Source: Thiosocius teredinicola
Lineage (GTDB): Bacteria > Pseudomonadota > Gammaproteobacteria > Chromatiales > Chromatiaceae
DNA length: 64,000 nucleotides
Direction of reading: 5' to 3'
Assembly (NCBI RefSeq): GCF_002009425.1
Contig: NZ_CP019936.1
Location: 2,839,297-2,903,296 of the forward strand
Below are positions 1-64,000 of the stretch, piece after piece. The notes beneath the pieces are model-generated. The model ran no database searches. It was not told where the DNA came from and was given only the letters and a program-made list of their open reading frames with translations. Within the stretch, counting starts at the first letter, position 1. Every line of letters begins with the position of its first letter. The position numbers were made by a program, and so were the translations under genes.

Positions 1-1
1 G

Positions 2-775
2 GCCATGACCGACACCATGATCAAAGACGGTCTGTGGTGCGCGTTCAACGACTGCCACATGGGCATCACCGCCGAGAACATCGCCGAGAAGTACAGCTTC
101 ACCCGTGCCGAGCAGGATCTGTTCGCCGCCGAATCGCAGAACCGTACCGAGAAGGCCCAGGCGGCCGGTAACTTCGATGCCGAGATCGTGCCGGTCGAGA
201 TCCCGCAGCGCAAAGGCGATCCGGTAGTTTTCGCCAAGGACGAATTCCCACGCGCCGGCACCACTGCAGAGAAACTCGGCGGCCTGCGTCCTGCGTTCAA
301 GAAAGACGGCACCGTAACCGCCGGCAACGCCTCGGGCATCAACGATGGGGCGGCCGCTGTTGTGGTCATGTCGGCGGAAAAGGCCGCCGAGCTGGGTCTG
401 AAGCCGCTGGTCAGAATCGTGTCCTTCTCCAGCGCCGGCGTCGATCCGGCGATCATGGGCACCGGCCCGATCCCGGCCACCCAGAAATGCCTGGAAAAGG
501 CCGGCTGGTCGGTCGGCGATCTGGATCTGGTCGAAGCCAACGAGGCCTTTGCCGCCCAGGCGATGTCGGTCAACAAGGAACTGGGCTGGGATACCGCCAA
601 GGTCAACGTCTCCGGCGGCGCCATCTCGATTGGTCACCCTATCGGCGCATCCGGTGCGCGCGTACTCGTCACTCTCCTCCACGGCATGCAGCGTGAACAG
701 GCCAAAAAAGGTTTGGCTACACTCTGTATTGGCGGCGGTCAAGGCGTCGCCATGGCCGTAGAGAGCGTGGAGTGA
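2..775 (+). CDS. phaA: acetyl-CoA C-acetyltransferase (PhaA), 5' end outside window
   Basis: Condenses two acetyl-CoA to acetoacetyl-CoA, the first step of PHB synthesis in the cytoplasm. The visible C-terminal 257 residues contain the thiolase signatures NEAFAAQ, the catalytic-His segment [10 protein letters not shown] and the second active-site Cys in CIGGGQG. The nucleophilic Cys lies in the missing N-terminal third; thiolases run near 390 residues, so about 135 are upstream of the window. The stop is one base before the phaB start, so the two genes are surely co-transcribed. The pairing with phaB and phaR favours a biosynthetic rather than a beta-oxidation thiolase. Confidence 0.93.
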
Positions 776-776
776 T

Positions 777-1514
777 ATGCATGAGTTAAAAGATAAGGTA
801 GCACTAATAACCGGTGGAACAGGTGGTATCGGCACGGCGATCTGTCAACGATTGGCAGCCGCCGGTGCCCGTATCGCCACCACCTACAGAAACCAGGAAA
901 AGGCCGAGGCCTGGGCCGCCGAGCAGGATTACGATCCGGTCCTGATCGCTTGTGACGTCGGTGATTACGACGATTGCGCAAAGATGAAAACCCAGTTGGA
1001 TGACGCGCTGGGCAACGTCGACATCGTGATCAACAATGCCGGGATCACACGCGACGCGTCGTTTAAGAAGACCTCTGTCGAACACTGGCGTGCGGTAATC
1101 AACGCCGACCTCGACAGCGTGTTCAACGTCTGCCACCAGTTCGTTAACGGCATGGCCGAACGCGGCTGGGGACGGGTGGTCAACGTGTCGTCGATCAACG
1201 GGCAGAAAGGCTGTTTCGGCCAGACCAACTACTGTGCCGCCAAGGCGGGCATGCACGGTTTCACCATGGCGCTGGCGCAGGAAGTGGCGCGCAAGGGCGT
1301 GACCGTTAACACGGTATCGCCCGGCTACATCGCCACCGACATGGTCATGGCCGTTCGCGAAGATGTACGCGAGCAGATCATTGCCCAGATCCCGGTAGGA
1401 CGGCTCGGCCGGCCGGAAGAGATCGCCGGGCTGATCGCCTTCTTAGTGTCCGACGATGCCGGCTTCATCACCGGTGCCAATCTGGCCGCCAACGGCGGTC
1501 AACATATGCAGTGA
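777..1514 (+). CDS. phaB: acetoacetyl-CoA reductase (PhaB)
   Basis: NADPH-dependent short-chain dehydrogenase that makes (R)-3-hydroxybutyryl-CoA for PHB. The 245 residues show the N-terminal nucleotide motif TGGTGGIG, the NNAGIT segment, the catalytic Ser in VNVSSINGQKG and YCAAK (Tyr and Lys). The start ATG follows the phaA stop by one base, with GTGGAG as ribosome site inside the phaA end. Length is normal for the family. FabG is the main alternative, but the phaA neighbour and the PhaB-like INGQKGCFGQTNY stretch favour PhaB. Confidence 0.93.
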   Translation: MHELKDKVALITGGTGGIGTAICQRLAAAGARIATTYRNQEKAEAWAAEQDYDPVLIACDVGDYDDCAKMKTQLDDALGNVDIVINNAGITRDASFKKTSVEHWRAVINADLDSVFNVCHQFVNGMAERGWGRVVNVSSINGQKGCFGQTNYCAAKAGMHGFTMALAQEVARKGVTVNTVSPGYIATDMVMAVREDVREQIIAQIPVGRLGRPEEIAGLIAFLVSDDAGFITGANLAANGGQHMQ

Positions 1515-1520
1515 AATCAC

Positions 1521-1549
1521 CCTGTGGCGGGCAAAACACCCGCCACAGG
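1521..1549 (+). terminator. stem-loop after phaB
   Basis: Perfect 11-bp stem CCTGTGGCGGG / CCCGCCACAGG around a 7-nt loop, seven bases after the phaB stop. There is no T-run, so it is either a weak terminator or an mRNA-stabilising hairpin between phaB and phaR. Confidence 0.6.
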
Positions 1550-1619
1550 TTGCGGTTGCGTATAATGTTCTCGTGCAGAGGGAAAACGCAATAAACCAAG
1601 GCACGAGAGGTGCCCGACT

Positions 1620-2069
1620 ATGCCTGCTGAACGGCTGATAAAAAAGTATCCCAACCGTCGTCTCTACGACACGACAGAGAGTCGTTACATCACCTTGGAT
1701 GAAGTCCGGCAGATGGTATTGCAGGAGATCCCCTTCAAGGTGGTCGATCGACAAAGCGACGAAGACATCACCCGCAACATCCTGTTGCAGATCATCATGG
1801 AACAGGAATCCGGCGGCGAGCCGCTGTTTTCGGCGGACGTGCTGTCACGCTTCATTCGCAACTACGGCGAGGCGGCGCAAAGCGGTTTTGCCGAGTATCT
1901 CGACACCAGTCTGCGTTTCTTCAGCGAACAGCAGAAGAACATTCAGGAACAGATGGGCAAGGCGCTCGAAGGCACGCCCATGGACTACTGGATGAAACTG
2001 GGCGAGCAGAATATGAAGATCTGGGGAGACATGCTGAGCGCCTCGACGACGCGCAAAAAAGAATCCTGA
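1620..2069 (+). CDS. phaR: polyhydroxyalkanoate synthesis repressor PhaR
   Basis: DNA- and PHB-binding regulator that represses phasin and PHB genes until polymer accumulates. The 149 residues begin with the hallmark PHA accumulation DNA-binding domain (LIKKYPNRRLYDT, then YITLDEVRQMV, residues 5-65), followed by the PHB_acc-type helical region (ILLQIIMEQE, LSRFIRNYG) and a short basic tail. It is separated from phaB by about 105 bp containing a hairpin, so it may have its own promoter. The position just after phaAB is typical. Confidence 0.93.
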   Translation: MPAERLIKKYPNRRLYDTTESRYITLDEVRQMVLQEIPFKVVDRQSDEDITRNILLQIIMEQESGGEPLFSADVLSRFIRNYGEAAQSGFAEYLDTSLRFFSEQQKNIQEQMGKALEGTPMDYWMKLGEQNMKIWGDMLSASTTRKKES

Positions 2070-2172
2070 TCTTCGGCGATGCTGTAAAAAACGGAGCCGG
2101 CCGATGGACCGCCGGCAACAATGGACTATACCTATTCCATGTAACGGAATCGGTCACACTGAACATCAGCCC

Positions 2173-2472
2173 ATGTCGAAAGTTTCTTACTCGAACAGCA
2201 AAGACGGACATACCATCTCGATCGACGGCGACTTCGTCTTCGAACTTAACCGCACCTTTCGCTCCACCTACCAACAGGTCCCTGCCAACCAACCGGTGGT
2301 AGTCGATCTCTCAAAAACGCCTTACATCGACAGCGCCGGACTCGGCATGCTGGTTCGCCTGCATGAACATGCCGGCGGCAAGAGCGGCGCGGTCACCATC
2401 GTCGGCGCCAACGAGATGCTGAAGAAAATCTTCGAGGTCGCGAAATTCGATCGCATGTTCACGATCAAGTGA
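2173..2472 (+). CDS. STAS-domain protein (anti-sigma factor antagonist type)
   Basis: A 99-residue stand-alone STAS domain. The motif DLSKTPYIDSAGLGMLVRL includes the conserved Ser that is phosphorylated in SpoIIAA-like antagonists. Such proteins act in partner-switching with an HPK-like kinase; no such kinase is visible nearby, so the partner is unknown. An in-frame upstream ATG at 2104 would add 23 residues unlike the family; the ATG at 2173 places the first beta strand normally. It converges on sthA. Confidence 0.85.
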   Translation: MSKVSYSNSKDGHTISIDGDFVFELNRTFRSTYQQVPANQPVVVDLSKTPYIDSAGLGMLVRLHEHAGGKSGAVTIVGANEMLKKIFEVAKFDRMFTIK

Positions 2473-2511
2473 GTCCGCGCCTCACGCCTCAGCCAACCTG
2501 CTGGCGAACAC

Positions 2512-3903
2512 TCAACTGATGCGATTGCGGCCGTAGAGCGCCGCCACGCGGTAGGCCTCGGCCATCGTCGGGTAGTTGAATGTCGTGCCGATGAAATAGT
2601 TGATCGAATTGGCCTCGCCCTTCTGCGACATGATGGCCTGGCCGATATGCACGATCTCCGAAGCCTGTTCACCAAAGCAGTGGATGCCGAGCAGTTCGAG
2701 CGTGTCGCGGTGAAATAGAATCTTCAGCATGCCCACCCGGCGCCCGGCGATCTGCGCACGCGCCAGGTTCTTGAAGTCGGCCCGACCGACCTCGTAAGGA
2801 ATGTTCTGCTCCGTCAGCTCTTTTTCGGTCTTGCCGACCGAACTGATCTCGGGACTGGTGTAGATGCCTGTCGGAAACTCGCCCAGCAGCTGCCAGTCGC
2901 AACTGCCGTCGGCGATCAGGTGACCGACGAAACGCCCCTGGTCATAGCTCGCACTGGCCAACGCCGGCGGACCGATCACATCGCCGATCGCATAAATGTT
3001 CTCGACCGCGGTGCGGAAGGTCTCGTCGACCTCGATCTGGCCACGTTGATTGATCTCCACCCCAACCTCGGCCAGCCCCATGTCTTCGGTGTTGCCGCTG
3101 CGCCCGTTGGCCCAGAACAGCACATCCGAGCGCACCTCCCTGCCCGACTTGCAGCGCACGACCACACCCGCATCGGTCGATTGGACCTTGTCGATCGATT
3201 CGTTATGCACGATCACGACGCCCTGATCGCGCAAGTGGTAACTCAAGGCATCGGTGATCTCGTCGTCGAGGAACGACAACAGACTGTCACGCGTATTGAT
3301 CAGCGTCACCTTGACATCGAGGTTGGCGAAGATCGACGCGTACTCACAGCCGATCACGCCGGCGCCGAAGATGGTGACCCGCCGCGGGGTATGCGTCAGC
3401 TCCAGTACGGTATCGCTATCGAGAATGCGCGGGTCGGTGAAATCCAGGTTCGGCGGCCGATACGGGCGCGAGCCGGTGGCGACGACGAAGTGCTTAGCAC
3501 GCACGCGCAGCGCATTGCCCGACGGCCTTTCGATCTCGATGCAATTGGCATCCAGAAAGCGTGCCCGGCCATGGATCACGTCGACGAAGTTTCTGCCGTA
3601 GAAGCGGTGCCGCATGCTGACCTGCTTGGCGATGACCTCATCGGCGGTCTTGAGCAGTTGCGGCCAGGAGACATCCATCGTGCCGACGGTATGTTCGAAC
3701 AAGGGATGGTGGCGGTAATCCGCCAACAACTGGATGGCATGGCGCAAGGCCTTGCTGGGAATCGTGCCCTTGTGTGTGCAGTTCCCACCGACCTGGTCGT
3801 GCATCTCGACGACGGCGACACGATTGCCTTCCTTCGCCAGTTTCATGCTGGCGCCCTCGCCGGCAGGACCGCTACCGATGACGACGACGTCGTATTCCTG
3901 CAT
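2512..3903 (-). CDS. sthA: soluble pyridine nucleotide transhydrogenase
   Basis: FAD-dependent cytoplasmic enzyme that passes hydride between NADPH and NAD+. The 463 residues have the FAD motif GSGPAG (residues 10-15), an NAD(P) motif [13 protein letters not shown] in the middle, and [13 protein letters not shown] for FAD. The redox region reads [17 protein letters not shown]: the second Cys of the lipoamide-dehydrogenase disulfide is absent, as expected of SthA. An upstream GTG/ATG would add ten residues, but the ATG at 3903 has an AGGAGT ribosome site seven bases ahead. Confidence 0.95.
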
Positions 3904-4098
3904 CAAATCCACTCCTGTTGTTGTGCCCGCCACTATGCCCCAGTGACTGTAGGGACGTCATGGTTTAACACAATGCTTACCGTTGCCCAGTTTCGAAGGT
4001 TATACGGGACCGCCCGGATTTGCAGGTCGCGTAATTGGTCTACAGTTCAAAAAAGGCCCTTCTGGCCGCCACAGTATGCGGCAGTGGAGTGTTTTTTG

Positions 4099-4341
4099 AT
4101 GCGCAAAGACTGGCTCTCGAAGTACGTGCTTCCCAAATGGTCCGACGATCATTCGCCGGATCACGAACACCCGCACCGCCGTCGGTTCACCCGCCGCTAT
4201 CGGCGCAAGCAGGGCATCGTCAAAAACATCTGGATCGCCAGCGGCGTCATGATGATCATCCAGGCCTCGCCGGGCATCATCATGGCGATGGCGCTCGGCA
4301 CTACCTTCCTGTCGTTCGTCATCCTCGACGAAACCCAGTAG
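4099..4341 (+). CDS. small hypothetical membrane protein
   Basis: An 80-residue protein with a basic, His-rich N-terminal half (residues 18-40) and a hydrophobic C-terminal half (about 45-75) that could form one long or two short membrane segments. GTGGAG lies a few bases before the ATG. It does not match a family I know. The larger open frame that contains it is the complement of sthA upstream and is not coding there. Confidence 0.6.
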   Translation: MRKDWLSKYVLPKWSDDHSPDHEHPHRRRFTRRYRRKQGIVKNIWIASGVMMIIQASPGIIMAMALGTTFLSFVILDETQ

Positions 4342-4535
4342 CTGGCTCCCGTTCGCACCGCCACAACGCGTGCCCCAGACCGTGGCGCACCGATTTAAGG
4401 CATGGCGTTCGCGTTTAGACAGTTCTGCCGTGACCTGTTAAAAAGCAAAGTCACGGAACACCACTGTGTCGCAAGCAGGTCGCGCCTACGGTGCACCACA
4501 GATCAAACGTCCACGCCCAAGCCGTTGCGAGAACG

Positions 4536-4856
4536 ATGCCATTTTTTGAAGAGAATCCGCTGGAGAAACTGGTCTTCAAGCCCGGCGACGCCGAAGCCGA
4601 GCTCGATCTGAAAGGCCTGGCCACCAATGAGGCGATGGAGAAGGTCGAAGACCTGCTCGCCGCCGAGGTATCGGCAGCAAGCTATCTGATCACCTTCGAC
4701 GGCGCACGCGACGACGGCCGCGAGACCCTGTTTCTGCCGCTCGGTCGACGCCTGTTGCAGGCGCGCCGCGACGGCCGGATCAGCCGCTGCCTGCCGGCAT
4801 CCGACGGCACCGGCTACTTCATTGCCTTCGGTGGCGAGGCGTCAGACGGCAATTAG
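4536..4856 (+). CDS. divergent Smr-like small protein
   Basis: A 106-residue protein whose core LDLKGLATNEAMEKVEDLL followed by SYLITFDGARDDG resembles the LDLHG...EA...LIIHGKG layout of Smr domains, but the signature histidines are replaced. If the fold assignment is right, the nuclease residues are absent. The start at 4536 gives a sensible N terminus (MPFFEENPLEKL, similar to the start of proteins tagged hypothetical); the ribosome site is weak. Its 3' end overlaps the convergent mrfB-like gene by 15 bp. Confidence 0.55.
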   Translation: MPFFEENPLEKLVFKPGDAEAELDLKGLATNEAMEKVEDLLAAEVSAASYLITFDGARDDGRETLFLPLGRRLLQARRDGRISRCLPASDGTGYFIAFGGEASDGN

Positions 4857-6017
4857 CGGCAGCTGACGGCGCGCCGGTTCGAGCTTGGCGCGCAGCCTTG
4901 CACAGCGTGTCTGACGTTCATGGGTCTCGCACTGCACCGCATAATGCATCGCGGCATGCAGATCGCGCCGGCGATGTTCGTAGTATTTGCTGAGTTCGAG
5001 CGCCGCCTCGGCATTGCCGTCTGCCGACAACGTCGACCACACCGCGACCGCGCGTCGCCAATCGCCTTGGCGTCGATAGCGTCGGGCCTTCCATAGCTGC
5101 CCGCGTTCATCGAGCTGGTCCGCCGCGCCCTCCCACACCTGCAGTGCCAGCTGTGGGTAGCCCGCGTCATCCCAGGTGCGACCGATCGAGGCATAATCAA
5201 CGCCGGTGCGTTTGCTGCCGTTGTAATCGGCCAGCAGGCGGCGGTGCAGCTGTGCCAGCGACAGCACATCTTGAAAGTTATGCGCCAGCGTCTGCGCCAG
5301 TTGCCGCGTCGCGCCCCGTTGTAGCCAGGCACGCCATGCCACCGGTGCCTCGGCACCCGGCAGGTCGTTCAGCCGGTGCAGATCGAGCAGTTCACGTTCG
5401 GCGGTCTGCAAGCGGCAATCGGGCCAGTGCAATCGATAGGCGCGGCGTACCGTGTACATCAGGTCGAGATGGGCAGCACCACTCAACACGTCATCGACAC
5501 GATGCAGCCGCAGGCGCGCCGCCAACAGCGGAATGTCGAAGCACTTGCCGTTGTAGCTGACCAATACCGGGTCTTCGCCCAACCAGTCACTCAGCTCGCA
5601 CAACAGGCGCGACTCACCGGCCATGTTGGCCAGCGTGAACTGACGCAGGGCCAATGTGCCATCTTCGTTGTAGCGCGCCATGCCGACCATGAAGGCCAGG
5701 TTGCCGACACCGCCGGACAGGCCGGTGGTTTCCGTATCGATGTATACCCAGTTCGGATCGCGCAGGTGCGCGACCTCGGGCAGCGCCGTCAGCGGCAGGT
5801 CGTGCGGATCGCAACACATCGACCGTGTGGCGCTGTGAACGACGACACCGTCGATCTCGATATCGGCCGACAACGCCGTCGCAAGGTTCGCCGAGGATTT
5901 ACATTGTTGCGCTGTGCCGCGCGAGCGCACGGTGTGCTGCAAACGATCGGCAACCGACATCGCTGCCCGAGGTGGCGCCTGCCCGCGCAAGCGGTCGAGT
6001 TTGCCGGCGAGACTCAC
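4842..6017 (-). CDS. mrfB: RNase H-like 3'-5' exonuclease (MrfB/YprB family)
   Basis: A 391-residue protein with a DEDDh exonuclease domain: YIDTETTGL supplies Asp and Glu, CFDIPLLAARL the second Asp region, and HNFQDVLSL the His and last Asp. A C-terminal helical, TPR-like region follows (residues about 270-380). Bacillus subtilis YprB (MrfB) partners the helicase MrfA in repair of mitomycin C damage. Here the GTG start overlaps the helicase stop by 4 bp (GTGA), indicating translational coupling and a conserved pairing. Family assignment is from motifs and the neighbour. Confidence 0.85.
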   Translation of the reverse strand: MSLAGKLDRLRGQAPPRAAMSVADRLQHTVRSRGTAQQCKSSANLATALSADIEIDGVVVHSATRSMCCDPHDLPLTALPEVAHLRDPNWVYIDTETTGLSGGVGNLAFMVGMARYNEDGTLALRQFTLANMAGESRLLCELSDWLGEDPVLVSYNGKCFDIPLLAARLRLHRVDDVLSGAAHLDLMYTVRRAYRLHWPDCRLQTAERELLDLHRLNDLPGAEAPVAWRAWLQRGATRQLAQTLAHNFQDVLSLAQLHRRLLADYNGSKRTGVDYASIGRTWDDAGYPQLALQVWEGAADQLDERGQLWKARRYRRQGDWRRAVAVWSTLSADGNAEAALELSKYYEHRRRDLHAAMHYAVQCETHERQTRCARLRAKLEPARRQLPLIAV

Positions 6018-8431
6018 GACGGACGCTCGCCCGTTGCATCGCCGCGCAACAGATCGAGCACGGTCAACGCCAGGGCCTTGGGCGAGTAGCCGCGCTCTTC
6101 GTCACTGGCCAGCACCGGGCCGACACACGCCGGACAACCGAAGCGGCAGTCGCAGGCGAGCACCATGTCGTGCGCACCGCTCACGATCCCGGCCTGACGC
6201 TGATACAACGGCTCCGACAAGCCGATGCCACCCGGGTGGTTGTCGTACAGAAACACGGCCGGCCTGAACTGGCCCTGGAAGTCCGGCGCCACTTCGTCAC
6301 CCGACACATCGCGCATCTGGCCACGGCCGTTGGCGCCCTGCGTCGCAAACCAGCGGCCGTCACCGTCACCGACCGCACGCCCGAGGTCACTCGCCTCGCT
6401 CATCGACTGCAAAGCAGCAACGTGATGCATCGCATAGGCCGCACCGAGAAAGCCGTCCAGCGCCATCTGGCGCGACGGCAGCGCAGCTTCGAGCTCGCCC
6501 GGCTTGATCTCCCACCAGACGGCGGTCGTGTGCATCTCCTGGTCCGGCAGATTGATGTTGCCGTAGCCGATGTTTTCATGGGTGTAATAGCGAATCTTCT
6601 TGTAGCCGGCGAAGCGCCGCACCAGATGCACCTCGCCGTGCGCGACGCGCGCCTTCGCCAGGGCGGCCTCGGCAAAACGTTCAAGGATCTTCAGCCGCGT
6701 GTAGACGACGGCATCGGTGTAGTAGTCGGCGCGTGTCGGCCGCACATAGGCCTTGCGACCTTCCCAGTCGAGCGACTCCACCTGGTACGGCGCGGCCTGC
6801 ACCATGTAGATCGCACCTTCGTACAAGGTATCGGGCGCCGAGTGATAGTCGACCTCGGCGATAATCTGGCGTCCGTCGTGTTCCTGGTCGATCACCAGAA
6901 AGTTACCCTCGGCCACCGAGCGCAGCGACACCGAGTTGGCCGGATAGGCGTCGGTTACCCAGTACCAGGTATCCCCCTCGTGATGCAGCACGCCCTGATC
7001 GGCGAGGTACTGCAGAAACTCGCTCAAAGACGCCTGCGTGCCGAAGTCTTCACCGGGCTTGAACGGCAGTTCGAACGCCGCACAGCGGATGTGATCGAGC
7101 AGCACCAGCAGTTGGTCCGGGTCGATGCGGGCATGCTCGGGCGAGGCGCCGAGAAAAAAGTCGGGGTTGCGCACGATGTACTGATCGAGTGGCTCGCTGC
7201 CGGCGACCATGACACCGAGCGACGTGCGATTGCGCCGCCCCGCCCGCCCCAGGCGTTGCCAGGTCGCGGCGATACTACCCGGGTAGCCGTTCAGCACACA
7301 CACATCCAGGCTGCCGATATCGACACCGAGTTCCAGCGCCGAGGTACTGATCACGCAATCGATGCTGCCGTCGCGCAATCGCTTCTCGGTCTCACGACGT
7401 TGCGTCGGCAGGTAACCGCCACGGTAGGCAAACACGCGTGGCGTGCGCCGTGGGTCTTTATCGAACACGTCCTTGAGGTACTTGGTGAGCACCTCGACCA
7501 TCAAGCGCGAGCGCGCAAACACGATGCTCTTGAGCCCACTGCGCGTGGCATAGCGCGCGATGCGGTTGGTCTGTGAACGCGCCGACGCGCGGATGCCGAG
7601 ATCGGGATTGATCACCGGCGGATTCCACAACAACAGGCGACGCTCGCCCTGCGGTGCACCGCTGCGTGTGACCGCAGACACCGGCTCGCCCAGCAGTCGT
7701 TCGGCCAGTTCGACGGGATTGGCGATGGTCGCCGAGCAGAACACGAACTGTGGTTTTGCACCATAGAACGCCAGGATGCGTTTCAGACGGCGGAACAGGT
7801 TGGCGACATGACTGCCGAACACCCCACGGTAGGTGTGCATCTCGTCGATCACGACGTACTTGAGGTTCTCGAAGAACTGCGCCCACTTGGTGTGATGCGG
7901 CAGGATCGCCTGGTGCAGCATATCCGGGTTGCTGACGACGATGTCGCCGCGCGTGCGCACCGCCTTGCGCGCATCGCCCGGCGTATCGCCGTCGAAGGTA
8001 TAAGCGCGCACACCCAGGTCGCCCGCCTGGTTCAGCGCCAACAACTCGGCGACCTGATCCTGCGCCAACGCCTTGGTCGGAAAAAGATACAGCGCCTTGC
8101 CCTGGCCGTTGGCTACCGTCTGCAGCACCGGCAGGTTGTAGCACAGCGTCTTGCCCGACGCGGTCGGTGTTACTACCACGAAATGCCGCCCCTGCTCGGC
8201 ATGCGCCCAGGCCTCGGCCTGATGCGAATACAGTTGGGTGATGCCGCGGCTTGCGAGCGCCGCACGCAGGCGCGCGTCGAGCGACTCCGGCAACGGGCAT
8301 TGCTGTGCCGCCTTGGCCGGCAAGGTCAGCTCGGCGCAGATGCGGTCCTTGTAGCGCGACTTCAGGCGCTCGGTCAGGCGGTCGACCGGATCGGCTTCAA
8401 CGGCAGGTAACGGCGATGGCAATGCCGACAT
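6014..8431 (-). CDS. mrfA: DEAD/DEAH helicase with C-terminal zinc-binding domain (MrfA/YprA family)
   Basis: An 805-residue superfamily 2 helicase: PTASGKT (Walker A), VIDEMHTYRG (motif II), FCSATIANP (motif III) and LGRAGRRNRT (motif VI). The C-terminal DUF1998-type region carries the four-cysteine motif CDCRFGCPAC, shown in B. subtilis MrfA to be needed for repair of DNA crosslinks. The start at 8431 has a GAGAGA ribosome site and gives MSALPSPL; an ORF extension of 27 residues upstream would run through the dyad and the promoter region. It is coupled to mrfB and divergent from lexA, which suggests SOS control. Confidence 0.88.
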   Translation of the reverse strand: MSALPSPLPAVEADPVDRLTERLKSRYKDRICAELTLPAKAAQQCPLPESLDARLRAALASRGITQLYSHQAEAWAHAEQGRHFVVVTPTASGKTLCYNLPVLQTVANGQGKALYLFPTKALAQDQVAELLALNQAGDLGVRAYTFDGDTPGDARKAVRTRGDIVVSNPDMLHQAILPHHTKWAQFFENLKYVVIDEMHTYRGVFGSHVANLFRRLKRILAFYGAKPQFVFCSATIANPVELAERLLGEPVSAVTRSGAPQGERRLLLWNPPVINPDLGIRASARSQTNRIARYATRSGLKSIVFARSRLMVEVLTKYLKDVFDKDPRRTPRVFAYRGGYLPTQRRETEKRLRDGSIDCVISTSALELGVDIGSLDVCVLNGYPGSIAATWQRLGRAGRRNRTSLGVMVAGSEPLDQYIVRNPDFFLGASPEHARIDPDQLLVLLDHIRCAAFELPFKPGEDFGTQASLSEFLQYLADQGVLHHEGDTWYWVTDAYPANSVSLRSVAEGNFLVIDQEHDGRQIIAEVDYHSAPDTLYEGAIYMVQAAPYQVESLDWEGRKAYVRPTRADYYTDAVVYTRLKILERFAEAALAKARVAHGEVHLVRRFAGYKKIRYYTHENIGYGNINLPDQEMHTTAVWWEIKPGELEAALPSRQMALDGFLGAAYAMHHVAALQSMSEASDLGRAVGDGDGRWFATQGANGRGQMRDVSGDEVAPDFQGQFRPAVFLYDNHPGGIGLSEPLYQRQAGIVSGAHDMVLACDCRFGCPACVGPVLASDEERGYSPKALALTVLDLLRGDATGERPS

Positions 8432-8447
8432 GGCAAAGTTCTCTCGA

Positions 8448-8475
8448 TGTTCTATAATCGGGCCAGTATAGAACA
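8448..8475. promoter_or_regulatory. dyad operator and divergent promoters between mrfA and lexA
   Basis: Perfect 9-bp inverted repeat TGTTCTATA-N10-TATAGAACA centred between the two starts. A plus-strand -10 box TATAAT (8453-8458) lies in the left arm for lexA, and a minus-strand TATACT (8465-8470) lies at the right arm for mrfA, so one bound repressor dimer could block both. It is not the CTGT-N8-ACAG box of enteric LexA. Binding by this LexA is inferred from position. Confidence 0.7.
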
Positions 8476-8510
8476 GATTCAGAACTTTTCGACAACACAG
8501 GGAGAACAGC

Positions 8511-9134
8511 ATGGTCCCCCCGACATTGACGCGGCGCCAGCAGGAAATCTTCGACTACCTGCGCGAACACCTCGACGAGTTTGCCCACCCGCCGACGCTC
8601 GACGAGCTGTGCGATGCACTCGGGCTCAAGTCGCGAGGATCGCTGCACAAACAGATCCAAGCGCTGATCGAGGCCGGTCTGGTCGAACCGATGAACAACC
8701 TGCGCCGCGGCATCCGCCTGGTGGAAGACGACGAGCCGGTGGTCGGCGCCGACAACGACGCCCTGCCCCTGTACGGCTACATCGCCGCCGGCCGACCGAT
8801 CGAGGCCATCAGCAATCCCGAAACGATCGAGGTGCCGCCGCAGCTACGCACGCCCAACCCCTGCTATGTGCTCGAGGTGCGCGGCGACTCGATGATCGAA
8901 GAAGGCATCTTCGACGGCGACTGGGTGGTGATCGAACACCGCGATCAGGCGCGTAACGGCGAGATCGTCGTGGCCCTGGTCGATGGCGAAGAGGCGACCT
9001 TGAAACGTCTGGAGAAAGGTTCAAACGAAGTGGTGCTGCATCCGGCCAACGCGAGCCTGTCGCCGATGCATTTTTCACCCGAGCGGGTGCAGATTCAGGG
9101 AGTGCTGGTCGGTCAGATGCGGCGCTATCACTGA
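8511..9134 (+). CDS. lexA: LexA SOS repressor
   Basis: A 207-residue transcriptional repressor with an N-terminal winged helix (LTRRQQEIFDYL to about residue 65) and a C-terminal self-cleaving peptidase. Cleavage Ala93-Gly94 is seen in YIAAGRPIEA, the catalytic Ser127 in RGDSMI and Lys165 in ATLKRLEK. The recognition helix region (LKSRGSLHKQIQALIEAG) differs from enteric LexA, fitting an unusual operator. GGGAGA precedes the ATG. The gene is divergent from mrfAB and convergent with hspQ. Confidence 0.96.
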   Translation: MVPPTLTRRQQEIFDYLREHLDEFAHPPTLDELCDALGLKSRGSLHKQIQALIEAGLVEPMNNLRRGIRLVEDDEPVVGADNDALPLYGYIAAGRPIEAISNPETIEVPPQLRTPNPCYVLEVRGDSMIEEGIFDGDWVVIEHRDQARNGEIVVALVDGEEATLKRLEKGSNEVVLHPANASLSPMHFSPERVQIQGVLVGQMRRYH

Positions 9135-9151
9135 AGCGGATAGCGCCGGCA

Positions 9152-9174
9152 GTGGTTGCGGTTAACGCAACCAC
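9152..9174. terminator. hairpin between lexA and hspQ
   Basis: GTGGTTGCG / CGCAACCAC, a perfect 9-bp stem with the 5-nt loop GTTAA, in the 55-bp gap between convergent lexA and hspQ. It lacks a T-run on either strand; probably a shared bidirectional terminator. Confidence 0.6.
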
Positions 9175-9189
9175 CGCTTGAAGGTGTGC

Positions 9190-9498
9190 TTAGTGTTTCT
9201 GCGGAAAGTAGATGCCGTCTTTGAAACCCTTGAACATCGTTTCAACCGCCGGGTGCGACACGGGTGCCATGTCCGGGGCCGCGGCGAGGTTACGCTCGGC
9301 GACGTAGGTTTCGTGTTCACTGCCGTCGACCAGGATGCGATACCAGGGCTTGTCTTTCGGCGGACGCGAGCGCGCAACGTGCTCGTACCAGGATTCCGAA
9401 CCCTGGAAATCGGCGTCGACGTCGACAATCACGCCACGGTAGTTGAAGCGGTTGTGGTGGACGATCTGTCCGACAAAAAATTTAGGATTCGCCGTCAT
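9190..9498 (-). CDS. hspQ: heat shock protein HspQ
   Basis: A 102-residue HspQ/YccV-type protein (hemimethylated-DNA-binding YccV-like domain). The family core FFVGQIVHHNRFNYRGVIVDVD is followed by SRPPKDKPWYRILVDGSEHETYVAERNL. In enterics it is an adaptor and specificity enhancer of Lon and has been linked to DnaA stability. The start ATG at 9498 has GGAGAC nine bases upstream; a TTG further upstream would add five residues without a good site. Confidence 0.92.
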   Translation of the reverse strand: MTANPKFFVGQIVHHNRFNYRGVIVDVDADFQGSESWYEHVARSRPPKDKPWYRILVDGSEHETYVAERNLAAAPDMAPVSHPAVETMFKGFKDGIYFPQKH

Positions 9499-9523
9499 TT
9501 TGCAAGTCTCCAAACCCGGTTGA

Positions 9524-10513
9524 TCAGGCCTCAGCGATCAGTACCGCACGCCTCGGCGCCGGATATCCCTCGATCGTTAACCCGTTATCGGCGGGGTCGA
9601 GAAAATCTGCAAGCGATTCGAATGTCATCCATGAGGTCGCACGCTGCTCGTCGGTGCCGGTCGGCGTGACGTCTACTACTTGGACTGATGAAAACCCGCA
9701 GCGTTCCAGCCAGTTATGCAACATTCCTGTCGTCGGTATGAACCACACGTTACGCATTTTGGCGTAGCGTCCCTTGGGAACCAGAAGCTGATCGTCGGGA
9801 CCTTCGATCACCAGCGTTTCCAACACCAACTGCCCGCCCGGACGCAGCGTATCGCGCAGCTCGTACAGGTGGTCGATCGGCGAACGGCGGTGGTAAAGCA
9901 CACCCATTGAAAACACGGTATCGAAGCGCTTCAGTTTCGCCGGTACGTCTTCGATACCGAAAGGCAGAAGTTCGACGCGTTGCGCGAGGTCGGCGTCCAT
10001 CGGTGCCAACAGTTTTCTGATCGTCAGAAACTGCGCGAGAAACACATTGGTCGGATCGATACCGATAACCTGCCGTGCGCCGTCCATCGCGATACGCCAG
10101 CAGTGGTAGCCGTTGCCGCAACCCACATCCAGCACCAAGCGATCCTGCAACGGCGCAAGATGCGGCAACACGCGATCCCATTTCCAATCCGATCGCCACT
10201 CGGTATCGATGTGCACGTCGGCGATACGAAACGGACCCTTGCGCCAGGGATGCATCTCCTTCAACCGTTGCGCCAGCTCAGCAAGTTTTGCAGCGTCCGG
10301 CGTTTGCGCGGGCTGCAATGCAATGGCTCCGTCGACACAGGCCACAGCGCCCTCACCGATCGACGGAAGACCATCGATGGCATCCTGCCAGCGGTCCCAG
10401 TCGCCGTGCCTTTGTTGCTCCAAGGCACGATCGAGTTGCACCGTAATGCATTCAGACCACGCTTCAAGTCCGTTCGCACGCAGCATGGCGGCGACCTGCG
10501 AGGCATCGATCAC
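9524..10513 (-). CDS. cmoB: tRNA U34 carboxymethyltransferase CmoB
   Basis: Transfers the carboxymethyl group of carboxy-SAM to 5-hydroxyuridine 34 of tRNA, giving cmo5U at the wobble base. The 329 residues show the CmoB N-terminal helices, KGPFRIADVHIDTEWRSDWKW, the SAM-fold motif LDVGCGNGYH, GIDPTNVFLAQF, and the C-terminal MRNVWFIPT. The GTG start overlaps the cmoA stop by 4 bp, so synthase and transferase are translationally coupled. Confidence 0.95.
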   Translation of the reverse strand: MIDASQVAAMLRANGLEAWSECITVQLDRALEQQRHGDWDRWQDAIDGLPSIGEGAVACVDGAIALQPAQTPDAAKLAELAQRLKEMHPWRKGPFRIADVHIDTEWRSDWKWDRVLPHLAPLQDRLVLDVGCGNGYHCWRIAMDGARQVIGIDPTNVFLAQFLTIRKLLAPMDADLAQRVELLPFGIEDVPAKLKRFDTVFSMGVLYHRRSPIDHLYELRDTLRPGGQLVLETLVIEGPDDQLLVPKGRYAKMRNVWFIPTTGMLHNWLERCGFSSVQVVDVTPTGTDEQRATSWMTFESLADFLDPADNGLTIEGYPAPRRAVLIAEA

Positions 10514-11244
10514 TTATGCGCCACCATCGAGACAAAGTTGAAACACTGAAACCACAGGTCGACCCGCGAGAATCCCGCCGACGTCAGGCGCTGCTCATGC
10601 GTGGGCATGGTTTCCGGTACCAATACGTTCTCCAACGCCGTGCGCTTGCGGCTGATCTCCAACTCGCTATAGCCATTGGCACGTTTGAAGGCATGGTGCA
10701 TCTCGGTCAGCAAGGTATCGGCCGCTTCGTCGCGGCCGGCGATCTTCTCCGACAGGATCAAGATCCCGCCGGGCCGCAGGCTGTCATGTATGCGGCTCAA
10801 CAGCGTCAGCCGGTCTTCGCGCGGCAAGAACTGTAGCGTGAAGTTCAGCACGACGACCGACGCGTCACTGATCGGATAGTCGCGCACATCGGCGCAGACC
10901 CATTCAATTGCCGGATGGCGCGAGGCCAGGTTGTCGCGTGCGCGCTCGAGCATCGCCGGTGCGTTGTCGACACCCACCACCGTGCAGTCTTCCTCTCCTG
11001 CACCCAACGCCAGGGCAACCGTCGAGGCGCCCAGTGAACAACCGAGGTCGACCAACCGGCTGCCCGGTTGAACGTAGCGCTCCGCCAACAGCTGGATCAT
11101 GTTGATGATCGCCGGATAGCCGGGCACCGAGCGCTTGATCATGTCTGGGAAGACCGCGGCAACGGCCTCGTCGAACACGAAGTCACCGCTCGCCGACTGG
11201 CCGTCGCCGGCATACAGCCGGTCTTGGTCGGGCTTATCGCTCAT
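10510..11244 (-). CDS. cmoA: carboxy-SAM synthase CmoA
   Basis: Converts SAM and prephenate to carboxy-SAM, the donor used by CmoB. The 244 residues include FVFDEAVAAVFPDMIKRSVPGY, the SAM motif LVDLGCSLGAST, and the catalytic-loop Arg-containing region. Its substrate prephenate is made by the shikimate genes farther along this window. It lies 27 bp after the SET-domain gene and overlaps cmoB. Confidence 0.95.
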   Translation of the reverse strand: MSDKPDQDRLYAGDGQSASGDFVFDEAVAAVFPDMIKRSVPGYPAIINMIQLLAERYVQPGSRLVDLGCSLGASTVALALGAGEEDCTVVGVDNAPAMLERARDNLASRHPAIEWVCADVRDYPISDASVVVLNFTLQFLPREDRLTLLSRIHDSLRPGGILILSEKIAGRDEAADTLLTEMHHAFKRANGYSELEISRKRTALENVLVPETMPTHEQRLTSAGFSRVDLWFQCFNFVSMVAHK

Positions 11245-11271
11245 GGCAGTTCTAACCGACGCGCCACGAGG

Positions 11272-11619
11272 TCAATCACGCCAGCCATAGTCGATGGTGA
11301 TCTCTTCGTCGGGTCGGATGCGGCGACGGGCATACAGTTCGAAACCGTCGAACTCGGCGTTGGGCGGCAGCGCGTGGTTGAGGAAGCGCAGCATGTTGCG
11401 GCCACTACGGCCAACCGCTTCTTCGGCGTCTTCCGTTTCATAGGCCCACAACACATACGTACCGTTGCGCTTGGCGACCGGCCCGGAGAAGGTGCCGATG
11501 TAGTCGCCTTTGCGCAGCGACGCCGCCGCGAATACGCCCTTGCCGTGAATGCCCGACTCGCTGACATACACCACCACACTGAGTTGCCCGTCGGTCGCCC
11601 GCATGTCTTGCTTGCTCAT
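11272..11619 (-). CDS. SET-domain protein (putative lysine methyltransferase)
   Basis: A 115-residue protein that is almost entirely a SET fold. ESGIHGKGVFAAASLRKGDYIG matches the N-terminal SET motif, MLRFLNHALPPNAEFD the (N)H...PN cofactor-binding motif and EEITIDYGW the catalytic Tyr motif, so SAM binding and catalysis look intact. The target is unknown. The ATG overlaps the ArnD-like stop by 4 bp and the gene is followed by cmoA, so it sits inside a four-gene operon with a tRNA-modification pair. Confidence 0.85.
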   Translation of the reverse strand: MSKQDMRATDGQLSVVVYVSESGIHGKGVFAAASLRKGDYIGTFSGPVAKRNGTYVLWAYETEDAEEAVGRSGRNMLRFLNHALPPNAEFDGFELYARRRIRPDEEITIDYGWRD

Positions 11620-12491
11620 GCAGGCACCTGCACGCTCTGCATCGCCATCGGCGAACCGGCGCCTTCCACATCGCCCCAGCCGATCTGATGATGCGGCAGC
11701 GTTGCGGTATCGATATCTTTCAGTACGTCGGCCAGTGCGCGCACCGAACCATCCTGACCTTTCCACATAACCAACAGCTTCTCCATCAAAGGCAGGGCGA
11801 GGATGCCCTCGTATTCGGCGCTCGCCGCAAACACGTGACCGGCCGGCAGCACGTGACGACTCTCGGCATACAGGTATTCGTGCACATTGTGTTCGTCGAC
11901 ATCCGCCTGTTGCAGCAGCTCACCGATGGTCGGCAGCGTGGTCGGTATCTCGGGAACCGACGAACGCCTGCCTTGCAACAACGGAAGATAAGGGAACTTA
12001 CCGCGCGTCATCGCCGAGTACTGGTAGCGCGCCCCCTGCAACGCGCCCATAAGGGCCGGATGCACCTGCCACCCGGGCGTGGCCAGTGCGACCGGCGCTT
12101 CACCGAGCGCCGCGGTGTATGTCGACCACAGTTCATCGGTTTGCTGGCGTACCCACTCATCGTCGGCATAGCCCAGCCGGATACGCCACAGCTGCGGCGA
12201 AAGCCCGAGCAGGCCGACGTCGTGGCCGTTGTCGCGGGCGTTCTTCATCCAATGCGTGCTGAGCTCGGCCAACGGCGGTGCCGGCATCAAGGTACCGTAG
12301 GCCAGTGCCGACGTACCCAGGGCCTGCCGTTGCCGCCACGTCTGCAGCGGCTGTCGCCCCGAATAATCGGCACCGAAGGGAAAGAAGAAACTGGCGCGAA
12401 CCTGAAATTCGCTGAATAACCGCAAGAGGTTCGGGATTCCTTCGCGCAGACCGCGCACGGAACTGACCTCGATGCGCAAGGCAACACGCAT
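11616..12491 (-). CDS. ArnD-like polysaccharide deacetylase homologue lacking metal ligands
   Basis: A 291-residue protein with the overall layout of ArnD (deformylase of lipid A aminoarabinose synthesis): VALRIEV at the start, LREGIPNLLRLF, VRASFFFPFGAD, and IPTTLPTIGELL late. The catalytic positions are lost: the RIDVDT Asp motif reads RIEVSS (residues 6-11), and the H-x3-H metal site in VGLHAWDHH reads VGLLGLSPQ (Leu95, Pro99). It is therefore probably not a deacetylase. No arn genes are adjacent; instead it leads an operon with SET, cmoA and cmoB. Confidence 0.72.
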   Translation of the reverse strand: MRVALRIEVSSVRGLREGIPNLLRLFSEFQVRASFFFPFGADYSGRQPLQTWRQRQALGTSALAYGTLMPAPPLAELSTHWMKNARDNGHDVGLLGLSPQLWRIRLGYADDEWVRQQTDELWSTYTAALGEAPVALATPGWQVHPALMGALQGARYQYSAMTRGKFPYLPLLQGRRSSVPEIPTTLPTIGELLQQADVDEHNVHEYLYAESRHVLPAGHVFAASAEYEGILALPLMEKLLVMWKGQDGSVRALADVLKDIDTATLPHHQIGWGDVEGAGSPMAMQSVQVPA

Positions 12492-12556
12492 GGAACAGAG
12501 ATTTTAATTAGGAATACGAACGCTAAGTGTGAACGTCCGACAAAATGCTGACAAGG

Positions 12557-12808
12557 TCAGTTGGCGACGCAGGAACCTTCGTAAACGGCCATGATCGCCT
12601 TGAGTTCGGTGACCACCTCGCCGACTTCCATCGCCGAAAGACCGGCGGCCTCCGGCAACCGTTTACCCGCTTCCAATGCATCGATATCGGACCACACCGA
12701 TCGGCAGCCCTTTTGACAGAGTCTTTCGACACATTGCTCAACGAGTCTTTGATTCAAAACCGCGCCCCCCAGCGAGTTTGAGACATAAGTATAACGGCAT
12801 ATACCCAC
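12557..12808 (-). CDS. small Cys-containing hypothetical protein
   Basis: Up to 83 residues from a GTG at 12808; a TTG at 12757 preceded by a G-rich stretch would give a 66-residue form starting at NQRLVEQCVERLC. Three cysteines lie in CVERLCQKGC and one near the C terminus. The amphipathic C-terminal helix (AMEVGEVVTELKAIMAVYEG) looks like real protein. It precedes the ArnD-like operon on the same strand by 65 bp. No family recognised. Confidence 0.5.
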   Translation of the reverse strand: MGICRYTYVSNSLGGAVLNQRLVEQCVERLCQKGCRSVWSDIDALEAGKRLPEAAGLSAMEVGEVVTELKAIMAVYEGSCVAN

Positions 12809-12925
12809 ATAGTCTCAATTAGGGAGATTACCCCCTGACGTTTCTTTACCTCAAATTGTTCTTGCTTTGTTCTCTTTTGCTGCTAGCATATGGAGAACGT
12901 AAACAGAACATTGAAGGTAGCGACC

Positions 12926-13093
12926 ATGCATAACAGCCCTTACTTGATGCGCGATCTCAACGGCCGCAAGGTCGACAACATCATGAATTTCAACGTCGCA
13001 ATGCGCCAGAACCGCTCCCGCTCGATCCTCGAGATCAGCGTGTTCGCGGCCGCCGTTGCCGGCTACGTCCTCGCCCTTGCACTGGGTGCCTAA
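12926..13093 (+). CDS. small single-pass membrane protein
   Basis: A 55-residue protein with a polar N-terminal half (LMRDLNGRKVDNIMNFNVAM) and one C-terminal membrane helix (about residues 33-54, ISVFAAAVAGYVLALALG). An upstream ATG at 12890 would add 12 residues; the ATG at 12926 has GAAGG about nine bases ahead. No family recognised. A long AT-rich stretch upstream (12780-12890) probably holds its promoter. Confidence 0.5.
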   Translation: MHNSPYLMRDLNGRKVDNIMNFNVAMRQNRSRSILEISVFAAAVAGYVLALALGA

Positions 13094-13101
13094 CCACCCA
13101 A

Positions 13102-13135
13102 GGTGAGAACCCCCGAGGCAAAGGACTGCCTCACC
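13102..13135 (+). terminator. overlapping hairpins after the small membrane protein
   Basis: Two mutually exclusive stems share the right arm: GGTGAG/CTCACC and the inner GAGGCA/TGCCTC with loop AAGGAC. No T-run follows. Weak terminator candidate between 12926-13093 and the ExbB-like gene. Confidence 0.35.
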
Positions 13136-13229
13136 CTAACCTCCTGCACCCGTTCGGATTGCCCTGAACGCCGCTCCGCCTGCTTTGTTTATACTGCGGT
13201 AGTCGTGTCACCCAGGTAACCCGTCTTCC

Positions 13230-13976
13230 ATGGCTCATTGCGCCGGGGCTTACAGCACCTTCTACCGCTGGTTGATCTTCTTCGGTCTCGTGGTATTCGG
13301 TGCATTCGCAGCATTCCACCACGACCTGTTCGCCGCGTTGTTCGGCACCGACAACAGCTACCTGTCCGCGGTAATCCTCGCGCTGTTTCTGATCGCCAGC
13401 CTCGATGCCGGCCGACGCGCTTGGCGACTGGGAAACGAACTGTGCACCGCAATGCAGTTGTCGCAGCGCGCGCAAACCAAGCAGCTCCTATTCGAGCACA
13501 AGCGCGACGAAGACCTTCTGCGGTTCGTCGACGCCGAGTCCGGCGATTCATTCGCTCACCACCACGTTCTGCTGCTCGCCAACAAAACGGTGCAACACGG
13601 CACGCTGTGCAGCCAGGACCTGCTGCTCGAACGGCTCGAAACCACGCTGGGCCGAGGCCACGAAACCGGCTGGTTCATTGCCGACCTGATGATCCGCTTG
13701 GGCCTGCTGGGCACGGTGATTGGCTTCATCTTCATGCTGGGCTCGGTGGCGCATGTATCGAGCGTCGACATCCATGCCCTGCAACAACTGCTGACCAACA
13801 TGAGTGGCGGTATGCGCATCGCCCTGTACACGACGCTGACCGGACTCGGCGCGGGCATCCTGCTCGGGTTTCAATACCGGTTGCTCGACAGTGCAGTCGA
13901 CCGCCTGATGGCCGAGATCATCGAGCTGGCTGAGGTGCATATCACCTCGCAACTGCGGCGTCTGCTCGAGGTCTGA
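13230..13976 (+). CDS. MotA/TolQ/ExbB-like proton channel protein
   Basis: A 248-residue inner-membrane protein. Two N-terminal hydrophobic segments (about residues 12-34 and 42-60) precede a cytoplasmic stretch, then two helices with channel-family hallmarks: [19 protein letters not shown] (about 150-170) and IALYTTLTGLGAGILLGF (about 195-215). The GLLGTVIG and TLTG motifs match the proton-path helices of TolQ/ExbB/MotA. It is followed after six bases by an ExbD/MotB-like protein, the expected partner. What the pair energises is unknown. Confidence 0.78.
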   Translation: MAHCAGAYSTFYRWLIFFGLVVFGAFAAFHHDLFAALFGTDNSYLSAVILALFLIASLDAGRRAWRLGNELCTAMQLSQRAQTKQLLFEHKRDEDLLRFVDAESGDSFAHHHVLLLANKTVQHGTLCSQDLLLERLETTLGRGHETGWFIADLMIRLGLLGTVIGFIFMLGSVAHVSSVDIHALQQLLTNMSGGMRIALYTTLTGLGAGILLGFQYRLLDSAVDRLMAEIIELAEVHITSQLRRLLEV

Positions 13977-13982
13977 CCGAGC

Positions 13983-14603
13983 GTGTCTCGTCGCCGGCAA
14001 CGTCGCCAGTACCGCTCAACCGATCCGTTCATCGATCTGTTATTCAATGCCCTGCTCGGCTTCACCTTTCTGTTTCTGGTCTCGGTCATGTTCATGAACC
14101 CGGACGCACGCAAGGGCCGGATCAACCTGAAAGCCGAGTACATCATCTCCGTCACCTGGGCGGACTACCTGTCAGACGACATCGATCTGTGGGTGCAAGA
14201 CCCGATCGGGGATACCGTGTCGTATCTGCGCAAAGACGCCGGCTGGCTGCACCTCGACCGCGACGACCGCGGTGAGGTCAACGACACCATCATCATCGAC
14301 GGCAAAGAGGTGGTCTATCCCATCAACCAGGAGGTCGTCACGATCCGCGGGATCATTCCCGGTGAATACACAGTCAACCTGTATTACTACGCAGCAGCAG
14401 ACCCCCTACCGGTCCAGGCCCTGGTAAAGGTCGAAAAGGTGAACCCGACGCTACAGACCGTCTATGTGCGCAAGGTTGCGCTGCCTCAACAGGACGACGA
14501 ACAAACCGTTGTGCGATTCACGCTCGACAACACCGGTGCCATCGAAGCGATCAACCAGCTTCCGAAGCGGCTGACGCCTTATGCACTCGATGCAGGGGGA
14601 TGA
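13983..14603 (+). CDS. ExbD/MotB-like single-pass protein with periplasmic beta domain
   Basis: A 206-residue protein from a GTG start with GAGGT upstream. A basic N terminus leads to DPFIDLLFNALLGFTFLFLV, in which the Asp before the membrane helix matches the proton-binding Asp of ExbD/MotB. The periplasmic part (about 45-206) starts VTWADYLSDDIDLWVQDP, resembling DUF2135/YfaP-type beta domains, not the TonB-groove of ExbD or the OmpA domain of MotB. It is sandwiched between the channel protein and a third membrane protein with near-zero spacing. Confidence 0.7.
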   Translation: MSRRRQRRQYRSTDPFIDLLFNALLGFTFLFLVSVMFMNPDARKGRINLKAEYIISVTWADYLSDDIDLWVQDPIGDTVSYLRKDAGWLHLDRDDRGEVNDTIIIDGKEVVYPINQEVVTIRGIIPGEYTVNLYYYAAADPLPVQALVKVEKVNPTLQTVYVRKVALPQQDDEQTVVRFTLDNTGAIEAINQLPKRLTPYALDAGG

Positions 14604-14605
14604 GC

Positions 14606-15112
14606 ATGGCGTTGCCCAGTGAACTCGCGATAGCCCTGCTGTACAGCGTACCTCTCGCCTTACTGGGGCTGCTGTTCGCTCGCGAAACGTACCGGCCGCG
14701 CTGGCTGCTGATCACCGCGCTCACGTTGCTGCCCGTTTTTTACATTGGCCACTACTACCTGCTCGATCGCCTGCAAGGCTGGCCCAGCGATGCCAAGCTT
14801 CCCGACGAGTTCAGATTGGTTGCCTACGAGGTGGTTGAACCGGACAAACCCACCAATACCGCCGGCCAGATACTCTTGTGGATCAGATCGAAAGAAGGAG
14901 ACGAACCTCGGGTACACCGACTGGCGTACGGCAAAGCCTTGCACCAGGAACTGCTGTCGGCCGGCGAACGGCAGGTTGAGGGAAAACAGCAGGTCGGTCG
15001 GCGCAGTCCAGTAACGTCGACCGATCAGAACCAACCGAACGGCGATCAAATATCGTCGGTTCGATTTCGCGACGAAGAGCCGCCGGCTTTGCCGCATAAA
15101 AGTGATGAGTGA
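14606..15112 (+). CDS. two-helix membrane protein of the ExbBD-like locus
   Basis: About 168 residues: hydrophobic segments near residues 7-25 and 34-55, then a soluble region (LVAYEVVEPDKP, QILLWIRSKEGDEPRVHRLAY) and a low-complexity Gln/Pro-rich tail. An ATG at 14600 overlaps the previous stop by 4 bp, but the AGGGGG ribosome site lies six bases before the ATG at 14606, which I prefer. No family recognised; the tight overlap makes it the third subunit of the locus. Confidence 0.65.
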   Translation: MALPSELAIALLYSVPLALLGLLFARETYRPRWLLITALTLLPVFYIGHYYLLDRLQGWPSDAKLPDEFRLVAYEVVEPDKPTNTAGQILLWIRSKEGDEPRVHRLAYGKALHQELLSAGERQVEGKQQVGRRSPVTSTDQNQPNGDQISSVRFRDEEPPALPHKSDE

Positions 15113-15283
15113 TGTCTGGCATTCAGAGGTTTGATGGCATAGACCAACTTTGACGAAGACTCACGCTGATTCGAACATGTCTCAGAAAGTGGATACGGCC
15201 GAGGCAATAAATGACTGCGTGACTGCAAGTCGAGCTTCGCAGAAGGCTACTGCCTATCCGGATTTTGAAGAGAAATTCGGTGT

Positions 15284-16414
15284 GTGAACAGAAACCAGTA
15301 TGCCGCAAGTCGCGTTTTTTCGGCTACGAACGTAACGCTCACCCTCATCCCAATGGATCGCAACAGTTGTAACTTTGAGCCCCCAGCTAGAAAATTCGTA
15401 AAGCGAGGCATTGATTATTCTGCGAGAGCCTCAAAACTTTCGCGTCGCAGATCGAAAACGGAGTTTTACGTGACGTTCGAAATAAGGAAGTTATCTGAGA
15501 TTCCCCGACATCATCTGAATTTCAACGGACTAAAAATTTCAGATGACCGGATGCCTAGAGCCCGCGAGCAGGATTGGGTGCCGTGCGCCTACGACGAAGA
15601 ACGCGGCATCCTCTTTTTCCGATTGAAAACGACGATATGGGAAGACAGAGATGCCTTTCAGGGTTTTTCGGTACTCGTGTTTGGGCAAGATCCCATCGTA
15701 TTTACCGAATGGAACCCAGCATGGATGTCCGAGACATTTGTAACCCGCAAATACCCAACCAGCCGTATCGTAGAAACGATAAGGGAGATCGAGCGAGTAT
15801 GGCAGCCGCGTTGGGGACGCTTCAACCTCAAGGCCGAAGGCGAGCCGAATCGACACGAAAAAGGCGTCCTCAACCATCGCAAGTTCGTAGAAGGCCTATC
15901 GAAGAACCACCTGCGTCGCCGTACCCACCGACGAATGTGGCTTTATCGTACTTTCCCTTTCCTCAGACCCCCCGCCCCCCCTGCTAGGAACATTTTCGAG
16001 TTCATGGACCGTTACAGAATCGACTCCGACGCCATGGGCTACGAGCAGACATCGCAGCTGCAAATCAAGGTAATTGCGAACGACGATATTTTCAGTATCG
16101 TATTCACAAATGTCGGTCGCTCGGACCTTCGAGATATCAGTATTTCTCAAAAAGAAATGCTCAGTTTATTGATGCCTGGGTTCCAAGAAATAATAGGCTT
16201 CCGAAAAATCAACTTCGATTTCACGGACATGCCGACTGCCGATGCTTTCGACGACTCTGTGAATATTGCAAACCTTCGCGCCCAATCGAGCACCACAATC
16301 TCTTGGCCGAGGTTCGGTATCTACGAGCCTCATTCGAAATCGGTCCTGGTCAGCTTTTCTACGGTGTTTCGCAGAGAACAAAACTACCTTGCGTTCGCGG
16401 TCGTTGTCGATTGA
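15284..16414 (+). CDS. orphan hypothetical protein
   Basis: A 376-residue open frame beginning at GTG; an ATG at 15353 is an alternative start. Composition is protein-like, with a recognisable hydrophobic core pattern (DAFQGFSVLVFGQDPIVF, LKIKVIANDDIFSIVFTN style stretches) but no motif I can assign. It has no signal peptide or membrane helix. Base composition is lower in GC than the flanking genes and codon use is mixed, suggesting acquired DNA. It follows the ExbBD-like locus by 170 bp. Confidence 0.5.
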   Translation: MNRNQYAASRVFSATNVTLTLIPMDRNSCNFEPPARKFVKRGIDYSARASKLSRRRSKTEFYVTFEIRKLSEIPRHHLNFNGLKISDDRMPRAREQDWVPCAYDEERGILFFRLKTTIWEDRDAFQGFSVLVFGQDPIVFTEWNPAWMSETFVTRKYPTSRIVETIREIERVWQPRWGRFNLKAEGEPNRHEKGVLNHRKFVEGLSKNHLRRRTHRRMWLYRTFPFLRPPAPPARNIFEFMDRYRIDSDAMGYEQTSQLQIKVIANDDIFSIVFTNVGRSDLRDISISQKEMLSLLMPGFQEIIGFRKINFDFTDMPTADAFDDSVNIANLRAQSSTTISWPRFGIYEPHSKSVLVSFSTVFRREQNYLAFAVVVD

Positions 16415-16562
16415 CGGACATAACGAGCACCGAAACTCGTCTTTCAGAAAGGAAGTTCGGCTATCAACCTGGACTCAAAGGGCCGGAGATACTGATCACG
16501 AGAGGCTATGCGCTTGCGGTAGCCGCACGACGCTGACCCTTCGGTTTCAGCGAGCGCCAGAT

Positions 16563-17501
16563 TCAAGCGAGCGAATCCCCTGAATCACCATGGCTGTCGA
16601 TATCGCCGGCGATGCCTTCGGTGGAAAGCGTGGCTGCTAGGTAATCGAGTATGGTCATTCCATCCCCGCGCTCTTTCGGTGCCTTCCAGCTGAGCTTGTG
16701 TACAGGACTGCACACGTCGTCGATGAGGCGTATGGCCTCCTTGGACAAGCGCGAATAGACACCAAACTTTAGCACTTTGTGCGCATCGCGCGCCGAAAGC
16801 TCTGGCACTGCAGCCCATTGTTGCGCGAAATCAGCATCCTGCCTCAGCAGAAGCGCAAAGTGATAGTGAAAGACAAAGTATGGATAAACGCGCACATAGC
16901 GGGTGCAGAAATCGCTGAACCAGAAGTCACCGAGGAACGGCAAAGCGGAAACGATACGCGAGGAAGAAGCACTTGCGAGCTTGCCGAAGAGCGTGTTCTG
17001 TCTGTCAAACCTGTTGCGCTGCCAATACTCTTGGTGCGCAGCACAGAAAGAGGAAATCAGTGGATGTTGTTTGCTCGATGCAAGAAACCAATTCGACAGC
17101 TTGCGGTCACGCCCCGGATTTGCGAAGGCGAAAAATCCACTAGGCGCAGCCTCGTTCAACCAGTCATCCAGCGGCCTGGCGCAGAAACTGGTGGCATCGG
17201 CCCATACTCCCCCGTGTTGTTTCAACAGATTGATACGGATGAGATTCGCCATCTTCTGGATCGAGATATCTTCGCGGGACAGATCCGGCATATCTTCCGC
17301 ATTCACGTAGTCGAACACGTTTTGCTGATTCAGTAATACCAGCTTCCAGTTCGGATTGTGATGCTGCCAGGACTTTAGACAAACGCGCACAACCTCGGGG
17401 GCATGCTCGATGTCCTGCCACCACAACATCCAAATAAGTCGCGGAATCTGCGTATCTGTTTCGGCAGAAACTGATGTCGGCGGTTTAGCGGACGAGTTCA
17501 T
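16563..17501 (-). CDS. capsular polysaccharide synthesis-type glycosyltransferase
   Basis: A 312-residue member of the Gly_transf_sug / capsular polysaccharide synthesis group. IPRLIWMLWWQD opens the domain (about residue 20), KMANLIRINLLKQHGGVWADAT carries the DXD-like site (the WAD segment), and later LSNWFLAS and HPLISSF follow family order. The ATG at 17501 lies inside the upstream sulfotransferase by 17 bp; a GTG at 17525 is also possible. Probably adds a sugar to a surface glycan. Confidence 0.78.
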   Translation of the reverse strand: MNSSAKPPTSVSAETDTQIPRLIWMLWWQDIEHAPEVVRVCLKSWQHHNPNWKLVLLNQQNVFDYVNAEDMPDLSREDISIQKMANLIRINLLKQHGGVWADATSFCARPLDDWLNEAAPSGFFAFANPGRDRKLSNWFLASSKQHPLISSFCAAHQEYWQRNRFDRQNTLFGKLASASSSRIVSALPFLGDFWFSDFCTRYVRVYPYFVFHYHFALLLRQDADFAQQWAAVPELSARDAHKVLKFGVYSRLSKEAIRLIDDVCSPVHKLSWKAPKERGDGMTILDYLAATLSTEGIAGDIDSHGDSGDSLA

Positions 17502-18264
17502 GGGTGTACCGCTCAAGTCTCTCACTCAACGTCGCCATTTCTTCGTCCGCCAGTATAGACTCCAGAAAATCACGCTCCTGCGGCTCCAGCATTTCCGCCC
17601 GACGTGTGACAGCCATTTCCTGTCCCCGGCCATCGAATGCAGTACCTTCGAAAGAGCTGCCACCACCGTCACCAGGCACGTTGTCCAGACCCGCGTCGGT
17701 AAACGTAAGCCCCAATCGCTCACAGATACCTTGCCGATAGGCGCTACTCTGACACCAGGCATCGTATAGGATGCCGATCACCCCTGATCTCTCGGCATCA
17801 TCGTTCAGAAACGCATGTGCATGCTGCTTCCAGTGCTTTACCGCGCGGTTGTTGAACTCCCCAGGCTCACGGGCATATGCCGGATTGTCGGTCCGAGAAG
17901 CCTTACGGATTCGGCTGGCAAACAGATTGGCAGGATCCCGGAGAATCACGATTTCCTGAACCGGAACCGGCGCCGCATAAAACGGCTCGAGATTCAGATC
18001 ATGGTCTTCAAGACTCACGATGAGGTCCCGTTCTCGCAGCCGCCAACGCGCCCGTAATGCTGACACGACGTTCTTAACTCCGAACTGCCGAAAGAACCAT
18101 CTGTTGAAGGGCGCCGGCTCGGGGATGCTGCGAATACCCTGCAAAACCGGGGCGATGGGGATCACGTTGTTCAGAAAGACAAATTGCCCTTGTGCGACGA
18201 GCCAGTTGACGATGGCATGATTGCCGCTTCGCTTCATGCCATGAACCATCAATATTCTGCGCAA
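17485..18264 (-). CDS. P-loop sulfotransferase-like protein
   Basis: A 259-residue protein with a PAPS-binding-type P-loop near the N terminus (GMKRSGNHAIVNWL, residues 9-22) and a 3'-phosphate-binding-like segment VILRDPANLFASRIRK. These are the two hallmarks of carbohydrate sulfotransferases. The start is a TTG with GAGGG about eight bases upstream; the ATG five codons later is less well placed. Overlap with the glycosyltransferase suggests joint work on a sulfated surface glycan. Confidence 0.75.
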   Translation of the reverse strand: MRRILMVHGMKRSGNHAIVNWLVAQGQFVFLNNVIPIAPVLQGIRSIPEPAPFNRWFFRQFGVKNVVSALRARWRLRERDLIVSLEDHDLNLEPFYAAPVPVQEIVILRDPANLFASRIRKASRTDNPAYAREPGEFNNRAVKHWKQHAHAFLNDDAERSGVIGILYDAWCQSSAYRQGICERLGLTFTDAGLDNVPGDGGGSSFEGTAFDGRGQEMAVTRRAEMLEPQERDFLESILADEEMATLSERLERYTHELVR

Positions 18265-18324
18265 AAGACCACCCTCTGATTCACAAAGATGGCAATTGCA
18301 CCTTTTATTGAATTGCCTGGTTTT

Positions 18325-19293
18325 TCAGGACTCAGCATCGATTTTCAACTCAGCCAGCGCAAGGCCCATCTCGCCTGAAATGGTGTAGAAAAGATAGGCC
18401 GTTTGGTCTTCGAGTTGAAGCACAAATGGATCCCGCAGTTGCCGTACCCGGGTGGCGGCCCCAAAGTTGGAAGGTCGCAGTGGATACCCGATACCTTCAT
18501 ATTCGACGCCAGGGCGCAGCACTTCGACTGGACTACTGCTGAGCCAGCCCCGCCAATCTTGCGTCAAATCGATCGTCGACAACAGGATTCGCTCCGGCGC
18601 ATCGCCAACGCGGCTGTAAAAAACCAACAATTGGTCATCTCGGCGCACGACCGCCGTATGTCGTGCGCACGGAAGGGTAATCCCGCCCGCCTCGAAGCCG
18701 GTAAAGCCGTCCTGTGAGCGATACACTTGTTGCCAACCGGTATTGGCCAGCTTCGCCAATGCATACCAATATCCACCGTAGCGCCAGACGCGAAAGTAGA
18801 ACTGTCCCAGTACTTCTTCGCGCGAAACAAAGTTCAGACCATCAACGGAGGTGGCGCAGCCGCTCCACTGCCCGCTTCTATTCTGAACGCGCCCATGAAA
18901 ATACATGCGGATCTCGCGCCGTTCCGCGTCGACGTGAACGTCAGGAGAAGCGATATGGTCATGGAAAACATCACTTTGGTCGATGTGCAGAACGCCCGGC
19001 GCGTACACCTGCCATGGCCCGTCTAGCGAGTCGGCATAAGCCAATCGTATGTACTTGCCTTTATGATGTGCGAAGTACAGATAGTAGCGGCCGAGCGGAT
19101 TCGGCAGCCATTCCGGAACGGATATTACCGATGGGCCGTTGATGTTGTCGCCAAGCTCAGGGTTGAAGTCCGTGCTCAACAATGGATTGGACTGGCTGCG
19201 CACTATCCGAACACTCGGTTTCGTTGTGTGTCGCCTTTGCAACCAATAGCGGACGGCATGCGTCCATCTGAGAAAGTAACACTTAGCCAGCAT
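18325..19293 (-). CDS. GH43-like five-bladed beta-propeller protein
   Basis: A 322-residue protein with propeller-type repeats: GPSVISVPEWLPNPLGRYYLYFAHH, YIRLAYADSLDGPWQVY, DVHVDAERREIRMYFHG, CATSVDGLNF and DPFVLQLEDQTAYLFYT. This is the pattern of GH43/GH62-family glycosidases, though the usual N-terminal catalytic Asp context is not clear. No signal peptide is convincing, so location is uncertain. It lies among glycan transferases and probably trims or modifies a glycan. Confidence 0.65.
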   Translation of the reverse strand: MLAKCYFLRWTHAVRYWLQRRHTTKPSVRIVRSQSNPLLSTDFNPELGDNINGPSVISVPEWLPNPLGRYYLYFAHHKGKYIRLAYADSLDGPWQVYAPGVLHIDQSDVFHDHIASPDVHVDAERREIRMYFHGRVQNRSGQWSGCATSVDGLNFVSREEVLGQFYFRVWRYGGYWYALAKLANTGWQQVYRSQDGFTGFEAGGITLPCARHTAVVRRDDQLLVFYSRVGDAPERILLSTIDLTQDWRGWLSSSPVEVLRPGVEYEGIGYPLRPSNFGAATRVRQLRDPFVLQLEDQTAYLFYTISGEMGLALAELKIDAES

Positions 19294-19941
19294 TGCGCGA
19301 CCCGTTGACCTTAGAAGGTTCTGAGCGGCGAGACATCCCCGGCCTCAACAGCACCCGATTCGAGTTGCCAGTCGGCCTTGCCTGAGTGTGTTGCACGAAA
19401 CCCTCGGTAAACACGTTCATTGTACGAATCTCCGATATCGATCGACCGCGAGCGTTTGCCGACTCGACCGAATATCGCCAACATCACGCACGAGGCTGTT
19501 GTGCGGGAAATCCGTGTAGCGCGTAAAGTCATCGTCGGCAGGCTATCTCGAACTGCCAGAGTAAGATATCAGCAAGCGACAAATGACGACAACGCGCCGC
19601 GATCTCGAGCCCTTACGTGAAATGATCCGGTGAGTCTTCGGTTGTTGGCGTGGAGGGAGTGCCGAGCGAGACCTGACATGGTCCGGTTGACGAGGTGGTG
19701 CGGCAGCGCAGATCCGGTTCTCACAGCGCGCCCTACCCGGCTCATGACTTGGCTACCCGCTCTCCTCGGGTAGCCGGTCGATGCGGCAGTTACCGTTCGC
19801 GATCAATTGGCAGAATATGATCGCAAGGGCTGAATCGGCGTTTCTCGGACCTGAGGGCGGCCATGTTGGTGTTGTGGCCTATCGTTGAAGATAATGCCTG
19901 AGAAGCCCGGGTGTTCAGGGCAGTGCACAACCTTGATCCGG
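19294..19941. other. 650-bp gap without a convincing gene
   Basis: Between the GH43-like gene and the FkbM gene. A 73-residue minus-strand frame at 19311-19532 (DIGDSYNERVYRGFRATHSG) looks protein-like and may be a decayed gene end, but it has no ribosome site and no family match. GC-rich inverted GGGTAG/CTACCC motifs occur at about 19735-19775 (ACCCGGCT...GGGTAGCC). The divergent promoters of the two neighbours should lie here. Confidence 0.4.
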
Positions 19942-21084
19942 ATGCAGATGGAAATGAGCAAGTTCGAACAGCTACTTAAACAGCGATTGCTTCGTGAAGC
20001 ACGCAATTACTATCCAGACAAGTTCAACAATTTATACGAAGGTCAGAAAAGGCCGTTCAAGAAAAAGGCAATAGGCCTGGCGAAGCGAGTGCTCTTTCGA
20101 CCGACGTTGCTTCACGTTGCTTTCCTCAGTCCGTGGTTTTTTCGCAGCGTCTTCTTGAAAGTCAATGGGAACATCCAGCCTTACTTTGAAAGACTGGATA
20201 AGTTCCACGATCTCCTAGCCACCGACCAGTCGAAGGATTTATTCCTTCAGCTTCTCGCGTATAGAATCCTCGGAGCCGTCAAGGTCAGGTTGCCTTTGGA
20301 TACACCAGATTATTGGTCGACCAGAAAAGCTGTGGATGACGCCGGCGACAAGGAGCGGGCGTTGAAAGTACCCTACAAGCCCTGGGTTCTGCCCCTTCAT
20401 GATCTCTCGGATTACGGTTACCCGATAAAACTGTACCTGTACGCTCGTGCGGTGCATACGGTGTTCTGCCTGCCGCACTATTGTCACAAGGAAGCGCATG
20501 CGGCGATTCGTATCGGCCCAGAGGTTGGCGACACCGTTCTGGATCTGGGCGGATGCTATGGTGACACTGCTTTGTATTTCGCTAACGAGGTCGGTGCGGG
20601 TGGCAAAGTCTTTGTTTTCGAGTTCATCCCCGGAAACCTCGAGATTCTCCGCAAGAATCTGGACCTGAATCCGGAATTAAGTCAACGCATCGAGGTTGTC
20701 GAAAAGCCTCTGTGGGACACGTCAGACCTGGACGTGTATTACACCGACAAGGGCGCATCGAGTACGGTCAATTTTTCGAATTTCCCCGGGAGCGATGGTC
20801 AGAGCCTGACAACAACGATCGACGACTTTGTGGAAAGCGAAAAACTTGATCGTGTTGATCTGGTGAAAACGGATATCGAGGGCGCTGAACCCTTCGCGAT
20901 TGCGGGCGCTGTCAAAACCCTCAGACGATTCAAGCCCAAACTGGCGATCAGTATCTACCATGGGATGAGTGATTTCTCTGGAATAATCCATCAGATCAAT
21001 GAACTTGATCTTGGCTACGAGTTCTACTTCAGGCACGCGACTACCCATACGAGTGAGACTATTCTGTTCTGCAAGGTACCTTGA
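19942..21084 (+). CDS. FkbM-family methyltransferase
   Basis: A 380-residue protein whose C-terminal half is an FkbM-type SAM methyltransferase: VGDTVLDLGGCYGDTALYF (motif I), KVFVFEFIPGNLEILRKNL, DLVKTDIEGAEPFAI and a KPKLAISIYH segment. The N-terminal 170 residues are helical and of unknown role. Three ATGs cluster at 19942, 19948 and 19954 with no strong ribosome site, so the start is approximate. FkbM enzymes O-methylate sugars or similar; here probably a surface glycan. Confidence 0.82.
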   Translation: MQMEMSKFEQLLKQRLLREARNYYPDKFNNLYEGQKRPFKKKAIGLAKRVLFRPTLLHVAFLSPWFFRSVFLKVNGNIQPYFERLDKFHDLLATDQSKDLFLQLLAYRILGAVKVRLPLDTPDYWSTRKAVDDAGDKERALKVPYKPWVLPLHDLSDYGYPIKLYLYARAVHTVFCLPHYCHKEAHAAIRIGPEVGDTVLDLGGCYGDTALYFANEVGAGGKVFVFEFIPGNLEILRKNLDLNPELSQRIEVVEKPLWDTSDLDVYYTDKGASSTVNFSNFPGSDGQSLTTTIDDFVESEKLDRVDLVKTDIEGAEPFAIAGAVKTLRRFKPKLAISIYHGMSDFSGIIHQINELDLGYEFYFRHATTHTSETILFCKVP

Positions 21085-21120
21085 CGGAGCGCTCAAGGCA
21101 ATCGAACTATGCGACGCCGA

Positions 21121-21990
21121 TTAGTACCCGAAGCGTGACAACGTCTCTTCGTTCTCTGTCGCGAGTTTCAACAACTCTTCTGATCCGCGGTATGCGTAAG
21201 CCCGCGACGCTTTGATGGTCGAAGCGATGCGTTCATGCTCTTCCAATGTGCTTGACGGAAGCCCGGCAAACGACGCAAGTTCAGGTAGAAACTCGAGAGG
21301 TCGCTCGAGGAAATCTTCATAGCGTATCGAGAGGGAGTTGCCGTGGTGTTGTGACTCCATTTGCTGTGCCTGAAGCATATACTCTGACCAGAGTGAGAAT
21401 GCCCCAGCATACGTATTGAGCCTTGCCGAAATCTGCCGCGCGACGGGCCTTCTTCGCGGTGGAAACGGAAGAAACTTTGGGTAGCGCCGGTTCAAAAAGA
21501 AGGCCAGCTTCGGCTTGAGTTGATCGCTGCGAGTCTTAAGGCTATGCGCCACATCACACCCATGCCGCTTCACGTGTATGTAACGGGCGTTTGGGAAAAG
21601 GTCGCTCCAGATCGGCAGCACGAAAGTGTTGCGAGGGTCTTTCCAGCCCCAGGGGATGCTTAATGCGGAGACGTTGCGGTACCGCAGATACTTTCCGACT
21701 CCCAGATACGAGATGCTGCGGCCACTATGCATTAGATCCCACGCATACTCGCGCAAAGCCCGCTTCAATTCGCCGTCCTGCAGCATGGCACCAATTGGCT
21801 CGGGTTGATCCCAGGCCGCCCCGGCTTGCAGCATCATCCAATCATTGAGCTGCAGAAAGAACTGTGCCTCCTGGTTTGTGTCCTTCCGGAATCCTACGAA
21901 TAACCCCAGAGCCTCGAGAACCTTTGTTACCAAGGTTGTTCCAGACCGATGCATTCCATAAATGATGACAGGTGAGGCGTTGGCGTCCAT
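21121..21990 (-). CDS. sulfotransferase family protein
   Basis: A 289-residue protein with the PAPS P-loop YGMHRSGTTLVTKVLEALG near the N terminus and the 3'-phosphate segment ARYIHVKRHGCDVAHSLKTR, then YEDFLERPLEFLPELASFAG, all in the order of the Sulfotransfer_3 group. The open frame extends 25 residues upstream, but only to a TTG whose Shine-Dalgarno would touch it, so the ATG at 21990 is chosen. The second sulfotransferase in 4 kb, it supports a sulfated exopolysaccharide. Confidence 0.85.
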   Translation of the reverse strand: MDANASPVIIYGMHRSGTTLVTKVLEALGLFVGFRKDTNQEAQFFLQLNDWMMLQAGAAWDQPEPIGAMLQDGELKRALREYAWDLMHSGRSISYLGVGKYLRYRNVSALSIPWGWKDPRNTFVLPIWSDLFPNARYIHVKRHGCDVAHSLKTRSDQLKPKLAFFLNRRYPKFLPFPPRRRPVARQISARLNTYAGAFSLWSEYMLQAQQMESQHHGNSLSIRYEDFLERPLEFLPELASFAGLPSSTLEEHERIASTIKASRAYAYRGSEELLKLATENEETLSRFGY

Positions 21991-22083
21991 TAGTTCATAC
22001 GGAGAGACCGCAAACAGCAGGCCTTTCACCCCTTCGCGAGAATGATGCTGAGCGTCGAAAATCAACTCCAGTTACAGATCTCA

Positions 22084-23193
22084 TCAGCTGGACTCGATAA
22101 GCTTTTCGTACGTATCTGCAACAATTTCCCAGTTGTAGATGGTTTCTATCCTGGCGAGCAATGCTTGCCGCGGACCGGTGGGCACGTCTGACTCAAGGCG
22201 CTCAATGCTTTGGCGCACATCATCTGGCGTGCTGAAGAACATTGCATGACCTCCCGTTACCTCACGGTTGAATCTATTGTCATGGGCAACGACAAAATTT
22301 CCACAACCCATCGCCTCAAGCAGCGAAGGATTCGTACCCCCGACGCTATGGCCGTGAAAATAGGCGCGACAGTTGCGACGCAACATCGCAAGCCGGACCG
22401 AATCAAAAATCACTCCGACGAAACGCACCCTATCGTCGGCCACATTCAACAAACTCTGCACGTAGGCCGTGTGGGTTTCATGATCGCCGACGATGATCAG
22501 CGACCGGCTGCTACTGGACATCACAAAGCCTTCAATGATCTCCCTGACGTGATTCTCCGGTTCAAGGCGGCATACGACAAGGTAATACTCGTCTTTTGAC
22601 AGTCCGAAAAGATCTTCCGCACTCGGAGCGGACGAGTCGTCGACCACGTGCGCACCATAGGGAATCATGCTGATCTCTTCAGCCGCACCGTAATGAGTAC
22701 GGAGATGTTCCGCGATGCCTTCTGCGTCGGCGACGAGGCGCCGCGAGAAACGGGCGGCGAACCATTCCATTACGCGCAAGTATCGCTTCGCCCCAGATGA
22801 CCATTTGTCTCGCTTCCATTCCAGTCCATCCATGTTCGTCCAAAAATTGGTTCGGAAGATCCATGGAAGCACGAAGGCGAATGCTGCGTGGTAGCCCAGC
22901 ATGTAGACGACGTCATAACCCCGCAGGGTTCTGACAACACTGGCAATGTCGAACCACACGGAGCGAAGACCAACAAGTCTCGGCGTAGCGATATAGATCA
23001 GCTTTACGCCTTTGTAGGTTGGCTCGTGGTATTGCTGGAAACGCTCGCAGAAAACAGTAACGTCAAATCCTTTTTCGACGAGTCGTATCGACAACTGTTC
23101 TGCAAAGGTTTCGAAGCCACCAAACTCGGATGGAATTCCACGCGAACCTAGAATCGCGATCCGCTTTCTGTTTGGGGCACGCTGTCTTGACAT
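22084..23193 (-). CDS. GT4 glycosyltransferase with DUF1972 N-terminal domain
   Basis: A 369-residue glycosyltransferase of the rhamnosyltransferase-like type. The DUF1972 signature IAILGSRGIPSEFGGFETFA is at residues 12-31, and the C-terminal GT4 half carries YLVVCRLEPENHVREIIEGF and GGTNPSLLEAMGCGNFVVAHD, the nucleotide-sugar binding loop with Glu-x7-Glu style motif. It likely transfers a sugar (rhamnose in studied relatives) to a lipid-linked glycan. Start ATG at 23193 is internal to a plausible -GAGG- context. Confidence 0.9.
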   Translation of the reverse strand: MSRQRAPNRKRIAILGSRGIPSEFGGFETFAEQLSIRLVEKGFDVTVFCERFQQYHEPTYKGVKLIYIATPRLVGLRSVWFDIASVVRTLRGYDVVYMLGYHAAFAFVLPWIFRTNFWTNMDGLEWKRDKWSSGAKRYLRVMEWFAARFSRRLVADAEGIAEHLRTHYGAAEEISMIPYGAHVVDDSSAPSAEDLFGLSKDEYYLVVCRLEPENHVREIIEGFVMSSSSRSLIIVGDHETHTAYVQSLLNVADDRVRFVGVIFDSVRLAMLRRNCRAYFHGHSVGGTNPSLLEAMGCGNFVVAHDNRFNREVTGGHAMFFSTPDDVRQSIERLESDVPTGPRQALLARIETIYNWEIVADTYEKLIESS

Positions 23194-23570
23194 TCTTTGG
23201 GTACTGCCTCGTTTCTACAGACGAGTTTAGAAGTATCTTCGCCTCAATCGCTTATCGCGACTTCGAATAGCGGGTCGCCGCAGCCGCCTTTCATCGCTGG
23301 AGCGGGTCGAACAAGCTCTGCTGTTCGAGGCATGGCGACAGGTCGCGGCGCATAGGCAGTATAAACCGGCTTTTTGGTGGCTCGCAGCACTTGGTCCTGC
23401 CTGATCGACTTGCGCGACCCAAATATCCGCCGCCGCACCATGCCGGCTTCCGCAACGGCACGAAATGCTGGACCTGCGAAAGACCGGTGTGGGAATCAAA
23501 GGGTCAGAGTTCTCTATCGCCAAAGCCCAAGCAGTAGATCAAGAACCCAGCACCTGAAATCGATCCTTCG
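23194..23570. other. 377-bp gap carrying one arm of an inverted repeat
   Basis: No convincing gene; short frames on both strands are Arg/Ser-rich and lack ribosome sites. The only structure seen is the segment AATCAAAGGGTCAGAGTTCT at 23494-23513, which recurs inverted at 24266-24285. Confidence 0.5.
23494..23513 (+). repeat. left arm of a 20-bp inverted repeat
   Basis: AATCAAAGGGTCAGAGTTCT; its reverse complement occurs at 24266-24285 with one mismatch (19 of 20). The pair brackets the zinc-ribbon membrane protein gene. GGGTCAGAGT-type motifs are common around small repeat elements in proteobacteria. Confidence 0.7.
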
Positions 23571-24197
23571 CTAACCATTCTTTCTTGATCTGTCATCTAT
23601 TGCTGCGCTAGCAATCAGCGACAATGCCCCCATGCAAAGCAAGGCCCATCCCCACTGAAGTGGAAATTCCGCCAGGGCGGGATCCTCCATGCCAGGCAAG
23701 AAAACCATTTCCGAGAGTCTTTCCAGCCTTGCTTTGGCTTGGATCGTCAGCGATCGATAATGGTCATACGCCATCAGTGAGTATCCTAGACCGCCAATTC
23801 CCGGAACCCATAGCAAGCCGAACTTTCTCGTCAATACGAACATGAATGCAGTGATCGCGAGTACGACAACGAGTACTCCTTCCGCCTTTCCGATATCGAA
23901 GTAACGCATCTCCCCCTGAAGTGGGATGCTGACAATTGGTGCGAAAACGCTAACCAGAAGTGCAATTGAGCCCGTCCACCCAAGCAGTGACTTTGTGCCG
24001 CCAAGCCCTTCTTTCCGACATTGAACTGCTTGATTCCTAGACCGGGTGATTGCTGATTGAGGTACGCCCTCTCCCTTCGATCTGTTGAGCGCAGCTTCCA
24101 CCTTCGCGTAGATGGCCCCGCAATTTGGACACTCGTAGTCGGGCACTTCGCTGGTCGGCAATCGCTCGAACCCACATTTGAGGCATTTTTTGGACAT
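23571..24197 (-). CDS. zinc-ribbon membrane protein of unknown function
   Basis: A 208-residue protein. The N terminus carries a CxxC...CxxC zinc ribbon (CLKCGFERL and YECPNCGAIYAK, residues 5-30). Three to four membrane helices follow (about 72-95, 106-122, 127-145, 180-200). A GAAGGT ribosome site sits just before the ATG. The gene is bracketed by a 20-bp inverted repeat and lies beside the attC array, so it is probably accessory. Family with zinc ribbon plus helices is widespread but uncharacterised. Confidence 0.68.
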   Translation of the reverse strand: MSKKCLKCGFERLPTSEVPDYECPNCGAIYAKVEAALNRSKGEGVPQSAITRSRNQAVQCRKEGLGGTKSLLGWTGSIALLVSVFAPIVSIPLQGEMRYFDIGKAEGVLVVVLAITAFMFVLTRKFGLLWVPGIGGLGYSLMAYDHYRSLTIQAKARLERLSEMVFLPGMEDPALAEFPLQWGWALLCMGALSLIASAAIDDRSRKNG

Positions 24198-24265
24198 ACC
24201 TTCACCCGGTGAATCTGGTGATCAGATTTTCCGAACTGCCGCAAGAGTATGGCCTTTCGTGATCA

Positions 24266-24285
24266 AGAACTCTGACCCCTTGATT
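24266..24285 (-). repeat. right arm of a 20-bp inverted repeat
   Basis: AGAACTCTGACCCCTTGATT, the inverted partner of 23494-23513 with one mismatch. It lies 68 bp after the 5' end of the zinc-ribbon gene and 64 bp before the first attC site. Confidence 0.7.
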
Positions 24286-24348
24286 ACCCCGGCAACGACA
24301 GAAGCGCGAATCGATCCGTTATGCGCCGAGGTATTCATTTCTTTTTTG

Positions 24349-24437
24349 CCCTAACGCCCGCATTTGGGGCCGCATTGATGCGCAACGGAACGGAGGTCCC
24401 CGCCCCGCAGGAGCAATCAACATGCGCTTGTTAGGTA
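24349..24437 (-). repeat. integron attC recombination site 1
   Basis: About 89 bp. On the minus strand it starts with ACCTAAC (RYYYAAC core, 24431-24437) four bases after the stop of the LprI-domain gene and ends at GTTAGGG (24350-24356). The ends pair (CCTAAC/GTTAGG, then GCAT/ATGC), and inner arms GGGGCC/GGTCCCC form an imperfect hairpin, which is the folded structure attC sites need. The last base of the GTTRRRY core is G rather than a pyrimidine. Confidence 0.8.
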
Positions 24438-24441
24438 TTTT

Positions 24442-25665
24442 TCACCTCCCACAGCCAGTACCAGAACAAGACATGGTATTAAAATCATACAATGTAGAAT
24501 GACCTAGTTTACCTTCAGGATAAGGCACACCTTCGTTTAAAAAAAATGTAGCAGAATTGCCACCATACAAGCCTGCAGGAATGGTGATTTTTTTAAGTAT
24601 TACGTAACCGTTATGAACATATCTCGGTTTAAATGTCGATGAGCTAGAACCTGAAGCTACTGGTGGCAATTCACCTTTATACATATCGGCCTTCATTTTT
24701 GCCCATCTTTCAGAATCTTGATTAGTATGTTTTCGGATCAATCCCTTCCTTGCAAAATCTTCCAAGCCAGCTTGACCTGCTAGCGGAACAGTTTTATCGA
24801 AAAACATTTCTGGCGGAGTGTCTTTCGAAGTAAGTAAATTATCGTTCTGATTGATCTCGTTGCCAAAAACCAAGCTGCCTTTACTAGCGTAATGCACCAA
24901 AGTAACATCTCTGCCAAAAACCCTCCTAGATAGAGGGTTAATCTTTCTTAAGTTTTTCTCAGTGATATAGGTATAACCACATGGACCACGATTGTCGTAG
25001 GAGCTTATAAGTATTGGAATATCTTTTGGCAAGCCTGCTACAGCCTGTCTGTGATAGCCTGTAGCAACAACCGCTGATATCTCTGTTCCCTGTGTCCAGG
25101 CCACATTCCATATAGAAGGCTCATAAGCGCCTAGAATTAAAGCAACTGGCCTGTCAGGAGAATTTACGATCACTTCAAATTGAGTTGCTTGATGCCCACT
25201 CTGGTCGATCTGAAAGTTGATTTCATTTCCACTATATGATCCACCAGCGTATATATCTGTATTACTAGAAATAACTTCTGTGTCGAAGCTACATGCTCCT
25301 TTTACTCCTTGAAACTTGCGGCTCGTCGCATACGTATATGGGATAAAGTTTTCGTGCTCCTTTCGCAACTCCAGAATTCTTTCTTTGTAAAGTGTTACAA
25401 GACAGTCAGAATTGTTATCCACACACTCTACGGCTCTTTGCTTTAGCCATACTCGTTGATCCTCAATAAGCTCTCCAGCTTTGTCACTATCGAGAGTGTT
25501 TTTAATTTTTAAATAATATGAAGACATGTCTTCATCAAGCCTGTTGAGCTCCTTATTAAAACAAATTATTTTATCTAATTCTCTTTCAGCCATACTGCAA
25601 TCAAAACTTGCCGCATGAGGTGAATTGGATAGAAAGACTATAAAAAGCAATATTACTCTGACCAT
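24442..25665 (-). CDS. gene-cassette protein with N-terminal LprI-like (DUF1311) domain
   Basis: A 407-residue secreted protein: signal peptide (residues 1-18, cleavage near HAASFDC), then an LprI-type domain (FDCSMAERELDKIICFNKEL to about residue 85, with paired cysteines and DQRVWLKQR), then a 300-residue C-terminal part with no family I know, ending in a Cys-rich SCSGTGCG. LprI is a lysozyme-inhibitor family. AT-rich codon use contrasts sharply with the core genome. AAGGA precedes the ATG, which is 24 bp from the previous attC site; attC 1 follows the stop at once. This is the layout of an integron cassette. Confidence 0.78.
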   Translation of the reverse strand: MVRVILLFIVFLSNSPHAASFDCSMAERELDKIICFNKELNRLDEDMSSYYLKIKNTLDSDKAGELIEDQRVWLKQRAVECVDNNSDCLVTLYKERILELRKEHENFIPYTYATSRKFQGVKGACSFDTEVISSNTDIYAGGSYSGNEINFQIDQSGHQATQFEVIVNSPDRPVALILGAYEPSIWNVAWTQGTEISAVVATGYHRQAVAGLPKDIPILISSYDNRGPCGYTYITEKNLRKINPLSRRVFGRDVTLVHYASKGSLVFGNEINQNDNLLTSKDTPPEMFFDKTVPLAGQAGLEDFARKGLIRKHTNQDSERWAKMKADMYKGELPPVASGSSSSTFKPRYVHNGYVILKKITIPAGLYGGNSATFFLNEGVPYPEGKLGHSTLYDFNTMSCSGTGCGR

Positions 25666-25688
25666 TTAATGTAAGTTCCTTTTTGATT

Positions 25689-25820
25689 GCTTAACGCCGT
25701 GTTAAGGGGCGGCCAGTGCGTAGCGCCGTTTGCGCAAAAATGGCGAAGCCATGCGCAATAAGGCGCGGAGTACTGGACGTCCCAGCGAGCATAGCGAGCG
25801 ACTTGAACGCCTTGTTAGAT
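25689..25820 (-). repeat. integron attC recombination site 2
   Basis: About 132 bp, of VCR-like length. On the minus strand it starts ATCTAAC (25814-25820), which includes the TAA stop of the DUF3800 gene, and ends GTTAAGC (25689-25695). Both fit RYYYAAC and GTTRRRY. The interior folds: GGCCAGT / ACTGG, GCGCC / GGCGC, TGCGCA / TGCGCA and a terminal ATGGC-GAA-GCCAT hairpin. Confidence 0.85.
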
Positions 25821-26990
25821 TTCTCTTTTTTCACTTTTTTCTAGCATCTCGATGAACGTCACTAGATGTGGATAATCCGGGCCTTTCAAAATATCGACTT
25901 CGCCCTTACTGACGATATTCAGGCTTTTTCTTGCTTTCCCTAGGCGGTTCAGCAGAGGGGTAACTATGGAATTAACACGCTCAACGAACTCTTCCATATC
26001 GGAAAAATCGCAGGGAATTTTGTAGCCCTTGTTCGAACTGGTAACAATGACATCAAGATCTCGCAGCGGAGCAATTATTTTTGACCGAATGGTGTAACTC
26101 GTTACTTCCGAAAAGCCTAGACCCTGTAAATACTTGATTATGGCTGCGGTTGCGATGTAAGCCTGCTTTTCGACCATGCGACTATGAAATACCAAGTGCC
26201 TCAATGTCGCCACTTGCAAGCGCGTTTCTTCTGCGTGGTGTTTTTCGTTCTTCTCAATAAACGCCTCGGCCTTCCCGAGCGAATATCGATAGATCAGTTC
26301 ACTGAACTCCTTGGTGGTTCGATCTTTCGGAGAGTACGCTTGATATTTGGTAGGCCATTCCTCAATCGACAACGCCTTACTCTCAATGAGCTTTATGTAC
26401 GCTTCTCTCAGTTCACCAGAAATCTTCTGTTCGTAGATTTTCCCAAGTGTACCGGCAAGAAAATCTGCTAGTTGGACGAGTATTTCGCCCTTGCTGTTCA
26501 CAAGATCGAATTCGGACCGGTAAAACATATCTGGTTTGTGATTCTCTTCTATGTACCCCTTAAAACTAGCCTTAAACTCAGCACCGCCGTGTTCATCAGC
26601 GATTACGTGCACATCGAGAAATGATGAAAATAAGACACTATAGAGCTTACCGCTTGTATATTTGAGAAACGACTTCTTGAATTGAAGACCGCTATCTCTT
26701 AGAACACGCTCCTTGTTTATGCAAAGAGCATAAAATTTGAAATCAAGGCTGATAAGAGAATTGAGAATTTTCGCTCTTCGCTGGGCATTACTGCCGACAC
26801 TGCTCGACTTCATTTCACCAGACTGAAAATACCTCTTTCTGACTTTTTCAGCTTCTTCCGCAAGAACGCTTTTATCTTGTTCCGATACAAGAATCGCACA
26901 CACGATGAAATACTTACTGGCACCAGCTTTTTGGGTTTCAAGATCCGCGTTTCCAGACTCATCGATATAGGCGAAATTTTTTCTCTCCAT
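25815..26990 (-). CDS. gene-cassette DUF3800 protein with C-terminal helical domain
   Basis: A 391-residue protein. FAYIDESGN (Asp10, Glu11) and the later LVQLADFLAGTLGKIYE are the two DUF3800 signatures, a family with an RNase H-like fold and putative metal-binding acidic residues. The C-terminal 150 residues (from about 240) are helical with a winged-helix-like stretch (IIKYLQGLGFSEVTSYTIRSKI). No studied function; such genes are frequent in cassettes and mobile islands. AAGG lies nine bases before the ATG, which is 18 bp from a cassette-boundary core site. GC is low. Confidence 0.82.
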   Translation of the reverse strand: MERKNFAYIDESGNADLETQKAGASKYFIVCAILVSEQDKSVLAEEAEKVRKRYFQSGEMKSSSVGSNAQRRAKILNSLISLDFKFYALCINKERVLRDSGLQFKKSFLKYTSGKLYSVLFSSFLDVHVIADEHGGAEFKASFKGYIEENHKPDMFYRSEFDLVNSKGEILVQLADFLAGTLGKIYEQKISGELREAYIKLIESKALSIEEWPTKYQAYSPKDRTTKEFSELIYRYSLGKAEAFIEKNEKHHAEETRLQVATLRHLVFHSRMVEKQAYIATAAIIKYLQGLGFSEVTSYTIRSKIIAPLRDLDVIVTSSNKGYKIPCDFSDMEEFVERVNSIVTPLLNRLGKARKSLNIVSKGEVDILKGPDYPHLVTFIEMLEKSEKREI

Positions 26991-27008
26991 GCTCAGTTGC
27001 CTTTGTAA

Positions 27009-27015
27009 ATCTAAC
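27009..27015 (-). repeat. cassette-boundary core site (possible attI remnant)
   Basis: On the minus strand GTTAGAT, a GTTRRRY core, 18 bp before the DUF3800 start. It marks the 5' edge of that cassette. I see no matching RYYYAAC half or integrase gene on the other side up to ihfB, so this may be an attI remnant or the edge of a decayed attC. Confidence 0.55.
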
Positions 27016-27339
27016 AGGAGAATAGACAGACTCTGCGCGAAACAACATGCATAGACTCTGTGTTTGCCGAGATAGGCAGAGTCTGCCTATTGCATGCAGC
27101 GGCATGTGAGCGCCCTGTCGTAAGCATCGGGCGGCATTGATGTTCCGTCATTGTTGTTGCTCGTTCCTTCGGGCGGTTTGCAGAAGATATCTGCCTAATA
27201 ATTGTCGGCGAACGCGGAATATTCAAGTTGCCGCCGCGTAGCGTTTGCGCTAACAGCCCTGTCTCCGCGTTACTCAGCAAACTGAGTTCGATTCATTGCA
27301 GCGACTGGAACGCCACCCCCGCATTTCTTACAGACAAAG
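27016..27339. other. gap beyond the cassette array with clustered palindromes
   Basis: No gene. AGACTCTG occurs at 27028-27035 and 27053-27060 and inverted at 27077-27084; the last lies inside the perfect palindrome ATAGGCAGA-G-TCTGCCTAT (27072-27090). These could be operator or integrase-binding repeats upstream of the minus-strand cassettes. The rest (27100-27330) shows nothing I can name. Confidence 0.5.
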
Positions 27340-27363
27340 AAAAACCGGCCGAAGCCGGTTTTT
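27340..27363 (-). terminator. rho-independent terminator of ihfB
   Basis: On the minus strand AAAAACCGGC-TTCG-GCCGGTTTTT: a stable UUCG tetraloop hairpin followed by a T-rich tail, 28 bp after the ihfB stop. It ends the long gyrA-to-ihfB block. Confidence 0.92.
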
Positions 27364-27391
27364 CAAACCTTTCAAGGACGCCTGCAGACTG

Positions 27392-27712
27392 TCAGCCGAC
27401 GTTCTCCTGGCGATCGTCCTGATCTGACTGGAACTTGAGATTGACGCGTTCGCGCAGCTCTTTGCCCGGCTTGAAATGCGGGACGTATTTACCGCTGAGT
27501 TCTACCGAATCACCGGTTTTGGGATTGCGACCCATGCGTGGCGGGCGGAAGTGCAATGAAAAGCTGCCGAAGCCGCGAATCTCGATTCGCTCTCCGGATG
27601 CCAATGCTTGGCTCATCTGCTCGATCATGCATTTAACCGCCAGCTCGACGTCACGATACGCCAGATGACTTTGCTCCCGAGCTATGACTTCGATCAACTC
27701 TGATTTGGTCAT
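27392..27712 (-). CDS. ihfB: integration host factor subunit beta
   Basis: DNA-bending nucleoid protein, heterodimer partner of IhfA. The 106 residues show [11 protein letters not shown], the HU/IHF core [23 protein letters not shown] with the intercalating Pro of the beta arm, and [12 protein letters not shown]. The frame extends 17 codons upstream into the intergenic region, but MTKSEL is the family start. It follows rpsA as in most gammaproteobacteria. Confidence 0.96.
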
Positions 27713-27742
27713 TAAAACCCAGCCCAATCTCCAGGTGAATCG

Positions 27743-27758
27743 GGCGGCCGAAGCCGCC
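27743..27758 (-). terminator. UUCG hairpin between rpsA and ihfB
   Basis: GGCGGC-TTCG-GCCGCC on the minus strand, in the 74-bp gap after rpsA. No T-run follows, so it probably attenuates or protects the rpsA message rather than ending it. Confidence 0.55.
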
Positions 27759-27786
27759 GTCATTAAGTTAGCGACAGTCCGATCGC

Positions 27787-29466
27787 TTAGTCCTTGTTGG
27801 CATCCAGGTGATCTTTCAGCAGATCACCGAAGGCCGTGGTACCCGCGCTGGACGCATCGCTCGAGTAAGTGGCGATAGCCGCTTTCTCTTCGTCGTAGTC
27901 CTTGGCTTTGACCGACAGGCTGATGGAACGGTTCTTACGATCGATGCCCATGAACTTGGCTTCGATCTCTTCACCTTCCTTCAGCATCGAACGGGCGTCT
28001 TCAACGCGATCGCGCGACAGTTCAGAAGCGCGCAGGTAACCTTCAACACCATCGGCCAGTGCAATCACAGCACCCTTGGCGTCGACTTCCTGCACGGTAC
28101 CGGTAACGATAGCGCCTTTCTCGTTCAGCGCCAGGAAGCTCGACAGCGGATCTTTATCCAACTGCTTGATACCCAGCGAGATACGCTCGCGCTCCGGATC
28201 GACGGCCAGCACGACGGTTTCGAGTTCCTGACCCTTCTTGTAGTTGCGGATCATCGCTTCGCCGGTGTCGTCCCATGCGATGTCGGACAGATGCACCAGA
28301 CCATCGATGCCGCCATCCAGACCGATGAAGATACCGAAGTCGGTGATCGACTTGATAACACCGCGCACGTGGTCGCCCTTGTTGAACTTCTGCGAGAAGT
28401 CTTCCCACGGGTTCGCCTGGCACTGCTTCATGCCCAGCGAGATACGACGACGCTCTTCGTCGATGTCGAGTACGACAACTTCGACTTCGTCGCCCAGGGT
28501 AACGACCTTGCTCGGGTGAACGTTCTTGTTGGTCCAGTCCATCTCGGAGACGTGCACCAGGCCTTCAACACCGTCTTCGATCTCAACGAACGCACCGTAA
28601 TCGGCGATGTTGGTGACCTTACCGAACAGACGCGTGCCTTCCGGATAACGACGGGTGATGTTGGTCCACGGATCGTCGCCCATCTGTTTCAGGCCAAGCG
28701 ACACGCGCATCTTGTCGCGATCGAACTTGAGGACCTTGACGGTGACTTCGTCGCCGATCTCGACGACTTCCGAAGGATGCTTGACGCGCTTCCACGCCAT
28801 GTCGGTGATGTGCAGCAGGCCGTCGATGCCGCCGAGGTCGACGAACGCACCGTAATCGGTGAGGTTCTTGACCACGCCTTTGACTTCCTGGCCTTCCTGC
28901 AGGTTCTCGAGCAGCTTGTCGCGCTCTTCGCTGTATTCCTGCTCAACGACGGCACGACGCGAAACCACAACGTTGTTGCGCTTCTGGTCGAGTTTGATGA
29001 CCTTGAATTCGAGGTCCTTACCTTCGAGGTAAGAGGTGTCGCGTACCGGACGGACATCGACGAGCGAGCCCGGCAGGAACGCACGAATCTGATCGAGTTC
29101 GACGGTGAAACCGCCTTTGACCTTGCCATTGATACGGCCAATAACGATTTCGTCCGCATCGAAAGCTTTTTCCAGCTTGTTCCACGCGTGGTGGCGCTTG
29201 GCTTTTTCGCGTGACAGACGGGTGGCACCAAAGCCGTCTTCTACGGCGTCGAGTGCGACTTCAACCTGGTCGCCTACCGCGCATTCGACATTACCGTCGA
29301 AGTCAGTGAACTGACTCTTCGGGATCACGCCTTCGGATTTCAATCCGGCGTTGACGATGACATGGTCATTTTCGATGGCGACGACGGTGCCGATGACGAT
29401 GGCACCCGGTTGGAGGTTGGTGTTGACGAGACTCTGTTCAAAGAGCTCTGCAAAGCTTTCAGACAT
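27787..29466 (-). CDS. rpsA: 30S ribosomal protein S1
   Basis: 559 residues with six S1 RNA-binding domains, each showing the G-x-V-x-x-I / [12 protein letters not shown] or similar pattern (for example [19 protein letters not shown] and [20 protein letters not shown]). It binds mRNA leaders at the ribosome. The [12 protein letters not shown] start at 29466 is the family start; an upstream codon would add 11 residues. Its own ribosome site is poor (GGGAAAC), as in other rpsA genes, which are translationally autoregulated. Confidence 0.97.
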
Positions 29467-29548
29467 GTAAGTTTCCCGGTTCGTATCGGAACGAACCATT
29501 AGTACCGGTAACCCGAGGGCTATCCGGATTTTTCCGATTTAAAGACAA

Positions 29549-29562
29549 CCCGCTCAGGCGGG
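29549..29562 (-). terminator. short hairpin between cmk and rpsA
   Basis: CCCGC-CTGA-GCGGG on the minus strand, followed by TTGTCTTTAAA, about 25 bp after the cmk stop. Likely a partial terminator; rpsA usually has its own promoter. Confidence 0.5.
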
Positions 29563-29586
29563 CACCCATTACCTAACGGCAGACAA

Positions 29587-30261
29587 CTACAGCGCTGTGG
29601 CGTAGACGTCGTGCGCCTTTTGCAACACAATGCGAACGACCTCATCGATGCCCAGCACGGTCGAATCGATTTCGATTGCATCCGCTGCCGGCACCAGGGG
29701 AGACGCCGTCCGACTTCGATCACGCGCGTCGCGCTCTTCGATCTCTGCCGTAAGGGCGGCGAGATTAGCAGGCAATCCTTTTTCTTTCAACTGCTTATAG
29801 CGTCTTTGCGCGCGTTCTTCAGCGCTGGCGGTAAGAAAAAACTTGACCCCCGCAGTAGGGAAAACCGTCGTGCCCATGTCGCGGCCGTCGGCGACCAGGC
29901 CCGGCGAACGCGCGTAATCACGCTGCCAATCGAGCAATGCGGCGCGCACGGCGGGCATGGCGGCGACCTTCGAGGCATTGTTGCCGGCCGTTTCCGTGCG
30001 GATCAGATCGGTCACGTCGGCACCTGCCAGCAGAATGCGTCCAGCGTCAAAATCAACTTTAAGATTCGATGCTATCTCACTGATTTCATTTTCATTACCG
30101 AAGTCCGCATCGGTCGAGCTCGCGGCGTATCCCACCAGCCGGTACAAGGCGCCGGAATCAAGCATCTGCCAACCGAGATGATCGGCGACGAGCTGACTGA
30201 CCGTGCCCTTGCCCGAGCCGCTGGGTCCGTCGATCGTGATGACCGGCACCTGGTCAGCCAT
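29587..30261 (-). CDS. cmk: cytidylate kinase
   Basis: Phosphorylates CMP and dCMP with ATP. The 224 residues open with the P-loop TIDGPSGSGKGTVSQ and contain LDSGALYR, the VADGRDMGTTVFP motif and the lid region SAEERAQRRYKQLK, with a C-terminal RDRSRTASPL. The start ATG overlaps the aroA stop by 8 bp, so it is translationally coupled to aroA. Confidence 0.97.
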   Translation of the reverse strand: MADQVPVITIDGPSGSGKGTVSQLVADHLGWQMLDSGALYRLVGYAASSTDADFGNENEISEIASNLKVDFDAGRILLAGADVTDLIRTETAGNNASKVAAMPAVRAALLDWQRDYARSPGLVADGRDMGTTVFPTAGVKFFLTASAEERAQRRYKQLKEKGLPANLAALTAEIEERDARDRSRTASPLVPAADAIEIDSTVLGIDEVVRIVLQKAHDVYATAL

Positions 30262-31573
30262 TGCTCACCTCGACGCGCGAGCCGACGCCGGCGGCGAGTT
30301 CGACGAATCTCGGGAATGACGTGTTCACGTTCGCGCAGTCGTCGATCACGATATCGCCCTGGGCGCGCAGCGCGGCCATCGTGAACGCCATCGCGATGCG
30401 GTGATCACCGTGGCTGTCGACCCGACCGCCACCGATCGCCCCACCCTGAATGACGATGCCATCGGCCGTCGGCCTTGCATCGACGCCCAAGGTGTGCAGA
30501 CCGTCGGCCATCACCTGGATGCGATCAGACTCTTTCACCCGCAGCTCTTCAGCACCGGTCAACACCGTCTCGCCTTCAGCGCAGGCTGCGGCGACAAACA
30601 GCACCGGAAACTCATCGATCGCCAACGGCACCTGGTCTTCAGGAATGCGAATGCCCTTCAACGCAGCCGAGCGCACACGCAGATCGGCGACCGGCTCGCC
30701 GCCGACTTCGCGTTCGTTCATCACGGTGATATCCGCGCCCATCAGGCGCAGGATGTTGATCACGCCATCGCGGGTCGGGTTCATACCGACATGCTGCAGG
30801 GTGAGATCGGAATTCGGTGCGATGCTTGCGCCGACCAGGAAGAACGCCGCCGACGAGATATCGGCCGGCACATCGATGTTGCAGGCACTGAGCTTGCCGC
30901 CGCCTTCGACGCACACACGACTACCATCACGCTGCACGGCATAGCCGAAGCCCTGCAGCATGCGTTCGGTATGGTCACGGGTGGGCGCAGGCTCGGTGAC
31001 GCAGGTCTTGCCCTGCGCATACAAACCGGCCAGCAACAAACAGGACTTCACCTGCGCACTGGCAACCGGCATGTCGTAGTCAATACCGTTGAGCGCATCC
31101 GCGGCATGGATTTGCAGCGGCGGCGTGCCGGTTTCCGTGGTATCGATGCTCGCACCCATCTTGGCCAACGGATCGGTGACACGCTTCATCGGCCGGCGCG
31201 ACAGCGACTCGTCACCGATCACCGTGACCTCCATGCCCTGCCCGGCCATCAATCCGGCCATCAGACGCATGGCGGTGCCGGAGTTACCCAGATCGAGCGC
31301 AGCTTGCGGTGCTTTCAGTCCGTGCATGCCGACACCCTGAATCACCAGCCGGCCGTCATGCGGCCCATCGATCGACACACCCATCTGGCGAAAGGCGTTC
31401 AATGTGGCAAGACTGTCTTCGCCTTCGAGAAAACCGCTGACCTCGGTCGTGCCTTCGGCGAGTGAGCCGAGCATCAACGAACGATGCGAGATCGATTTGT
31501 CTCCCGGCACGCGCAGGCTGCCGGTCAGTTTGCCGCCGGGACGGGCGACGAATTGAACCTTGTCAGACGCCAA
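30254..31573 (-). CDS. aroA: 3-phosphoshikimate 1-carboxyvinyltransferase (EPSP synthase)
   Basis: Sixth step of the shikimate pathway. The 439 residues show GDKSISHRSLMLGSLAEG near the N terminus, LGNSGTAMRLMAG, the SLSRRPMKRV motif and RVKESDRIQ; the two-domain length is normal. The start is a TTG at 31573 with AGGAC seven bases upstream. In the block it follows tyrA by about 90 bp and overlaps cmk. Confidence 0.96.
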   Translation of the reverse strand: MASDKVQFVARPGGKLTGSLRVPGDKSISHRSLMLGSLAEGTTEVSGFLEGEDSLATLNAFRQMGVSIDGPHDGRLVIQGVGMHGLKAPQAALDLGNSGTAMRLMAGLMAGQGMEVTVIGDESLSRRPMKRVTDPLAKMGASIDTTETGTPPLQIHAADALNGIDYDMPVASAQVKSCLLLAGLYAQGKTCVTEPAPTRDHTERMLQGFGYAVQRDGSRVCVEGGGKLSACNIDVPADISSAAFFLVGASIAPNSDLTLQHVGMNPTRDGVINILRLMGADITVMNEREVGGEPVADLRVRSAALKGIRIPEDQVPLAIDEFPVLFVAAACAEGETVLTGAEELRVKESDRIQVMADGLHTLGVDARPTADGIVIQGGAIGGGRVDSHGDHRIAMAFTMAALRAQGDIVIDDCANVNTSFPRFVELAAGVGSRVEVSNG

Positions 31574-31661
31574 TGGAATGTCCTGTCGAAAAGAAGGGGC
31601 GAAAGGCTAGTCGCAGACCGCCGAAAAAACAACCATTTACGGGGAAAACAACGCGTTGTCG

Positions 31662-32543
31662 TCAGTCTTGCTTCAGGCCGTCGACGTAGCGATCGCGCGC
31701 CGCCTTGGCGCGCTCGAAGATCTCGAGCAAGGCATCGGCATCGGCCGAGCCGATACGTTGCGCCAACTCGTTCATCTCTTCGGCGAACGCCGCCAGCATC
31801 GGGCTCAGTGCCTCGCGGTTGGCGATACAGATGTCGCGCCACATAACCGGGTTGCTCGAAGCGATCCGCGTGAAGTCGCGGAAACCGCCGGCCGCGTAAC
31901 GGAAGATCTCATCGTTCTCTTTCAGGCGGGCCAGCATGTCGACCAGGCCGAACGCCAGCATGTGAGGCAGATGGCTGGTGGCGGCAAGCACCTCGTCGTG
32001 ATGTGCGACCGACATCTTCGTGACCTCGGCACCACAGGTCTGCCACATCTGCGCGACCCGATCGATATCCGTTGCGCTGTTCTGCTGCAATGGAGTCAGT
32101 ATCACGCGACGGTTCTGATACAGCTCGGCAAACGACGCGGCCACACCGTTGTTCTCGGTGCCGGCGATCGGGTGGCCCGGCACGAACCGCGCGAGCAGGT
32201 CCGGCGCGGCGTCGCGACAGTCGTTGACCACGCTACCCTTGGCGCTGCCGCCGTCGGTGATCAAGGCATCGTCACCCAGCACATCGCACATCGCGGCGAA
32301 GGCATCGCGCATCGCGCCGAGCGGCACGGCGAGAAACACCATGTCGGCGCCCTGCACTGCTTCGGCGATGTCGTGACTGTAGCGATCGATCACACCGAGC
32401 TCGACGGCCAGATCGAGATTGGCCTTGCCACGACCGCAGCCGACGATCTCATCGACCACGTCGGCGGCACGCAACGCACGCGCCAGCGAACCGCCGATCA
32501 GGCCGACACCGATGATCGCCAGCCGCTTTATGCGAAAGCTCAA
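31662..32543 (-). CDS. tyrA: prephenate dehydrogenase
   Basis: NAD-dependent conversion of prephenate (or arogenate) toward tyrosine. The 293 residues have the N-terminal Rossmann motif IIGVGLIGGSLARALR, the FLAVPLGAM segment, a GSAKGSVV motif and the His-containing PGHPIAGTENNG catalytic loop. There is no chorismate-mutase domain and no ACT domain. The TTG start overlaps the hisC stop (TTGA), so the two are coupled. Confidence 0.94.
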   Translation of the reverse strand: MSFRIKRLAIIGVGLIGGSLARALRAADVVDEIVGCGRGKANLDLAVELGVIDRYSHDIAEAVQGADMVFLAVPLGAMRDAFAAMCDVLGDDALITDGGSAKGSVVNDCRDAAPDLLARFVPGHPIAGTENNGVAASFAELYQNRRVILTPLQQNSATDIDRVAQMWQTCGAEVTKMSVAHHDEVLAATSHLPHMLAFGLVDMLARLKENDEIFRYAAGGFRDFTRIASSNPVMWRDICIANREALSPMLAAFAEEMNELAQRIGSADADALLEIFERAKAARDRYVDGLKQD

Positions 32544-33637
32544 AGCACCTGCTCCAAGGCAGACAGGAAGCGCGCGTTTTCCTCGGGCAGCCCAATGCTG
32601 ACCCGCAGATGATTCGGCAGCTCATAGTTGGCGATCGGACGCGTCACCACACCAAGCCGCAGCAGCGCCTGATCGATCGGCGCCGCCTCGCGCCCCATAT
32701 CGATCGTCAGAAAGTTACCAACCGACGGGATGTACGACAGCCCGAGTTTGTTCACACCGTCGACCAACTGTTGCATGCCGGCATCGTTCAGCGCGATCGA
32801 TTGCTCGAGGTATGCCTGATCGCCGAGCGCGGCAACCGCGGCGGCCTGCGCGAAGCTGTCGACATTGAACGGCTGGCGTACACGGTTGAGCAGATCCGCC
32901 ATATCCGGATGCGACAAACCGTAGCCGACGCGCAGCGACGCAAGTCCGTAGGCCTTGGAGAAGGTGCGGGTCACGATCAGGTTGGGGAAATCGTTCAGCC
33001 AGGTGCTGGTGTCGGGATAGTCTTGCCGCTGCACGTACTCGAAGTACGCCTCATCGACTACGACGACCACATGCGCCGGAACCGATTCAACGAACGCACG
33101 CAGTGCCGATTCGCCGAGATAGGTGCCGGTCGGGTTGTTCGGATTGGCGATCCACACCACACCGGTCGCGTCGGTGATCATCTCGCGCATCGCGTCGAGG
33201 TCGTGTCCATAGTCCACGGCCGGGGCGACACGCAGCGTGGCACCGACCGCCATGCTGCTGATCGGATAGACCGCAAAGGCATGTTGCGAAAACAGGCTTT
33301 CGCGACCCGGCCACAGAAACACGCGCGCGATCATGTCGAGCACGTCGTTTGAGCCGTTGCCGATGGTCACGCGGTTCGGCTCGACACCGTGGTGTTTTGC
33401 AATCGCACCGCGCAATTCGAAACCACCGCCATCGGGGTAGCGAGTGAGATCGGCGATCTGTGCACTCAAGGCCTGCTTGACGCGTTCGCTCGGCCCCAAG
33501 GGATTCTCGTTCGAAGCCAGTTTGATCGAGCCGGTGATACCTAGCTCGCGTTCGAGTTCCGACAACGGCTTGCCGGGCACGTACGGCTTCAATGAAGCCA
33601 GGCCGGGGGCAGCGGATTCGATGAATCGATTAGTCAT
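32540..33637 (-). CDS. hisC: histidinol-phosphate / aromatic aminotransferase
   Basis: PLP-dependent class I/II aminotransferase, 365 residues. SNENPLGPSE near the N terminus, the PLP Lys in TRTFSKAYGLASLRVGYG and the C-terminal RVSIGLPEEN are diagnostic of HisC. Between pheA and tyrA, the enzyme probably serves aromatic amino acid synthesis (it can act on prephenate or phenylpyruvate) as well as histidine. Coupled to tyrA by overlap. Confidence 0.93.
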   Translation of the reverse strand: MTNRFIESAAPGLASLKPYVPGKPLSELERELGITGSIKLASNENPLGPSERVKQALSAQIADLTRYPDGGGFELRGAIAKHHGVEPNRVTIGNGSNDVLDMIARVFLWPGRESLFSQHAFAVYPISSMAVGATLRVAPAVDYGHDLDAMREMITDATGVVWIANPNNPTGTYLGESALRAFVESVPAHVVVVVDEAYFEYVQRQDYPDTSTWLNDFPNLIVTRTFSKAYGLASLRVGYGLSHPDMADLLNRVRQPFNVDSFAQAAAVAALGDQAYLEQSIALNDAGMQQLVDGVNKLGLSYIPSVGNFLTIDMGREAAPIDQALLRLGVVTRPIANYELPNHLRVSIGLPEENARFLSALEQVL

Positions 33638-33733
33638 ACAGTTATGTGTCGAACCAGTTAGCGGTGGAACCTGCGGCAGCTCGTGATGGCGAATGATGAA
33701 CCGGTCAGCTCAGGCGACCCGGTCTGCCGGTCA

Positions 33734-34822
33734 TCAAAGTACCGCTTTGGGAAATGAGCCGAGTACTTTGTACATGCCGGCATGCGCCTTCAACGCGGCC
33801 AGCGCCTCGGCCACCTCAGGATCGTCGCGGTGACCGTTGATGTCGATGAAAAACACATAGTCCCAGTTGCCGCGGCGCGACGGACGCGACTCGATACGCG
33901 TCATGCTGATGCTGTGTTCGGCCAGAGGGGCCAACAACCGGTGCAGACCACCGGCCTCGTTGCGCGTCGACAACAGCAGGCTGGTCTTGTCATCACCCGA
34001 TGCGGGCACCGCCTGTTTACCGATCACCAGGAAGCGCGTGGTGTTGCCCGGTTCGTCTTCGATGTTGGGCGCAAGCACCTGCAGGCCATACAGCTCGGCC
34101 GCGGTCACGCCGGCAATCGCCGCGACACCGTCCGACTCGGCCGCGCGCTTGGCGGCATCGGCATTGCTGCCGACCGCGACCCGCTCGACGTGCGGCAGGT
34201 GGCGATCGAGCCAGCCACGACACTGCGACAACGACTGCTGATGCGAATAGACAACGCGCAGCTTGCTCAGGTCGGCCTGGGTGCCCAGCAGGTTGTGGTG
34301 GATGCGCAAGGTCACCTCACCGCAGATCTGCAGCGGCGAGTTCAGGAACATGTCGAGGGTATGGTTGACCACACCTTCGCTGGAATTCTCGACCGGCACG
34401 ACCCCGTAGTGGCAACTGCCGCTCTCGACCTCTTGAAACACGTCGGAGATCGCGGCCAGCGGCACCGTCGTCACCGCATGTCCGAAATGCTTGAGCGCGG
34501 CCGATTGGGTGAAGGTGCCTTCCGGACCGAGGAAGGCGATCTTCAGCGGCATTTCCAATGCCAGGCAGGCCGACATGATCTCGCGGAACAACCACGCCAT
34601 CGACTCGGCGTCGAGTGGGCCGGTATTGCGCTCTTTGACCTTACGCAGCACCTGCGCCTCGCGCTCCGGACGATAGAACACCGCCTGCGGGTCGGACGCG
34701 AGCTTGATGTGCGCGACGTCCTGGGCGGCCTTGGCACGCTCGTTCAACAGATCCTGAATCTGTTGGTCGATGGAATCTATGCGGTCGCGGATCTCCGCCA
34801 GTTTCTGTTCTTCGCTGCTCAC
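33734..34822 (-). CDS. pheA: bifunctional chorismate mutase / prephenate dehydratase
   Basis: 362 residues. An N-terminal AroQ chorismate mutase (IRDRIDSIDQQIQDLLNERA to about residue 90) joins a prephenate dehydratase (FLGPEGTFTQSAALKHFG, GVVPVENSSEG, and the TTRFLVIG catalytic motif near residue 265) and an ACT domain with the ESRPSR phenylalanine-binding motif. Starts at GTG. Leads phenylalanine synthesis; feedback by Phe through the ACT domain is expected from the family. Confidence 0.96.
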   Translation of the reverse strand: MSSEEQKLAEIRDRIDSIDQQIQDLLNERAKAAQDVAHIKLASDPQAVFYRPEREAQVLRKVKERNTGPLDAESMAWLFREIMSACLALEMPLKIAFLGPEGTFTQSAALKHFGHAVTTVPLAAISDVFQEVESGSCHYGVVPVENSSEGVVNHTLDMFLNSPLQICGEVTLRIHHNLLGTQADLSKLRVVYSHQQSLSQCRGWLDRHLPHVERVAVGSNADAAKRAAESDGVAAIAGVTAAELYGLQVLAPNIEDEPGNTTRFLVIGKQAVPASGDDKTSLLLSTRNEAGGLHRLLAPLAEHSISMTRIESRPSRRGNWDYVFFIDINGHRDDPEVAEALAALKAHAGMYKVLGSFPKAVL

Positions 34823-34908
34823 TCGCCGTTGCCTTCGAATGCCTGGGTCAGCCCGAGGCTCAAACCTCGATGGTTATGCATGATAGCCCGACGACCGCGG
34901 CACCGCAT

Positions 34909-36090
34909 TCAGCGTCCTTCGCAACCCAGGCAACGCACCGACAACACGCCCTTGATATCGGCGATGCGCTTGATCGCCTCCTCGCCCGGCTCTTTGTCGA
35001 CGTCGATCAACGTGACGGCGATATCGCCACGCGATTTGTTCATCATGTCGACGATGTTCAGGCCGGCGTCGGCGAGATCGGTCGAGACCTGTCCGACCAT
35101 GTTGGGCACGTTGCTGTTGACCACCGCGATGCGGTAACCGTCGTCGGTGCGCGGCAGCATGATCTCGGGGAAATTGACCGAGTTGCTGACGTTGCCGTTC
35201 TCCAGCCAGTCGCGCACCTGGTTTGCGACCATGACCGCGCAGTTCTCCTCCGCCTCGCCGGTCGATGCACCAAGATGCGGCAGTGTGATTACGCGCGGAT
35301 GATCCTTCAGCAGGTTGCTCGGGAAGTCGCATACGTAGGCATACAGGTGACCGCTGTCGAGCGCGGCAACGGCTGCCTCGTCATCGATGATGCCGTTGCG
35401 CGCAAAGTTGAGCAGCACCGACTGCTTCTTCATCAGGCGCAGACGCTCGGCGTTGATCATGTTGCGCGTCGCATCGGTGAGCGGCACATGGAAGGTGATG
35501 AAGTCGGCGCGTGCAACGAGGTCGTCGACCGACAGCGCCTGCTCGACATCCGACTCCAGTGCCCATGCCGCGCGCACCGTAATGGTCGGATCGTAGCCGA
35601 TCACGTTCATGCCCAGCGCACGTGCCGCGTTGGCCACCTTGACGCCAATCGCGCCGAGGCCGACCACGCCGAGCGTGCGTCCCGGCAGTTCGAAACCAAC
35701 GAAGTTCTTTTTACCGGCCTCGACCTCTTTGTTGATCGCCGCATCCTCACCGGACAAGCCGGTCGCGAAGCGCCAGGCCTGCGGAATGTTGCGCGCCGCC
35801 ATCAACATGCCGGCCACCACCAGCTCTTTAACCGCGTTGGCGTTGGCGCCGGGTGCATTGAATACCGGGATACCCAAAGCGGTCATGTCGTTGACCGGAA
35901 TGTTGTTGACCCCTGCGCCGGCACGTCCGATGGCCTTGATGCTGTCCGGCAGGGACATATCGTGCATCTTGGCCGAACGCACCAGGATGGCGTCGGGTCG
36001 ACTGATCTCCGAGGCGATTTCGTACGCGTCTCGCGGGAAGCGGTCGAGACCGACCACCGAGATGTTATTCAGGGTTTGAATCTTGAACAT
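34909..36090 (-). CDS. serA: D-3-phosphoglycerate dehydrogenase
   Basis: First step of serine synthesis. 393 residues: the Rossmann motif VVGLGAIGVKVANAARALG, catalytic-loop RNGIIDD and HLGASTGEAEENCA (His), and a C-terminal ACT domain beginning RIAVVNSNVPNMVGQV. This is the single-ACT type of about 390 residues. The MFKIQTLNN start at 36090 is chosen; the upstream 26-residue extension is not family-like. It lies between serC and pheA, an unusual place. Confidence 0.94.
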   Translation of the reverse strand: MFKIQTLNNISVVGLDRFPRDAYEIASEISRPDAILVRSAKMHDMSLPDSIKAIGRAGAGVNNIPVNDMTALGIPVFNAPGANANAVKELVVAGMLMAARNIPQAWRFATGLSGEDAAINKEVEAGKKNFVGFELPGRTLGVVGLGAIGVKVANAARALGMNVIGYDPTITVRAAWALESDVEQALSVDDLVARADFITFHVPLTDATRNMINAERLRLMKKQSVLLNFARNGIIDDEAAVAALDSGHLYAYVCDFPSNLLKDHPRVITLPHLGASTGEAEENCAVMVANQVRDWLENGNVSNSVNFPEIMLPRTDDGYRIAVVNSNVPNMVGQVSTDLADAGLNIVDMMNKSRGDIAVTLIDVDKEPGEEAIKRIADIKGVLSVRCLGCEGR

Positions 36091-36192
36091 GGGCTCTGCC
36101 TGCCATTGCGCGGCCGCCAGCCGGCGGCCAGTCCTGTGTGTTCGACCGGCCACACCACGGCCGGTCACCCTACTGAGTTTTTATTGTGTTTG

Positions 36193-37278
36193 TCAGCCGT
36201 TCTTGCGTTCGAATTCCTGCATGAATTCGATCAGCGTGTCGACGCCTGCTTCGGGCATCGCGTTGTAGATGCTCGCCCGCATACCACCGACGGAGCGATG
36301 GCCTTTGAGCGTCTTCAGGCCTGCTTCACCGGCCTGCTTGAGGAAGTCGGCATCGAGATCGGCGTTGGCCAAGGTAAACGGCACGTTCATCCACGAACGA
36401 CACGCCGGATCGACCGGGTTCGCGTAGAAGCTCGAGGCATCGATCGCATCGTAGAGCTTCTTCGCCTTGCGTTCGTTGATCTCGGCCATACCGGCCAGAC
36501 CGCCCTTGTCCTTCAACCACTGGAATACCAGGCCCGCCAGGTACCAACCGTAGGTCGGCGGCGTGTTGTACATCGAACCGGCTTCGGCGTGCGTCGCATA
36601 GTTGAACATGGTCGGCGTACCGTCCAGCGGATTGCCCAGCAGGTCTTCGCGCACGATGACCAGGGTCAGGCCGGCCGGGCCGATGTTCTTTTGTGCGCCG
36701 GCGTAGATCATGCTGAACTTCGACACATCGACCGGGCGCGACAGGATGGTCGACGACATGTCCGCGATCAGCGGCACATCGCCGGTATCCGGAATGTACG
36801 GAAACTCGACGCCCTCGATCGTCTCGTTCGGCGTGTAGTGCACATAGGCCGCACGCGACGAGACCTCGATGTCGCCGGCCGCCGGCACACTGGTGAATTT
36901 GCCGTCGACTTCGCTATCCACCGTCACGGTGATCTCGCCGTAGCGCTTGGCCTCGGAGATCGCCTTCTTCGACCAGGAACCGGTGCGCATGTAATCGGCC
37001 TTGCCGGTGCGCCCGATCAGGTTCATCGGGATCATCGCAAACTGGCTCGACGCGCCGCCCTGCAGGAACAGCACCTTGTAGTTGGCCGGCACGTTCATCA
37101 GTTCACGCAGGTCGGCCTCGGCCTTTTCGGCGATCGACATGAATTCCTTGCCGCGATGGCTCATCTCCATCACCGACATCCCCGAGCCGTGCCAGTCGAG
37201 CAACTCGGACTGCGCCTGGGCCAGTACTTCTTCCGGAAGCGCGGCCGGTCCGGCGCTGAAATTATAAACGCGAGTCAT
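36193..37278 (-). CDS. serC: phosphoserine aminotransferase
   Basis: PLP enzyme converting 3-phosphohydroxypyruvate to phosphoserine, also used in pyridoxine synthesis. 361 residues with MTRVYNFSAGPAALP, FLQGGASSQFAMIPMNL and the PLP Lys in IYAGAQKNIGPAGLT, ending RASIYNAMPEAGVDTLIEFM. It follows gyrA by about 60 bp and precedes serA, so serine synthesis genes are adjacent. Confidence 0.96.
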   Translation of the reverse strand: MTRVYNFSAGPAALPEEVLAQAQSELLDWHGSGMSVMEMSHRGKEFMSIAEKAEADLRELMNVPANYKVLFLQGGASSQFAMIPMNLIGRTGKADYMRTGSWSKKAISEAKRYGEITVTVDSEVDGKFTSVPAAGDIEVSSRAAYVHYTPNETIEGVEFPYIPDTGDVPLIADMSSTILSRPVDVSKFSMIYAGAQKNIGPAGLTLVIVREDLLGNPLDGTPTMFNYATHAEAGSMYNTPPTYGWYLAGLVFQWLKDKGGLAGMAEINERKAKKLYDAIDASSFYANPVDPACRSWMNVPFTLANADLDADFLKQAGEAGLKTLKGHRSVGGMRASIYNAMPEAGVDTLIEFMQEFERKNG

Positions 37279-37339
37279 AACTTATCTTCCTACCTTCATG
37301 TCAATTCTAGGTGCGGCCCGTAGCGGTCCGGGGAATCCG

Positions 37340-39949
37340 TCAATCCTCGTCGCCGCCCTCTGGCTGCTCAGCAGCGTCGTCCGGGCCGGCACCTTCCGTA
37401 TCTTCGACGCCTTCGTCCTCGTCCCCTTCCAAGGCCTCGATGCGCTCGATGCCGATCAACTTCTCGTCGCTCGACAAGCGGATCATGGTCACGCCCTGGG
37501 TATCACGACCCATGCGCGACACGTCGGCCACGCGGGTGCGCACCAGGGTGCCGCCGTTGGTGATCAGCATCATCTCGTCTTCTTCGTCGACCCTGACCGC
37601 GCCGACCTGGTCGCCGTTGCGCTCCGAGGTCTTGATCGAGATCACGCCCATGCCGCCGCGACCTTTGATCGGGAACTGATCGATCGGCGTGCGCTTACCG
37701 TAGCCGTTCTCGGTGACGGTCATCACATCGCCTTCATTGCCGATGATCAGCGAGATCACGCGCTGATCCTTGCCGAGCTTCACACCACGCACACCGCACG
37801 CGGTGCGACCCATGGCGCGCACGTCCGATTCCTGGAAACGAATCGCTTTGCCGGCCGAGGTGAACAGCATGATGCTTTGCGAGCCGTCGGTGACGTCCAC
37901 GCCGATCAATTGATCGTCTTCGCGCAGATCGACGGCGATGATGCCGCTCGAACGCGGCCGCGAGAAATCGATCAGCGGGGTCTTCTTGACCGTGCCCGAG
38001 GCGGTCGCCATGAAGATGAACAGGTCTTCGGCGTATTCGCGCACCGGCAGCACCGCGTTGATGCGCTCGCCCTGCTCCAACGGCAACAGGTTGACCATCG
38101 GCCGACCGCGTGCCGTTCGACCGGCCTGCGGCAACTCGTAGACCTTCAGCCAGTAGCACTTGCCGCGGCTGGAGAAGCACAGAATGGTGTCGTGGGTGTT
38201 GGCGACGAACAGCTTCTCGACGAAGTCCTCGTCCTTGGTGGAGGTTGCCGTCTTGCCGCGACCGCCGCGGCGCTGCGCCCGGTAGTCGCCGATCGGTTGC
38301 GACTTGGCGTAGCCCTGGTGCGACAGGGTCACGACCACGTCTTCCTCGGTGATCAGATCTTCCAGCGTCAGGTCCATCTGGTTGACCACGATCTCGCTGC
38401 GGCGCTCGTCACCGAACTGCTCGCGGATGTCGGTCAGCTCGTCCTTGATCACCTGCATCAAGCGATCGGGACTGGAAAGAATCTCAAGTAGATCGGCAAT
38501 TTTATCCAGTATCTCTTGGAATTCACTGATAATTTTGTCTTGCTCGAGACCCGTCAACTTCTGCAGCCGCAGGTCGAGGATCGCTTGCGCCTGGGTCTCG
38601 GTCAGGCGGTAGCCTGCATCGGTCAGACCGAAGCCATCCGGCAGATCCTCGGGGCGCGAGGCGTCCGCGCCGGCGCGCGCCAACATCGCCTCGACGGTAC
38701 CGGACTGCCAGGTGTGCTCGACCAGTTCTTTCTTGGCCTCGGCAGGACTCGCTGCCGCCTTGATGACTGCGATGACCTCATCGATGTTGGCCAGCGCGAC
38801 CGCCCAGCCTTCAAGAATGTGCGCCCGCTCGCGCGCCTTGCGCAGATCGTACAGGGTGCGCCGTGTGACGACCTCGCGACGGTGGCGGATGAAGTATTCG
38901 AGCAGTTGCTTGAGGTTCAGCGTGCGCGGCTGACCGTCGACCAGCGCGACCACGTTGATGCCGAACACGTTCTGCATCTGGGTCTGCTGGAACAGGTTGT
39001 TCAGCACCACCTCGGCGACCTCGCCGCGGCGCAGCTCGAGCACCATGCGCATGCCGTCCTTGTCGGACTCGTCGCGCAGGTCGGTGATACCTTCAAGCTT
39101 CTTGTCTTTGACCAGCTCGGCGATCTTTTCCAGCAGCCGCGCCTTGTTGACCTGGTACGGCAGCTCAGTGACGACGATGCGCTGCTTGCCGCCATCCATG
39201 TCTTCGACCGAGGTGCGCGCGCGGATGTAGACCTTGCCGCGCCCGGTGCGATACGCCTCGCGCACGCCGCTAACACCGTTGATGATGCCGGCGGTCGGGA
39301 AATCCGGACCCGGTACGATCTCCATCAGTTCGTCGATGCTGACCGCCGGTTCTTCGATGACCTTGATGCAGGCACTGATCACTTCGGTCAGGTTGTGCGG
39401 CGGAATGTTGGTCGCCATGCCGACCGCGATACCCGACGACCCGTTGATCAACAGGTTCGGAATCTTGGCCGGCAGTACCTGCGGCTCGTGCTCCGACTCG
39501 TCGTAGTTGGGTACGAAGTCGACCGTTTCCTTGTCGATGTCGGCGAGCAGTTCATGTGCGATCTTCGCCATGCGCACTTCGGTGTAACGCATTGCCGCGG
39601 CGGCGTCGCCATCCACCGAGCCGAAGTTGCCCTGCCCGTCGACCAGCATGTAGCGCAGCGAGAACGGCTGCGCCATACGCACGATGGTGTCGTACACGGC
39701 GGTATCACCGTGTGGGTGATACTTACCGATGACATCACCGACGACGCGCGCGGATTTCTTGTATGGCTTGTTCCAGTCGTTGCCCAACTCACCCATGGCG
39801 AACAGAACGCGTCGGTGTACCGGCTTGAGGCCGTCGCGCACATCGGGCAGTGCGCGCCCGACGATGACGCTCATCGCATAGTCCAGATAGGACTGCTGCA
39901 TCTCGTCTTCGAGATTGACGGGGAGGATTTCCTTAGCGAATTCGCTCAT
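37340..39949 (-). CDS. gyrA: DNA gyrase subunit A
   Basis: Breakage-reunion subunit of DNA gyrase. 869 residues: winged-helix core with catalytic Tyr122 ([11 protein letters not shown]), a coiled-coil gate with [25 protein letters not shown] and a C-terminal beta-pinwheel with the GyrA-box QRRGGRGK. The quinolone region reads [10 protein letters not shown]; the residue at the Ser83 position is Thr, as in Pseudomonas wild types. The tail is acidic. Transcribed toward serC. Confidence 0.97.
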
Positions 39950-40180
39950 AAACGGTTCCTGAACCTTGCCCCCTGTTGCCGGGAAACCGGGTCTTCGTGG
40001 CCCGGTGCTTGTAATAATTTTTGGGGCGAATCAAGCGCTGAATAGTAACACAATGCCGATAGTGCGACACAGAGAAAAAACGGCACAGACGCGCTTACAG
40101 CCCGCCAGAGAGAAACTCACGGCCGAAAATCAGACGTTTTCGACAATTGCCTGAATCCGAACCGGTACCGGCTGAGGGAA

Positions 40181-40939
40181 TTAGAATCTGACCGCCGGGG
40201 TCTCGATCTTCAGCCCGTTGCCACGCGACATCACGTACAGCTCGATCAGTTTGTATTCCTGCGAGCCCGGCTCAAATGGCTCGGCGCGGAACGAGACGAA
40301 ACACTCGGTCAGGCGCTGATGCAGACTGGTGATCCGGCCCTTGCCGAGGCGGTATTCCGGAAAGCCATTGGCCTGCCCCTGGCTGAGTTTCTGGCCACGC
40401 AACATCTGGCCCTGGTGCTGCACATGGCAGTGCGAGCACGACATGTCGATCTGGCCGAAGCGTGTCTCGTACAGCTTCTTGCCCTGTTCGATCAGCGGCG
40501 CCATGTCACCCTCGGTCTGCACGTTCACCGTCTCGCCGCGCGCCGTGAAACGCACGAAGGTCTCCAGGGCGATCAGGTCGGCATGTCCGGACACCAGCGG
40601 AAAACGGTCGAGCTTGATCTCGTAACAGTGATTGATGCGTTCCTGCAGGGTCAGCAGGCCGCCGATGTTCGGATTGAAGACCGGGTACTGCGCGATCGCC
40701 TCGGTATTCAGGTCGACACCGTCTTCGCCGTGGCAGGTGGCGCAACTGGCGATCTCGTCTTCGCGTTGTTCGTTGAACAGTTCACGGCCGCGATCGACCG
40801 CCACCATGCCGGGGTTCTCGAACTCGTCGTCCTGCATGGCGCGCGTGCTTTCATCGAGAAACTCATAGCCGCTGATCGGCTCCGCGTTCAATGCGGGCGC
40901 AGCGAGCACAACGAATAAGGCTGCGAGTAAGCGGGTCAC
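40181..40939 (-). CDS. soxA: SoxA, diheme cytochrome c subunit of L-cysteine S-thiosulfotransferase
   Basis: Periplasmic catalytic subunit that couples thiosulfate to the SoxY cysteine. 252 residues: signal peptide (1-19, cleavage near LNA-EP), first haem CATCH at 66-70, second haem CSHCH at 168-172, and the active-site Cys213 in LTECFVSF that carries the persulfide ligand. Both haem sites and the Cys are present. The ATG overlaps the soxX stop by 4 bp. soxYZ and soxB are not in the window. Confidence 0.94.
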   Translation of the reverse strand: MTRLLAALFVVLAAPALNAEPISGYEFLDESTRAMQDDEFENPGMVAVDRGRELFNEQREDEIASCATCHGEDGVDLNTEAIAQYPVFNPNIGGLLTLQERINHCYEIKLDRFPLVSGHADLIALETFVRFTARGETVNVQTEGDMAPLIEQGKKLYETRFGQIDMSCSHCHVQHQGQMLRGQKLSQGQANGFPEYRLGKGRITSLHQRLTECFVSFRAEPFEPGSQEYKLIELYVMSRGNGLKIETPAVRF

Positions 40940-41394
40940 TTCAGGGTCACCAGGTAGGCGACGACGTCTTCAACCTGCTGCGCCGTCAAAAACGTCTTGC
41001 CCCAGAACTCTTCGGCCACCCGGTTGGCGAGTTTCGGATCACGGTAGAAGCCCGGCATGATCGTCATTGGGTTGATCTGCTGTTCGTCGACGATGCGCAA
41101 TCTGATCTGGGCCGCCGTATAGCGTGCGCCGACACCGAGCAGCGGCGGCCCGACGGTGCCGTGAAACGGCTCTTCGTCGATCGGCATCTTATGACACGCC
41201 AGGCAGTTGCCGGCGTGACTGTCGGCCGCGATCTTACGGCCGCGCTCGGGGTCGCCCTGCAGGCCGCACAACGGTTGCTGTATCGCGAAGTTCTCGGCCT
41301 GCCAGCGGCAATAGTCGTCGTTCGTCGCCGCATCGGCCGCCCACAGCGGCTGGCCTACGAACACCAACGCGACCACAAACACCCAAGCTCGCAT
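40936..41394 (-). CDS. soxX: SoxX, monohaem cytochrome c subunit of thiosulfotransferase
   Basis: Electron-accepting partner of SoxA. 152 residues: signal peptide (1-20, cleavage near LWA-AD), one haem site CLACH at 64-68 and the distal Met in MTIMPGFYRD near residue 113. AAGGTG lies before the ATG at 41394; the open frame continues upstream but in a non-cytochrome sequence. It overlaps soxA by 4 bp, giving a soxXA operon that probably has its promoter in the gap after the Lrp-family gene. Confidence 0.94.
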   Translation of the reverse strand: MRAWVFVVALVFVGQPLWAADAATNDDYCRWQAENFAIQQPLCGLQGDPERGRKIAADSHAGNCLACHKMPIDEEPFHGTVGPPLLGVGARYTAAQIRLRIVDEQQINPMTIMPGFYRDPKLANRVAEEFWGKTFLTAQQVEDVVAYLVTLK

Positions 41395-41471
41395 CAACAG
41401 ACACCTTGCACGGCGGCGGAAACGACAAAAGTCTACCGAACACGCCGCCGAACCCGCTTGACCCAGGTCAT

Positions 41472-41936
41472 TCAGGGCAGGGGCACGGCGGTTTTGTCGA
41501 CCACGCGGCGCATGACGAAACTCGAATGCACCCCGCTGACCCCCTCGATGCGCGTGATCTTGTTGAGCAGCAAAGCCTGATAGGCCTCCATGTCGCGCAC
41601 GATGACCTTGAGCTGGTAGTCGGCGTCCTGGCCGGTGATCAGCAGACACTCCAATACCTCCGGCAAGGCGGCGACGCGCTCCTCGAAATTGGCGAAGCGT
41701 TCCGGGGTGTGGCGGTCCATCGAAATATGGATCAGCGCCAGCAGCGTCAGGCCCAGCTGGCGCGCATCGACGATCGCCCGATAGCCGGCGATCACTCCAC
41801 TCTCTTCCAAAGCACGCACTCGGCGCAGACAAGGCGACGGCGACAGGCCGATGCGCTCGGCCAGATCCTGGTTGCTGATCCGGCCGTCCTGCTGCAGCAC
41901 CTCGAGTATCCGCCGGTCGTAACGATCGAGCTCCAA
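41472..41936 (-). CDS. Lrp/AsnC family transcriptional regulator
   Basis: A 154-residue leucine-responsive-type regulator: an N-terminal HTH (DRRILEVLQQDGRISNQDLAERIGLSPS) and a C-terminal RAM/ACT domain (LALIHISMDRHT, GQDADYQLKVIVRDM). The start is a TTG with AAGGGGG upstream. It is divergent from leuA across a 277-bp region, so it is a good candidate to control leuA and itself in response to leucine or a related amino acid; that is inferred from position. Downstream are soxXA on the same strand. Confidence 0.92.
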   Translation of the reverse strand: MELDRYDRRILEVLQQDGRISNQDLAERIGLSPSPCLRRVRALEESGVIAGYRAIVDARQLGLTLLALIHISMDRHTPERFANFEERVAALPEVLECLLITGQDADYQLKVIVRDMEAYQALLLNKITRIEGVSGVHSSFVMRRVVDKTAVPLP

Positions 41937-42144
41937 GATTGCCCCCTTTTGGCACTGAGAAACTTTTTATTGCGTCTAAAAAACAAAACTTAGCATATAT
42001 GCAAACGAAAAGACCGAATCAACAGCCAATTCGCAATCTTTTGCCACCAGTTTACCCCTAAGCTTTCCTACGTCGGCCACAAGCCGGCACCCCGCGCACC
42101 GCCGACCCGGCACCGCGCAGACACAGCGCCCCACAAGGGCCGAG

Positions 42145-42182
42145 TCGACCCTGAACCTCCCCCCGACCAGGGGGAGGGTCGA
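42145..42182 (+). promoter_or_regulatory. leader hairpin before leuA
   Basis: Nested stems: inner CCTCCCCC/GGGGGAGG (42156-42163 with 42170-42177) and outer TCGAC/GTCGA. An alternative pairing TCGACCCT (42145-42152) with AGGGTCGA (42175-42182) excludes part of the inner stem. The element ends about 30 bp before the leuA start and looks like a leader structure. Confidence 0.5.
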
Positions 42183-42213
42183 GGAACACAACAGCGAAAC
42201 AGGAGCGCCGCAC

Positions 42214-43881
42214 GTGAGCACATTCGACCACCGCAAATACCGCCCGACCCGGCCCGTGCCGATGCACAGCCGCCGCTGGCCGGACAACACCATCGACGCC
42301 GCACCGATCTGGGCCAGTGTCGATCTGCGCGATGGCAACCAGGCGCTCCTCGAACCGATGAACGTCACGCAGAAGCGTCGCCTGTGGGACCTGCTGGTCA
42401 AGATCGGCGTGAAAGAGATCGAGGTCGGTTTCCCGTCGGCCAGCCAACCGGACTACGACTTCGTGCGCTGGTTGATCGAACAAGACCGCATCCCCGAAGA
42501 TGTGACCATCCAGGTGTTGGTGCAGGCGCGCGAGGCCCTGATCGAGCGCACCTTCGAGGCCTTGAAAGGCGTCAGGCGCGCCATCGTGCACGTCTACAAC
42601 TCGACTTCCACCGTGCAGCGCGAACGCGTGTTCAACCGCGATCGCGACGGCATCAAGGCGATTGCCGTCGATGGCGCACGCATGTTGCGCGATACCGCGG
42701 CGCGCTATCCCGACACCGAGTGGGTCTTCCAGTATTCACCGGAGAGTTTTTCGAATACCGAATGGGATTACGCGGTCGAGGTCTGCGATGCGGTTACCGA
42801 CGTGTGGCAGCCCACCGCAGACAAGCCGTGCATCATCAACCTGCCGGCCACCGTCGAGAGCAGCACACCGAACGTGTTCGCCGACCAGGTCGAGTACTTC
42901 TGCAACCATGTCGCGCGACGTGACGGCATCATCGTGTCGGTGCATACGCATAACGATCGCGGCTGCGCCGTGGCTGCCGCCGAACTGGCGATCATGGCCG
43001 GCGCCGATCGCGTCGAGGGCACCCTGCTGGGCAACGGCGAGCGCACCGGCAACATGGACATCGTGACCATGGCGATGAACCTGTACAGCCAGGGTGTCGA
43101 TCCGAAGCTCGACCTGTCGTCGCCCGACGAGATCATCCAGGTATACACACAATCGACCGGCCTGCCGGTGCACCCGCGCCATCCGTGGATCGGCGAGCTG
43201 GTGTACACCGCGTTTTCCGGCAGCCACCAGGATGCGATCCGCAAGTGCCTGAGCCGCCAGTCGGACGACGAACACTGGCAGGTCGCCTACCTGCCGATCG
43301 ACCCGAAAGACCTGGGGCGCGATTACCAGGCGGTGATCCGTGTCAACAGCCAGTCGGGCAAAGGCGGCGTGGCCTTCGTGCTGGAGCGCGATTACGGCCT
43401 GACGCTGCCGCGCTGGATGCAGGTGGAACTGGCGCAGGTGGTTCAGCACGAGAGCGAATCGGTCAGCGGCGAGATCGGCGGCGAACGCATCCATGAACTG
43501 TTCATGCAGCACTTCGCGACCACCAGCCACCCGGTCGCGCTGGCCGGTTACCGGCTGGACCGTCAGAACGGCATCGACACGATCGATGCCCAGGTCGATC
43601 ACAACGGTGTCCAGCGCACGATTCGCGGCAGTGGCGAAGGCGCCATCGAGGCCTTCGTCAACGCCTGGATAAGTGCCTATGGCAACCAAATCAGCGTGGT
43701 CGACTACAGCGAGCACGCCCTCGGCGAGGGCACCGCGGCCGAAGCGGTGGCCTATGTGCAGCTCAATATCGACGGGCACCGCAGTTCGGGGGTCGCATTC
43801 GACAAAGATACGGTCAGCGCCTCGATGCGCGCCGTACTGGCGGCGCTCAACCGGGCCGAAATGAGCCGCATCGCGGCCTGA
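42214..43881 (+). CDS. leuA: 2-isopropylmalate synthase (LeuA2 type)
   Basis: Condenses acetyl-CoA with 2-ketoisovalerate in leucine synthesis. 555 residues: [11 protein letters not shown] near residue 32, [11 protein letters not shown], metal site [16 protein letters not shown], and [14 protein letters not shown], then a C-terminal regulatory LeuA dimer domain. The [19 protein letters not shown] start region marks the LeuA2 (about 550-residue) type rather than the enteric LeuA. GTG start with AGGAG eight bases upstream. Confidence 0.95.
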
Positions 43882-43892
43882 GCCGATAAACC

Positions 43893-43913
43893 GGCCGCAT
43901 CGTGCGGCCTTTT
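43893..43913 (+). terminator. rho-independent terminator of leuA
   Basis: GGCCGCA-TCG-TGCGGCC stem followed by TTTT, 11 bp after the leuA stop. Confidence 0.88.
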
Positions 43914-43996
43914 CGGCGACATTATTGCGTCGGGAAGCTAAAGATCGCGAATCTCGTGCCGAACACCGCGGCATAACACTCGAGAGATCCGAACCC

Positions 43997-45913
43997 ATGC
44001 TTCGCAATATTCCTATCGTCCCGCGACTCGTCGGCACCGTGCTGGCCGGCGGCGCCATCGTCGGCGCGGCGGTGTTCATCATTATTTATCAATTGATCAA
44101 CGACGGCTTCGCCACCGCCGAGCAGCGCGAGTTGCGCGCCGTCTATCAGAACGTGTCGGCCGAGATCGGCGCATTGGGCAACGAGGCGATTTCGCTAAGT
44201 GCCCTCATCGCCGGCATGCCCTCAGTGCAGGAGGCGATGAAAAATCAGGACCGCGAAGCCCTGGCCAACGTATTCGTACCGGGATTCGGCAAGATGAAGG
44301 CCGACCACAAGGTGCGCCAGTTCCAGTTCCACCTGCCGCCGGCAACCTCTTTCCTGCGCGTGCACAAGCCGCAGAAGTTCGGTGACGACCTGTCGAGCTT
44401 CCGCAAAACCGTTGTCGAGGCAAATAACTCGTCGAGCGCGATCAAGGGGCTCGAGATCGGTGTCGCAGGGCTCGGCGTTCGCGGCGTGGTGCCGATCCGT
44501 GCCGACGGCCAGCATGTCGGTACCGTCGAGATGGGCATGTCGTTCGGCCAGGCGTTTTTCGATGACTACACCGCAGCGCATGACGTGAAACTGAGCCTGC
44601 ACCTGCTGCGCGACGGCAAACTCGATCCTTTCGCCAGCACCTTCGGCGACGCCGAACCGATGTCGACCGACACCTTGATGACGGTTGCTCGCGGCGAACC
44701 GGCGAGCACCGGCGCCAAGATCGGCGACACGCCTTATGCCGTGTATGCCGACGTGGTGCGCGATTTCTCCGGCAACGTGATCGGTGTGCTGATGGTCGGC
44801 AAGGACCGCAGCTTCTTCGCCAACCAGCTGGGCGCAATCAACATGTCGTTCTTCACCGCCGCCACCATCGGCATGCTGTTGTTCGGCCTGGGCGTATGGA
44901 TGATCGGTAAGAACGTCGCCAAGCCGCTGCAGACCGCCACCGCGATGATGAACGAGATCTCCAAGGGCGATGGCGACCTCGATGTGGCGCTGGATGACCA
45001 GGGCAAAGACGAGGTTGCTTGCCTCTCCAAAGGCTTCAATGGATTCGTCGAGACCATTCGCGACCTCGTCAGCGAGGTGAAACGCTCGGCCAAGGAGATC
45101 GACGTGGTCGCCAATTCGCTGGCCGAGGCATCGCTGCAGAGCAGCGAACGGATCTCGCAACAACAGGCCGAGACCGCGCAGATCGCAGTTGCGATGAACG
45201 AGATGTCATCCACCGTTCAGGAAGTGGCCAACCGTACCTCCGAGGTGGCCTCTACCGCGGAGAAGACCATGAGCGCGGTCGGCGAAGGCAACGCCGCCGT
45301 CGGCGACGCCTCGCAGGCGATTCACGACCTGGCCGGCGACATCGAGGTGGCGTCGAACACCGTGCAGCGTGTGCATGGCGAAAGCGAGCGCATCGGCACC
45401 GTACTCGAAGTGATCCGTGGGATTGCCGAGCAGACCAACCTGCTGGCGTTGAACGCCGCGATCGAAGCCGCACGCGCCGGTGAACAGGGTCGCGGGTTTG
45501 CCGTGGTCGCCGACGAGGTCCGTCAGCTCGCCCACCGCACCCAGGAGTCGACCACCGAGATCCAGGAGATGGTCGAGAGCCTGCAGAACAGCGTTGCGCA
45601 GACGGTCGACGTCATGAAGCGCAGCCACGATCGCGCCGACAACACGGTCGAGCGCGCCACGCGCGTGGCCAACAGCCTGACCGCGATCTCCGATTCGGTG
45701 AACACCATTACCGAGATGAGCATTCAGATCGCGACCGCGGCTGAAGAACAGAGTCACGTGGCCGAAGACATCAACCGCAACGTGAACAACATCAGCCACA
45801 TGGGCGAAGAAAACGCTGCACAGATCTCGTCGTCGTCAGAAGCGGCGCGCGGCCTGTCGCACAATGTAGACGGACTGGTATCGCTGGTCAGTCGATTCAA
45901 GATGCAAAGCTGA
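43997..45913 (+). CDS. methyl-accepting chemotaxis protein
   Basis: A 638-residue chemoreceptor: membrane helix at about 8-32, a periplasmic double-Cache-like sensor (about 33-275; [20 protein letters not shown] to [14 protein letters not shown]), a second helix (about 283-305), HAMP, and the cytoplasmic signalling domain with hairpin tip [20 protein letters not shown]. Its ligand is unknown. Start ATG at 43997 has GAGAGA upstream and puts the first helix at the N terminus. It lies between leuA and mtnA; no che genes are nearby. Confidence 0.93.
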
Positions 45914-45940
45914 CCAAAAGTCGTGTGGAGCTGTTGAGCT

Positions 45941-45970
45941 GCCGGCCCGTTTGAGGGCCGGCATTTTTTT
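45941..45970 (+). terminator. rho-independent terminator of the chemoreceptor gene
   Basis: GCCGGCCC-GTTTGA-GGGCCGGC stem followed by A and seven T, 27 bp after the stop. The convergent mtnA stop is six bases beyond. Confidence 0.93.
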
Positions 45971-45975
45971 GCGCG

Positions 45976-47043
45976 CTATGCCACGCCGGCCATATGCGCC
46001 GCGATCTTTTCCCGGTCAGGTTTCTCGATAACGCCGCGCTCGGTGACGATCGCATCCACCAGTGAAGCCGGCGTGACGTCGAACACCGGATTCCACGCCC
46101 CCACCCCTTCGGCCGTGATGCGTTGCCCCAGGCATTCGAGCACCTCGCTGGACGCACGCTCTTCGATCGGGATGGATGCCCCGTCTGCGGTGTGCATGTC
46201 GATTGTCGACGTGGGCGCCGCCACCATGAACTTAACCCCGTGGTAGCGCGCTGCGACTGCCAGACTGTAGGTGCCGATCTTGTTCGCCACGTCGCCGTTG
46301 GCGGCGATGCGATCCGACCCCACGATCACCCAGCCAACACCGCCACCCGCCATGCGTGCAGCAGCCGCGCTATCGGCCATCAGCTTCACCGGTATGTGGT
46401 CGCGCGCCAGCTCCCATGCGGTCAGGCGCGCGCCCTGCAGCCAGGGTCGCGTTTCATCGGCATACACCATGTCGAGCTTGCCCGCGGCATGCGCGCTGCG
46501 GATCACGCCCAACGCCGTACCCCAACCGCCGGTCGCCAGGCCACCGGTATTGCAGTGGGTAATGACCGAAGTCGGTCCGTGGATCAATCCGGCACCGAAG
46601 TCGCCCATGCGGCGGTTGTCGGTGCGGTCGCGTTCGTGCAGTGCGATGGCTTCGCTGAGCAGGCCGGGCACCGGGTCGCCGTCGCCGCTGTCGGCAATCC
46701 GCTTGCGCATGTGTTCGATCGCCCAGAACAGGTTGACCGCCGTCGGGCGCGATGCCGCCAGCACGTCGAGATCCGCCTCGATGGCCTTACGCCAGTTCGC
46801 CGCGTCCTCGGCAAAACGCGCACGTGCTGCGACCACGACACCATACGCAGCAGTCAGCCCGATAGCCGGCGCACCGCGCACAACCATGGCGCGTATCGCA
46901 TCGGCGGTCTCCTGCACGTTGCGGCAGTGAATGAACAGCTCGGTCGCCGGCAGGCGGCGTTGGTCGAGGAGATACAGAGAATCCTCGCGCCACAGCACGG
47001 CTGAATCGGCGGTGACCGGAATATCGAGTTTGACTTCTTGCAT
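45976..47043 (-). CDS. mtnA: methylthioribose-1-phosphate isomerase
   Basis: Isomerises 5-methylthioribose-1-phosphate to the ribulose form in methionine salvage. 355 residues: [34 protein letters not shown] with the catalytic Cys, [18 protein letters not shown] with the catalytic Asp, and the C-terminal [17 protein letters not shown]. It is divergent from an MTA/SAH deaminase by 130 bp, which supplies the preceding part of a deaminating salvage route. Confidence 0.95.
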
Positions 47044-47173
47044 GACGGTTCGGGAATGCTCTCAAATCGAGTCGGGAAAGGGCCGCTGCCGGCAGTCGCC
47101 GCACAGGCAATGGCGCGAACAACGGGTTTTTGCGGTATTTTAGCCCGCAGACAAGCAGCAACGGCAACGAAAC

Positions 47174-48490
47174 GTGCAGGTAGAACTTCTTATCCACGCC
47201 GACTGGATCGTTCCGGTCGACTCCGCAGGTGTTCTCGAATCCCATAGCATCGCCGTCAACGACGGACGCATCGCCGCGATAGCCCCACGCAGCGAGGCCG
47301 AGTCGCAGATCAGCGCCGAGCGAACGCTCGAGCTTAAAGGTCACGCGCTGATACCGGGCCTGGTGAACACGCACACGCATGCAGCCATGAGCCTGTTCCG
47401 CGGACTGGCCGACGACCTGCCGTTGATGACCTGGCTCAACGACCACATCTGGCCGGCCGAGGGTCGCTGGGTGCACGAAGAGTTCGTGGCCGATGGTTCG
47501 CGCCTGGCGTTTGCCGAGATGCTGCGCAGCGGGACGACCTGCTTCAACGACATGTACTTCTTTCCCGATGTCACCGGCCGCGTCGCCGCCCAGGCCGGTA
47601 TTCGCGCATCGATCGGATTGATCCTGATCGACTTTCCGTCTGCGTGGGCCGGCGACACCGATACCTACTTCGAAAAAGCGAACGCCGTGCACGACCAGTT
47701 TCGCGGCGATCCCCTGGTGCGTACCGCCTTTGCACCGCATGCGCCCTACTCGGTATCGGATGCGCCGCTGAAACGGGTTGCCAAGCTGGCCAACGAGTTG
47801 CAGATCCCGGTCCATATGCATGTGCACGAAACGACTGCCGAGGTACAGGGCGGTATCGATCAGTTTGGCGTTCGCCCGATCGAGCGCCTGAACGATCTCG
47901 GCCTGATCGACCGGTCGCTGATCGCGGTGCACATGACCCAACTCCAGCCACACGAGATCGAGCTGTTCGCCGAGAACGGCGCGCACGTCGTGCATTGTCC
48001 ACAGTCGAACCTGAAACTGGCGTCCGGTTACTGCCCGGTTTCCAAGCTGGTCGATGCCGGGGTCAATGTCGCCCTGGGCACCGACGGCGCGGCGAGCAAC
48101 AACGACCTCGATATGCTGGCCGAGATGCAAAGCGCCGCACTGCAGGCAAAAGGTCAACAAGGCGACGCCTGCGCCCTGCCCGCCGAGCAGGCCCTGCAGA
48201 TGGCGACGCTGAACGGCGCACGCGCCCTCGGCCTGGAAGACGAAATCGGTTCGCTGACCGTCGGCAAATCGGCCGACATCGTCGCGGTGGATCTGTCACA
48301 ACCCGAAACACAGCCGGTCTACCATCCCTTGTCGCAGATCGTGTATGCCGCCGGCCGCGAGCAGGTCCGCCATGTATGGATCAATGGCCGACACGTGCTC
48401 AACGATCGTGCATTGACCAGCATAGATCTCGGCCAGACCTTGTCGCGTGCCGCGGCATGGCGCGAGAAAATCATGGAAATAACCGCGTAA
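47174..48490 (+). CDS. mtaD: 5-methylthioadenosine / S-adenosylhomocysteine deaminase
   Basis: Amidohydrolase that converts MTA to methylthioinosine (and SAH to its inosine form). 438 residues: VNTHTHAAMSLFRG (metal HxH), LQIPVHMHVHET (His), LIAVHMTQL and the metal Asp in LGTDGAASNNDLDM, with C-terminal SLTVGKSADIVAVD. GTG start. With mtnA divergent next door, MTA is probably recycled by deamination, phosphorolysis and isomerisation; the phosphorylase is not in the window. Other TRZ/ATZ deaminases are an alternative. Confidence 0.9.
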   Translation: MQVELLIHADWIVPVDSAGVLESHSIAVNDGRIAAIAPRSEAESQISAERTLELKGHALIPGLVNTHTHAAMSLFRGLADDLPLMTWLNDHIWPAEGRWVHEEFVADGSRLAFAEMLRSGTTCFNDMYFFPDVTGRVAAQAGIRASIGLILIDFPSAWAGDTDTYFEKANAVHDQFRGDPLVRTAFAPHAPYSVSDAPLKRVAKLANELQIPVHMHVHETTAEVQGGIDQFGVRPIERLNDLGLIDRSLIAVHMTQLQPHEIELFAENGAHVVHCPQSNLKLASGYCPVSKLVDAGVNVALGTDGAASNNDLDMLAEMQSAALQAKGQQGDACALPAEQALQMATLNGARALGLEDEIGSLTVGKSADIVAVDLSQPETQPVYHPLSQIVYAAGREQVRHVWINGRHVLNDRALTSIDLGQTLSRAAAWREKIMEITA

Positions 48491-48567
48491 AGCACAACAG
48501 AGTCGCCACCGCGTATCCGGTCGAGACCGTATAATCAGGCTTGGAACTCAACTGCAGGAACCCCGTC

Positions 48568-49275
48568 ATGTCTGCCGCAAATGTCGATCATGTCGAAGTC
48601 AACAAGTTCGAGCAGCTCGCATCGCGCTGGTGGGATCCCAACAGTGAATTCAAACCGCTGCACGAGATCAACCCGCTACGCCTCGACTACATCGATGAGC
48701 GCGTCGGGCTCAGCGGCAAGACGGTACTCGATGTCGGCTGCGGCGGCGGCATCCTGTCGGAATCGATGGCGGCACGCGGCGCCAAGGTGACCGGCATCGA
48801 CATGGGCGAGGCGCCGTTGGAAGTGGCGCGTCTGCATCTGCTCGAAAGCGGTGAACATGTCGACTATCGCCGCATTCCGGCAGAGACCCTCGCTGAAGAA
48901 TCCCCCGGTGCCTTCGATGTCGTCACCTGCATGGAGATGCTCGAACACGTGCCCGATCCAGCTTCGACCATCAAGGCCTGCGCCACCCTCGTCAAACCGG
49001 GTGGACAGGTATTCTTCTCGACGATCAATCGCAATCCCAAGTCCTACCTGTTTGCGATCATCGGCGCAGAATACGTGCTGAAACTGCTGCCCAAGGGCAC
49101 GCACGACTTCGCCAAGTTCATCCGCCCCTCGGAGCTGGTGCGCTGGATTCGCGACGCCGGGCTCGACAACCAGGACATCATCGGCCTTACCTACAATCCG
49201 CTGACCGGCATCTACAAGCTCAACCCGCGAGATATCGACGTCAACTACATGGTCGCCACCACGCGCGCGGAGTGA
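48568..49275 (+). CDS. ubiG: ubiquinone biosynthesis O-methyltransferase UbiG
   Basis: Performs both O-methylations of ubiquinone synthesis. 235 residues: [28 protein letters not shown], the UbiG N-terminal signature, the SAM motif [13 protein letters not shown], and GLTYNPLTG near the C terminus. Start at 48568 with AGGAA upstream; the frame reaches back to a TTG at 48541 without a good site. The stop overlaps the next gene by 4 bp (GTGA). Confidence 0.96.
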
Positions 49276-49955
49276 CTGTGGGACACAAGCCAAGCGCCGT
49301 ACTGTTCGATCTCGACGGCACGCTCGCCGACACTGCGCCCGACCTGGCCAGTGCACTCAACGCAACGCTGACACACTATGGGCAGGCAACCCTGCCCTAC
49401 GAGACCATTCGGCCGGTGGTATCGCACGGCGGTATCGCATTGACCAAGCTCGGCTTCGGCATGCAGCCGGATGCGCCGGGGTTCGACGAGCGCCGCCAGT
49501 ACCTGCTCGATGTCTATGCCGACAACCTGTGCCGGGACACGGTGCTGTTCGACGGCATGGCGGCCGTGCTGGAAACGCTCGAGCGCGCCGCTATCCCGTG
49601 GGGCATCGTAACCAACAAGCCGGCCTGGTTGACCGATCCCTTGATCGAGGCCATGCAACTGGTGACGCGCGCCGGCTGCGTGGTCAGCGGCGACACCTGC
49701 AGCAACCGCAAGCCACACCCCGAACCCATCCTGCATGCCTGCGCACTGCTCGACCGCGCACCGCAGCAGACCTGGTACGTGGGCGATGCGGGGCGCGATA
49801 TGCAGGCCGGCAATGCCGCCGGCTGCTACACCATCGGCGCGCTTTACGGCTATCTGCATCCCGACGATCCGCCGCATACCTGGGAATGCGACATCACCAT
49901 AGAGCAACCGACCCAGCTCCTCGACCTGTTGGCCGATGCGGACCGCTCCGTCTGA
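49272..49955 (+). CDS. gph: HAD-family phosphatase, phosphoglycolate phosphatase type
   Basis: 227 residues of the HAD superfamily. Motif [20 protein letters not shown], motif [14 protein letters not shown], motif III Lys in RKPHPEPI and the [13 protein letters not shown] acidic site are intact, with the alpha-helical cap typical of Gph. GTG start overlapping the ubiG stop. The ubiG-gph pair is common in gammaproteobacteria; relatives also act on N-acetylmuramic acid 6-phosphate (MupP), so substrate is not certain. Confidence 0.85.
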
Positions 49956-50712
49956 CGACATCGACGAGTGGAGCTTTCCCAATCGGGCGACACCGGTCGG
50001 ATCAGCCGCATACTACGCCGTACGTTTCAGCGCACCGCAAGAACGCGACCACCAGGCACAGCTGCTTGCATGGCATCAGACCATCCGCGACATCTGCGAC
50101 CACCCGAACGATCCGGGCGTCGCGCGTCTGAAACTGGATTGGTGGCATACCGAGCTCAAGGAGCTGGCCGCCGGTCGCGCGCGTCACCCGCTTGCTTTCG
50201 CGTTACAGCGATCTATCGAGCCGGCCACGGTGAGCATCATGCAAGACATCGTCGATGCCGCCGAACAACGGATTCGACAACCACAGCCCGCCAACGACAA
50301 AGCTTTCATCGAAAACTGCAGAGGCGACGGCGGCAAGCTGTTTCTTCTGTTGACGCAAAACCGCGCAGGCGTTGGCAAGCGCCGGCAAATCATCGATCAT
50401 GGCGCCTATTGCGCAGCGATCGAGAGCATACGCCAGTTTGCGCGTTATCCCGATCGTCTGCCGCCGGACATGACGTTGAATGCGCTGCGCGATTGGTCAA
50501 CGCACCAACGCCGTGTGCGAATCGGCGAACTCTTGCAGCACCTGCAGCTCGATCGCGACGTCACCGCGACGCTGGCCGGTGTTGCGCGGCGACTGTTTGC
50601 CCTGTCGAGCGCTATCGACCGTAAAATGCAGCGCACAGGTTACGCGGTCGCCGACCGACCGGTGGAACGGTCGCCGCTCGCGCATCTATGGACCGCCTGG
50701 CGTTGCCACTGA
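49936..50712 (+). CDS. squalene/phytoene synthase-like protein with degenerate active site
   Basis: 258 residues with the all-helical isoprenoid-synthase pattern: SAAYYAVRFSAP, GVARLKLDWWHTELKELAAG and a second helical half. In active squalene/phytoene synthases two Asp-rich DXXXD motifs bind diphosphate; here the first is absent and the second region carries DRKMQRTG. It resembles the non-catalytic NDUFAF6-like branch. It overlaps gph by 20 bp and precedes yciK, a conserved neighbourhood with unknown purpose. Confidence 0.68.
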   Translation: MRTAPSDDIDEWSFPNRATPVGSAAYYAVRFSAPQERDHQAQLLAWHQTIRDICDHPNDPGVARLKLDWWHTELKELAAGRARHPLAFALQRSIEPATVSIMQDIVDAAEQRIRQPQPANDKAFIENCRGDGGKLFLLLTQNRAGVGKRRQIIDHGAYCAAIESIRQFARYPDRLPPDMTLNALRDWSTHQRRVRIGELLQHLQLDRDVTATLAGVARRLFALSSAIDRKMQRTGYAVADRPVERSPLAHLWTAWRCH

Positions 50713-50733
50713 ATTATGGAGACAACACACTCA

Positions 50734-51477
50734 ATGTACGCTGATTACGACGCCGCCCCCGACCTGCTCAAAGAGCGTGTGATTCTGGTTACCGGCGCCG
50801 GCGAAGGTATCGGGCGTGCCATCGCATTGAGTTTCGCCGCGCACGGCGCGACCGTGGTGTTGCTCGGCAAGACGGTCGCCAAGCTCGAATCGGTGTACGA
50901 CGAGATCGAGGCAGCGGGTGGACCGACACCGGCGATCTATCCGATCCACCTCGAAGGCGCGACACCGCACGACTATGACGAGCTGGCGGCATCGTTGCAG
51001 CAGGCGTTTGGGCGATTGGACGGTATCGTGCACAACGCCGCCATCCTGCCCTACCTCGCGCGCATCAAGGACTATGAAATCGAAGACTGGCTGAAGGTCA
51101 TGCAGGTGAACCTGAATGCCCCGTTCGAAATCACCCAGATCTGCATGCCGTTGCTGCAGGCATCGAAAGACGCCAGCGTAATCTTCACCACCGATGCGGT
51201 CGGTCACGACGGCAAGGCATTCTGGGGGGCGTACGGCGTCAGCAAGTTCGGTATCGAAGGGCTCACCCAGATTCTCGCCGCCGAACTCGAGAACAGCACG
51301 GTCCGCGTCAACTGTATCGATCCGGGTGCCACGCGCACCGCTTTGCGCAAGCGCGCGTTTCCCGCCGAAGACAACAGCGTGCTGAAAACGCCCGACGCGT
51401 TGGCCCCGCTTTACCTGTGGGCGATCGGCCCGGACAGCAAGGGAACCACCGGCAAACGTCTGAGCTGGGACGCATAA
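50734..51477 (+). CDS. yciK: SDR-family oxidoreductase YciK
   Basis: 247 residues, short-chain dehydrogenase of unknown substrate. TGAGEGIGRAIALSFA (cofactor motif), NAAILPYLARI, and YGVSKFGIEGLTQILAAEL with the catalytic Tyr and Lys. The N terminus MYADYDAAPDLLKERVILVTG aligns with the Escherichia coli YciK start, so the ATG at 50734 is preferred to one six codons upstream; GGAG lies 12 bases ahead. Confidence 0.9.
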   Translation: MYADYDAAPDLLKERVILVTGAGEGIGRAIALSFAAHGATVVLLGKTVAKLESVYDEIEAAGGPTPAIYPIHLEGATPHDYDELAASLQQAFGRLDGIVHNAAILPYLARIKDYEIEDWLKVMQVNLNAPFEITQICMPLLQASKDASVIFTTDAVGHDGKAFWGAYGVSKFGIEGLTQILAAELENSTVRVNCIDPGATRTALRKRAFPAEDNSVLKTPDALAPLYLWAIGPDSKGTTGKRLSWDA

Positions 51478-51770
51478 CGGTCGCCACCTCGGCAACCCAT
51501 CGACCTTCCCCGCTTGCTTCAGTACGCGGCGTTCTTACTCAACGGCGCTTTGCAGAGTTTTACATGAATTCCGTTCTTTTCTACGTTTTGCATTGATAAA
51601 ACGCAAGTGAATCCAAATCAAAACTCGCAATGCGATCGCGTTCGCACTTTAGTAAATACCGATATAGCCGATAGATCACTTACGATGATTCGCCTGACGG
51701 TCGAAACGGCTTCGCCACGTGTCGGCGCCAGCCCGTTCGTTTGGCTTCATAGGGAAATTCGAGGAAGCAA

Positions 51771-52220
51771 ATGAATAAACAAGAGATCTTGACCCAGCTT
51801 CGGTCTGCGAAGTCGGCCCACATTCAGTGGCGCTCGTATGCACAGGCACTGATTGCCGGCATTCCGGTCGAACAAGATCACGTGCCGGTCATTCACACCA
51901 ACTGCAAATTCGGTAAATGGTATTACGGGCCCGGCCAGCGACTGGCCTCGCTCAGCACTTACGCCGCTATCGACACACCTCACGAGATGCTGCACCAGAT
52001 CTATATGAAGATCTTCCAGCTGATGTTTGGTGAAGACGACCGCTCCGCCTTTGCAAAACTGTTCGGCTCAAAAAGTAAATTGAAGCAGAAGCAGCACGAA
52101 GAGGCAGAGACGCTGATGCGCGACCTGCTCGGTGTATCGGGAACCCTGATCGATGCGATCGGCCTGCTCGAAGACGAGATCAAGGGCATGTCCGACGACG
52201 AGATCACCAATCTCGTCTAA
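51771..52220 (+). CDS. stand-alone CZB (chemoreceptor zinc-binding) domain protein
   Basis: 149 residues with the CZB pattern: His17 and Trp20 in AHIQWRSY, Cys45 in TNCKFGKWYYGPG, and His71/His75 in HEMLHQIY, the three-His/one-Cys zinc site. No receptor or cyclase domain is attached. CZB domains sense zinc or hypochlorite in chemoreceptors and c-di-GMP enzymes; a diguanylate cyclase gene lies 1.4 kb downstream. A GAGGAAG site precedes the ATG. Confidence 0.88.
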   Translation: MNKQEILTQLRSAKSAHIQWRSYAQALIAGIPVEQDHVPVIHTNCKFGKWYYGPGQRLASLSTYAAIDTPHEMLHQIYMKIFQLMFGEDDRSAFAKLFGSKSKLKQKQHEEAETLMRDLLGVSGTLIDAIGLLEDEIKGMSDDEITNLV

Positions 52221-52303
52221 CGCCTGATGATCGACCGGGTTGGTCGATCATGTCCTTCGCCATGTCACCCAGATTGCGTGGGTGACGGGCGGCAGCTGCG
52301 ATG

Positions 52304-53353
52304 CTATTGCATCAAGTCGATGTCTTTGCCCCGCGCCCTGAGCGTTTCGGTACGGTGTTGTAGAAAGCGCTGAAAAGACGGTTGCCACAGGTACGCGCCG
52401 GATACGACATAGTCGATCGCGCCGTGCACATGAAACGACCGTAACAACGCCTCGGTACGAAACAGCTCATTGCCCGCCGCGTCGAAGAACACCAGGCTCG
52501 GCGCATACTGAATACCCAGCTCGCGCGCCCAATCACCCGCCTTCAGCTCACGCCCGTCCGGGGTCTGCACAACGTCATTCGCATCGATATCCACCTGCGC
52601 GACGTCGAGGTTCGTCAACGCATACGCAATCATGTCGCGTGAGAGAATCTGATGCAGGTCGTCGCAGGCCGCGCATCGCGCTTCCTCGAACAACACCAGC
52701 AGCCGACGTTGCGGCGTTGGCCGCTCGCGCAACCGCAAGGGATGCGGCAAGGCTTCGGCGATCGGTTTGATCTTCTGATCCTGGGGTGCCGATCTCGACT
52801 GGGCGAGATAGTCGCGAAACGGGCCACTGTTTTCGTGCCGGCCGGCGAAATAGTCCAACGCAACATCGAAGTTCTGCGGCGGGAAGTAGCCGTTGATGCG
52901 CAACACCACGTCGCCCTGTTCACCCAAAAACAACAGCGTTGGCGTGTACTGAACGCGCAGACTGTTGGCGAACGCTTTCTCGGTCGTCGCCTTGCCGTCA
53001 ATACCGACAACCTCGCGGTCACCCCACATGTTGATCGCAATCACGTCGAAGTGCTTGCGAGTCTTCTCGGTGATTGCGGGGTTTCCGAAGTTATCGTTCA
53101 ACAACTTCGCGCAGTAAGGGCAGCCGTCCTGGTAGAAATACAGCATCACACGCCTGTTCGCCGCTTCCGCCTCGCCGATGTCTTCGCGGATATCGAGAAA
53201 CGACTCTTTGAACCAGGCCGGTTTGTCGTGATAACCGGGGTTCACCAAACCCGGGGTCAGCCCCCCTTCGTGTGCCCCCGTTTGCGCCGCAAAGCTTGTC
53301 GCAAGCTGACCGACCAAGCAGAGCGCCAACCCAAGAATTCGGCCTACATGCAT
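52304..53353 (-). CDS. SoxW-like double-thioredoxin-domain periplasmic protein
   Basis: 349 residues with a signal peptide (1-22). Two thioredoxin folds follow: the first has CPYC at 78-81 (MLYFYQDGCPYCAKLLNDNF), the second CAAC near 225 (LFEEARCAACDDLH); each has a cis-Pro segment (YTPTLLF, YAPSLVF). The NPGYHDKPAWFKESFLDI start of the mature part matches SoxW-type thioredoxins, which support sulfur-oxidation enzymes. It lies 12 kb from soxXA. GAGAGG lies before the ATG. Confidence 0.82.
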   Translation of the reverse strand: MHVGRILGLALCLVGQLATSFAAQTGAHEGGLTPGLVNPGYHDKPAWFKESFLDIREDIGEAEAANRRVMLYFYQDGCPYCAKLLNDNFGNPAITEKTRKHFDVIAINMWGDREVVGIDGKATTEKAFANSLRVQYTPTLLFLGEQGDVVLRINGYFPPQNFDVALDYFAGRHENSGPFRDYLAQSRSAPQDQKIKPIAEALPHPLRLRERPTPQRRLLVLFEEARCAACDDLHQILSRDMIAYALTNLDVAQVDIDANDVVQTPDGRELKAGDWARELGIQYAPSLVFFDAAGNELFRTEALLRSFHVHGAIDYVVSGAYLWQPSFQRFLQHRTETLRARGKDIDLMQ

Positions 53354-53650
53354 CTCTCATCCTCTCCGCTACGAAACTATTTCTTCTTTTTGTGGCGATA
53401 TCTTACGGCATACAGTGGTGGTCAAGTGTCAAACTTTGGCTACTATGTCGGAATACTGCCGGTGAACCTGATTCCCGGATTTCGTCGGAGTTTCGACGCT
53501 TTGGGAATGCGGGGTAGTGCGGAAATTCCGACACCAAACCGTCACCGACCCGATGATGAACCCTAAATTACTGTTTATTAAAGATTTACCACCTTTGGCA
53601 CGAGTTTCGCAGAACTGTAAGCGCTCAATTCGTAAACGAGACCGCAGAAC

Positions 53651-54562
53651 ATGGAAACTCTTGGCTTCAAAAACACAGGCAACCTCGCTTTGGTGAACCC
53701 GCTTCAGTCTCACGGCACCGTCGTACCGACAGCGCCCGAAAACCTCGGCCCGCGTGTACTCGAGTTATCCAGCATTCTGCAAACCACCCTCGAACTCGAA
53801 CTGCAGGTGCAGATGTTCGGCAAGGAAATTCAGCGCTACCTCTCCGTGGACGGTCTGCTGTACACCCTGCCCGATGGCGAGAATCGCCTGCTGTACGGAC
53901 AGGAGGCATCGCATCGCGCCACCTACGACCTGAAGCTCGAAGAGCGCTCGCTTGGCTCGGTGCGCGTCTACCGCGAAGTGCCGTTCGCCGAAAAGGAGAT
54001 CGCGTCACTCGAGAACCTGTTGTGTGCGCTGGTCTACCCGTTGCGCAACGCCCTCACCTACAAGCAGGCGGTGGAACTCGCCTCGCGCGATCCGCTGACC
54101 GGTGTGCCCAACCGTATGGCATTGGACAGTTCACTGGCACGTGAGGTCGACTTGGCGCATCGCCAAGGCCTGCCGATGTCGATCCTCGTGATCGACGTCG
54201 ATCACTTCAAACGCTTCAACGACGATTTCGGTCACGCCTTCGGCGATGACGTGCTCGTCGCCGTCGCGCAGAGCATCGCCAACACGATCCGCCGCAGCGA
54301 CCTGATGTTCCGCTTCGGTGGTGAAGAGTTCGTCGTGCTGGCGAGCCACACCGCCGAAGAAGGCGCCAAGCTGCTGTCTGAGCGAATCCGCGAAAACATC
54401 GCCGCTATCGCCACCATCCGTGGTCGCGATACTCAGGTCACCGCCAGTGTCGGCGTTGCGCAATTGAACGAAGCCGATACAGCCGAAGGCTTGTTTGAAC
54501 GTGCAGACCAAGCCCTGTACTCGGCCAAGCGCAATGGGCGTAATCGGACGATGGTTGGTTAA
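53651..54562 (+). CDS. GGDEF diguanylate cyclase
   Basis: 303 residues. The C-terminal domain (about 150-300) has GVPNRMALD, the active-site GGEEF in MFRFGGEEFVVLAS and an upstream RxxD inhibitory site (RRSD, five residues ahead of GGEEF), so it should make c-di-GMP and be product-inhibited. The N-terminal 140 residues are a GAF-like or similar sensor of unknown ligand. No membrane helix, so cytoplasmic. Confidence 0.92.
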   Translation: METLGFKNTGNLALVNPLQSHGTVVPTAPENLGPRVLELSSILQTTLELELQVQMFGKEIQRYLSVDGLLYTLPDGENRLLYGQEASHRATYDLKLEERSLGSVRVYREVPFAEKEIASLENLLCALVYPLRNALTYKQAVELASRDPLTGVPNRMALDSSLAREVDLAHRQGLPMSILVIDVDHFKRFNDDFGHAFGDDVLVAVAQSIANTIRRSDLMFRFGGEEFVVLASHTAEEGAKLLSERIRENIAAIATIRGRDTQVTASVGVAQLNEADTAEGLFERADQALYSAKRNGRNRTMVG

Positions 54563-55074
54563 CGATACGAGTGATAGAAACTGCCGGATTTCGATTAGCG
54601 GACACGGCTGTACCTCATCCATGACCAGGCGCATCAAGGGAAGACGTGTCTTAGCCGCGTTGCAATCCAACGACGTTGTGGTGAAAGAACCTTACGGATG
54701 GAATTTGGCGTTATGAACTCTTCTGAGAGGTCCCAGACCCGAACGCAAGGTGGGACTTTCAGCAATGTGAAATGAGCTTAGCCCTAAGACTTGCTGGTGA
54801 GGCTCATCGACAACCTTACCGCTTGATCGAGCTACCGGATCACTTTGGAAGCCAAGACAACAAAACTCGTTCGCGCTCCACTATCAAGAGCGGTATCGTT
54901 GGCGTCTAAACTGATTCGCCTGAGTGCTCGCCACTGAGCAGGCAAAGAACCGAGATTCGCCCAAAGTCATCGCCCACTGCATTCGATCGCGATGCGAGCA
55001 TCAAATCTGCTGGTGAACTAAGGTCAAAATCTTTGAAACAGTTTGATCCCAACTGAGTTCCAAAACGCGTTCAT
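54563..55074. other. 512-bp gap with no gene seen
   Basis: Lower GC than the surroundings. Short frames lack ribosome sites and family features. No terminator, tRNA or repeat stands out. It separates the diguanylate cyclase gene from an orphan minus-strand gene and may be the edge of an acquired segment. Confidence 0.5.
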
Positions 55075-55521
55075 CTAAAAGTTAAAATCAACGATCGCGT
55101 CCGGATACTCGCTATGCACGCCACAGTCGCGATACGCTCGCAGAGCGCCCTTGAACACATCGAGAAGTTCTTGGTTTTGCTCATTCATATGACTCGGCGG
55201 ACCAACATGTAGTAGATCCCAAACGATTCGATATGGTGATATCTCATCAAACCAACCGGAACTCTTTTCTGTATCGCGATCAACTCTCATAAAGACATCT
55301 TCGTCGCGCCAATGTAATACAAACTCCCTCTTATATATCGATTCCCGAAAACCCGAATAAGGCACGAGATAGATACCCGTTTTACGATCAATCGTGAAAC
55401 CGACACCCCTGCCACGAACGTTCTCGTCTTGCCATTGGTAGAGGTGATACTTTGTCCAGAACCTGGACAAGTTGTATTTCTTCACATCTTCAGGCGTCGC
55501 CCAGACATTCTCAAAAGCCAT
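55075..55521 (-). CDS. orphan hypothetical protein
   Basis: 148 residues from an ATG with GAGGA five bases upstream; the frame extends 30 codons further without a site. Composition is protein-like, with several aromatic residues (FWTKYHLYQWQDENVRGRG) but no domain I recognise, no signal peptide and no helix for the membrane. Base composition is lower in GC than the core. Confidence 0.55.
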   Translation of the reverse strand: MAFENVWATPEDVKKYNLSRFWTKYHLYQWQDENVRGRGVGFTIDRKTGIYLVPYSGFRESIYKREFVLHWRDEDVFMRVDRDTEKSSGWFDEISPYRIVWDLLHVGPPSHMNEQNQELLDVFKGALRAYRDCGVHSEYPDAIVDFNF

Positions 55522-55728
55522 GACATCCTCACCGAATCTTCCTTCAAATCTACTGAGCAAATTTAAGCGCTGATTAAACCGGCCAATCCACCTGCAGCAG
55601 CTGTGGCACATCTACCTCTAAGCATTCTCTTGCAGATTCGCTAGCGTAGCGCAACATCGAGTGAATCCGACGATAGTTCGTTGAACTGCGTGACTCGAAA
55701 GCGACAGGCGAGATCGGGTTTATTTGCC

Positions 55729-56598
55729 CTATTGGCGCTTTTCTTCGCCTGGTTTTCCGCTTGCTGATGGTTCGAAGGGTCTGGGCTTCAGCACCTTGCT
55801 GACGAAGTCGTAGGTATAGAACACATCCTTGTCTTTGGGACAGATCTCGTATCGCGCGTCAAAGAACCCTCGCTTTACGGCGAGCACTTCGTTGCTTTGA
55901 AGGTCAACGACGCGCATCTCGCCGCCCCACACCCCGAAGTGACGATCATATTTGTCTCGAACTTCACGCCATGTATATCCGAAGCGACTTTCCGGCCGCT
56001 GTATAGGCTCGATGACCAGTGGACGGCCAACGCTTTCACCTACTCTTCGGTAGAAATAATCTTTCCCATCTTGCGAGCCGAGCCGAAAACGCCAGTACAG
56101 AGATTGACCACGCGGTGGTGCCGATGAGAAAACACTCCGTTTCCAATCGTCTTTCAAATCAGGCAACGCTTTGTTTGTTTCGAAAAACCGATACCGCGAT
56201 ATAAACGGTCCCCACGGCGATCGTGCATCAGAATTGGTGTGGCCCCAGGGGTCTTCAGGCACATCTTCGACCCTTAGCCGCTGGAAATAGTCCCGTGGAT
56301 CTCGAGGTCGCATCTGAAGAATGCCTTCAACATCACCGACAGTCTTATAGATCAACTCGCCCGCCTCGGTCTCACACTTATGCTTGAAGTATTGCTCGCG
56401 GGTGAAATCCGCATACGGTCCCAATTCGTCCACCGACAGACGATCGCCGTACTTGCGCGCAAGTTCTTCCGCCCGCATCTCTGACGTGATGTCCTTGATG
56501 TCGCTGCAACCGGCGAGTGGCACGAAGAGCAGAAACACGGTGGCGATTTGGCCAAATCGAAAAGCGACGCGTCTCTTGTTCTGATATTTGAACGTCAT
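55729..56598 (-). CDS. hypothetical lipoprotein
   Basis: 289 residues with a lipoprotein signal: a basic start, hydrophobic stretch (17-28) and lipobox PLAGC with Cys31. The mature part has DITSEMRAEELARKYGDRL and later beta-rich stretches (VVDLQSNEVLAVKRGFFDARYEICPKD) but no family match. It probably anchors in the outer membrane. Between an orphan gene and the MagIII-like gene. Confidence 0.62.
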   Translation of the reverse strand: MTFKYQNKRRVAFRFGQIATVFLLFVPLAGCSDIKDITSEMRAEELARKYGDRLSVDELGPYADFTREQYFKHKCETEAGELIYKTVGDVEGILQMRPRDPRDYFQRLRVEDVPEDPWGHTNSDARSPWGPFISRYRFFETNKALPDLKDDWKRSVFSSAPPRGQSLYWRFRLGSQDGKDYFYRRVGESVGRPLVIEPIQRPESRFGYTWREVRDKYDRHFGVWGGEMRVVDLQSNEVLAVKRGFFDARYEICPKDKDVFYTYDFVSKVLKPRPFEPSASGKPGEEKRQ

Positions 56599-56685
56599 TC
56601 TCAGCTACTCCGTTTGCTGTGTTTGTCGGCCTGGCTCCAGCGATCCGATAGTCGGCGTTCAAGCGCGCGTTAGGGCGAGGCAACG

Positions 56686-57366
56686 CTAAACCGATGAAGT
56701 CGGACATCCACCTGCAATGGTACACGCCTGACACATCGGCGACTTCCGGCACGCCGCCTTGGCATGTATAACGATCAACGCATGGTATTCCTTGAACATC
56801 GCCACATCGGCGGGCAACGCACGCTCGAAGCCGAGGCGTAGGTCGTCGTAGGGTTCATCGCCTTTGGCGAGGTTCATGCGTTCCAACAGACGGCGCGTGT
56901 AGGTATCGATCACGAATACTGGCTGTTCGAGGGCGTAGAGCAGAATATCGTCAGCCGTTTCGCACCCGACGCCATTGACGCTGAGCAAGCCTTCGCGCTG
57001 CGCAGCCAGATCACGTTCGGCAAACCGTTCCAGACCGCCCTGCTCCGCCAGGTATTCGCACAGGTTGCGCAGGCGACGTGCCTTGATGTTGAAGTAGCCT
57101 GACGGACGGATTGCATCGGCCAGCGTGTCGTGATCGCTGGCGAGAATGCTGTCGAGCGAAAGCAAGTTGAGACGCTTGAGTTGATCGATCGCCTTCTCGA
57201 CATTCGACCAGGCGGCGTTCTGCGTGAGTACCGCACCGACGACGACCTCGAAGGCGGTATCCGCCGGCCACCACGACTGCTCACCGTAGGCAGCGAGCAG
57301 ATCGTCGTAGAGCTTGACGAGTACCTTCGCGGGTGGAGCAAATGCAGGTGACTTGCGACTCGCCAT
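56686..57366 (-). CDS. endonuclease III-related DNA glycosylase (MagIII-like)
   Basis: 226 residues with the helix-hairpin-helix GPD fold: VVVGAVLTQNAAWSNVEKAID, the HhH motif GVGCETADDILLYALEQPVFVIDTYTRR with the catalytic Asp, and a C-terminal iron-sulfur motif CRKSPMCQACTIAGGC. At the Nth Lys position (GVGRKTAN) there is Glu, as in the monofunctional MagIII 3-methyladenine type. The first Cys spacing is x5 rather than x6. Overlaps nothing and follows rluB. Confidence 0.85.
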   Translation of the reverse strand: MASRKSPAFAPPAKVLVKLYDDLLAAYGEQSWWPADTAFEVVVGAVLTQNAAWSNVEKAIDQLKRLNLLSLDSILASDHDTLADAIRPSGYFNIKARRLRNLCEYLAEQGGLERFAERDLAAQREGLLSVNGVGCETADDILLYALEQPVFVIDTYTRRLLERMNLAKGDEPYDDLRLGFERALPADVAMFKEYHALIVIHAKAACRKSPMCQACTIAGGCPTSSV

Positions 57367-57387
57367 CGAATCACGAACGGATTGTGC

Positions 57388-58245
57388 CTAACGCTCGCGG
57401 CGCGACTTCCACGGTGAACCGTGAGCAGACGGTTTCTTGGCCGGTGGCTTTTTGCCCGGCGTACGTTCCAGCGTGCCCCAGGGGCGTTTGTCGTTGAGGT
57501 CGACTACGTTGAGCAGCTCGCGTTTTTCTTCAGCGCTCAGTTCGCGCCACTGACCCGCTTTGACGCTGCTGTCGAGAAAGATCGGTCCGTAGCGCACGCG
57601 CTTCAGTCGCGACACGGTCGCACCGACCGCTTCCCACAGACGGCGCACCTCGCGCTTGCGACCTTCCATGATCACCAGGTGGAACCAATGGTTGGCACCT
57701 TCGCCACCCGCATCGACGATGTCTTCGAAGCGCGCCGGCCCGTCTTCCAACTGCACACCTTCGACCAGCTGCCGCACCATGTCATCGGTGACTTCGCCTT
57801 TGACGCGCACGGCGTATTCGCGATCGATCTGGGTGCGCGGATGCATCAGGCGGTTGGCCAGCTCGCCATCGTTGGTGAGCAGCAAAAGGCCCGCACTGTT
57901 TACGTCGAGACGACCAACGGCGATCCACCGGCCGTAGGGTAGACGCGGCAGACGATCGAATACGGTCTTGCGACCTTCGGGGTCATTGCGCGTGACCAAC
58001 TCGCCTTCCGGCTTGTTGTACAGAATCACGAATCGCTGGTTGCCGGCGAGGCGCTTGCCGCCCACCGGTCGACCGTCGACCTCGATGTGATCGTCAGGCG
58101 TTGCCCGGTCGCCCAGCTTGGCGACCTTGCCGTTGACCTTGACCTTGCCTTCGTCGATCAGCGTTTCGAGATAACGGCGTGAGCCGAGGCCGGCATTGGC
58201 GAGCAGTTTCTGCAGGCGCTCGCCACCCTTTGGATCAGACTTCAT
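57388..58245 (-). CDS. rluB: 23S rRNA pseudouridine synthase RluB
   Basis: Makes pseudouridine 2605 of 23S rRNA. 285 residues: an S4 domain at the N terminus ([29 protein letters not shown]), the RsuA-family motif [18 protein letters not shown] with catalytic Asp, and a basic C-terminal tail. Its ATG overlaps the scpB stop by 11 bp, so it is downstream of the hexanucleotide repeat in one transcript. Confidence 0.95.
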
Positions 58246-59347
58246 CGCTGCTCAGAATCGGCCGCTCGCGCTTTTCGGCTTCGGCTTCGGCTTCGGCTTC
58301 GGCTTCGGCTTCGGCTTCGGCTTCGGCTTCGGCTTCGGCTTCGGCTTCGGCTTCGGCTTCGGCTTCGGCTTCGGCTTCGGCTTCGGCTTCGGCTTCGGCT
58401 TCGGCTTCGGCTTCGGCTTCGGCTTCGGCTTCGGCTTCGGCTTCGGCTTCGGCTTCGGCTTCGGCTTCGGCTTCGGCTTCGGCTTCGGCTTCGGCTTCGG
58501 CTTCGGCTTCGGCTTCGGCTTCGGCTTCGGCTTCGGCTTCGGCTTCGGCTTCGGCTTCGGCTTCGGCTTCGGCTTCGGCTTCGGCTTCGGCTTCGGCTTC
58601 GGCTTCGGCTTCGGCTTCGGCTTCGGCTTCGGCTTCGGCTTCGGCTTCGGCTTCGGCTTCGGCTTCGGCTTCGGCTTCGGCTTCGGCTTCGGCTTCGGCT
58701 TCGGCAAGTGTGTCCTCGGTCGCTTCTGCGTCAAGCGACTCGCCATCGCCCTCAGCGCCTTCTGCACCCTCTTCGCCCGCCTTGTCCGGATCGCTCAGAT
58801 CCAGCTCGCGATTGATCTCGTCGAGATCGCGCAACTCGGCCAACGTCGGCAGTTCGTCCAACGACTTCAGGCCGAAGTAGTCGAGGAACTCCCGGGTGGT
58901 GCTGTACAGCGATGGTTTGCCGGGTACATCGCGATGCCCAACAACACGCACCCACTCGCGTTCGAGCAGCGTCTTCATGATGTTGGTGCTGACCGACACA
59001 CCTCGGATGTCTTCGATCTCGCCACGTGTGATCGGCTGTCGGTAGGCGACCAGCGCGAGCGTTTCCATCAGCGCACGCGAATAACGCGCCGGCTTTTCTT
59101 CCCACAGACGCGACACCCACGGCGAACAGTCGGCGCGCACCTGGATGCGCCAGCCGCTGGAGACCTCGGCCACCTCGATACCGCGACCTTCATAGTCCTG
59201 CGCCAACGTTTCGAGCGCCTCGCGCAGCTCTTTCTTTTCCGGACACTCGATCTCGGTGAACAGCGTCTGCAATGCGTCCAACGACAAGGGCCGACCGGCG
59301 GCGAGCAATGCCGCCTCGACGATATTCTTTAACTCAGGTGCAGCCAT
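58235..59347 (-). CDS. scpB: segregation and condensation protein B with a (Glu-Ala)71 tail
   Basis: 370 residues. The N-terminal 190 are a normal ScpB: two winged helices ([40 protein letters not shown]) that bind ScpA. The natural acidic tail ([24 protein letters not shown]) then runs into an uninterrupted Glu-Ala repeat of 142 residues encoded by the GGCTTC microsatellite, ending [12 protein letters not shown]. ScpB is normally 180-230 residues, so this is a large, purely repeat-derived extension. Unit length is six bases, so expansions keep frame. Confidence 0.9.
58277..58702. repeat. hexanucleotide microsatellite (GGCTTC)71 inside scpB
   Basis: 71 perfect tandem copies of GGCTTC (426 bp) on the plus strand, GAAGCC on the coding strand. 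No interruption is seen. All six frames are open across it, so it makes spurious plus-strand ORFs (Gly-Phe, Ala-Ser). Purity indicates recent slippage. Confidence 0.97.
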
Positions 59348-60159
59348 TAGCGTGCCTTCACATGGATCGGTGCAAACGACTCGGCCTGCACCAATTCAAT
59401 CAACTGTTGTTTGATCAGTTCGAGTACCGCCATGAAGGTCACGACCACGCCCTGGCGGCCTTCGCTGATATCGAACAGATCGGTGAACTGGGTGAACCGC
59501 TCGGCGTTGACCGATTCGAGTACGCGGCTCATACGCTCGCGCAGCGACAAGGGTTCACGCGCGACATGGTGACTGCTGAACATGTCCGCGCGGTGCAGCA
59601 CATCTTTGAGTGCCAGCAGCACCTCTTTGAGGTCGACTTCCGGCGGGTCCTGGTCGATGTGCTTGTGCGGCACCTCGACCACCACGGGGAACACGTCACG
59701 CCCCAGTTGCGGCAGTGCCTCGATATCTTCGGCCGCCTGTTTGAAGCGCTCGTACTCCTGCAGCCGGCGAATCAGCTCGGCGCGCGGATCGTGCTCTTCT
59801 TCTTCGTCGGCCGGTGGGCGCGGCAGCAACATGCGCGACTTGATCTCTGCCAGCATTGCCGCCATCACCAGGTACTCGGCAGCGAGTTCGAGACGCAGAT
59901 CCTGCATCAACTCGATGTATTCCATGTACTGCTTGGTGATATCGGCAATCGGAATATCGAGGATGTCGAGGTTCTGCCGCCGGATCAGGTACAGCAGCAG
60001 ATCGAGCGGGCCTTCGAACGCATCGAGAAACACCTCGAGCGCGTCGGGCGGAATGTAGAGGTCTTTGGGCAGGTTGTACTGCGGCTGCCCCTGCACGACG
60101 GCAAAGGGCATCTCTTCCTGCTGCGGGGTTTTGACGGCTTCGGCTTGTGGCTCGCTCAA
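59347..60159 (-). CDS. scpA: segregation and condensation protein A
   Basis: Kleisin subunit that bridges the SMC heads. 270 residues with the N-terminal DAFEGPLDLLLYLIRRQNLDILDI motif and the C-terminal winged helix that ends before AESFAPIHVKAR. Starts at TTG. Its stop shares a base with the scpB ATG (TAATG), the usual scpAB overlap. Confidence 0.96.
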   Translation of the reverse strand: MSEPQAEAVKTPQQEEMPFAVVQGQPQYNLPKDLYIPPDALEVFLDAFEGPLDLLLYLIRRQNLDILDIPIADITKQYMEYIELMQDLRLELAAEYLVMAAMLAEIKSRMLLPRPPADEEEEHDPRAELIRRLQEYERFKQAAEDIEALPQLGRDVFPVVVEVPHKHIDQDPPEVDLKEVLLALKDVLHRADMFSSHHVAREPLSLRERMSRVLESVNAERFTQFTDLFDISEGRQGVVVTFMAVLELIKQQLIELVQAESFAPIHVKAR

Positions 60160-60179
60160 TGCAGGGCTATCCGTTGTTG

Positions 60180-61394
60180 TCAGTAGTCGAGCGACATCGC
60201 GTGTCGGACTTCGTCCATCGTCTCGCGCGCCACTTCACGCGCCCGTTCGCAACCCTCGTTGATGATGTTGCGCACCAGGTCGGGTTGCTCGGCGTATTCC
60301 TTGGCGCGTTCCTGCATCGGTTTGAGTTCGGCGAGCACGGCATCGATCACCGGCTGCTTGCATTCGATGCAGCCGATGCCGGCCGACTTGCAGCCCTGCT
60401 GAACCCATTCCTGCACACCTTGATCCGAATACACCTCGTGGAACTGCCACACAGGGCAGTTGGCCGGATCGCCCGGATCGGTACGCCGCACGCGCGCCGG
60501 ATCGGTCGGCATGGTGCGCAGGCTCTTCTCGACGTCTTCGGGCAGGGCATCCAACGGTATGGTGTTGCCGTAGGACTTGGACATCTTCTGCCCGTCCAGG
60601 CCCGGCATCTTCGACGCCTTGGTCAGCAGCGGCTGCGGCTCGGGCAGGATTACCTTGCCACCGCCTTCGAGGTAGCCGAACAGACGGTCGCGATCGGCGA
60701 TGCCGATATTCTGTTGCGATTCGAGCAAGGCGCGCGCTGCTTCGAGTGCCGCTTCGTCGCCCTGCTCCTGGTAGGAACGCCGATAGCCGGCATACAGCTT
60801 GGCGTTCTTCTTGCCCATCTTCTTGATCGCCTGCTCTGCCTTCTCTTCGAAGTCGGGTTCGCGGCCATAGATGTGGTTGAAACGGCGCGCCACCTCGCGC
60901 GTGAGTTCGACGTGCACCACCTGGTCTTCACCGACCGGCACCAGGCCGGCGCGATACACCAGGATGTCGGCCGACTGCAGCAGCGGGTAGCCCAGAAAGC
61001 CGTAGGTCGACAGGTCTTTCTCTTTGAGCTTTTCCTGCTGGTCTTTGTAGGTCGGCACACGCTCGAGCCAACCCAGCGGCGTGATCATCGACAGCAGCAG
61101 GTGCAGCTCCGCATGCTCGGGCACCCGCGACTGCACGAACAGCGTCGCTTCGCCCGGGTTGACGCCGGCGGCCAGCCAGTCGACCACCATGTCCCAGGTG
61201 GCCTGCGGCACCTTGCTTGGATCGTCATAATCCGTGGTCAATGCATGCCAGTCGGCGACGAAGAAGAAGCACTGGTACTCGTGCTGCAACTCGACCCAGT
61301 TGCGCAAAACCCCATGATAGTGACCCAGGTGCAAACGCCCGGTCGGGCGCATCCCGGATAGAACGCGTGCGTGTTGCGCAGCTACGGCAGCCAA
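60180..61394 (-). CDS. trpS: tryptophan-tRNA ligase
   Basis: Class I aminoacyl-tRNA synthetase. 404 residues: the HIGH motif as HLGHYHG at 22-28, KMSKS in DGQKMSKSYGN, and SGMRPTGRL before HIGH. The protein is about 70 residues longer than the Escherichia coli enzyme, with a Cys-containing insertion (GCKSAGIGCIECKQ), as in many gammaproteobacterial relatives. TTG start with GGAG eight bases upstream. Confidence 0.95.
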   Translation of the reverse strand: MAAVAAQHARVLSGMRPTGRLHLGHYHGVLRNWVELQHEYQCFFFVADWHALTTDYDDPSKVPQATWDMVVDWLAAGVNPGEATLFVQSRVPEHAELHLLLSMITPLGWLERVPTYKDQQEKLKEKDLSTYGFLGYPLLQSADILVYRAGLVPVGEDQVVHVELTREVARRFNHIYGREPDFEEKAEQAIKKMGKKNAKLYAGYRRSYQEQGDEAALEAARALLESQQNIGIADRDRLFGYLEGGGKVILPEPQPLLTKASKMPGLDGQKMSKSYGNTIPLDALPEDVEKSLRTMPTDPARVRRTDPGDPANCPVWQFHEVYSDQGVQEWVQQGCKSAGIGCIECKQPVIDAVLAELKPMQERAKEYAEQPDLVRNIINEGCERAREVARETMDEVRHAMSLDY

Positions 61395-61407
61395 TTGATT
61401 ACTCCAC

Positions 61408-62085
61408 TCAAGACGGGACCGGCAGTATACCCAAGACGACGTCGCTGCCGGGCAGCAATCCGACCACGGCGACCACCATCGGCCACAGCAGCTGTCCCAG
61501 CACCTTGGTGACCAGCAATCCTATCAGGATGAACATCCCAAAAGGTTCGATCCGCGCGTACATTTTCGACAATTCGGCCGGCAGTAGCCCGGTCATGATG
61601 CGCCCGCCGTCGAGCGGCGGAATCGGCAGCAGGTTCAGCACCATCAGCATGACGTTGACGATCACGCCGGCGATGCCCATCAACAGTAACGGCAGCGCCA
61701 CGGCGTGCATCGTGTGCAGCAGGTTGTGCGCCAGCAGCAACAGCAGCGACCAGGCGACCGCCATCAGGAAATTTACGCCGGGACCGGCGGCCGCGACGAT
61801 CGCCATGTCACGCTTCGGCGAGTTGAGGCGCTCGGGTACGACCGGTACCGGCTTGGCCCAGCCAATCACGAAGCCGGTGAAGCTCAGCATCAGCAGCGGC
61901 ACCAGCACGGTGCCGATCGGATCGATATGCGCCAGCGGATTGAAGGTGATCCGGCCGAGTTTGCGCGCCGTCGGGTCGCCCAGGCGGTCGGCCATCCAGC
62001 CGTGTGCGGCCTCGTGAACGGTGACGGCAAAGATCAGCGGCAACGCCCAGACCGCGATCCACTGCACGAGGGATAATTCTTCCAT
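61408..62085 (-). CDS. site-2 protease family (M50) membrane metalloprotease
   Basis: 225 residues, six to seven membrane helices. The zinc motif HEAAH is at 24-28 in the first helix and the third ligand in NLLPIPPLDGGR (about 160). This is the small stand-alone M50 type. Its substrate is unknown. It is co-directional with trpS and scpAB, 14 bp before the trpS start region. Confidence 0.9.
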   Translation of the reverse strand: MEELSLVQWIAVWALPLIFAVTVHEAAHGWMADRLGDPTARKLGRITFNPLAHIDPIGTVLVPLLMLSFTGFVIGWAKPVPVVPERLNSPKRDMAIVAAAGPGVNFLMAVAWSLLLLLAHNLLHTMHAVALPLLLMGIAGVIVNVMLMVLNLLPIPPLDGGRIMTGLLPAELSKMYARIEPFGMFILIGLLVTKVLGQLLWPMVVAVVGLLPGSDVVLGILPVPS

Positions 62086-62137
62086 GGCCGCGATTATATC
62101 GCTGCGTTGTGCCGCTGGCGCGCCTGCATGGGTCGCT

Positions 62138-62398
62138 TAGCCCGAACATTTCACCAGCCGAACAACGCCATTGTTTTAAGTATCTGGAGCGGCAAGGATT
62201 TCCTTGAATCGTGATGCGAACGCCACATTTACAGTTTGTACCCGGCGTCGTTCTATTCGGATTCCTGCGGTTTCTCGCTCGCTGCGGCTTGGCTTTCAAT
62301 CAAGCCATAGCGACGGCTATGACCTTTCGCTCCAAGCCGGCGCCTCAACGGCTGCGAAACGCGCCAGTTCTGCGAATACTGGTGAAGTGTTCGGGCTA
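62138..62398. mobile_element. 261-bp element with 20-bp terminal inverted repeats (MITE-like)
   Basis: Arms TAGCCCGAACATTTCACCAG (62138-62157) and its inverted copy with one mismatch (62379-62398) enclose 221 bp. The right arm ends in the TAG stop of yciO. No transposase is inside; a short plus-strand frame (62211-62399) is not convincing. The rest of the gap after the M50 gene shows nothing else. Non-autonomous element or REP-type pair. Confidence 0.65.
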
Positions 62399-63019
62399 GT
62401 CGGTGAACAGCGACACATCGCCCAGTCCGGCGCGCAGCACCTTGGGCGGGTCTTCGTGCAGATCGATCACGCTGGTCGGCTCATAGCCGCAGTAGCCGCC
62501 GTCGATGATCAGATCGACCGCATGGCCGAGGGTATCGCGCATCTCGTACGGGTCCATCATCGGCATGTCTTCGCCCGGCAGGATCAGCGTGCTGCTGAGC
62601 AGCGGCTCGTTGAGGTCGTCGAGCAGCGCCAGGGCCACCCGGTTGTCCGGGATGCGCACGCCGATCGTCTTGCGCTTGGCGTGCATCAGCCGCTTGGGAA
62701 CCTGCTTCGTCGCCTGCAGGATGAAGGTGTACGGACCCGGCGTCAGATTCTTGATCAGGCGGTGGGCCTGGTTGTCCATCTTGGTGTAGGCCGAGAGCTC
62801 GGACAGGCTGCGTCCGATCAGCGTGAAATTGTGCTGTTCGTCGAGACGCCGGATCTGACGAATACGATCCATCGCCGTCTTGTCGCCGATCTGGCAGCCG
62901 ATGGCATAACTGGAATCGGTCGGATAGATCACCACCCCGCCGTCGCGCACGATGTCCGCGGCATGACGAATCAACCGCGCCTGAGGGTTCTCAGGGTGGA
63001 TCTGAAAAAACTGAGACAT
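62396..63019 (-). CDS. yciO: Sua5/YciO/YrdC family protein YciO
   Basis: 207 residues of the threonylcarbamoyl-AMP synthase superfamily. DIVRDGGVVIYPTDSSYAIGCQ and RIRQIRR, then PGPYTFILQATKQVPKRL, are YciO/Sua5 motifs; it lacks the C-terminal Sua5 domain. YciO is a paralogue of TsaC, with weak or unclear tRNA t6A activity. The TAG stop and following bases belong to an inverted repeat (62138-62398). Confidence 0.9.
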   Translation of the reverse strand: MSQFFQIHPENPQARLIRHAADIVRDGGVVIYPTDSSYAIGCQIGDKTAMDRIRQIRRLDEQHNFTLIGRSLSELSAYTKMDNQAHRLIKNLTPGPYTFILQATKQVPKRLMHAKRKTIGVRIPDNRVALALLDDLNEPLLSSTLILPGEDMPMMDPYEMRDTLGHAVDLIIDGGYCGYEPTSVIDLHEDPPKVLRAGLGDVSLFTD

Positions 63020-63025
63020 CTTAAA

Positions 63026-63868
63026 TCAATGGCTTATCAGCCAATCCTTCCAAATTGGTTTACATCCCTGCGGTAGCTCGGGCAATCGACCGAGCTCGAT
63101 CCAGGGCTGTTCCGGTCCGTGGTAATCGGAACCGGCGGATGCCAGCAAACCAAAATCACGCGCATGGTGCGCCATCGTGAAGTAGTCGTCCTTGCTATGA
63201 CTCCCCGAGACGACCTCAAGCGCCGCGCCGCCGACCTCGACGAATTCGCCGATCAGCCGCCGCAGCTTGGTTCGCGTAAGGGGGTATCGCGCCGGGTGTG
63301 CGATTACCGCTTGCCCACCCGAAAGCCGAATCCAGCGCACCGCATCCTCGAGTTCGGCCCATTCGCCCGGCACATAGCCCGGCTTGCCGTTCACCAGGTA
63401 CTTTTTGAACACCGCGCGCACATCGCTGGCGTGGCCATTATCCACCAGAAATCGTGCGAAATGGGTGCGACTGATCAAACGACCGTTGGATAGTGCGCGT
63501 GCGCCCTCGAACGCACCGTCGATGCCCTTGGCGGCCAGGCGCCGACCGATCTCTTCAGCGCGCCAATCGCGAAACTCGCGCAAACCTGCCAGGCCGCCGT
63601 TCAAGCGCTCGTCGTCCGCGGCCACGTTCAGACCAACAATGTGAATGGTCAGTGATTGCCAGGTGACCGAGATCTCGACACCCGGCACGAAACCGATGCC
63701 GACCTCGCGCGCCGCGTCGGCAGCCTCTGCGACACCCTCGAGCGTGTCGTGATCGGTCAGGGCCATCACCTCCACACCCCCGGCCTGGGCGCGGCAGATC
63801 AGCTCGCGCGGCGTCAGCGTGCCGTCGGAGGCGGTGGAATGGGCATGTAAATCAAATGAACTGGGCAT
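63026..63868 (-). CDS. PHP-domain phosphatase, RNase AM / YciV family
   Basis: 280 residues. The PHP metal sites are DLHAHSTASDG at 6-16, LTDHDT near 37-42, the HPAR motif and SDYHG near the end. YciV (RNase AM) in Escherichia coli trims 5' ends of rRNAs and hydrolyses 3',5'-nucleotide bisphosphates. It lies six bases before yciO, the conserved yciV-yciO pair. Confidence 0.9.
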   Translation of the reverse strand: MPSSFDLHAHSTASDGTLTPRELICRAQAGGVEVMALTDHDTLEGVAEAADAAREVGIGFVPGVEISVTWQSLTIHIVGLNVAADDERLNGGLAGLREFRDWRAEEIGRRLAAKGIDGAFEGARALSNGRLISRTHFARFLVDNGHASDVRAVFKKYLVNGKPGYVPGEWAELEDAVRWIRLSGGQAVIAHPARYPLTRTKLRRLIGEFVEVGGAALEVVSGSHSKDDYFTMAHHARDFGLLASAGSDYHGPEQPWIELGRLPELPQGCKPIWKDWLISH

Positions 63869-63975
63869 AGCGCCGATTTTACAGGAACACCCGCGCCGCC
63901 GTTCGCCGACAAAGGCCGTGGTAATCGGCGCTATGCACCCTGTGCGATCAACTGTGCGTGCTACACTTCCGCGCC

Positions 63976-64000
63976 ATGAAAGTCCCGCCGGTCGACCTTT
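63976..64000 (+). CDS. start of a gene running out of the window
   Basis: An ATG at 63976 opens MKVPPVDL to the window edge on the plus strand, divergent from the PHP gene. No ribosome site is strong; TACACT at about 63961-63966 could be a -10. Too short to identify. Confidence 0.3.

Follow-up and report, generated by a model that had tools for sequence, protein, structure and literature searches.

The stretch of DNA analysed here (64,000 nucleotides of the Thiosocius teredinicola chromosome; hereafter the window) harbours an array of two gene cassettes on the minus strand, lying past the ihfB gene (27392-27763). A terminator-like hairpin after ihfB (27339-27364, minus strand), one such site being found against 0.5 expected in shuffled sequences, marks the upstream edge of the platform, and is followed by a leader that lacks intI (27015-27236, minus strand) and ends in an attI site (27015-27085, minus strand). 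Cassette 1 extends from crossover to crossover over 25695-27014 (minus strand), with boundaries drawn from the sequence and from the attI and attC assignments; it comprises a gene for a 391-residue protein with a DUF3800 domain at residues 6-183 (25815-26990, minus strand; Pfam PF12686, 50.6 bits) and a 132-bp attC (25689-25820, minus strand) of the type found in the resident integron of the same genome. Cassette 2 (24355-25694, minus strand, crossover to crossover, boundaries from the sequence) carries a gene for a 407-residue protein with an N-terminal LprI-like domain (24442-25665, minus strand; Pfam PF07007, 36.4 bits), followed by an 88-bp attC (24349-24436, minus strand) of the type found in a catB cassette. 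The two minus-strand AT-rich genes, each with an attC-like site, that a sequence-only reading had described are thus present, and the GC content of the insert is 39-46% against 52-60% in the surrounding DNA. The same reading had located the TAA of the DUF3800 gene inside its attC, where it indeed lies, in the R'' box.

The DUF3800 gene was absent from all 55 relatives compared, whilst the product of the cassette 2 gene has a homologue of 48% identity in one genome of the same class (G235). As a separate observation, the DUF3800 protein is remotely similar to PDC-M04A, a candidate for phage defence (PADLOC, E 1e-8). The description of the surroundings as a core region is apt on the ihfB side, but not on the other, as the gene at 23571-24197 beyond the array is likewise missing in the 55 relatives. 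No Rfam match was obtained within the window. A translated search for resident-array homologues among the dispersed cassettes returned none for the window cassettes among the matches listed; those matches, all from the L052 array, fall on attC sites or adjoining stretches.

Three approaches were utilized to assess the attC sites: a covariance model built from 12 attC of the resident integron, with the window excluded; a general attC model for which the arms of 22 attC from other integrons were used; and a rule-based scan for R boxes together with L boxes bearing one bulged base. The resident-type model retrieved the site at 25820-25689 (minus strand) with 114.5 bits (E 1.1e-29), the next match in the window scoring 16.8 bits, and a 127-bp alignment of the site with the attC of a particular resident cassette shows 90.6% identity; its outer R' letters belong to the next cassette and are unpaired. 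This model did not match the site at 24349-24436, an attC of another type. With the general model it was the best of three matches in the window (24436-24349), at 17.0 bits and an E of 0.012 that is weak alone, and in the rule-based scan it was the top site of the window with a score of 13.0, where 20 Markov-shuffled windows yielded a single match of 12.3. The attC that plasmid LC735982 carries in a class 1 catB cassette also aligns with it, over 92 bp and at 72%, and the two differ by compensatory changes in the L arm (CGCATGTTG/CAAATGCG in the window, CGGCTGTTG/CAAAGCCG in the catB site). The fold of this site on its own is unremarkable (z -1.0 and -1.7 relative to shuffles), and it is the scan, the catB alignment with its matched arm changes and the position of the site a few bases past a low-GC gene that together make a convincing attC of it. 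In both window sites R'' pairs with R' and L'' with L', with an unpaired base in L''. Judged by sequence, both attC sites are real, and both are predicted to recombine as the folded bottom strand. A resident attC had no counterpart in the plasmid collection searched.

Covariance models of the kind that the sequence-only reading had proposed as its check, here built from the attC sets named above, matched both sites (E 1.1e-29 and 0.012), and its call of a CALIN holds, since at least two attC are present and no intI is nearby; with the general model by itself, the match of the second site is weak. Both sites lie where that reading had placed them, except that the 24349 site ends at 24436 and not 24437; the final R' base of the 24349 site is G and not Y.

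The head of the array was identified by Blast against the intI loci of relatives. Window positions 27000-27061 are 79% identical over 62 bp to positions 8047-8108 of locus L047 in the relative G005, a stretch that separates the intI start from the first cassette, and hence an attI; the comparison of the two attI scored 60, where shuffled controls reached 26 at most, and the homology reaches at least 46 bp upstream of the crossover. The window attI consists of three CAGANTCTGTCTAT-like repeats (27085-27061, 27060-27036 and 27035-27015) with a period of 25 bp (p 0.002), ending CTG/TTAG, so that the crossover falls between 27015 (G) and 27014 (T). An identical pattern of three 25-bp repeats is displayed by the intI-linked attI of G029, a member of another genus of the same family. 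With homology to an intI-linked site and direct repeats beside a G/TT crossover, 27015-27085 is an attI, at which binding and cutting by IntI are predicted. It follows from the homology and the repeats that the boundary of the array is 27015/27014, which corrects the 5' boundary drawn earlier, and that the stretch upstream of it is not ordinary host DNA. The reading of the array as lone cassettes is accordingly right in that no integrase adjoins it, but incomplete in having missed the array's own attI.

No intI adjoins this attI, as one would in a complete integron. As the sequence-only reading had it, the window holds no integron-integrase match, nor does the region upstream of the array; no intI remnant was recognised between the array and ihfB, nor any trace of the trio of genes normally found downstream of ihfB in the genus. 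A sigma-70 promoter scan of the leader was negative. A short ORF in the leader (27011-27280, minus strand) closes at a TAG supplied by the cassette at the crossover (TGT TAG), and in the platform at locus L053 a leader ORF at approximately 7490-7627 is closed in like manner (TGT TAG). A similar short ORF is contained in attI1.

The integrase that had been guessed to lie elsewhere in the genome was found in the search of the single 4.79-Mb contig, which gave one strong integron-integrase match (TIGR02249, 425 bits, 901,425-902,351). It is located 1.96 Mb from the window and is the sole intact integron integrase gene found in the genome. Its frame is uninterrupted over 463 aa and contains the motifs around the presumed catalytic residues of a tyrosine recombinase. 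The resident array that it heads comprises approximately 220 attC from 903,272 to 1,030,117 (127 kb), all in one orientation (plus-strand count); arrays of such size are usually cited from Vibrio. The family model begins at residue 155 of the resident IntI (L006:6423-7814, minus strand), so that about 150 aa extend the protein at its N-terminus, as in several relatives. The resident attI has diverged from that of the window, their direct pairwise score lying within the shuffled range.

Dispersed attC and attI were sought in the genome with patterns and with models, the attC model scan covering its best 150 candidates. Two more clusters devoid of intI were revealed, one of a single cassette at 2,972,214 (plus strand) and one of four cassettes at 3,030,816-3,033,024 (minus strand), so that three platforms are spread over approximately 170 kb, 2 Mb from the complete resident integron. 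The 2.97 Mb leader is 67% identical to the window leader over 219 bp; in blocks of 24 bp the identity is 46-79% along the 216 bp upstream of the crossover, whereas downstream of it the identity is about 50% and reaches background within approximately 50 bp. The 3.03 Mb leader is homologous to that of the window in part, with a similarity that is weaker yet above all shuffles, and it too is preceded by a terminator-like hairpin. Exact and near copies of the window attI repeats in the genome are clustered at the platforms. A sequence-only model was further built from the platform leaders, the G005 attI and the resident attI; in the genome it matched four attI sites (that of the resident intI and those of the three clusters), scores that are partly by construction given that the window leader was used in building it, and gave one weak opposite-strand match at the window site. 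No intI was detected near the leaders of the window, the L052 and L053 loci or the sites of the relative G008.

At E values up to 0.1, this leader model matched 13 of 34 genomes of the same family and none of 21 from other families of the class, though the weakest matches in the relatives may be due to chance. Several relatives contained more than one site: G008 has four, G030 six and G012 three. Many of the sites were close to the end of a contig, which would be expected were assembly interrupted by repeated attC; the relatives are mostly draft genomes, in which binning errors are possible. For 20 loci from relatives, all 19 distinct attC matches (E < 0.05) shared the strand of the attI-like site and lay downstream of it, and in the rule-based scan of 23 loci 21 attC occupied that position, against 5, 5 and 1 in the other three. 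Leaders within one genome were alike over approximately 100 to 370 bp, with unrelated DNA farther upstream. The intI gene itself was encountered in a series of states: intact at L214, broken at L205 and L206, an N-terminal piece at L213 and a short trace at L211. G030 encodes several attI-like sites and only a broken intI, whilst the attI at the only strong (intact) intI found in G008 differs in type from the dispersed sites of that genome.

Some further observations were made outside the window genome. The leaders of L196, L197, L203 and L204 (all G008), L198 (G004) and L200 (G003) share a promoter-like block, TTTTTGACGC...TAAT, approximately 65-80 bp upstream of the crossover. An attI-like repeat ending CTGTTAG also occurs on a phage contig (IMGVR_UViG_3300033151_000449; L217:748-772, minus strand) that bears terminase-like and portal-like genes, where it adjoins an apparent cytosine methyltransferase gene. 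In G006, of the same genus as the window genome, contig C429 (L036) has an intI at a distance of approximately 2 kb from ihfB; it comes after the trio of genes normally found downstream of ihfB in the genus, a trio that the window genome lacks at this position. This arrangement had suggested an ancestral integron locus at ihfB, on which we do not rely, the attI there being of another type and the intervening genes different.

The comparisons above establish, at the level of sequence, the two attC sites, the attI homology, the cassette boundaries and the sister platforms, each with no detectable intI. We consider it probable that the window array is an integron wanting only intI, with a leader, an attI and two captured cassettes past the ihfB terminator, that it is one of at least three such platforms in this chromosome, and that its intI was lost. 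Integron heads, that is, a leader with attI and in relatives sometimes a piece of intI, would have reached new loci by being copied or acquired; their intI would have been lost afterwards, presumably because one integrase per cell suffices. Loss after copying appears to be the simplest origin, and the decay series in the relatives supports it. Circular cassettes would have been inserted by attC x attI recombination at G/TT, those of the window most likely by the resident IntI or an earlier one, and the platform cassettes may still be exchangeable in trans. The negative sigma-70 scan of the window leader weighs against this account.

A broader proposition, which we put forward tentatively and regard as possible but doubtful, is that of a distributed integron recurring in the family, whereby one integrase gene serves a giant main array and also, in trans, several maintained satellite platforms at unlinked loci. 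That the platforms are live is suggested by the 90.6% identity of the cassette 1 attC to a resident attC and by the persistence of the repeats in old copies. Use in trans is argued against by the divergence of the resident attI and by the different type of the intI-linked attI in G008. If the distributed arrangement holds, captured genes could be placed in several expression contexts, and if the satellites are live an integron can have more than one entry point, which would change models of cassette capture and expression. Judging from the platforms, an integron could be equipped with several loading docks and not just one.

An unlikely account is that the array is a dead relic, an old integron at ihfB that lost intI and is decaying, its attI and cassettes no longer used. 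The lack of intI in the leader and the window would accord with this, as would G030 with its several attI-like sites and only a broken intI, and the leaders, at only 67% alike, must be old; yet the repeats and G/TTAG ends persist in those old copies, the cassette 1 attC closely resembles one in the resident array, and an intact-looking IntI is encoded in the genome. Insertion of the cassettes by the resident IntI into an ordinary genomic site (attG) was our initial reading, for which a resident integrase and resident-type attC do exist, but it is now very improbable, being contradicted by the match of the upstream flank to the G005 attI: that flank, far from being ordinary host DNA, is homologous to attI over at least 46 bp and to the sister leader over 216 bp. 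It is hardly credible, too, that recombination moved the head of the resident integron (attI and first cassettes) to ihfB. The resident type of the cassette 1 attC would fit, but the window attI is closer to that of G005 than to the resident attI, the leader upstream of it is not the resident intI, and no resident intI sequence occurs at the junction. Finally, that these are two genes with chance palindromes and no integron DNA at all can be dismissed, since even if 24349-24436, taken by its fold alone, does not clearly surpass shuffles, the E value of 1e-29 refutes this at 25689-25820, both sites match known attC, the genes are low in GC and strain-specific, and an attI stands at the head.

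An integron that lacks only intI falls within what is known as a CALIN, a cluster of attC without an integrase, and these are common, one RefSeq survey having counted 2961 CALINs against 2760 complete integrons (PMC9024848). The window array agrees with this class in that its two attC and their cassettes share one orientation and intI is missing from the vicinity. CALINs are, however, defined irrespective of attI, whereas here the array possesses an attI of its own, and its sisters begin with homologous leaders; IntegronFinder 2.0 does not detect attI outside class 1 (PMC9024848). Three origins have been proposed for CALINs, namely off-target insertion, loss of intI and rearrangement (PMC8618304), and an attI at the head of an array helps to separate them by sequence alone. 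The insertion of cassettes at attG in E. coli (Loot et al. 2024, as cited in PMC12901181) likewise yields cassettes away from the resident integron, but as those insertions are presented in the citing paper the target here differs, being an attI with three spaced repeats and not ordinary host sequence. The CALINs found at recurring secondary loci in Xanthomonas (PMC12444791) are similarly without integrase, away from the resident integron and of resident-type attC; no attI is reported at those loci, whereas the window array has one. Several attI-headed platforms without integrase in one chromosome were not met with in any published description found, most subscription journals lying outside the search, and the single published precedent found for an attI-headed CALIN was that beside a complete integron in the Shewanella prophage M16-3 (PMC9892861). 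That case concerns one prophage CALIN with a nearly identical attI, whereas the platforms here are chromosomal and three in number, their leaders are old and diverged, and related genomes contain further ones.
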